Shown: positions 1-23,391 of the stretch, piece by piece
Position numbering within the stretch: the stretch's first letter is position 1
Layout of the letters: the number at the start of each line of letters is the position of its first letter
Virus record (IMG/VR): IMGVR_UViG_3300037225_000449
Location: 1-23,391 of that record
Direction: 5' to 3' (one strand)
Origin: a virus
DNA: 23,391 bases
Notes under the pieces: model-generated
Seen by the model: the letters and a program-made list of their open reading frames with translations, nothing else
Told to the model about the DNA's origin: nothing
Database searches by the model: none
Made by a program: the position numbers and the translations under genes

Positions 1-242
1 GTGTACGTCGTGTTGTCAGCCACGGAGGGGGTCGCCCGAATGATTTTGGCGCGGTGCAAATCAACGGTCTGTAGTTGGTCGTCACGTCCAGCCCGTCGCT
101 GCGAAGTCAGCAACGATACCGACACGTAGGGGTATGGTTGCAGCGGAATTCGCTGTCCCTCGAACACGACGTTGGCGACGATGCTGCCAAGCCATGCGGC
201 GAGCCCGGCCTCGATGTCGGTCCAGACGATGGGTTCGGTCAT
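1..242 (-). CDS. Phage neck terminator-like protein (partial, runs off left edge)
   Basis: Translation from the ATG at 242 begins MTEPIVWTDIEAGLAAWLGS and stays open to base 1, so only the first 80 residues are present. The start (short acidic leader, an amphipathic helix, then a strand-rich segment with QPYPYVSVSLL) resembles the phage neck terminator family (LIC_12616-like), whose members close the connector below the portal. The start codon overlaps the stop of the upstream gene (ATGA, 239-242), indicating translational coupling. Its place directly after adaptor and HK97 gp10-like genes is where neck or tail-terminator genes usually sit. Family assignment is by motif memory and gene order; the missing C-terminus prevents a firmer call. 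Confidence 0.6.
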   Translation of the reverse strand, partial: MTEPIVWTDIEAGLAAWLGSIVANVVFEGQRIPLQPYPYVSVSLLTSQRRAGRDDQLQTVDLHRAKIIRATPSVADNTTY

Positions 243-589
243 GTTTGCGTAACCCTCGTCGCCAGCGCCTGGTAATAGCCAGCCGCATGCGCCCAGCTAT
301 GCACGTCGATTACTTCGTAGGTGGCGCCCAGGTACGTGAACCGGTCAGGCATCGGCCGCGTCAACAGCTCGGTTTGCGAGAAAACCCATGCCAGCTCCTG
401 CTCGCGCAAGCCCTCGGGCATGAACTGCAATTCACTGCTCGACAGGGGCTGCACCGAGGCCGTGATCGCCTGCGTGGTCGCCGTCTCGACGCCCGCGCGG
501 CCGTTGGTCAACGTCGGCGAGGCCGTGCGGCTGATGGTCACGGGCTGGCCAACGTCTGGATCGGTAAGGCAGTCAGTCACGTCGAGCAT
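239..589 (-). CDS. Head-tail completion region protein of unknown function
   Basis: A 116-residue protein starting MLDVTDCLTDPDVGQPVTIS. It is rich in Thr and beta-type sequence in the first half and has aromatic residues near the end (FTYLGATYEVIDVHSWAHAAG). No signal peptide, membrane segment or catalytic motif is visible. It sits two bases after the HK97 gp10-like gene and overlaps the neck gene by four bases. In comparable phage cassettes a small protein in this slot is a head-closure or stopper protein, which would fit the size and strand-rich composition, but that is inference from position only. Confidence 0.7.
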   Translation of the reverse strand: MLDVTDCLTDPDVGQPVTISRTASPTLTNGRAGVETATTQAITASVQPLSSSELQFMPEGLREQELAWVFSQTELLTRPMPDRFTYLGATYEVIDVHSWAHAAGYYQALATRVTQT

Positions 590-591
590 GG

Positions 592-1137
592 CTATTTATG
601 TACCACCTCGACGCTTATCGCGCCAAGCATTACCCGTGTGTTCTCGAGCGGCGTCGTATCCATGTTCCCCTGTGCCTCGCGTTTGGCGCGCTTGGCCGCA
701 GTGTTCTGCCCGCGGCGTCGGTTGATCGTCGAGTCGGCCAATGGCGGGGCTATGCCAGCGTCCATGCGTGCAATGATCGCCTTGCGATACTCCTCGCCAA
801 CCTGCCGATACGCCTGCTTGGGGTTGCCGCCCTTCTCGATGATGTCGTGCAGCAGCTGTGCCAGCCGGTTGCGCCAGTAGTCTTCCTTCTCATACATAGG
901 TGGCCTGATATGCGGGCGACCTGGCGGTGTATCGGACGGATCGTTGAACTCGTGAACGGCGGCTACCTCGGCAATCGTCAACTCGCTCTTACCGGGAGTG
1001 CGTCCGGCTTTTGCTGCCGCCAGTTGCTCATGGTTCTGATTTCCTGTCTCGCCCTGGTAGCCGACCTTGACCTCGTAGTCTGCCGCCTCGGCCAAGTTCT
1101 TGAGCAGCTTTTTCCAGTTGCCGAGCGGGTCAGCCAT
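592..1137 (-). CDS. HK97 gp10-like head-tail / tail-completion protein
   Basis: A 181-residue protein. The middle contains the family signature: LTIAEVAAVHEFNDPSDTPP (an EVA-x-x-H-E-F core) followed by a GRPHIRPPM segment. The C-terminus has the usual 'I...I.....PPLADSTINRRRG' and 'TPLENTRVMLGAISVEV' pattern, in which the mature protein of HK97 gp10-type proteins ends with a PL..T..M...I core. The family helps finish the connector and attach the tail. The ATG at 1137 lies inside the end of the upstream gene (8-bp overlap), so the two are probably coupled. The Asn/Glu-rich N-terminal region (about 20-45) is less conserved in this family. Confidence 0.75.
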   Translation of the reverse strand: MADPLGNWKKLLKNLAEAADYEVKVGYQGETGNQNHEQLAAAKAGRTPGKSELTIAEVAAVHEFNDPSDTPPGRPHIRPPMYEKEDYWRNRLAQLLHDIIEKGGNPKQAYRQVGEEYRKAIIARMDAGIAPPLADSTINRRRGQNTAAKRAKREAQGNMDTTPLENTRVMLGAISVEVVHK

Positions 1138-1570
1138 TGCCGCGATGCGACCCGTCGAACTGTTTGACCAGCGGCGAGTCGAATTGCCCTATAACGAACG
1201 GCTGTTTCACCGCATCCAAATCATTGTCGAGCAGCACCTTGCCGCTCTTGGTGAGCCCACCAAAGAACGCGCCAGCGAGCTTCCCGGCCTCGCGCCGCAA
1301 CAACGCCGCTTGCTGGCGTAGGTTCTCGGCGACGTTGCCCATTTGCTTGGAAATCTGGCCGACAGAGAACGTAGCCTTGGACGCATATTTCGAAGCCAGA
1401 GCGTCCAAGCAAAACGCCGCGGCAAGTCGCTCGTTGGCCGGGTATTTGGCTACCCCGGCCGCAATCTCGCCGTCTTGCAGCTGCTGATTATTCGTGTCGG
1501 TATCGCCGCACTGGAAGCGCACGGCGTCAGAAAAGGAAGTTGCGGGGGATCCCGTGTAGGTCCAAGTCAT
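1130..1570 (-). CDS. Head-tail connector (gp6-like adaptor) protein
   Basis: A 146-residue protein opening with MTWTYTGSPATSFSDAVRFQ and then CGDTDTNNQQLQDGEIAAGV. The pattern 'W.Y.G.P..S..DAVRF..GDTD...QLQD.EI' marks a large group of small phage adaptor proteins that sit under the portal. The remainder is helical (Ala-rich, AAAFCLDALASKYAS and an ISKQMGNVAENLRQQAALLRR helix). It follows the SAP-like head protein gene with a nine-base gap and overlaps the gp10-like gene by eight bases. Adaptor, gp10-like and neck genes in this order are typical. The specific family number is not asserted. Confidence 0.75.
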   Translation of the reverse strand: MTWTYTGSPATSFSDAVRFQCGDTDTNNQQLQDGEIAAGVAKYPANERLAAAFCLDALASKYASKATFSVGQISKQMGNVAENLRQQAALLRREAGKLAGAFFGGLTKSGKVLLDNDLDAVKQPFVIGQFDSPLVKQFDGSHRGNG

Positions 1571-1579
1571 CCCGCTAGT

Positions 1580-2143
1580 CTAAAAGCCGGCCGTCAATTT
1601 TGCAATGATCGCGTGCTTGTCCTCGTTGCCGTTCAGCTTGATCGTCCGCGTCTCCGCGTACTTGATGAGCTCGCCGCGACCCATCGACTTGAGATCGGCC
1701 AGAGATTTTGCGGACGCCGGATTGGCGACGACCGGTGTGGCGTCCATCTCGGCGGGCGTCGGATCGGTGGCGGCCTGGGGCTCCTTCGCCAGCGCCTCGA
1801 CCTGTGCCGGCGACAGCTTGTTCCACATGCCCGGCCCTTCGTATGTGCCCGCCAGCTTCTGCCGCTTGATCTCGGCAATGTGCGCCACGTCCTCTTCGGT
1901 CAGAGCGCGTGGCGGCACGTAGGGGCCATGGGGGTCGTGAGGGGATGATTCGCGACCGTCGATGCGGGCGACCACGCCGCGCTTGCACCATAGATGGGGA
2001 TTGCTCCAATTTTCGGCGCCAGGAATGGGTTCGCCCGGTTCCACGTCGCGATAGATGCCATCGGGGAATTTGTGCCCATGAACGCGCTGAAGCGCTTTGT
2101 ATATGGGCGTATATCCTGGCGGATTCTTGTACGGCTCTGACAT
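1580..2143 (-). CDS. Phage head-cluster protein with C-terminal SAP/HeH-like helical domain
   Basis: A 187-residue protein. The first 75 residues are Pro/Gly-rich (MSEPYKNPPGYTPIYKALQR, EPGEPIPGAENW), a linker holds Pro/Ala (QAATDPTPAEMDATPVVANP), and the last 40 residues form two predicted helices, LADLKSMGRGELIKYAE and EDKHAIIAKLTAGF, with the layout of HeH/SAP-like modules found in many phage head proteins. The start is set by a clear GATAGGAGAACGAA ribosome site. The gene lies after the terminator that follows the capsid gene, and a 7-bp dyad (GATCCCG-N5-CGGGATC, 2170-2188) lies in its leader. Role unknown; perhaps a nucleic-acid or capsid contact. Confidence 0.65.
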   Translation of the reverse strand: MSEPYKNPPGYTPIYKALQRVHGHKFPDGIYRDVEPGEPIPGAENWSNPHLWCKRGVVARIDGRESSPHDPHGPYVPPRALTEEDVAHIAEIKRQKLAGTYEGPGMWNKLSPAQVEALAKEPQAATDPTPAEMDATPVVANPASAKSLADLKSMGRGELIKYAETRTIKLNGNEDKHAIIAKLTAGF

Positions 2144-2214
2144 TTCGTTCTCCTATCGAACGTTAGGGGGATCCCGTGGATCGGGATCGTGCAGAATATG
2201 CCAGGATGTGAAGG

Positions 2215-2253
2215 GGAAAGAAAGCGGCCGGCTCACTTCCAACGAAGCCGGCC
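2215..2253 (-). terminator. Rho-independent terminator after the major capsid gene
   Basis: On the minus strand the sequence reads GGCCGGCT, a 12-base loop, AGCCGGCC (stem 2226-2233 with 2246-2253), followed by a T/C-rich run (GCTTTCTTTCC). The perfect 8-bp GC-rich stem, the trailing pyrimidine tract and the position 17 bases after the capsid stop codon support an intrinsic terminator. It may lower expression of the downstream head-completion genes relative to capsid. Confidence 0.75.
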
Positions 2254-2269
2254 ACCGTTTCTTGACTGA

Positions 2270-3223
2270 CTACGCGCTCGGTGCGGCGATGTACGCACCG
2301 AGTTTTGCGGCAACCAATTTTTGGGCAAAGGCCGCCTCAACTTCGACGCGGTCCGATTTGAGCCACTCCATGCGAAAACGCAAAACCCGCATGAACCCGC
2401 CGACCAAATCGTTCCAGTGGAACGTATAGCCAGCGCTCGGCGTGCGCAGACCGGGCTTAGGCGCCGAGTGGATGAGCAGCACGGCGTCACCAAACAAGAA
2501 GTCCAGCGAGTCCGTGGCGCCCTCGTTCGCGGTGTTGATGACCGCGCCGCCGACAAGGATCTCATTGAGCCCCAGCACCGCGGCCAGCAGCGCCGTCGAG
2601 ACGATGCCGGTCTCGGTGTACTTGATGCGGTCCAACAGATCCGGATGGTCGAGCAACACGTCCTTGGTGTACTCGCCCATAACCGCCTTGTTGGCGCGGA
2701 AGCCGGTCTGTTTCATGACCGAGCGGCATTCAGTGCGCATGTCCGCGATCGGAGTTGAACCGGCGGTCAGCCACTTGGGTGACACCGTGATGTCACCGTT
2801 GGTGGACGAGCCGGTCCACGTCGAGGCCGCAAAATAATTCGAGGCCCACTGAACTTCCTTGGTCAGGATGATGTCGCGGGTCACGAATTCGGTCGACTCG
2901 ATGTCGGGGTCGAGCACCGAGTCAGCGTTAGCGCGCACTTGGTCATCAATGTCGTGATGGAGTGCCCAGACATCGCAATAGTACGTGGGGGTGTTGTCGA
3001 TCGTCCAGCCGCTGCCGGCCGACTCGGCTCCGGGTGCCCGGCGCTGCGCCTTGGCGCGGAAAAAATTTCCCTTGTCATAGCTGTAGTAACGGTCGCTCTG
3101 CTTTTGGACGGGGATCCCCGGAAACGCCTTGTCGGCGATGAAATCAGTTTGGTCCTGCATGTAGGCGATCGAAACGTTGGTCAACGGTGCGTTCACATGC
3201 ACATCAGATGGGGTGGGTTGCAT
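2270..3223 (-). CDS. Major capsid protein
   Basis: A 317-residue protein, a normal length for a capsid protein without an N-terminal delta domain. Features typical of this capsid group are visible: the N-terminal 'DFIADKAFPGIPVQKQSDRY' segment followed by YSYDKGNFFR, an HHDIDDQVRANAD helix, 'VLDPDIESTEFVTRDIILTK', and a central ADMRTECRSVMKQTGFRANK segment followed by VMGEYTKDVLLDHPDLLDR, then the EILVGGAVINTA strand. An AAAGGAATTTTGCA ribosome site precedes the ATG at 3223. The gene sits between the decoration genes and a terminator, the expected place for the most abundant virion protein. An HK97-type fold is assumed from the family. Confidence 0.85.
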   Translation of the reverse strand: MQPTPSDVHVNAPLTNVSIAYMQDQTDFIADKAFPGIPVQKQSDRYYSYDKGNFFRAKAQRRAPGAESAGSGWTIDNTPTYYCDVWALHHDIDDQVRANADSVLDPDIESTEFVTRDIILTKEVQWASNYFAASTWTGSSTNGDITVSPKWLTAGSTPIADMRTECRSVMKQTGFRANKAVMGEYTKDVLLDHPDLLDRIKYTETGIVSTALLAAVLGLNEILVGGAVINTANEGATDSLDFLFGDAVLLIHSAPKPGLRTPSAGYTFHWNDLVGGFMRVLRFRMEWLKSDRVEVEAAFAQKLVAAKLGAYIAAPSA

Positions 3224-3257
3224 TGCAAAATTCCTTTACGAAAAAGTTGGTTGTTGG

Positions 3258-3668
3258 TTATGCCTTGATGTCCATGCCACCGAGCAACAGCACGGTGACC
3301 AAATTTCCCGAGCTCGCACCCTCGAGCGCGATGCCAGGAGTGTAGCTGCTCGACGCGCCGGCCACCGCGTGGCCGCTGGCGTCGGAACTGACGAGCTGCC
3401 CGGCCGTGATTGTCCCGCCCGCCACTGCCTTGACGACGCTGCCAGCCCCCGCGACCGTAGCCGCGTGGCCCGTCGTGGGCTTGCTGACGAGCACGCCGAT
3501 CGCCTGCTCGGTCGTGCCGGCCACCCGCCCCACCGTCAAGTCTGCGGTCATCTTGACGAAGTGGTACTGGTAGTTGGTCCCGTCGTCGCTAGTCGTCAGC
3601 GAGCTGTCGCAGATCAGCCCCGGGATAGTCTTGAGGATTTCCTCGTAATGTGAAAGTCCTTGGGCCAT
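3258..3668 (-). CDS. Capsid decoration protein (DUF2190-like), copy 2
   Basis: A 136-residue Gly/Ala/Val-rich protein (MAQGLSHYEEILKTIPGLIC...). The pattern 'F VKM TADLTVG', 'AIGVLVSKPTTG..ATVAGAGSVVKAVAGGTITAGQLVSSDASG' and 'PGIALEGASSGNLVTVLLLGG' matches small beta-rich phage decoration proteins of the DUF2190 / Shp type, which trimerise on the capsid surface and stabilise it. It is clearly paralogous to the gene just upstream. The AAAGGCGG ribosome site supports the ATG at 3668. It lies 15 bases after its paralogue and 34 bases before the capsid gene. Confidence 0.8.
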   Translation of the reverse strand: MAQGLSHYEEILKTIPGLICDSSLTTSDDGTNYQYHFVKMTADLTVGRVAGTTEQAIGVLVSKPTTGHAATVAGAGSVVKAVAGGTITAGQLVSSDASGHAVAGASSSYTPGIALEGASSGNLVTVLLLGGMDIKA

Positions 3669-3683
3669 GATGGTCCGCCTTTC

Positions 3684-4112
3684 TTACGACGCTGCCAAGG
3701 TGGTGCCGCCGCAAAGATACGCGGCGATGATATTGCCCGAGCTTCCGCCTTCGAGGGCGATGGCCGCAACGTAGTCCGTACCGGCATCGACCGCAGTGGC
3801 CGAACCATCACCGCCAGCCGCCGCCGTGAGCTTCTGCCCGTACGTGACGGTGCCGCCGAGCACGAGCTTGGTGACACTGCCAACGCCGGCAACTTCAACG
3901 GCTTGCGGGACAGTGGACGACGCCACAGGGGATACGGCGGTGTTGTTCTGCAACACGCCGATCGGGATTGTGCCGTCGGTGGCCAGCGCTACGGTCATGT
4001 TGGCGCTCATTTTGACGAACCGATACTGACCAGCCGTCGACAGGTCGGTAACGCACTTGAGCCCCGGGATTAGGTTCAGGCGCCCTTCAAACGCGGTAAC
4101 ACCTTGAGACAT
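3684..4112 (-). CDS. Capsid decoration protein (DUF2190-like), copy 1
   Basis: A 142-residue protein. I place the start at MSQGVTAFEGRLNLIPGLKC because a strong AACAGGAG site lies seven bases upstream of that ATG; an open frame extends further 5' but without a start signal. The pattern 'RFVKMSANMTVALATDGTIPIGVLQNN', 'GVGSVTKLVLGGTVTYGQKLTAAAGG' and 'AAIALEGGSSGNIIAAYLCGG' parallels the neighbouring decoration protein block by block, so the pair arose by tandem duplication or serves as two alternative decoration subunits. The 128-bp leader between this gene and the scaffold gene holds a small ACCCA/TGGGT hairpin but no convincing promoter. Confidence 0.8.
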   Translation of the reverse strand: MSQGVTAFEGRLNLIPGLKCVTDLSTAGQYRFVKMSANMTVALATDGTIPIGVLQNNTAVSPVASSTVPQAVEVAGVGSVTKLVLGGTVTYGQKLTAAAGGDGSATAVDAGTDYVAAIALEGGSSGNIIAAYLCGGTTLAAS

Positions 4113-4240
4113 GGATCGCTCCTGTTGGTGGTCGGGCCGACAAGGCGCGCCACCCACGTAAATGGGTAAACGCCCGTCGACCTTCTCAACAGGTCAGCGA
4201 TGCGGGGATAGGTCTATGCTGCCAAAACGCAGCGCGGCCG

Positions 4241-5104
4241 TCAAGCGTGCTGCTTGGGGTGCTCGGCGAGGTACTGATTGTAGAGCTCGCGACCTTCTGC
4301 GGTCTTCATCACCTGGACCATGCGCTGCGCGTCGGTCAGCGGCCGGCCGTCTTCCGACTTCATGGTGATGCTCTTGGCCAGGGCCTGCATCTTCGCCTCG
4401 GCATCGCCATGACCGCCGGCCCAGCCGGCCACGCCGGTCGCCTGCATCATCGTCTGGTTCTTCTGCACGAACTCGCTCATGCGTTTCAGGTTGGACAGCA
4501 TGGCCTCTTCGGCCTTGGCCCCCGCGTCGTGCGCAGACTTCAGCAGCATCGCGTTTTCCTCGGTGCTGCCCGGGGCGTACGGGAATTCTTTCTCGGCCTT
4601 GGTGATGTACTCGAGCTTCTGGTTGCGATCGGTGAGCTCGCGGTTGCTCTTCTCGACCGTCTCCAACTTCTCGTTCATCGACTTGAACATTGCCTCGACT
4701 TTGGCGTCCATCTCGGGCTCCGTGTCCGCCGACTTGGCGGTCTTTTTCTTCGGCTCGAAGCCGCACTTCTTGGCGCGCTTCATGTAAGCGTCATCACTCT
4801 CGTCGGCGCCCTGGCTCTCGTCGCCGTCAGTCTCCTTGTGGGCCTTCTCGACCTTGGGCAGCACGTCGGCGCAGTTTTTCTTAATCCGGTAGATGGCGAC
4901 TTCGGCGGCGATGCGGTCATCGCTGGCGCCTTCACTCTTCAGCGTCTCAACGAATTCGGTTTCGCCCTCGGCGACCACGGTGACAACTTGTTTGGTATCG
5001 ACTGACATTTTCTTCTCCGATTTGGTGATGGCGTACCGTTTCCTATTGGCCGCCTTTTTGACGTTGGAAATTTCCAGCGTCGACAAGTGGGTGAGCATGT
5101 TCAT
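4241..5104 (-). CDS. Prohead scaffolding protein
   Basis: A 287-residue, highly charged protein rich in Lys, Glu and Ala. It starts with a protease-associated N-terminal tail, LSTLEISNVKKAANRKRYAI, then an acidic stretch (ETDGDESQGADESDDAY), a long heptad-rich helix around residues 130-180 (MDAKVEAMFKSMNEKLETVE, KSNRELTDRNQKLEYIT) predicted to be coiled coil, and a basic/Gln-rich end (LYNQYLAEHPKQHA). That composition and the position between the prohead protease and the decoration/capsid genes are typical of internal scaffolds, which guide capsid assembly and are degraded by the protease. The ATG overlaps the protease stop (ATGA, 5101-5104). Confidence 0.7.
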   Translation of the reverse strand: MNMLTHLSTLEISNVKKAANRKRYAITKSEKKMSVDTKQVVTVVAEGETEFVETLKSEGASDDRIAAEVAIYRIKKNCADVLPKVEKAHKETDGDESQGADESDDAYMKRAKKCGFEPKKKTAKSADTEPEMDAKVEAMFKSMNEKLETVEKSNRELTDRNQKLEYITKAEKEFPYAPGSTEENAMLLKSAHDAGAKAEEAMLSNLKRMSEFVQKNQTMMQATGVAGWAGGHGDAEAKMQALAKSITMKSEDGRPLTDAQRMVQVMKTAEGRELYNQYLAEHPKQHA

Positions 5105-7524
5105 GTTTTCGGCACCAGAGGCACAAAGGTAACTTCCGGCATCGACGCCTTATCCGCCCTGGTCTTGGCCGAGAATCCACCGATCGATACGCCGGTGATG
5201 TCTCCGCGCTTATACGCGGCCCAGCCATCGGCGTCGAGCTTGATCCCGACTATCCACGCACCAGAATGCACAACATCGTCTCCATAAGGCATTTCCCATG
5301 CCGAATGCGGCTGCAGGGTCATCGCCTTCTGGTAGTCCTCTTTGCTCGGGTAGGGTACACACGAGCTTTCTACCAAGTCAGCGCGGTCCTTGCGCGTATG
5401 CTCTCGGCCGATGACGCGCGACTGCCTCAAATAGTCGTGCGCCGCCTGTTCTGCGACGGCGGGCGGGATCCATTCGTCTTGCGTGTCGACCTCGTATGGG
5501 TCGATGGCCACGCAGTAGACGATCTGTTTCTCGGCCGCTGCCTTCGCTACCTTGACGAAACACTCACCACTTCGACCGGGGAGGATCTCCAACCTTGGAC
5601 CAGGGGAGATGACACTAGTGTCCTTGAAAATAAATCCCTCGTCAAGAGCCTTGGTGATACGACCTAATTTGCGCTCCATTTCTCCTTGCGTGGACCTGCA
5701 AGTCTTCTTTGTGTACCGATCCTCGTTAAGCCTGGCCGCCAATGGATGTGGCATCATCAAGAGCGCCCGGTCCCCAAGAGCCTCATGCGCGGTCTTGCCG
5801 ATCGCCACCACCACGGCCTGCGGCCAACGGTCTAGCTCGGTTTTTCGGTATTCGGCGTACTTGTCCATCTCGGCCCTGGTGAAGTCCTGCCACTGTTGCG
5901 GGATGTAGTTCCCAACGCCGAATTGGTGCATCTCGCATCTTGGGACGACCGGGCAAGCGAACCCGACGGCGACCTCGGATTTTGTGACGCCCAGAGGCGC
6001 CAGGTAACGCTCGGCAAACGCAACACCATCGGCGCCGACAAACGCCTCGCCACGCGCAAGCTCGAGCTCGTTAGGGGCCGCGCTGACGAATACCAGTCGC
6101 GCAGACGCGGGCCCGACGAACGGGACGAATGTTGAGTGGAGCAGTGCATCGTGCGCCGCCTCTGCGGTCTTCTGGATGTGCTCTGGCGGTGCCGCGACCG
6201 AGCTGTGGCTCGGGCCCGAAACCGTCATGTCACCGGAAATATCGGCCGTGATTTCAACAATGTCGCCTACATGCAGGCCGGGCACGGAATGGCACACCAG
6301 CTCGCCGCACACCACGCTGCCATCTTGGACTTGGGTCACCTCCGCCGGTGCCTTCGAGGGGGAGGCGAAGTCGACCGGCGAAGGTTGCCCAAGGGGAAAC
6401 GCGGTGTCGGCGTCATTGACCGACAACACCATCGTGTCGAAATAGATGTCTTGCAGCGGCGCACGCTTCGGCATCTTGGCCGACTCGTCGACGTACGCCA
6501 GTGTCAGGTGTGGCGTGAAATCGTGGGCCTGGTTGACCGGGACGCCACGGGCCACAAGGGCGCGCACCAGCCGGGCCCGCAAGTCGGTGAGTCCCGGCAC
6601 GTCGACCAGCCGGATCAATACGTCCTTGCCATCGGACGAATCGGTGCCGGCGAAGCGACCAATGCCGGCCAAGACCCCACGCAGCACTGGCGTGTCTTGT
6701 ATGGTGCCGATCGCCTCGACGGCGCTCATCATGCCGGTCGGCCCCACGGTTGACATACGGCCCAAGTACGCCAGCGTCACGTGTAGCGACTCAGCCGGCT
6801 CGCCGCCTTCGAGTGCGATGTCCTTGGCGGTCTGCGCTGGCAAACGCAGGGCAATCATGACCCCGGGATCCCCGGAGCGGTCGGCTTTCTTGGCACGCGA
6901 GTAGTAGTGGGCGTCTTCTTTGAGATGGTCGAGCGCGATCTCCTCGGCGATGGCGCGATCGTTGGTGTGCTCCATCTCTTCTTTGGTGCCCAGCCGGAGC
7001 TCGTCGGGGTCCGCCTTATCGCGGGGAAGGCCCGGCTTGCCGCCGAGCTTCTCACCCTTGGCCGCCGCCTCGCGTCGGCACTTCTCGGCCCAGAACTGTT
7101 CGGCCAGCACCTCACCGCCCGTGCGTGTGCCGCGCCGCACGTCCGCCGCCGCCCAGACCTCCGCGCGCTCGAAGGCGTCGTCGAGCTCCCATTGTGAGAG
7201 CGACGCCGTGCCGGCCATGAACGACTTCTCTATCGACGTGGCCCGGGCCCGCCCGCTCGCCATGCCGCCCGCGTGACCGCGCGCGTGAGCGTGGACCTCC
7301 GCGAACTTGTCGCCCAGCGCGGCCTTGGCCTTGGCCAGCGCCGCCTCGAGATACTCGCGGGATTTCTTCTTGGTCTCCGGCGTCGGCTTGCCCTCGGTGC
7401 GGCATGCTTCGCGAAGCTGGCGGTGTGCGGCCGCAACCGCACTGTCTGGATCGTGGCCGGCCTTGATCATCTCCGCGATGTTCTCGCGGTACGCTTCGAT
7501 TGAGCAGCTTGCGGCGAGAGGCAC
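5101..7524 (-). CDS. Multidomain prohead protein: DUF5661, 2H-phosphoesterase-like, UDG-like and XkdF-type protease domains
   Basis: An 807-residue protein starting at GTG 7524 with an AGGGG site eight bases upstream. Domains in order: an Ala/Lys-rich helical N-terminus (1-165); a DUF5661-like segment (about 177-213, ELRLGTKEEMEHTNDRAIAE then IALDHLKEDAHYYS); a 2H phosphoesterase / 2'-5' RNA ligase-like domain (about 218-375) with the two diagnostic HxT motifs, HVT at 248-250 and HLT at 339-341; a short beta-rich linker (about 400-440); a uracil-DNA-glycosylase-like domain (about 465-625) with SAAPNELELARGEAFVG and VVVAIGKTAHEALGD then MPHPLA; and a C-terminal XkdF-type phage serine protease domain (about 665-790: DEWIPPAV, GREHT, ESSCVPYPS, GAWIVGIKLD, GDITGVSIGGFS). 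It precedes the scaffold gene, as expected for the maturation protease. Whether the 2H and UDG modules are active is unknown; the usual UDG Fe-S cysteines are not obvious. Confidence 0.75.
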   Translation of the reverse strand: MPLAASCSIEAYRENIAEMIKAGHDPDSAVAAAHRQLREACRTEGKPTPETKKKSREYLEAALAKAKAALGDKFAEVHAHARGHAGGMASGRARATSIEKSFMAGTASLSQWELDDAFERAEVWAAADVRRGTRTGGEVLAEQFWAEKCRREAAAKGEKLGGKPGLPRDKADPDELRLGTKEEMEHTNDRAIAEEIALDHLKEDAHYYSRAKKADRSGDPGVMIALRLPAQTAKDIALEGGEPAESLHVTLAYLGRMSTVGPTGMMSAVEAIGTIQDTPVLRGVLAGIGRFAGTDSSDGKDVLIRLVDVPGLTDLRARLVRALVARGVPVNQAHDFTPHLTLAYVDESAKMPKRAPLQDIYFDTMVLSVNDADTAFPLGQPSPVDFASPSKAPAEVTQVQDGSVVCGELVCHSVPGLHVGDIVEITADISGDMTVSGPSHSSVAAPPEHIQKTAEAAHDALLHSTFVPFVGPASARLVFVSAAPNELELARGEAFVGADGVAFAERYLAPLGVTKSEVAVGFACPVVPRCEMHQFGVGNYIPQQWQDFTRAEMDKYAEYRKTELDRWPQAVVVAIGKTAHEALGDRALLMMPHPLAARLNEDRYTKKTCRSTQGEMERKLGRITKALDEGFIFKDTSVISPGPRLEILPGRSGECFVKVAKAAAEKQIVYCVAIDPYEVDTQDEWIPPAVAEQAAHDYLRQSRVIGREHTRKDRADLVESSCVPYPSKEDYQKAMTLQPHSAWEMPYGDDVVHSGAWIVGIKLDADGWAAYKRGDITGVSIGGFSAKTRADKASMPEVTFVPLVPKT

Positions 7525-7539
7525 GTTGGTACCCCTAGC

Positions 7540-8439
7540 TTATGGCCCGCAAATGCAAGTGTCGGCCGTGGCCGTCGCGCAGGCGACGAATGCACTGGCA
7601 CCGGCATCGAAGCCGATCACACACGCCTTGCCGCCGCACGTGGTATTGCATGCCGTGTTGGCTCCGTTCGCGATCGTCATGGTCATACCGCCCGTCGGCG
7701 AGATTGAGCCGGTGACGCCCAACGTGCTCGGGATGGTGACGGCCCCGGCGGCGGTTACAGTGACAGGCGTGGCGGTCGCACCAATTTTAACGTTCGTGGC
7801 GTTTGTGGCACCGATGGCCAGATCGGCCGCAGTCGACCGGTCAACGCCACCGTTCGCGCGGATAGCCCCGGTCGCGGTCGTCGCGCCAGTGACGGCCAGT
7901 GTGCTGGGCACGGTCACGGCCCCGGCCGGCGTGACGATCACCGGGGTTGCGGTGGCGCCGATATTAATCGCCGTCGCATTGGTGGCACCGACAGCCAGAG
8001 CCGCAGCGGTAGAACGATCGACTCCGCCGTTCGCATAGACTGCCCCGGTAGCAGTCGTGGCGCCGGTGATGGCCACCGTACTCTGCAAGGTGGTGGCCCC
8101 GCTCACTCCCAGCGTGCCGGAGATGCTCGAGTTGCCACCGCTCGCGACCGTGACGCCCTGCCATGTGCTGTTCTCCATGATGTAGATCGCATGGGTGTCC
8201 AAGGCATAAGCGATCGTTCCATCGGTCTGCGCCGTGTCGGCCAGCAGTGCCGAAGCGGTGTCAAACAACCTGGGTTGGCCATAGGTCTTGTCGAGGATGA
8301 GCTTCAAATCGGTGCCAATGAACCCGTGTCGGCCATAGACGGTCCCGAGCTCTGCTTTGAGCAATACCTGCGTGGTGGCCTGCGCCGCGACCGGCACTAG
8401 CCCAAGAGAAATGACGAGAGCAAAAAGGAAATGGCGCAT
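7540..8439 (-). CDS. Exported fibre-like repeat protein in the head cluster
   Basis: A 299-residue protein. The start at 8439 is chosen over an upstream in-frame ATG because TTAGGAGATTTTGAA precedes it and because it gives a classic signal peptide, MRHFLFALVISLGLVPVAAQA, with an AQA cleavage site. After a unique domain (22-110) comes a Gly/Thr/Ala-rich region with two near-identical 59-residue repeats (about 126-184 and 185-243, core 'GATTATGA..ANGGVDRSTAA', 'LA.GATNAT', 'IGATATPV.VT.AGAVT.PSTL.VTG') like the beta-solenoid repeats of tail fibres and trimeric surface proteins. The tail (262-299) is Cys-rich (NTACNTTCGGKAC, DTCICGP). It lies between the MuF and protease genes. It could be a head fibre, an exported host-surface protein or an adhesin; none is certain. 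Confidence 0.7.
   Translation of the reverse strand: MRHFLFALVISLGLVPVAAQATTQVLLKAELGTVYGRHGFIGTDLKLILDKTYGQPRLFDTASALLADTAQTDGTIAYALDTHAIYIMENSTWQGVTVASGGNSSISGTLGVSGATTLQSTVAITGATTATGAVYANGGVDRSTAAALAVGATNATAINIGATATPVIVTPAGAVTVPSTLAVTGATTATGAIRANGGVDRSTAADLAIGATNATNVKIGATATPVTVTAAGAVTIPSTLGVTGSISPTGGMTMTIANGANTACNTTCGGKACVIGFDAGASAFVACATATADTCICGP
7720..8085 (-). repeat. Two tandem 177-bp coding repeats
   Basis: The sequence encoding the fibre-like protein repeats with a 177-bp (59-codon) period; for example the + strand block 'ccggtggcgtg..' style segments around 7741 and 7918 and the junction blocks near 7717, 7891 and 8069 align. Divergence is largely synonymous or conservative, indicating an older duplication under selection rather than a recent slippage event. 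Confidence 0.7.
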
Positions 8440-8499
8440 TTCAAAATCTCCTAAGTGGTTGTCGATCGACTTGGCCAAAGGTACGCGAAAGCACGGGTG

Positions 8500-9315
8500 T
8501 TAGTCAAACACAGCCAAAACCGTACACCGGCACTGAGGATGTGCCGGAGCCGTGTCTATGTCTCCAAGCTCGTCGCTGTGAAATGGCTCATCCATGCCAA
8601 CAATTTGTCCGTCGAGCTCTGCGCAATTTTCACACAGCCTGTATGAGTCGGGGCTGGAATCCCATTGACGTCTCGTGGTGGCCGGCAATTCCCCAGTATC
8701 TACCGCTTCGCGCCATTCATTCCATCTGCCATTCTCGACGGCCGCGCGATTTTCAGTTCTCGAGATATTTTCTACCCGGTAGGCCAGCTGCTTGTTCGCA
8801 TACCGCTCCACCTGCGCGTCCGTCACATCTTCTTGGTCGGCGAAATGCGACACCGCCGACTGCTGCCTGCTGGTCAATCCAACTACGGCCTTCAAGTGCT
8901 GCGCCATTTCCTCCGGACGGGACCCACGCGCGTAGCCATCGGCGATGACCGCGCGGACCACCTCATGTTGCTGCCGCGATAGCTCGACGGCCAAGGCCGC
9001 CGCGTGCTCGTCGATCCATTTCTTGCTTCTGGGATTCAACGCGACCGTAATCTCGGGCGCGCGCTCCACACTCTTCCATGTGCGCGCCCTCCGGCCCGCG
9101 TCGTGCATAATCTGCGCGGCGGCGTTCGTGTACTCGATCCAGAACGTGCGCCATGGTCCCTGAAGATCGCGACGATAGAATTTAGGCAACAGGCCGGCGA
9201 TGACGTCTGCCGATGCCCCGCCGCGCAACATCTCGAGCATGTGCGGAGTGACCGCGCCCCTGGCCAGCCTGACGAACGGGCGGCGTAGAGCCAGCGGGGC
9301 CTCGTCACGGTTCAT
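8500..9315 (-). CDS. MuF-like (SPP1 gp7 family) head morphogenesis protein
   Basis: A 271-residue protein. The C-terminal half holds the family signature: ISRTENRAAVENGRWNEWRE (RTE at 186-188), CENCAELDGQIV (Cys 228 and 231) and AHPQCRCTVLAVF (259-270), the 'RTE...C..C..LDG...PP.HP.CRC' pattern of phage Mu gpF / SPP1 gp7 proteins. These bind the portal and are incorporated in small numbers into proheads, where they aid assembly or genome ejection. The N-terminal 100 residues are basic and helical. The start overlaps the stop of the small gene upstream (ATGA, 9312-9315). No toxin domain is fused to the C-terminus, unlike many Gram-positive relatives. Confidence 0.85.
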   Translation of the reverse strand: MNRDEAPLALRRPFVRLARGAVTPHMLEMLRGGASADVIAGLLPKFYRRDLQGPWRTFWIEYTNAAAQIMHDAGRRARTWKSVERAPEITVALNPRSKKWIDEHAAALAVELSRQQHEVVRAVIADGYARGSRPEEMAQHLKAVVGLTSRQQSAVSHFADQEDVTDAQVERYANKQLAYRVENISRTENRAAVENGRWNEWREAVDTGELPATTRRQWDSSPDSYRLCENCAELDGQIVGMDEPFHSDELGDIDTAPAHPQCRCTVLAVFD

Positions 9316-9521
9316 GCGTGGAATACGGCGGGCGTGAAGATGTCCTCTTCGTCATCGCGATAGTGTGACGGCAGGACGTTGTGGAACTCCGGCGACTTCC
9401 CGATAAAAGCAGTAGGGCGCACGCCGATGTACAGGAGGTAATCACGATCGGTCTTGTGCCGGTACGTATTTTCCCAGCCCTCTTCGTATTCTTTCGTCAC
9501 TGGTCGCGTCATGATGGTCAT
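9312..9521 (-). CDS. Small protein between portal and MuF genes
   Basis: A 69-residue acidic, aromatic-rich protein (MTIMTRPVTKEYEEGWENTY ... DEEDIFTPAVFHA). It overlaps the portal stop by four bases (ATGA, 9518-9521) and the MuF start by four bases, so it is almost certainly translated as part of the head operon; an alternative ATG lies three codons in. No family is recognised. Its C-terminal 'DEEDIF' patch and position suggest a portal or MuF partner, but that is inference. Confidence 0.7.
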   Translation of the reverse strand: MTIMTRPVTKEYEEGWENTYRHKTDRDYLLYIGVRPTAFIGKSPEFHNVLPSHYRDDEEDIFTPAVFHA

Positions 9522-11197
9522 GGTTGTTTATCCTGTGGCGAAACCGGTACGCCTGGCTTCGGCGGCACGACCCCTGGCACAATAGGCGCCTCTTCCTTCT
9601 CGGGTGTCTCCAAAAATTCGGCTGCGTGCGCGTCATCCATGCCTAGCCTTTGGGCGAGCAGTTTCGCCGCCGCCTTCGGCCCGAGCTTCTTCGATGCCAC
9701 GGCCTCGTTGATCTTCAAGATATCGGCCGCCTGGTCTGAACTCAACAAGTTTACCGCGCGGTCGGCTCCCTTCGACGGCGTCGGCGTCGTTAAGTCGTCG
9801 AACACCGCCGTGTCGTCCTCACTCGGTGCCGGCAAGTCCGCTATCTCAAGCACACGCTCCTCGAGCTGGCGATTGGGCGACAAGATGCCGGCGGCCCCCA
9901 CCTTCTGCAAGAACGTGCCGAGCACGTCCAAGTCGGGCTTGTCCAGCTTGCCGTGCTCGAACGTCGGCCACAGATTTCGCGGCACGGCGTTCAAGCGCAT
10001 GATTCGCGGCACCAACGTGCGGTTCAACGTCTCGGCGATGATGTCCAGGTAGTGGGTGAGGCCGAGCATGAACAGGTTGGACTTGCCTTCGAATAGCGAC
10101 TGTGTGCCGACCTTGGATTGGCCTAGCTGAATAAAATCAGATGAGAAGCACGTCAGAATTGACGTGTTGTAGCGAACAATCGCGTCATTGATCGACTGAC
10201 GGCTTCCGCCTGCGCCGCCAGACATGATGGAAAATTTATAACCGGTACTCTTGCCCTCCCCATCGGTCGATGAGGGGATGACGGCGCCCCACCGCTCGTC
10301 CATCTTCACCTGCTGGACCATCGTTTGCAGTGTTTGGAAAAGCTGTTTTTCTCCATTGCTAGCGTCAGGGAGCATGATCTGTGGCGGGACCTCCATGACC
10401 GGCATGCCCGCAAGCGATCGGTCCATAGAAATCGCTTCGATCTCTTCCAAACGTTTTACATAATGAAAAGCGCGCACGGCCGGCCGGAGCACACTATAGC
10501 CCTCGGGGTTGCCCTTGAATGATCTGGTCTTGAAATGAAGTATTTTATCGGCCGGCAGAAACACGGGGCCGTTTCCAGTTTGGTTGTAGATGTCCAGCTG
10601 TATCGCCCCGAAATAATCCCCGCGCCGAGACATAGCCCATTGCCAAATCGTTTCTTGGGCGCGCATTTCCAGGCTGCGAATTCCGAAACGGCCATCGGAA
10701 TATTGGCTGTTGATCATCGGGTCGTCGAGATGCTCGCCCTTGCGGAGTTTCATCACGACCTCAAAAATTGAGAAGCCAAAAATCAGCATGGTAATCACTT
10801 CCGAGATGAAGTCACCCCAGCTATTCTCGGCGTCTCCCATGTTTGATTCGAGGAATTCTTGCTCGGCGGTCGCAGCCGACGTGTCGTTTGCTGATTTCAC
10901 AGACCACGGGCATGCGCGCAGAACGGCCTGCACGATAAACATCACCGCCCCGATGACCGCAGAATCGTCCCACATCGCCCGGTAGTAGTTCTGGCCCTGC
11001 CAGTATCGAAGTTGGCTGAGCCCTTCTTCGAAGATGTAGCCGCTGGCTCTGCGCAGGCCGGTCGTGCCAACGATTGCGGTGGACGGGATGTTGGCGTTGA
11101 TCTGCCGATCGACAAATTGAAGCTCAGGCTTGTTGGTGATATTGGGAACGGTCATTCCGGCGAGGCCGGCATATGGAACAGTGGCTGGGATTTTCAC
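9518..11197 (-). CDS. Portal protein (Mu gp29 / DUF935-like)
   Basis: A 559-residue protein beginning at GTG 11197 with CGGAGATCTTGTT upstream. Portal features of the DUF935-type group are visible: an N-terminal 'WDDSAVIGAVMFIVQAVLRA' then CPWSVK segment, 'MLIFGFSIFEVVMKLR' (about 140-155), the 'DKILHFKTRSFKGNPEGYSV' wing region, 'AGMPVMEVPPQIMLP', a long helical stem with 'MSGGAGGSRQSINDAIVRYN', and the crown helix FMLGLTHYLDIIAETLNRTL then VPRIMRLN. The C-terminal 90 residues carry a Lys/Ala helix and a Pro-rich tail. It forms the dodecameric DNA channel at one capsid vertex. It follows the terminase gene except for the inserted exported-protein and HNH genes. Confidence 0.85.
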   Translation of the reverse strand: MKIPATVPYAGLAGMTVPNITNKPELQFVDRQINANIPSTAIVGTTGLRRASGYIFEEGLSQLRYWQGQNYYRAMWDDSAVIGAVMFIVQAVLRACPWSVKSANDTSAATAEQEFLESNMGDAENSWGDFISEVITMLIFGFSIFEVVMKLRKGEHLDDPMINSQYSDGRFGIRSLEMRAQETIWQWAMSRRGDYFGAIQLDIYNQTGNGPVFLPADKILHFKTRSFKGNPEGYSVLRPAVRAFHYVKRLEEIEAISMDRSLAGMPVMEVPPQIMLPDASNGEKQLFQTLQTMVQQVKMDERWGAVIPSSTDGEGKSTGYKFSIMSGGAGGSRQSINDAIVRYNTSILTCFSSDFIQLGQSKVGTQSLFEGKSNLFMLGLTHYLDIIAETLNRTLVPRIMRLNAVPRNLWPTFEHGKLDKPDLDVLGTFLQKVGAAGILSPNRQLEERVLEIADLPAPSEDDTAVFDDLTTPTPSKGADRAVNLLSSDQAADILKINEAVASKKLGPKAAAKLLAQRLGMDDAHAAEFLETPEKEEAPIVPGVVPPKPGVPVSPQDKQP

Positions 11198-11266
11198 AAC
11201 AAGATCTCCGATCGATCAAGGGCGCTTCTTCGACCGGAGCGCGGTACGCTCCATGTGTAGCACGAA

Positions 11267-12013
11267 CTATGGATGCGGGAAAGCGACAAGGATTTGGCGA
11301 ATCTGGTCGGGGGTGCGGTAGTCGGCGCACGAGCAATTGCTTTTTCTGGAATTATGAGAATGACACAGGGGTTGAAGATTCGTCGAGCGGTTGCTCCCTC
11401 CCAACGACAATGGAACGACATGATCGATCGTGACTCCTCCGCAGCATTCCGCACTGTTTGGATGAAGGCATGTACGACCAAGAATACTCAAGACGATTTT
11501 CAAATCTTTCACACTACAATCCCCCGGGGCGTTTCTCTTGCGGGATAGCCGGCGATGATTGTTTACCCTGACCTGATCTGGATTTGCTATTTGATACGCG
11601 GCCGCACGCGCCTTCACCTTTTCTTGATTGCGCAACCTGTAGGCAAGGCAATAGGCTTTCATTTCTTTTGGATGTGCAATGGCGTATGATTTGCACGCTG
11701 CCGCCACGGCCTTTTTATTTCTCTGCCGCCATGATCTCCCGCGTTGTAAAAATTCTCTCCTTCTGGTGGGATATGCCCATGAATACCAAGCAAACCAAAT
11801 ACACTTCTTTGAGCAATAGATTTTGTCCTTCCTTTTTGCGGAAAAATCTTCTCCGCACCAACAGCACTCTTTTTTCTCTACTGGTTTAGGCGGCCTACGT
11901 GCGGCATCATAGCATCGAGACGAGCAGAAAATTTTATCTTTTCTGCTCGCCGAAAACTCCTTCCCGCACTTCGGATTCGCGCACTCTCTCATGACAACCA
12001 TGACGCGCTCCAT
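11267..12013 (-). CDS. HNH homing endonuclease with two zinc ribbons (intact, free-standing)
   Basis: A 248-residue basic protein. Two N-terminal zinc-ribbon motifs, C11..C16...C30..C34 and C50/C51..C53...C67..C71 (CGKEFSASRKDKIFCSSRC; CGEDFSAKRKDKIYCSKKC), are followed by a Lys/Arg/Ala helical spacer with 'NPDQVRVNNHRRLSRKRNAP' and then the HNH domain (about 180-232) with TIDHVVPLSLGGSNRSTNLQ and CHSHN: DH at 197-198, Asn 212, His 218/220. A conserved tail ADYRTPDQIRQILVAF ends the protein. The start could be 12013 (shares one base with the upstream stop) or the ATG at 12001, which has GGAG six bases upstream. The gene is visibly more AT-rich than its neighbours, as expected for an invading element. 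Confidence 0.85.
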   Translation of the reverse strand: MERVMVVMRECANPKCGKEFSASRKDKIFCSSRCYDAARRPPKPVEKKECCWCGEDFSAKRKDKIYCSKKCIWFAWYSWAYPTRRREFLQRGRSWRQRNKKAVAAACKSYAIAHPKEMKAYCLAYRLRNQEKVKARAAAYQIANPDQVRVNNHRRLSRKRNAPGDCSVKDLKIVLSILGRTCLHPNSAECCGGVTIDHVVPLSLGGSNRSTNLQPLCHSHNSRKSNCSCADYRTPDQIRQILVAFPHP

Positions 12014-12522
12014 CAGAACGCTGGCTCAATCACGATCGCCTGACGCGAGCCCATAATGGTCTTGTAGACGCGCGTTCCGACCACGACGACATAATCAGCC
12101 ACGACCGGCAGCGGCGAGTGCTCCATGATCGGCTTCTTGCTGTGCTGCAACAAAAACACGGTTCCTTCGTATGACGAGTAGAGCGCCGTGTGCTCATCGA
12201 TCACCTGAAACGCCCGGATCTTGTCGTCAAGGCTTTCGCCCATCCCGTCCTCGCCACCTGTTTCTATGGCAATCTTTTTGATCTGGTCGATGGTGTCAAT
12301 ACCGCGCTTCAAATTCTCTGCCAACTGCATCAAGCCGTGCCCAAACACCACAGCTTTACACCCGTGCTTTTTTGCTTTCGCCACAATCTCTGCCTGTCCT
12401 GCCTCCACAATCCCTTTGAACAACTCTTGCGCTTGCGCCTTGTCCGCATCGGTTGCCGGATCCTCTTGTGCATGCGCCGAACAACACAAAACCACCGCGA
12501 TAGCTGCAACTATTTTTCTCAT
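12013..12522 (-). CDS. Exported protein of unknown function, inserted between terminase and portal
   Basis: A 169-residue protein with a Sec signal peptide, MRKIVAAIAVVLCCSAHAQE (cleavage after AHA). The mature part is helical (ATDADKAQAQELFKGIVEAG) and then strand-rich (DEHTALYSSYEGTVFLLQ, VVADYVVVVGTRVYKTIMG); a single Cys lies at 'KHGCKAVVF'. GATGAGG precedes the ATG. It has its own predicted promoter right at the terminase stop and a structured 110-base leader, unlike the packed genes around it. A separately transcribed exported protein inside the structural module is the profile of a moron gene (lysogenic conversion or superinfection exclusion), but no family is recognised. Confidence 0.75.
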   Translation of the reverse strand: MRKIVAAIAVVLCCSAHAQEDPATDADKAQAQELFKGIVEAGQAEIVAKAKKHGCKAVVFGHGLMQLAENLKRGIDTIDQIKKIAIETGGEDGMGESLDDKIRAFQVIDEHTALYSSYEGTVFLLQHSKKPIMEHSPLPVVADYVVVVGTRVYKTIMGSRQAIVIEPAF

Positions 12523-12538
12523 GACAACCTCATCGGGT

Positions 12539-12597
12539 CACGACCCAAGGCGCCGGCAAGGCTGCTACACCCGGACGCCGAGCGCCGAGGGTCGTGT
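12539..12597 (-). promoter_or_regulatory. Inverted repeat in the leader of the exported-protein gene
   Basis: CACGACCC (12539-12546) and GGGTCGTG (12590-12597) are perfect 8-bp complements within the predicted untranslated leader; the near copy also forms GGGTCACGACCC next to the ribosome site. In RNA the long hairpin would end about eight bases from the Shine-Dalgarno sequence, so it may modulate translation. No known riboswitch is recognised. Confidence 0.4.
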
Positions 12598-12628
12598 CAG
12601 TCTGTTGTTGTAGTTCCCGAGTGTAGCA
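12563..12628. repeat. TGCTACAC / GTGTAGCA inverted repeat pair
   Basis: TGCTACAC at 12563-12570 and GTGTAGCA at 12621-12628 are perfect complements about 58 bp apart, spanning the transcription start of the promoter at 12636-12663. A longer version of the same half-site pair (TGCTACAGCGA / TCGCTGTAGCA) occurs at 22636-22696 in the other large regulatory gap, suggesting one DNA-binding protein for both. Confidence 0.45.
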
Positions 12629-12635
12629 TGCTTGG

Positions 12636-12663
12636 AGTTTAGCACATCCGGTGCAAATGTCAA
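12636..12663 (-). promoter_or_regulatory. Sigma70-like promoter with operator dyad (copy 1)
   Basis: Minus strand: TTGACA (12663-12658), 16-bp spacer, TAAACT (12641-12636). The TGA within TTGACA is the stop codon of the large terminase gene. Between and overlapping the core elements is the dyad TTGCAC-N5-GTGCTA, shared with the promoters at 16050 and 17780. It should drive the exported-protein gene at 12522. An ATG six bases after the -10 opens a 10-codon frame. Confidence 0.7.
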
Positions 12664-15194
12664 CCGAATTGGCGCCACCCGCCGCCGCCAAGCCCGGCCT
12701 GCATCGGGATCACGACCTCAAGCATGCGCGACTTCTGGATGTCGACCAGGGCCTGGCTTGTCGCATCCACCTGGTCGTCGTATTTGCTCTTCGGGAACGT
12801 CACAAGCTCTTCGATGTACTCGCCGACCCATGGCGCATTCTCGCGCTTTGGCAACCAGATGTTGCCGGCCTCGAAGAGCGGCGACACCGCCATTAGCCGA
12901 CGCGGTTTGTCACCGAGCGGCGTAACCGGGACGAGCCCCTGCACCTTGTTTTTGAGCACCGAGAGCAGTGCCGCCCCGTTCGCTTTTTTCTCCACCTTCT
13001 TGCGCAGCGCCATCGGATACGCCTTGGTCACATTCTCGACCTGAGCCACGCTCGCCGAAAAGTCCACGCGGTCTCGGTATTGATGCACAAGGTAGCAGTT
13101 CGCCCCCGTCTGCGCCCACACTTGCCCCACCACGTAGGAACCCGCCTCGGTTTCATCGAATGTCAGATCCCAGCTTTGCCACCATCGATCGATAGTGTCT
13201 GGCAGTGTGTCGTAATAGCGCAACCAGTCGCGCTTTATGATTGACCCTTCAGGCGCGCTCGGACGTTGCTGATAAAGCGAGGTCCACGCGGCGCCCGGAA
13301 TTGTCGCCTTGACCGCCCGTAGGTGCTCGACGGTGAATCTATTGGCCCACAACGCCTCACCCTCGGCGCGCGGGTCATCTGCTGTCGGGAGTCCTTCCTT
13401 GATGGCCGGCAAGCAAAGCACTTCCCATTGCTCGGCTTCGCGATCCTTCTCTGCGTATTCGAGTAGGCGCCCCGCCAGGTCGTCCTCGTGCCATCTGGTC
13501 AGGGTAAGCAGTATGCCGTTCGGGTTGCCGATGACGCGGGGGCGCAACGTCGTCGCGTACCATCCAAATAACTTGTCTCGGTAGGTCGGGCTATTCGCCT
13601 CGTCGGCGTTTTTGATTGGGTCGTCGATTATGCAATTGTGGGCGATAAATCCCTCGACAACGAAACTGCGATCTTCTTCCACCTGGAGGTCATAAACGCG
13701 CGCTTCTCCGCATTTTTCGATTTGTGCCACGCCATATGGCATCGGCGACAAAGCACCACCAGGTTGTTGGGTGAATCGTTCCGTTTCACTTCGTCGATAT
13801 GGTGCACGTGAAGATGAGACCTCGATCCACACTCCACGCACGTTTTGGATAGGGCGCGCATCTTTTTGGATATCTTCTTGCGAAAGGCTCTGGAATGCGC
13901 CGCGATCCACCACCCGTCGCGATAATTCGGATTCAAATCCTCCCGCATCGCCCGGCCGTGCCCCTCGTTTTTGCACGCCATCGAACAATAGACGCTCTCC
14001 GTCGATTTTGGGCGAAACATTTGTCCGCAATTCGGACAAGCACGATCCGGCAAACGGCGGCGAACCCCGTGCGCCGCGTCGTATGCGCCTCGACATTTCG
14101 TTGAGCAGAAACGTCTTTTGTTTTTGGCGACCATTCTGCCACACCGTTCGCACTTCGGCCGCTTCGCCAAAGCCTCCGAATGTTGAGCCTCTTGCTGACA
14201 TGCCCTCGAACAATAGCGCGGAAGATCCAGTGGTGTGTGCCGGTGCTGCTTGGGGACGAACGAAACCCCACAATTTCTGCACGTCCGCACAATCTGTTGG
14301 GCCAATCCGTCTTGGCGTTGCGCTCGCGTATAACAAGCCCGAGAACAAAACTTTGGAAATTCCGGTTCGCCCTTCCGAACCTTTTTTGGAACGAACGCTA
14401 TCCCACAACTCTTGCACGTCCGCGGCAAATACAATTCGTGAATCTTTTGCATCGCACCAGCCCCTTGGTGTCAACAAACGGTGGTCATTCGTGCAGACCA
14501 AACTACCACCGTTTACCGAAAGGCGCAATACTGGCCGAACCCCGTTATCCGCTGTCGCGATTACCGCACGCCAACGACCACGATGCGTCAACACAAGATC
14601 CCCGGCGTGTACCTGCTCGATTGGACACCAACCGTTCTTAGTCAATACTCGCTGCCCTCTTGCAATACAATAACTTCCTCCCGCCACAGGACTACCCCCC
14701 ATGCCCGTTATGCCTCCACCCACACCCGCACTGCGATAGGTGCCGCCGTGCTTAACTATCTCGAATAGGTCAGCGTTGCGCTGCCATGCGCCAGTTGTCC
14801 GTGCGTTTGACGACCCGAGCTTAGTCTCAGGGAACAGCCGCGCGTAGGCCGGCGAGTCGATGATGCGCTGAACGTCGCGGTTCATCATGGACGCCAGATC
14901 GGCCGAGTAGCTACAGCTGATGATGTTGGCGCACGGGTTACGTCCAAAAATGAACGCCGGAAGGTGGCGCGAGACAAGCTGACTTTTGCCATGCCGAGGC
15001 GGGGTCTCGATTAACAGGCGCGGGATCTCGCCACGCACAAACCGCTCGAGCTTTTCGCAGAATAGCCGGTGATGCCAGTTGGCCTCGAATGTTGGCATCG
15101 TGTAGAGCACGAACGCCAAGAGGTTCTCTCGCGCACGGGCGATCGCCTCTTGTTCGAGCAGGTCCTCGAGTTCACTTGCCGCCGTTGACAACAC
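12660..15194 (-). CDS. Terminase large subunit, interrupted by an intein
   Basis: The 844-codon precursor yields a 499-residue terminase after removal of the intein, a normal length. ATPase: Walker A PPRHGKS (65-71); Walker B IIDDP directly after the intein; LTLTRWHEDDL coupling motif. Nuclease: WQSWDLTFDETEAGSY and the final FPKSKYDDQVDATSQAL acidic cluster. It packages DNA by ATP-driven translocation through the portal and cuts the concatemer. The frame is open further upstream, but that extension lies inside the small terminase gene and does not look like terminase; I choose GTG 15194 because homology-like sequence starts there (LSTAASELEDLLEQEAIARA) and it gives a 23-bp overlap with the small subunit. 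No strong Shine-Dalgarno is visible at this GTG, so the exact start is uncertain. The stop codon lies within the -35 box of the next promoter. Confidence 0.9.
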   Translation of the reverse strand: MLSTAASELEDLLEQEAIARARENLLAFVLYTMPTFEANWHHRLFCEKLERFVRGEIPRLLIETPPRHGKSQLVSRHLPAFIFGRNPCANIISCSYSADLASMMNRDVQRIIDSPAYARLFPETKLGSSNARTTGAWQRNADLFEIVKHGGTYRSAGVGGGITGMGGSPVAGGSYCIARGQRVLTKNGWCPIEQVHAGDLVLTHRGRWRAVIATADNGVRPVLRLSVNGGSLVCTNDHRLLTPRGWCDAKDSRIVFAADVQELWDSVRSKKGSEGRTGISKVLFSGLLYASATPRRIGPTDCADVQKLWGFVRPQAAPAHTTGSSALLFEGMSARGSTFGGFGEAAEVRTVWQNGRQKQKTFLLNEMSRRIRRGARGSPPFAGSCLSELRTNVSPKIDGERLLFDGVQKRGARPGDAGGFESELSRRVVDRGAFQSLSQEDIQKDARPIQNVRGVWIEVSSSRAPYRRSETERFTQQPGGALSPMPYGVAQIEKCGEARVYDLQVEEDRSFVVEGFIAHNCIIDDPIKNADEANSPTYRDKLFGWYATTLRPRVIGNPNGILLTLTRWHEDDLAGRLLEYAEKDREAEQWEVLCLPAIKEGLPTADDPRAEGEALWANRFTVEHLRAVKATIPGAAWTSLYQQRPSAPEGSIIKRDWLRYYDTLPDTIDRWWQSWDLTFDETEAGSYVVGQVWAQTGANCYLVHQYRDRVDFSASVAQVENVTKAYPMALRKKVEKKANGAALLSVLKNKVQGLVPVTPLGDKPRRLMAVSPLFEAGNIWLPKRENAPWVGEYIEELVTFPKSKYDDQVDATSQALVDIQKSRMLEVVIPMQAGLGGGGWRQFG
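13628..14452 (-). CDS. HNH homing endonuclease with four zinc ribbons, encoded in the +1 frame inside the intein
   Basis: A 274-residue basic protein. Zinc ribbons: C13..C16/C36..C40, C58..C61/C81..C85, C101..C104/C116..C120, C139..C142/C156..C160 (pattern CxxCG...[FY]CSxxC). After a short helical spacer (NPNYRDGWWIAAHSRAFRKK) comes an HNH domain at about 204-245: CVECGSRSHLHVHHIDEVKR, PNNLVVLCRRCHMAWH, with His217/218, Asn230, His239 and zinc Cys 205/208/235/238. The ATG at 14452 has AAGGGG eight bases upstream, so independent translation is plausible. It begins just after intein block B, covers blocks F and G in another frame, and its TAA ends four bases past the splice junction. It probably promotes homing of the intein into empty terminase genes. 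Confidence 0.85.
   Translation of the reverse strand: MQKIHELYLPRTCKSCGIAFVPKKVRKGEPEFPKFCSRACYTRAQRQDGLAQQIVRTCRNCGVSFVPKQHRHTPLDLPRYCSRACQQEAQHSEALAKRPKCERCGRMVAKNKRRFCSTKCRGAYDAAHGVRRRLPDRACPNCGQMFRPKSTESVYCSMACKNEGHGRAMREDLNPNYRDGWWIAAHSRAFRKKISKKMRALSKTCVECGSRSHLHVHHIDEVKRNDSPNNLVVLCRRCHMAWHKSKNAEKRAFMTSRWKKIAVSLSRDLSPTIA
13635..14669 (-). other. Intein within the large terminase (345 residues, Cys1, C-terminal His-Asn, Cys+1)
   Basis: Residues 176-520 of the terminase precursor. Block A: CIARGQRVLTKNGWCPIEQV with catalytic Cys1, then HAGDLVLT. Block B: TNDH (235-238) in SLVCTNDHRLLTPRGW. Block F: VYDLQVEEDRSFVVEGFIAH; block G: His519-Asn520 followed by Cys521 (+1). All residues needed for standard splicing are present, giving the spliced junction GGSY-CIIDDPIKN. 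The site is immediately before the Walker B motif, a conserved position where loss of the intein is costly. Between blocks B and F about 250 residues of the terminase frame show no recognisable domain; they coincide with a nuclease gene read in the +1 frame. Confidence 0.9.
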
Positions 15195-15696
15195 GCAGTA
15201 ACTGCTTGATCCGCGCCTGGCGCTCTTCGGGTGATTTCTCGACGATGCGGGTCTCCTGGGTCTGTATGGTCTCGACGACGCGCTCGGGCACGCCCAGCGC
15301 ATCGCGCCAGAGCTTGGCCATGTCGACAATCCACTGGCGCTTTTCTGTCGGCGTAAAGGCCTCTATCCGGTCATCCGGCATCACGTCACATGCCTTGACG
15401 ATGCGCTCATACATGCGCTGTGCGGTCTCGGCCTGCTTGGCGGCCATCAGTCGCACGGCCGCCACGGTCTCGCCCTGCTTCTCTTTGTCGAGATGTCGAT
15501 CCCAGCTGTCTGCGCGCTCCGGCCATCGCCACTTCACAGAATACTTGCGAACCGTGTTCCCGTGCAGGTCGAACTTGGCCGACACCGCAACGAGTGTGCG
15601 TTCGTAGCCCATGTCGCGGAACGCCGTGAACATGGCGAACATTCGTGCGGGCTCGTGAAACTGCTTGTCCCACGGATTGACAACGGCGTTGGCCAT
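15172..15696 (-). CDS. Terminase small subunit
   Basis: A 174-residue protein. An N-terminal helix-turn-helix (about 25-65) with RTLVAVSAKFDLHGNTVRKY and the characteristic 'WRWPERADSWDRHL' that follows such motifs in small terminases is succeeded by a long helical region (KEKQGETVAAVRLMAAKQAE, 70-105) for oligomerisation and a basic C-terminal tail (ARIKQLLRVVNGGK) that likely contacts the large subunit. It recognises phage DNA for packaging. It overlaps the large subunit gene by 23 bp. The ATG at 15696 has no strong Shine-Dalgarno. Confidence 0.8.
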   Translation of the reverse strand: MANAVVNPWDKQFHEPARMFAMFTAFRDMGYERTLVAVSAKFDLHGNTVRKYSVKWRWPERADSWDRHLDKEKQGETVAAVRLMAAKQAETAQRMYERIVKACDVMPDDRIEAFTPTEKRQWIVDMAKLWRDALGVPERVVETIQTQETRIVEKSPEERQARIKQLLRVVNGGK

Positions 15697-15782
15697 AGGG
15701 GCATCTTAGCGCGAAAGCGGGAGAATTGCAGCACGTAAAGAGGAATCAAGCCCGACAACAACCCACGGATTGCTGACTTTTA

Positions 15783-16004
15783 CTATGGGAGCCTACGAGA
15801 AATTGTGGACCGACACACACAGTCGGCGAGCTCAAGGTCCTCTTCTGGCTCGCCACCGCAGGCCGGAATGTGCTGCACTCCGCGTTTCGGCAGCACGGCC
15901 CATTCGGCGGGGCCGTATGTTCGGCCACATCCACAACGCGCGATCATCGGGTAAGTCGCCGACGTTTTCTGGTTGCGCTCCTCAGTCTGTTGTCGTGCGG
16001 TCAT
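15783..16004 (-). CDS. Small Cys-rich protein, possible zinc binder
   Basis: A 73-residue protein. Start at ATG 16004 (MTARQQTEERNQKTSATYPM) with an AGAGAGAAC site; an in-frame ATG further upstream would place the start inside the promoter. Cysteines fall as CGCG (about 23-25), AC (about 48) and CVC (about 62-64), compatible with one zinc site, around the phage-typical segment GRTYGPAEWAVLPKRG. It is the first gene after its own operator-bearing promoter and is followed by the small terminase after an 86-bp gap in which I see no clear promoter. Function unknown. Confidence 0.65.
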   Translation of the reverse strand: MTARQQTEERNQKTSATYPMIARCGCGRTYGPAEWAVLPKRGVQHIPACGGEPEEDLELADCVCRSTISRRLP

Positions 16005-16049
16005 TGTGTTCTCTCTTTTCGTTGTGGTGCGCTTGCACCGTATATATAG

Positions 16050-16077
16050 AGAGTAACACAATCTGTGCGAGTGTCAA
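16050..16077 (-). promoter_or_regulatory. Sigma70-like promoter with operator dyad (copy 2)
   Basis: Minus strand: TTGACA (16077-16072), 16-bp spacer, TACTCT (16055-16050), followed by a TATATATA run. The dyad TCGCAC-N5-GTGTTA (16070-16054) sits between the core elements in the same register as in copies 1 and 3, with two mismatches to the perfect palindrome. The leader to the ATG at 16004 is about 40 bases. It likely also feeds the terminase and head genes. Confidence 0.7.
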
Positions 16078-16118
16078 GTGTATTGCGATCGTGGCGATCG
16101 CCGGTTAGACGCGGTGCG

Positions 16119-17009
16119 TTATTTCGGAAATTCGTGGTACTGCCGGCCGTCGAGCTCCGGCATGGTGACCACCCGACCGGCCCGCTCTGCCTGCTTGAAA
16201 AACACGGCCACGCCAGCCGCACGGCATTGCTCGATTATCCCCCTGGCCCATTGCTCAGCCATCGGTCGCCGGCCCAGCCCTGACTCACAACCGACGACAA
16301 CCCATGAGATGCCTGTCAAATCCACGCGACCAACGTCCTCGAGTAGCGGCTCAAACGAGATCCAGCGCACGACGGCCGGGCATTTACGTAGTACGTCGAT
16401 CCGTGACAAATGCGCGCGGTCCTCGACGGACACGCCGAGCCATAGATTGCGATCGGGACTGGTTGGCCATCGCATTGGTCCATCAGCCCAATCAAACGTA
16501 GGCCACGCGCAGCCTGGCGGTGGTTTACCACCCGTGGCTTTGCCGAGGTCCTCAAGATATGCGGCGAACAATTGACCGCGCGGACTCGGATGAGCGGCGA
16601 GTGTTTCCGCCGGACCACGGGCTCCTCGGAAAGCGGTAAAATCTTCACCGGTAATGTCGTGCCAGTCACGCACAACCGATAGCATCCGCTCCGGCCGTTT
16701 GGTCAGCACGAGAAATTTGTGCTGCCGCGCCTCGGTGACAATCATCATCACGCGAATGATAAACCCCAGCGGTACACGATTATGGAATAGATCCGACATC
16801 GAGTTGACAAACACCCGTTGCGACTTGCGCCAGCGCAGCGGTTGCTCGAGCCGCTCGGGATGACACCGCACGTCCGAAAATTTGCGCTCACCCCAGAACC
16901 TGCGGGCGATGCCCGCGGCATAGCAATGGGTGCATCCAGGGCTACATGGTTGGCAGCCAGTTATCGGATTCCAGACTTTTGTGGCCCAGCTTATCTTGGT
17001 GTCACCCAT
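16119..17009 (-). CDS. Phage Gp37/Gp68 family protein (DUF5131), radical-SAM-like
   Basis: A 296-residue protein beginning MGDTKISWATKVWNPITGCQ, the hallmark of the phage Gp37/Gp68 (DUF5131) family. The CxxxCxxC motif (Cys22, Cys26, Cys29: CSPGCTHC) is the pattern that binds a 4Fe-4S cluster in radical SAM enzymes. Further family blocks are 'VFVNSMSDLFHNRVPLGFI' (69-88), 'HKFLVLTKRPERM', 'NLWLGVSVED' (185-194), 'WISFEPLLEDVG' and 'WVVVGCESG'. Substrate and reaction are unknown for the family. GGTGAG lies upstream of the ATG, and the gene starts inside the end of the Arg-Gly repeat frame. Confidence 0.85.
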   Translation of the reverse strand: MGDTKISWATKVWNPITGCQPCSPGCTHCYAAGIARRFWGERKFSDVRCHPERLEQPLRWRKSQRVFVNSMSDLFHNRVPLGFIIRVMMIVTEARQHKFLVLTKRPERMLSVVRDWHDITGEDFTAFRGARGPAETLAAHPSPRGQLFAAYLEDLGKATGGKPPPGCAWPTFDWADGPMRWPTSPDRNLWLGVSVEDRAHLSRIDVLRKCPAVVRWISFEPLLEDVGRVDLTGISWVVVGCESGLGRRPMAEQWARGIIEQCRAAGVAVFFKQAERAGRVVTMPELDGRQYHEFPK

Positions 17010-17188
17010 GGACGCTCACCGCGACCACAACCACGACCGCGACCCCGACCACGACCACGACCACGGCCCCGGCCGCGACCGCGACCACAACCGCGACCGC
17101 GACCGCGACCGCGACCACGACCACGACCCCGACCACGACCCCGACCACGACCGCGACCACGACCACGACCGCGACCCCGCAGCGTCAT
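16991..17188 (-). CDS. Possible Arg-Gly repeat peptide encoded by the hexanucleotide tract
   Basis: A 65-residue frame: MTLRG, then about 26 Gly-Arg pairs with two Arg-to-Cys changes, ending GERPWVTPR. It overlaps the DUF5131 start by 19 bp, as coupled genes do. In favour: unit-to-unit variation falls almost only on the third base of the Arg codon (CGT, CGC, CGG) or of Gly (GGT, GGC), so it is silent in this frame but would change residues in the two other minus-strand frames. Against: no Shine-Dalgarno, and the tract is open in all six frames. RG-rich peptides commonly bind nucleic acids, but no role is shown here. Confidence 0.4.
   Translation of the reverse strand: MTLRGRGRGRGRGRGRGRGRGRGRGRGRGRGRGCGRGRGRGRGRGRGRGRGRGCGRGERPWVTPR
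17023..17178. repeat. Hexanucleotide tandem repeat, about 26 units of GACCNC
   Basis: On the + strand the unit is GACCAC, GACCGC or GACCCC (never GACCTC), with two AACC and two GGCC variants, phased without interruption for 156 bp. It occupies the gap between the small W-x-x-GK protein gene and the DUF5131 gene. The variable base is the fifth of the unit. Repeats of this kind change length by slippage and make the local assembly unreliable. Confidence 0.9.
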
Positions 17189-17215
17189 ACCCAGCGCGCA
17201 AAAGCGCGGCGGAAA

Positions 17216-17500
17216 TCACAGCACGATCCTTTGCGCCTCACCCGTCCATATGCAGGCGTCAATATAGCCGCCGCGCGACACCTTGACCGGGCCATCAGGG
17301 TACGGCTCGACCTCGTTCAATTTTCCGGTTCTCATGGCTTCGGAAAATCTCCCGGTGTCAGCCACCCATGCGCATTGGTCGAGCGTGAAGTCTTGCGCGT
17401 CGATCGCAATGAGGCGACCAACATAGTAGAGTGTCACGGTGCGAATGAAATACATTTTGCCGATTTGCCAGTCGGTCGCTTTTTTCTTTGTCGCTGCCAT
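17216..17500 (-). CDS. Conserved small phage protein (W-x-x-GK-x-YFIRTVT type)
   Basis: A 94-residue protein. The start MAATKKKATDWQIGKMYFIR is fixed by AAGGAGAACAGA immediately upstream; the frame is open further 5' without a signal. The sequence 'YFIRTVTLYYVGRLIAID', 'CAWVADTGRFSEAMRTGKLN', 'EVEPYPDGPVKVSRGGYIDA' is a pattern I recognise from many phage genomes as an uncharacterised strand-rich protein, probably with an SH3-like barrel. It follows the membrane peptide gene with a 17-bp gap. Function unknown. Confidence 0.75.
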   Translation of the reverse strand: MAATKKKATDWQIGKMYFIRTVTLYYVGRLIAIDAQDFTLDQCAWVADTGRFSEAMRTGKLNEVEPYPDGPVKVSRGGYIDACIWTGEAQRIVL

Positions 17501-17517
17501 TCTGTTCTCCTTGGTTG

Positions 17518-17772
17518 TTACCTGTTTGTCGAATTTGGCGAGCCCGCCAGACACCCACCCGATGGATAACGGGCAGGCCTCGCCCCCGGCCACACCAGCG
17601 CCAGCGCCCCAAACACCAGCAGCGCAAAGGCGCAGATGACCGTGACGATCACATTGTTCTCGCGCTTTTTCTGCGCTCGGGCGAAAGCCTCGGACCTAAG
17701 CTGTTGCTCTTTCGCTGCGCGAGCCCGGTAGGCCTCTAACGACTCCGGCAGTTCGTAGTCTTCGGTGGTCAT
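17518..17772 (-). CDS. Small single-pass membrane protein, predicted leaderless transcript
   Basis: An 84-residue protein: a charged helix MTTEDYELPESLEAYRARAA followed by KEQQLRSEAFARAQKKRENN (1-40), then one membrane segment VIVTVICAFALLVFGALALV (41-60), then a short polar tail. The basic residues before the segment predict an N-in orientation. The ATG lies only seven bases after the -10 box of the promoter at 17780-17807, so transcription should begin at or next to the start codon and no Shine-Dalgarno is available. It could be a superinfection-exclusion or lysis-regulating peptide, by analogy only. Confidence 0.65.
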   Translation of the reverse strand: MTTEDYELPESLEAYRARAAKEQQLRSEAFARAQKKRENNVIVTVICAFALLVFGALALVWPGARPARYPSGGCLAGSPNSTNR

Positions 17773-17779
17773 GCGGCAG

Positions 17780-17807
17780 AGTCTAGCACGATGTGTGCTA
17801 ATGTCAA
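17780..17807 (-). promoter_or_regulatory. Sigma70-like promoter with perfect operator dyad (copy 3)
   Basis: Minus strand: TTGACA (17807-17802), 16-bp spacer, TAGACT (17785-17780). The spacer holds a perfect palindrome TAGCAC-N5-GTGCTA (17800-17784) whose last two bases are the first two of the -10 box, so a bound dimer would block polymerase. The promoter overlaps no coding sequence and lies just past the stop at 17816 of the upstream gene. Confidence 0.75.
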
Positions 17808-17815
17808 GAAAAAAA

Positions 17816-18037
17816 CTATAACGCTTCGAATTGCGCTTGGAGCTTCGCTCGTCTGTCCTGGTAGATTGCCCGCGCAGCATCGAGCATGGCCTTGCAAATC
17901 TCTGAGTCACTGGTCAGCAGGTAGCGTCCGTCGATGTTGGTGTCGGCGTTGTCTTTACTGAGCGCTTCGAGCTGCTGATCAATCTCGTCTATTTTGTTGG
18001 CGATGTTTTTCGCCTGGTATAGTTGGTCCAGCTTCAT
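17816..18037 (-). CDS. Small coiled-coil protein of unknown function
   Basis: A 73-residue protein, MKLDQLYQAKNIANKIDEID followed by QQLEALSKD, with heptad spacing in residues 3-30 and a second helix (SEICKAMLDAARAIYQDRRA) at the end; a GRYLLTSD turn lies between. It resembles a two-helix hairpin. Its ATG overlaps the stop of the upstream gene (ATGA, 18034-18037). No family recognised. Confidence 0.65.
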   Translation of the reverse strand: MKLDQLYQAKNIANKIDEIDQQLEALSKDNADTNIDGRYLLTSDSEICKAMLDAARAIYQDRRAKLQAQFEAL

Positions 18038-18405
18038 GCGCTCCTCGCCTTCAGCTCCGCCTCGGCCGCAGCGCGGAATGGTGCGAGCTCGGGGACGCCC
18101 TCACTCTCGGCGATGAGCGTGACCAACTCACCGGCCGACCAATCCGCAAACCCGTACCCGCCGCCGACGAGCCGCGCCTTCTGCTCAAATTGCAGGAGCG
18201 CCGCTTTAGAGTCCTCGTCATCGATTGTCCATCCGCCCGCCTTCTCGATGAGCGCGCGGATCCGCACGTAGTCGGCCGCGTGGATCGTGACGTTAAAGCG
18301 CTCGACGATCTGTGTGCCCGCGCGAAACACTGGCGTGGGTGTCGTATAGAGCATCTGGCGCCGCAATGCGTTTGTCAGCTCGGTGGTTTCGTCGATGGTT
18401 AGCAT
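18034..18405 (-). CDS. Hypothetical phage protein
   Basis: A 123-residue protein (MLTIDETTELTNALRRQMLY ...) with a helical N-terminus, a mixed centre containing 'VRIRALIEKAGGWTIDDEDS' and an acidic-helical end (ELAPFRAAAEAELKARSA). No motif, signal peptide or membrane segment. A TAGGAGCG site lies upstream of the ATG at 18405, inside the end of the glycosyltransferase gene (7-bp overlap), and it overlaps the next gene by four bases, so it is part of a coupled set. Confidence 0.65.
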   Translation of the reverse strand: MLTIDETTELTNALRRQMLYTTPTPVFRAGTQIVERFNVTIHAADYVRIRALIEKAGGWTIDDEDSKAALLQFEQKARLVGGGYGFADWSAGELVTLIAESEGVPELAPFRAAAEAELKARSA

Positions 18406-19076
18406 TTTTCGCTCCTATGGTGCTGGCGGCTGATCAAAAACGCCCGCGTGTCCCCTGGCATCTTGTACGCCTCGCCGCCCCAATTCATCGCCTCGCCGCG
18501 GTATAGACTGGACGCCATAAATTCACGATTCGATGGTCTAGGAGAAACAGTCGAGGCCATGTTCGGCGAATGTTCGACGAGAGACGGGTTCGTGGCACAG
18601 ACCGGCATGCCGTGGTTGGCCGCATAGTGCAGCACGCGCAAGTCGTCCTGAGACACCGTTGGTTGGATGTACTCGTCGTTCCACGCCACCATGTCTTGGG
18701 CCATCTTGGCCGGCATGCACAAAGCCACGCCCCAATTACTGATCGGGAATTCCACCCACGGGGCCCGCCCGGCTTCGCCCGCAGCTTTGTCGTTGTGGTA
18801 GAAAAACGAGATGATCGATTCCGGCCTGGCCTCGACGGCGGCTCTGGCTAATCGCGCGAACCCACCGACCGGCACCGCGTCGTCCTGTGCCAACAGCACG
18901 TGGCTGCACCCAGTGGCGGCGCCGTCGATCCAGCATCGCCGCGCGTTCCACCATGGTCCCCGGTGCGCGCAGTCGATCATGGTGCGTGGCTCAAACGGCG
19001 CGAGCGCGGAGATGAGCAACGTGGGGCAGCTTCTTTCTGGCACTGCCATTATTCTTGCCGAAATAGATATGGTCAT
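18399..19076 (-). CDS. Glycosyltransferase-like protein
   Basis: A 225-residue protein starting at ATG 19076 (MTISISARIMAVPERSCPTL). It has the layout of phage GT-A-type glycosyltransferases: 'HRGPWWNARRCWIDGAATGC' followed by 'SHVLLAQDDAVP' (the acidic QDD at 64-66 in the place of a DxD-type metal/nucleotide-sugar site), 'SNWGVALCMPAKMAQDMV', a 'QPTVSQDDLRVLHYAANHG' acceptor-side segment and 'CATNPSLVEHSPNMAS'. The start overlaps the end of the frameshifted HNH reading frame by four bases (ATGA), confirming where that gene originally ended. It might modify phage DNA, capsid or a host glycan; the acceptor cannot be read from sequence. Confidence 0.75.
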   Translation of the reverse strand: MTISISARIMAVPERSCPTLLISALAPFEPRTMIDCAHRGPWWNARRCWIDGAATGCSHVLLAQDDAVPVGGFARLARAAVEARPESIISFFYHNDKAAGEAGRAPWVEFPISNWGVALCMPAKMAQDMVAWNDEYIQPTVSQDDLRVLHYAANHGMPVCATNPSLVEHSPNMASTVSPRPSNREFMASSLYRGEAMNWGGEAYKMPGDTRAFLISRQHHRSEKC

Positions 19077-19737
19077 AGAAGCACCAATTGGAACGCGGCA
19101 AGAAGTTTTTTCATTTGTGGCTTGGTGCGATAATCGGCGCACGAATGGTGTTGTTTCGGCACAGAAGTTGTCTGTTTAGCGGTCCATCAGAGCCACCAAC
19201 AGCCAGTGGGATAACGTGGTCCCACGTCACGTCGGTTGCCGATCCGCATTTCAAACACGTATCGCCAAGAATATTTTTCAAAGTTCTCAGATCGGATCCG
19301 CTACATCTGCCGAGAGCATTTCTTTTTGCTGCTCTTCGACGTTGCGTTGCAGCTATTCCTCTGCTTGGATCTGCGGCATATTTTTCTCTACATCTCTGGT
19401 TGATTTTATCTCTATTTCTTTTTCGATATTTTTTTGTCCATTCTCTCCATATTTTTTTCCCTCTGTCCGACTTCGTGTATTTCTTTCTCGCCTGCTTACG
19501 AACGCATTTCATTGAGCAGTATTTTTGCTTAGCAATGTGTTGTTTGAATTTTTCTCCGCAAACAGGGCACACTCTTTCTTCAAGAATTCTTCTCTGCCCC
19601 CGCATGTCCGCGTCGTATATTTTTTTCTTGCCCGCCCTCACTTCGAACGCGCACTTGTCATTACAATATCTTTGCGCTCTGTTTTGCGAGAAAAATATCT
19701 TCCCACAACAACGGCAAGTTCTCGGCTTGAGTTCCAT
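19073..19737 (-). pseudogene. HNH homing endonuclease, frameshifted and lacking the last catalytic segment
   Basis: The main frame (19737-19111) encodes two zinc ribbons (C8..C11/C25..C29; C57..C60/C74..C78), a Lys/Arg-rich spacer and most of an HNH domain (CLKCG, TWDHVIPLAVGGSDGPLNRQ), then ends abnormally in RNNTIRAPIIAPSHK. The expected tail, ADYRTKPQMKKLLAAFQLVL, is present in the next frame and runs to a stop at 19073. Compared with the two other HNH genes that have 12 residues between the ribbon Cys and ADYRT, only 20 bases remain here, so about 16 bases were lost, removing the final HNH His-Asn. The region is strikingly AT-rich. The gene starts directly after the upstream stop (TAAATG). 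Confidence 0.85.
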
Positions 19738-20115
19738 TTATTTTTCAAGAACGCGATGCAATTGGCTGTCACACTGGCGAGTCCCCATTCGGTGGCACAG
19801 TGACCGGTGCAACTTGATCGCGTCATGAAGACGAGCGACTTCGCTATCTACCGAAGATGCTTCTTTTGTCTCTGCCATCAGCGCAAGACCAATCAGATCG
19901 TTCAACCTTCTCACCTCGGCTTCGAGCTCCACAACCCGTCTTCGGTCGCTGGCGGCGGCCACCATGGCCATCTCGTCGACCGGGGCGGCCGGCACAACAT
20001 CATTCACCGCCGCCTCAACGTCCGCATAGTCTATCGCGTGCCCGTCGCGCTTCTGCGCCCGAATGTGATCGATCACTTTTTCTGCCGTCTTCTTCCCAAC
20101 CTTCTTCGCAGTCAT
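19738..20115 (-). CDS. Hypothetical protein with coiled-coil segment
   Basis: A 125-residue protein starting MTAKKVGKKTAEKVIDHIRA (AAAGGAGAAGAGGCG upstream). After the basic N-terminus comes 'DGHAIDYADVEAAVNDVVPA' and then a leucine-spaced helix SDRRRVVELEAEVRRLNDLI (about 57-80) predicted as coiled coil, and a His/Arg-rich tail. It overlaps the upstream gene by four bases (ATGA). No family recognised; a DNA-associated role is possible from the basic ends. Confidence 0.6.
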   Translation of the reverse strand: MTAKKVGKKTAEKVIDHIRAQKRDGHAIDYADVEAAVNDVVPAAPVDEMAMVAAASDRRRVVELEAEVRRLNDLIGLALMAETKEASSVDSEVARLHDAIKLHRSLCHRMGTRQCDSQLHRVLEK

Positions 20116-20426
20116 CGCCTCTTCTCCTTTTTGGCCGCACGCGCCCCGGCAAGGCACACGCGCGTCCACGCCAAACTTTTCTTCACCGACTCATCCCGAC
20201 TCATCGGCGCGCCCACCGCATGAAAGACCTCGGCGTCACGCAGTTGCGGCCGCGGCACGTCCTCCCGGTTGACCGACAGCCCCTCGCCCGCGCGCAGGTG
20301 CCGGCGCGCATACTCTGCGGCCGCCTCGACCGTCGACCGGCGGCAGACGACCCGACACCGGCGCTCGGCGCCCACAGCATAGGCCACAAAGTCAGCCACG
20401 GCGGCGCCCGGCCCAAAACGGCGCAC
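20112..20426 (-). CDS. Hypothetical phage protein
   Basis: A 104-residue basic protein from a GTG start at 20426 (VRRFGPGAAVADFVAYAVGA). The core 'FVAYAVGAERRCRVVCRRST' then 'VEAAAEYARRHLRAGEGLSV' looks like the small strand-helix proteins with an 'A.s.eeA...' pattern common in phages; the C-terminus is Lys/Arg-rich (KKSLAWTRVCLAGARAAKKE). The GTG start is uncertain because no good ribosome site is visible; it lies within the end of the ribbon-helix-helix-like gene (35-bp overlap). Confidence 0.55.
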   Translation of the reverse strand: MRRFGPGAAVADFVAYAVGAERRCRVVCRRSTVEAAAEYARRHLRAGEGLSVNREDVPRPQLRDAEVFHAVGAPMSRDESVKKSLAWTRVCLAGARAAKKEKRR

Positions 20427-20634
20427 GGTCGATCGTCATCGATGGCGAGTCGTCGATTTGCTCTAGCTGTTTTTTGCCCGACGTTGGCCGTGGTGACGCG
20501 CGGCGCACGGGGGTGACGTAGTTGCGTACCGCCCGCCCGACAAACCCGGCCATGGTCATCCCGCGCTCTCGGGCGAGCCGCTTGAAGTAGGCGTGATCGG
20601 TCGGGGGAACGTGGAGAACGGTGCGCCAGCCCAT
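20392..20634 (-). CDS. Ribbon-helix-helix-like small protein
   Basis: An 80-residue protein, MGWRTVLHVPPTDHAYFKRL followed by ARERGMTMAGFVGRAVRNYV: a short strand, then two helices with the 'RLARERGMTMAGFVGRAVRNY' spacing of Arc/CopG-type ribbon-helix-helix DNA binders. The remainder (about 45-80) is a basic, probably disordered tail. The ATG lies one base after the stop of the broken HNH gene. As a dimeric repressor-type fold it is a candidate to bind the dyads found in this window, but this is speculation. Confidence 0.6.
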   Translation of the reverse strand: MGWRTVLHVPPTDHAYFKRLARERGMTMAGFVGRAVRNYVTPVRRASPRPTSGKKQLEQIDDSPSMTIDRAPFWAGRRRG

Positions 20635-20635
20635 G

Positions 20636-21135
20636 TCACGCGGCCTCGGCAAACAACTGTAATTGGAACGCGGCAAAGATTTTTTTGAGCTGCGATGCGG
20701 TGCGGTAGTCTGCCGTAATGCGATGGCCCTTTTTTGAATTATGCGTCTTACACAAAAACTGGATGTTTGTTGGGTGATTTGTACCACCAGTGGCAAGCGA
20801 ATGGATGTGATCATCGCACACCTTGCCGCAACATTCCAATTTGTTTGGGTGCATGCAGGAATTTCCCATAATCACATGGAGCGTATGCAGGTCCAAGGCA
20901 CTAATCCTCCCCGGAGCTGCCGTCACCCTGGCCCGACGATGCAGTACTTCTTCTTTTTTTCTCGAGTCTCGAAGATTTTTCCGCACGCACACGTCACGAC
21001 ACGTAGCTCGTTGGCCCCTTTCCGCACGCTTTGTCTGTGATTGCCGGCTTTTATACTGCATGCCTTGCTGCATCTTATTTTTAGCTGATTATTGGTTTCA
21101 AATTCAGCACCGCACCATGAGCAGTTGCGCTTCAT
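20636..21135 (-). pseudogene. HNH homing endonuclease, frameshifted in the second zinc ribbon
   Basis: The first frame (MKRNCSWCGAEFETNNQLKI ..., ATG 21135 overlapping the upstream stop as ATGA) holds ribbon one (C5..C8/C21..) and the first half of ribbon two (CACGKIFETREKKKKYC), then stops at 20923. The HNH half, HRRARVTAAPGRISALDLHT ... CCGKVCDDHIHSLATGGTNH ... LCKTHNSKKGHRITADYRTA, lies in the -1 frame and ends at 20636. Seven consecutive A residues followed by G (20960-20953 on the minus strand) lie just before the frame change. The gene is AT-rich relative to its neighbours. It is most likely broken, though slippage at the A-run could join the halves. Confidence 0.8.
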
Positions 21136-21470
21136 GACCATGGCCTTTTTCCCACGCCATATTTTTCAAGCATGGCGTCGGCTTTTTTCTTCCTGGCCTT
21201 CTCTTTAGCTTCATCCACCCTCGCAGCAAAATGCTTGATGTTCTCGGATTCATTCGGAGCGCTATCGCCAGACTCTTGCAGGACGGCTTCGTTGTGCAAT
21301 TCGTTATGTTTCAAGCAACGCCAACGTCCATCAAAACCGGCGATGGCGGCTCCAGTGATCTGTGTTTCACAATCAACACATTTGGGCATATCCTGTTGCC
21401 GCGTCACCCCGCGCTCGAGTCGTTTCTGAATCGCCGGACTGGGGAGCCTGACCTGCTTGGTTATCGCCAT
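21132..21470 (-). CDS. Hypothetical protein with CxxC motif
   Basis: A 112-residue protein starting MAITKQVRLPSPAIQKRLER with an AAGGGATCCCTG site. A 'CVDCETQITGAAIAGFDGRW' then RCLKHN segment (about 31-56) could form a single zinc site (C-x2-C ... C-x2-H). The C-terminal half is highly charged (NIKHFAARVDEAKEKARKKK), likely helical. It shares one base with the upstream stop (TGATG) and overlaps the HNH start by four bases. Function unknown. Confidence 0.6.
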   Translation of the reverse strand: MAITKQVRLPSPAIQKRLERGVTRQQDMPKCVDCETQITGAAIAGFDGRWRCLKHNELHNEAVLQESGDSAPNESENIKHFAARVDEAKEKARKKKADAMLEKYGVGKRPWS

Positions 21471-21748
21471 CAGGGATCCCTTGTACCGCTCGGCCCGTTT
21501 TTGCACAACCCCAATTCGTCGCCGGTGCACACATGCAAGATCGTGCCGACCGGACGGATGTGCACCATGGCGGTCTGCCCGTCGGGCCCGGTGTAGCGCA
21601 GCCAGCAGAGGCAGTCGGGGGACGGACCCGTGATGTCGACCAGCGACTGCGGCGGCTCGGCGAGCTCAACGGTGGGCGGTGGCAATGTTGGCGCATGGGC
21701 GGCCAATGACCAGAGCGACGCAATGAGCATGACGACGGTGAAACGCAT
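21470..21748 (-). CDS. Small exported protein
   Basis: A 92-residue protein with a predicted signal peptide MRFTVVMLIASLWSLAAHA followed by a Pro-rich segment (PTLPPPTVELAEPPQSLV). The mature part is strand-rich with four cysteines (CLCW, VCTGDELGLC), consistent with disulfides outside the cytoplasm. The start at 21748 lies five bases after the stop of the VRR-NUC gene; the ribosome site is weak. Not lipobox-bearing, so not an obvious outer spanin. Function unknown. Confidence 0.6.
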   Translation of the reverse strand: MRFTVVMLIASLWSLAAHAPTLPPPTVELAEPPQSLVDITGPSPDCLCWLRYTGPDGQTAMVHIRPVGTILHVCTGDELGLCKNGPSGTRDP

Positions 21749-21752
21749 CGGG

Positions 21753-22166
21753 CTATTGTCGGGCGGTTGATGGGGTTGTTGCCTGGTCTTGCGGCCGCAC
21801 ATAGCCCATCCGGCGCAACATGGCCACCGCCTCGGCGGCGCCCGAGGCAAAACCTCCCGCCCACCCATTGGCCTGCAGCAGCCGGTCCCACGCGATTTGA
21901 AACGGCGAACGCTGGCCGCCGTCGCGGCGCTTCATCTCGACATATGCCGCTGGCGCGCTCGGCACTGCTGGCGGACGAGTGACGATGATTATATCCGGGA
22001 CGCCCCGACGCTGGCCCATGGCCTTGAGTTTGGCCCCATCCCTGGCGCTGCACTTGCGCTCGTTCGGCACGTGGAAGTACGCGACGACCGGCCGGCAGGC
22101 ATCCAAGTAGGCGATGACCGCGATTTGTTCCGCGTTCTCGGAAGGCTCACGCATGGTCGCGCTCAT
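21753..22166 (-). CDS. VRR-NUC domain nuclease
   Basis: A 137-residue protein matching the small stand-alone VRR-NUC phage nucleases (PD-(D/E)XK fold). Key pieces: 'EQIAVIAYLDACRPVVAYFH' with the N-terminal Glu13, GVPDIIIV (Asp58 in the GVPD motif), AAYVEMKR (Glu77-x-Lys79), and Q90 in SPFQIAWDRLLQANGW. All active-site residues are present. Such enzymes act on branched or structured DNA in replication or recombination; in phages they often sit among replication genes, as here. The ATG at 22154 is an alternative start four codons in. No strong Shine-Dalgarno at either. Confidence 0.85.
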   Translation of the reverse strand: MSATMREPSENAEQIAVIAYLDACRPVVAYFHVPNERKCSARDGAKLKAMGQRRGVPDIIIVTRPPAVPSAPAAYVEMKRRDGGQRSPFQIAWDRLLQANGWAGGFASGAAEAVAMLRRMGYVRPQDQATTPSTARQ

Positions 22167-22196
22167 GCACTGACGGCGGTTGGTCGGTGATGGGCA

Positions 22197-22280
22197 TCAG
22201 CGCACCCCGGCTTCGAGCGCCATCTTGGCGCAGATCCATCCGGTCTGACGTGTGGATGTGTTGCAGTTTGGCTTTCTCAT
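22197..22280 (-). CDS. Possible 27-residue peptide
   Basis: MRKPNCNTSTRQTGWICAKM followed by ALEAGVR. A good ribosome site (GGAGAGAGGCGA) precedes the ATG, which overlaps the stop of the upstream frame as ATGA (22277-22280). Two cysteines. Too short to assign; supported only by its translation signals and its place in a coupled run. Confidence 0.35.
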   Translation of the reverse strand: MRKPNCNTSTRQTGWICAKMALEAGVR

Positions 22281-22597
22281 TCGCCTCTCTCCGCAAACTC
22301 GTCATTTTTGTGATCTCTGGGCACATACAGACCCCATACAGACCGCATCCGTTCCAAATACAAACCCGCGTGCAGGGGAGGGGGGAGGATCGGCCCTAGG
22401 GATACCGGAATACGGGCCAATTCCCCCCTTGTCGATTTCGGGTCAGTGGACAACCTAATCTCTGACCGTTGTTCTTCGGTTAACCTGAACCTACCGATAT
22501 AATTTTTTCTCATGTACGCCAAACGTTTACATCGGTTCCCAGTCATGGGGGACAATTCTCTTTTTGAGCACCCGGAGCAAGCGGTTAATTGTTGCAT
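22277..22597 (-). CDS. Hypothetical protein with possible helix-turn-helix segment
   Basis: A 106-residue frame from ATG 22597 (MQQLTACSGCSKRELSPMTG). An ATG at 22513 (MRKNYIGRFRLTEEQRSEIR) is an alternative start. The middle 'RLTEEQRSEIRLSTDPKSTR' then GELARI reads like the first helices of a phage helix-turn-helix (LT.EQR.EI......ELA), but the expected recognition helix is replaced by Pro-rich sequence (PVSLGPILPPPLHAGLYLER), so the gene may be altered. It overlaps the next small frame by four bases. It is the first gene after the long non-coding region. Confidence 0.45.
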   Translation of the reverse strand: MQQLTACSGCSKRELSPMTGNRCKRLAYMRKNYIGRFRLTEEQRSEIRLSTDPKSTRGELARIPVSLGPILPPPLHAGLYLERMRSVWGLYVPRDHKNDEFAERGE

Positions 22598-22635
22598 GAT
22601 CTTCCCGTAGGTCACAGCCCAGCGCGTGGCTTGCC

Positions 22636-22696
22636 TGCTACAGCGATTGCCGCCGCGCCGAGCTGTGTCAAAAATGTGGAGTTGTTCGCTGTAGCA
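22636..22696. repeat. Perfect 11-bp inverted repeat
   Basis: TGCTACAGCGA (22636-22646) and TCGCTGTAGCA (22686-22696) are exact complements separated by 39 bp. The inner TGCTACA/TGTAGCA part recurs with similar spacing at 12563-12628. The arms are too far apart for an efficient terminator and no T-run follows, so a pair of protein-binding sites is more likely than a hairpin. Confidence 0.6.
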
Positions 22697-22797
22697 TGTT
22701 CCGGTTATCGCAGCTTCCGAGGCGGTTGTCCAGTGAAAATCACCGGCGTGGCCTTGGTGTGGCAAAATGCAATGCAAAATGCAAGGAGCAGCTTCCG

Positions 22798-22941
22798 GTA
22801 GTCAGTGTTTATCTAATCTTTTCAACCATCTTACTGTTTGGTAGTCAGTCGGTAGTCAATTTTGACGCACTGCATTATTTCGTTTTTCTTTTTACTAACA
22901 AGGACATATAGTATAAGTAGTCAAAGTAGTCAAAGTAATCA
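22798..22941 (+). repeat. Iteron-like GTAGTCA direct repeats
   Basis: GTAGTCA occurs at 22798-22804, 22841-22847, 22852-22858, 22917-22923 and 22926-22932, with a variant GTAATCA at 22935-22941; the last three form a 9-bp tandem (GTAGTCAAA). One inverted copy, TGACTAC, lies at 23016-23022. The density in 225 bp is far above expectation for a 7-mer. Confidence 0.6.
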
Positions 22942-22950
22942 TTATAAATA

Positions 22951-23000
22951 GCATATATACGCGCGCGCGCCCGCGCACGCGCGCATGTGCATGTACACAC
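22951..23000. repeat. Alternating purine-pyrimidine tract
   Basis: Fifty bases of strict purine-pyrimidine alternation (GC, AT and GT/AC steps) broken only at 22970-22972. Such tracts favour left-handed Z-DNA under negative supercoiling. It lies immediately beside the iteron-like repeats and a perfect minus-strand TATAAT. Confidence 0.7.
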
Positions 23001-23081
23001 CCTATTTTTTGAAATTGACTACCGAGAAAGTAAATGAAAAGATACTAATAAAATCAGCAGTTAAGACGGTTGTCACAATAG

Positions 23082-23391
23082 TCACTCGGTTACTATGTCG
23101 ACTTCCGGGACCGCGTTTCGCTTCAACTGGACAACCTGCGTAACCAGCCCACATATCTTCTGGTAGCCGTATGTTTTACGCTGTGCACTAACTTTTAGCC
23201 ACCCGCGATCCCCCCAAAGTCGTATGCACGCCCTGGCGTCGTAGCCGGCCTTATGGAGCTCTTCGATGAGGCGCTCGGGGAGAAAGTTGATGGTCGACCA
23301 CGTAGCGCCATCACCCGTCCAATGACCGAGCCATCCCTGTTGTGGGGCTTTTATTTCTCCGTTTTCGGTTTCTGTGCGTTGACCGTAGAAC
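23082..23391 (-). CDS. Probable phage primase/helicase, C-terminal end (partial, runs off right edge)
   Basis: The frame is open from the right edge to a TGA at 23082, giving 102 residues with no start in the window. The sequence 'GWLGHWTGDGATWSTINFLP', 'ERLIEELHKAGYDARACIRL' and 'WGDRGWLKVSAQRKTYGYQK' followed by ICGLV matches the C-terminal region of phage/plasmid DUF927-type replication ATPases as I remember it: a helix predicting 'L.e.G.d....l..Wa.rGWL' and then a strand pair. The gene orientation agrees with all others. Functional call is tentative because only the tail is seen. Confidence 0.55.
   Translation of the reverse strand, partial: FYGQRTETENGEIKAPQQGWLGHWTGDGATWSTINFLPERLIEELHKAGYDARACIRLWGDRGWLKVSAQRKTYGYQKICGLVTQVVQLKRNAVPEVDIVTE

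Follow-up and report, generated by a model that had tools for sequence, protein, structure and literature searches.

In inteins that carry an endonuclease, this domain sits at a single conserved position, a dorsal site of the Hint fold (PMC6801210). The dCTP deaminase intein of phage CL131, which contains an HNH, is an example of such an ordinary intein (PMC6293099). In the fractured genes, the two halves of a split intein flank a homing-endonuclease gene (Dassa et al. 2009, as cited in PMC3229294). The terminase large subunit (TerL) of mycobacteriophages can also be a host, since the TerL1-e intein lies at the Walker B site of this protein (PMC5050341). Out-of-frame zinc-finger HNHs in insertions within phage genes were described for the ShiLan domain and the Pacc40 gp60 insertion (Arsenault, Gosselin and Gogarten 2025, PMC11855218). 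The ShiLan insertion, which is located in a methylase, lacks intein and intron splicing elements, was judged to be non-splicing and carries its HNH in the third frame (PMC11855218).

The stretch of DNA analysed here (IMG/VR virus record IMGVR_UViG_3300037225_000449, 23,391 bases), referred to as the window, carries a TerL intein which resembles each of these systems in part. It has an endonuclease between Hint-N and Hint-C and the C1/TxxH/HN/+1 chemistry of ordinary inteins, but in those the nuclease forms a domain within the intein polypeptide, whereas that of the window is encoded in a separate frame as a predicted separate protein. Halves flanking an HNH of the window's family were found in four of the contigs we surveyed, which is the layout of the fractured genes as summarized in the citing paper; in contrast to that layout, the window intein is unsplit, with one ORF running over both halves and the nuclease overlapping in another frame. 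It is also inserted at TerL Walker B like TerL1-e, for which the source passages describe no out-of-frame nuclease (PMC5050341). As in ShiLan, an out-of-frame HNH lies in an insertion which is open in the host frame, but in the window the host gene is essential, the insertion is a complete intein, and its HNH occupies the second (+1) frame. The original prediction, which treated the locus as a singular third arrangement, has to be corrected in this respect: the layout forms a recurrent class, and ShiLan had already been published as an insertion which is not an intein and whose HNH is out of frame. Three further loci resemble ShiLan (L005 from phage BUCT618, L018 and L023): their methylase ORFs contain a zinc-ribbon HNH in the third (+2) frame, and intein motifs were not seen in them. 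BUCT618 is an E. coli phage, whereas ShiLan was described in mycobacteriophages.

The TerL gene carrying the intein is located on the minus strand at 12660..15194 (ORF and translation; Pfam Terminase_6N and Terminase_6C). Its open frame extends upstream beyond 15212 and ends with the stop at 12660, and GTG at 15194 is a plausible start, from which the gene has 844 codons, with 499 predicted to remain once the product is spliced. TerL proteins of phages share 40-43% identity with the window TerL. The TerS gene (15172-15696, minus strand; PHROG terminase small subunit) lies upstream.

The complete intein of 345 codons (13635..14669, minus strand) immediately precedes Walker B (..GGSY / C..HN / CIIDDPIK). 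The residues C1, T60xxH63 and H344-N345, followed by Cys+1, are all in frame with TerL, and coordinates and motifs thus agree with the original prediction of a complete intein in an open terminase frame. According to a 27-row alignment, the Hint-N half (14481..14669, minus strand) extends from block A (Cys1, 14669-14667) to block B (T60xxH63, 14492-14481). The Hint-C half (13635..13697, minus strand), containing blocks F and G (VYDLQVEEDRSFVVEGFIAHN), is dual-coded with the C-terminus of the HNH. The downstream splice junction on this strand is at 13634..13635 and, together with 14669/14670, marks the putative homing site. In the 27 aligned rows, there is no variation at C1, G13, T60, H63 and N345 and hardly any at H344; the +1 residue is Cys in all 42 aligned hosts save one with Ser. 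Pfam Intein_splicing and Hint_2 both matched the window intein frame below their curated (gathering) cut-offs; across 30 hosts, Intein_splicing was found in 29 and Terminase_6C in 23. The AlphaFold2 model of the intein showed a confident Hint module formed by residues 1-70 and about 320-345, the ends having mostly pLDDT >90. Among the Foldseek matches to this model were the gp41-1, DnaB and RecA inteins, with rmsd values of 1.3-2.8 and a best E of 2e-5. Judged by motifs and modelled fold, the insert is an intein of the Hint family, and protein splicing is predicted because the splicing motifs are complete and the Hint fold is formed. Signs of a second intein were seen in some other TerL genes, near the upstream P-loop (L234 1-2568, L236 344-3595, L057 2-697) or in the C-terminal part (L031 2004-5597).

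The +1 frame contains an ORF for a putative HNH homing endonuclease of 274 residues (13628..14452, minus strand), recognized by its four zinc ribbons, its HNH and the substitution periodicity of its relatives. It begins with ATG at 14452, overlaps blocks F and G and terminates inside the C-extein codons: its last sense base lies 4 nt and its TAA 7 nt beyond the splice junction. The length, the zinc ribbons, the ATG, the overlap with blocks F and G and the end four bases beyond the junction had been proposed from the sequence, and the ORF and Pfam data are in agreement with them. The zinc ribbons have the form CxxC...CxxxC (C13/16-36/40, 58/61-81/85, 101/104-116/120 and 139/142-156/160), and the HNH domain matches Pfam PF01844 (E 1.6e-6). 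H217, H218, N230 and H239 are invariant, and the HNH catalytic and zinc residues in general are invariant or nearly so among the relatives. A sequence-profile search of PDB with the HNH protein returned HNH proteins, in agreement with Pfam; the fold search with the HNH model gave no PDB match at E <= 0.001. Family and motifs support the view that the ORF encodes a separate nuclease, which would be translated and cut DNA, and this enzyme probably spreads the intein.

A possible ribosome-binding site, AAGGGG (14461..14466, minus strand), is located 8 nt before the ATG. This signal had also been predicted and is present, although the Shine-Dalgarno strength at HNH-frame starts of 25 loci did not significantly exceed that at other codons (a fraction of 0.16 of the nulls was as low). 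In the window, stops occur in the HNH frame just upstream and the open stretch ahead of the ATG is short (codons 67-73); the +1 frame is open only from about intein codon 67, which leaves the Hint-N half single-coding. The dual-coding signal begins at about intein codon 16 in the cyanophage groups C and D, at about 61 in group S and at about 85-90 in group E, and the start sites of the HNH therefore appear to differ between lineages. In the cyanophage L062/L016 groups, the signal was observed at intein codons 16-105, across nearly all of Hint-N. There, the HNH may begin some 20 codons after the start of the intein, and Hint-N codons would then serve two proteins.

To find related loci, IMG/VR and the species genomes were scanned with alignments and every ORF was scored by Hint-N, Hint-C and HNH profiles. 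The alignments were needed, as scans of IMG/VR with the single HNH or intein protein of the window gave almost no matches. We found 124 loci with a same-family HNH between both intein halves: 111 nested in +1, 11 split and 2 in frame. The nested loci, in which Hint-N and Hint-C are in one ORF, were all in +1 and none in +2; they fall into 75 groups at 99% and 54 groups at 80% HNH identity. The 11 split loci represent four distinct contigs and the broken locus L224. The cases with an in-frame HNH (L080/L294 and L103) are confined to another gene type; none was found among the close relatives, where such a form would have spoken against the original prediction. Some nested copies were 100% identical across separate assemblies (L035/L036/L202 and L047/L048). 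Using tblastn, the same layout was detected in the isolates Gordonia phage Clown (L002) and Synechococcus phage S-EIV1 (L003). Further carriers were found in cellular genomes (among them Streptomyces, Fictibacillus and a Methanosaeta MAG) and are probably prophages. The nested TerL intein at L107 2229-4256 is on the contig assigned to the archaeal Methanosaeta MAG. The nested layout is not a single case: it recurs as a class with deep conservation, and it appears to be common among phage terminases. This recurrence, together with the constraint on the HNH frame of the relatives described below, bears out the proposal that the intein is intact and that the nuclease is coded separately, in another frame.

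The TerL-frame reading of the HNH gene between Hint-N and Hint-C (13698..14430, minus strand; about 245 residues), hereafter the filler, is stop-free and otherwise unconstrained in relatives. It forms a low-confidence loop (pLDDT mostly <50) within the confident Hint fold of the AlphaFold2 model and, as inferred from the alignment, appears to occupy the usual endonuclease position of this fold. Synonymous shuffling of the window HNH codons gave on average 10.0 TerL-frame stops in the overlap, whereas none is observed, and 0 of 2000 shuffles was stop-free. The same procedure applied to 29 nested clusters gave 0 terminase-frame stops vs 262 expected, with 341 vs 317 expected in the third frame. 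In the HNH cores of class representatives, host-frame stops (observed vs expected) numbered 0 vs 465 in nested, 111 vs 113 in split and 840 vs 925 in free-standing HNHs; the zero of the nested class is partly a matter of definition, because openness was required, and it is the contrast with the split and free-standing HNHs which is informative. By the genetic code, a host-frame stop can arise in this phase only where an HNH codon ends in T. Since every amino acid has codons without this ending, synonymous changes suffice to fit any HNH protein into the arrangement.

The substitution figures come from relatives, the most window-like nested one found being L228 with 42% HNH identity. In the overlap of four groups of close relatives, the third position of HNH codons had 0.25-0.37 substitutions per site and positions 1 and 2 had 0.09-0.17. 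In the exteins of these groups, substitutions peaked at TerL's own third position, the frame thus being reversed with respect to the overlap. In five groups, the non-synonymous share in the HNH frame was 0.44-0.57 vs 0.71-0.80 expected, and in the host frame 0.74-0.83 vs 0.69-0.77 expected. Changes which were synonymous for HNH altered the host-frame amino acids about as often as expected. The HNH frame is under strong purifying selection in the relatives, and the codon-position and non-synonymous analyses thus both revealed the constraint in homologues which the original prediction had named as a check. The filler, whose non-synonymous changes are not depleted, is near neutral as a protein and constrained as an open frame. 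The predicted filler of about 250 residues is stop-free as proposed, but it does not need particular residues, since no amino-acid constraint was seen in relatives.

The most convincing explanation, which we hold with high confidence, is that the element is a mobile intein with splicing and mobility encoded in two frames of one DNA stretch; splicing, translation and cutting are deduced steps of this scheme. The TerL frame would be translated across the whole insert, the Hint domain would fold from the two ends of the insert with the middle looped out, and its self-excision would yield mature TerL. The +1 frame would give the separate zinc-ribbon HNH nuclease, probably from an internal start on the same mRNA. 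The targets of this nuclease would be inteinless Walker-B sites in related phages, and repair of the cuts would copy the whole intein including the HNH. The HNH frame would be kept as a protein and the overlying TerL frame only as stop-free. Alternatively, the nesting could be mimicked by two frameshifts due to indel errors, the HNH really being the in-frame endonuclease of an ordinary intein. A single indel which shifts both frames does occur in L224. However, the phase is identical in 111 loci including isolate phages and separate assemblies, the HNH frame continues through Hint-C codons and beyond the splice junction, and 250 terminase-frame codons are stop-free where about 10 stops would be expected. 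Because the layout recurs, we regard the error explanation, which the original prediction had itself raised, as refuted. Removal of the insert at the RNA level is of equally negligible probability. Phage group I introns often carry HNH ORFs, and a group I or II intron might thus look like an intein by chance, but an Rfam scan of 12600-15700 gave no match at E <= 1 and no group I/II intron RNA core, no nested copy has a stop in the terminase frame, although 465 would be expected in the HNH cores, and the splicing residues are invariant.

The two remaining explanations accept the nesting and concern the HNH product. A programmed +1 frameshift from the TerL frame might produce a TerL-HintN-HNH fusion with no internal initiation. 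The constant +1 phase, the HNH frame which in many relatives (groups C and D) stays open deep into Hint-N, with a part of this stretch dual-coded, and the lack of significant Shine-Dalgarno enrichment are all compatible with such a mechanism; it is nevertheless unlikely, as the HNH-frame stops in the window leave only the short open stretch of codons 67-73 and the HNH is its own gene in the split forms. That the HNH is a dead relic of past homing, both frames persisting only through the need for an open TerL, is still less probable. The broken copies L227 and L234 could be cited in its favour, but purifying selection on the HNH frame is strong in five groups, the catalytic and zinc residues are conserved, and the window copy is intact.

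The search for terminases with an empty site, proposed together with the original prediction, found L260 and L261, whose TerL proteins are 76% identical to that of the window and have no insert (GGNY-AIIDDPIK, with Ala in place of Cys at +1). The HNH is interrupted by a stop in L227 and mostly removed by an in-frame deletion in L234, with the intein frame intact in both. Decay of the HNH with an intact intein would fit a homing cycle in which the terminase is essential and the nuclease dispensable. Homing is suggested by the nuclease family, the conservation of the site, the empty sites and the decayed copies. The locus L224 (2250-4671) looks split but was rejected as a true split: it is a nested element in which a single indel disrupts the intein frame and the HNH frame alike.

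In the four split contigs (L051, L055, L057 and L084), a same-family HNH is a free gene preceded by a TerL-Hint-N ORF and followed by a Hint-C-TerL ORF. The HNH overlaps the C-half in all four and the end of the N-half in three of them. It is in +1 to the C-half in 4/4 and also to the N-half in L051 and L055, so that the halves of these two are still in the nested phase, with terminase-frame stops between them. In the HNH tree, a group of 42 rows includes 40 nested ones, that of the window among them. Two smaller groups mix split and nested forms: L084 is placed with L076, L089, L056 and L039, and L051/L055 with L067 and L012. Many forks between nested and split forms are weak and the tree gives no polarity. 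The mixed groups and the common HNH family support the view that nested and split inteins are neighbouring, closely related states of one element, with either direction possible. The suggestion that the nested form may be an intermediate on the way to a fractured gene is strengthened by these neighbours, with the qualification that the passage could also run the other way. A more speculative idea, to which we give somewhat less than even chances, is that a widespread, old class of two-frame inteins, passing to and from split inteins, is a main natural source of split inteins. If so, terminase-frame stops would lift the constraint and give a fractured gene, or the reverse would take place.

The proposed element is a selfish nuclease which is overprinted on an intein and not lodged inside the intein protein; the host gene would guard only the openness of one frame and the nuclease would evolve in the other. 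Translation of the nested gene, the tolerance of an intein to about 250 arbitrary residues and the origin of split inteins become accessible to experiments, the last because nested and split forms of one element adjoin in the tree. The arrangement is also a warning for annotation, as the nuclease of a carrier is missed and the annotated terminase includes filler without conserved meaning. In the records of both carriers examined, Clown and S-EIV1, only the terminase is annotated and the nuclease is absent.

Several other ORFs in the window deserve mention. A second, free-standing zinc-ribbon HNH gene (11267-12013, minus strand; 248 residues, PHROG HNH endonuclease) has TerL on one side and the portal gene on the other. 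Across the intein runs an antisense ORF of 300 codons with a GTG start (13771-14673, plus strand), which probably results from the double constraint on the composition of this DNA. Segments of an 807-residue ORF (5101-7524, minus strand) match the RNA-ligase and head-maturation-protease PHROGs; these odd matches raised the suspicion of a second intein, which was dismissed as no splicing motifs were seen in the protein. An ORF upstream of the packaging genes (18399-19142, minus strand) matches a PHROG glucosyltransferase.
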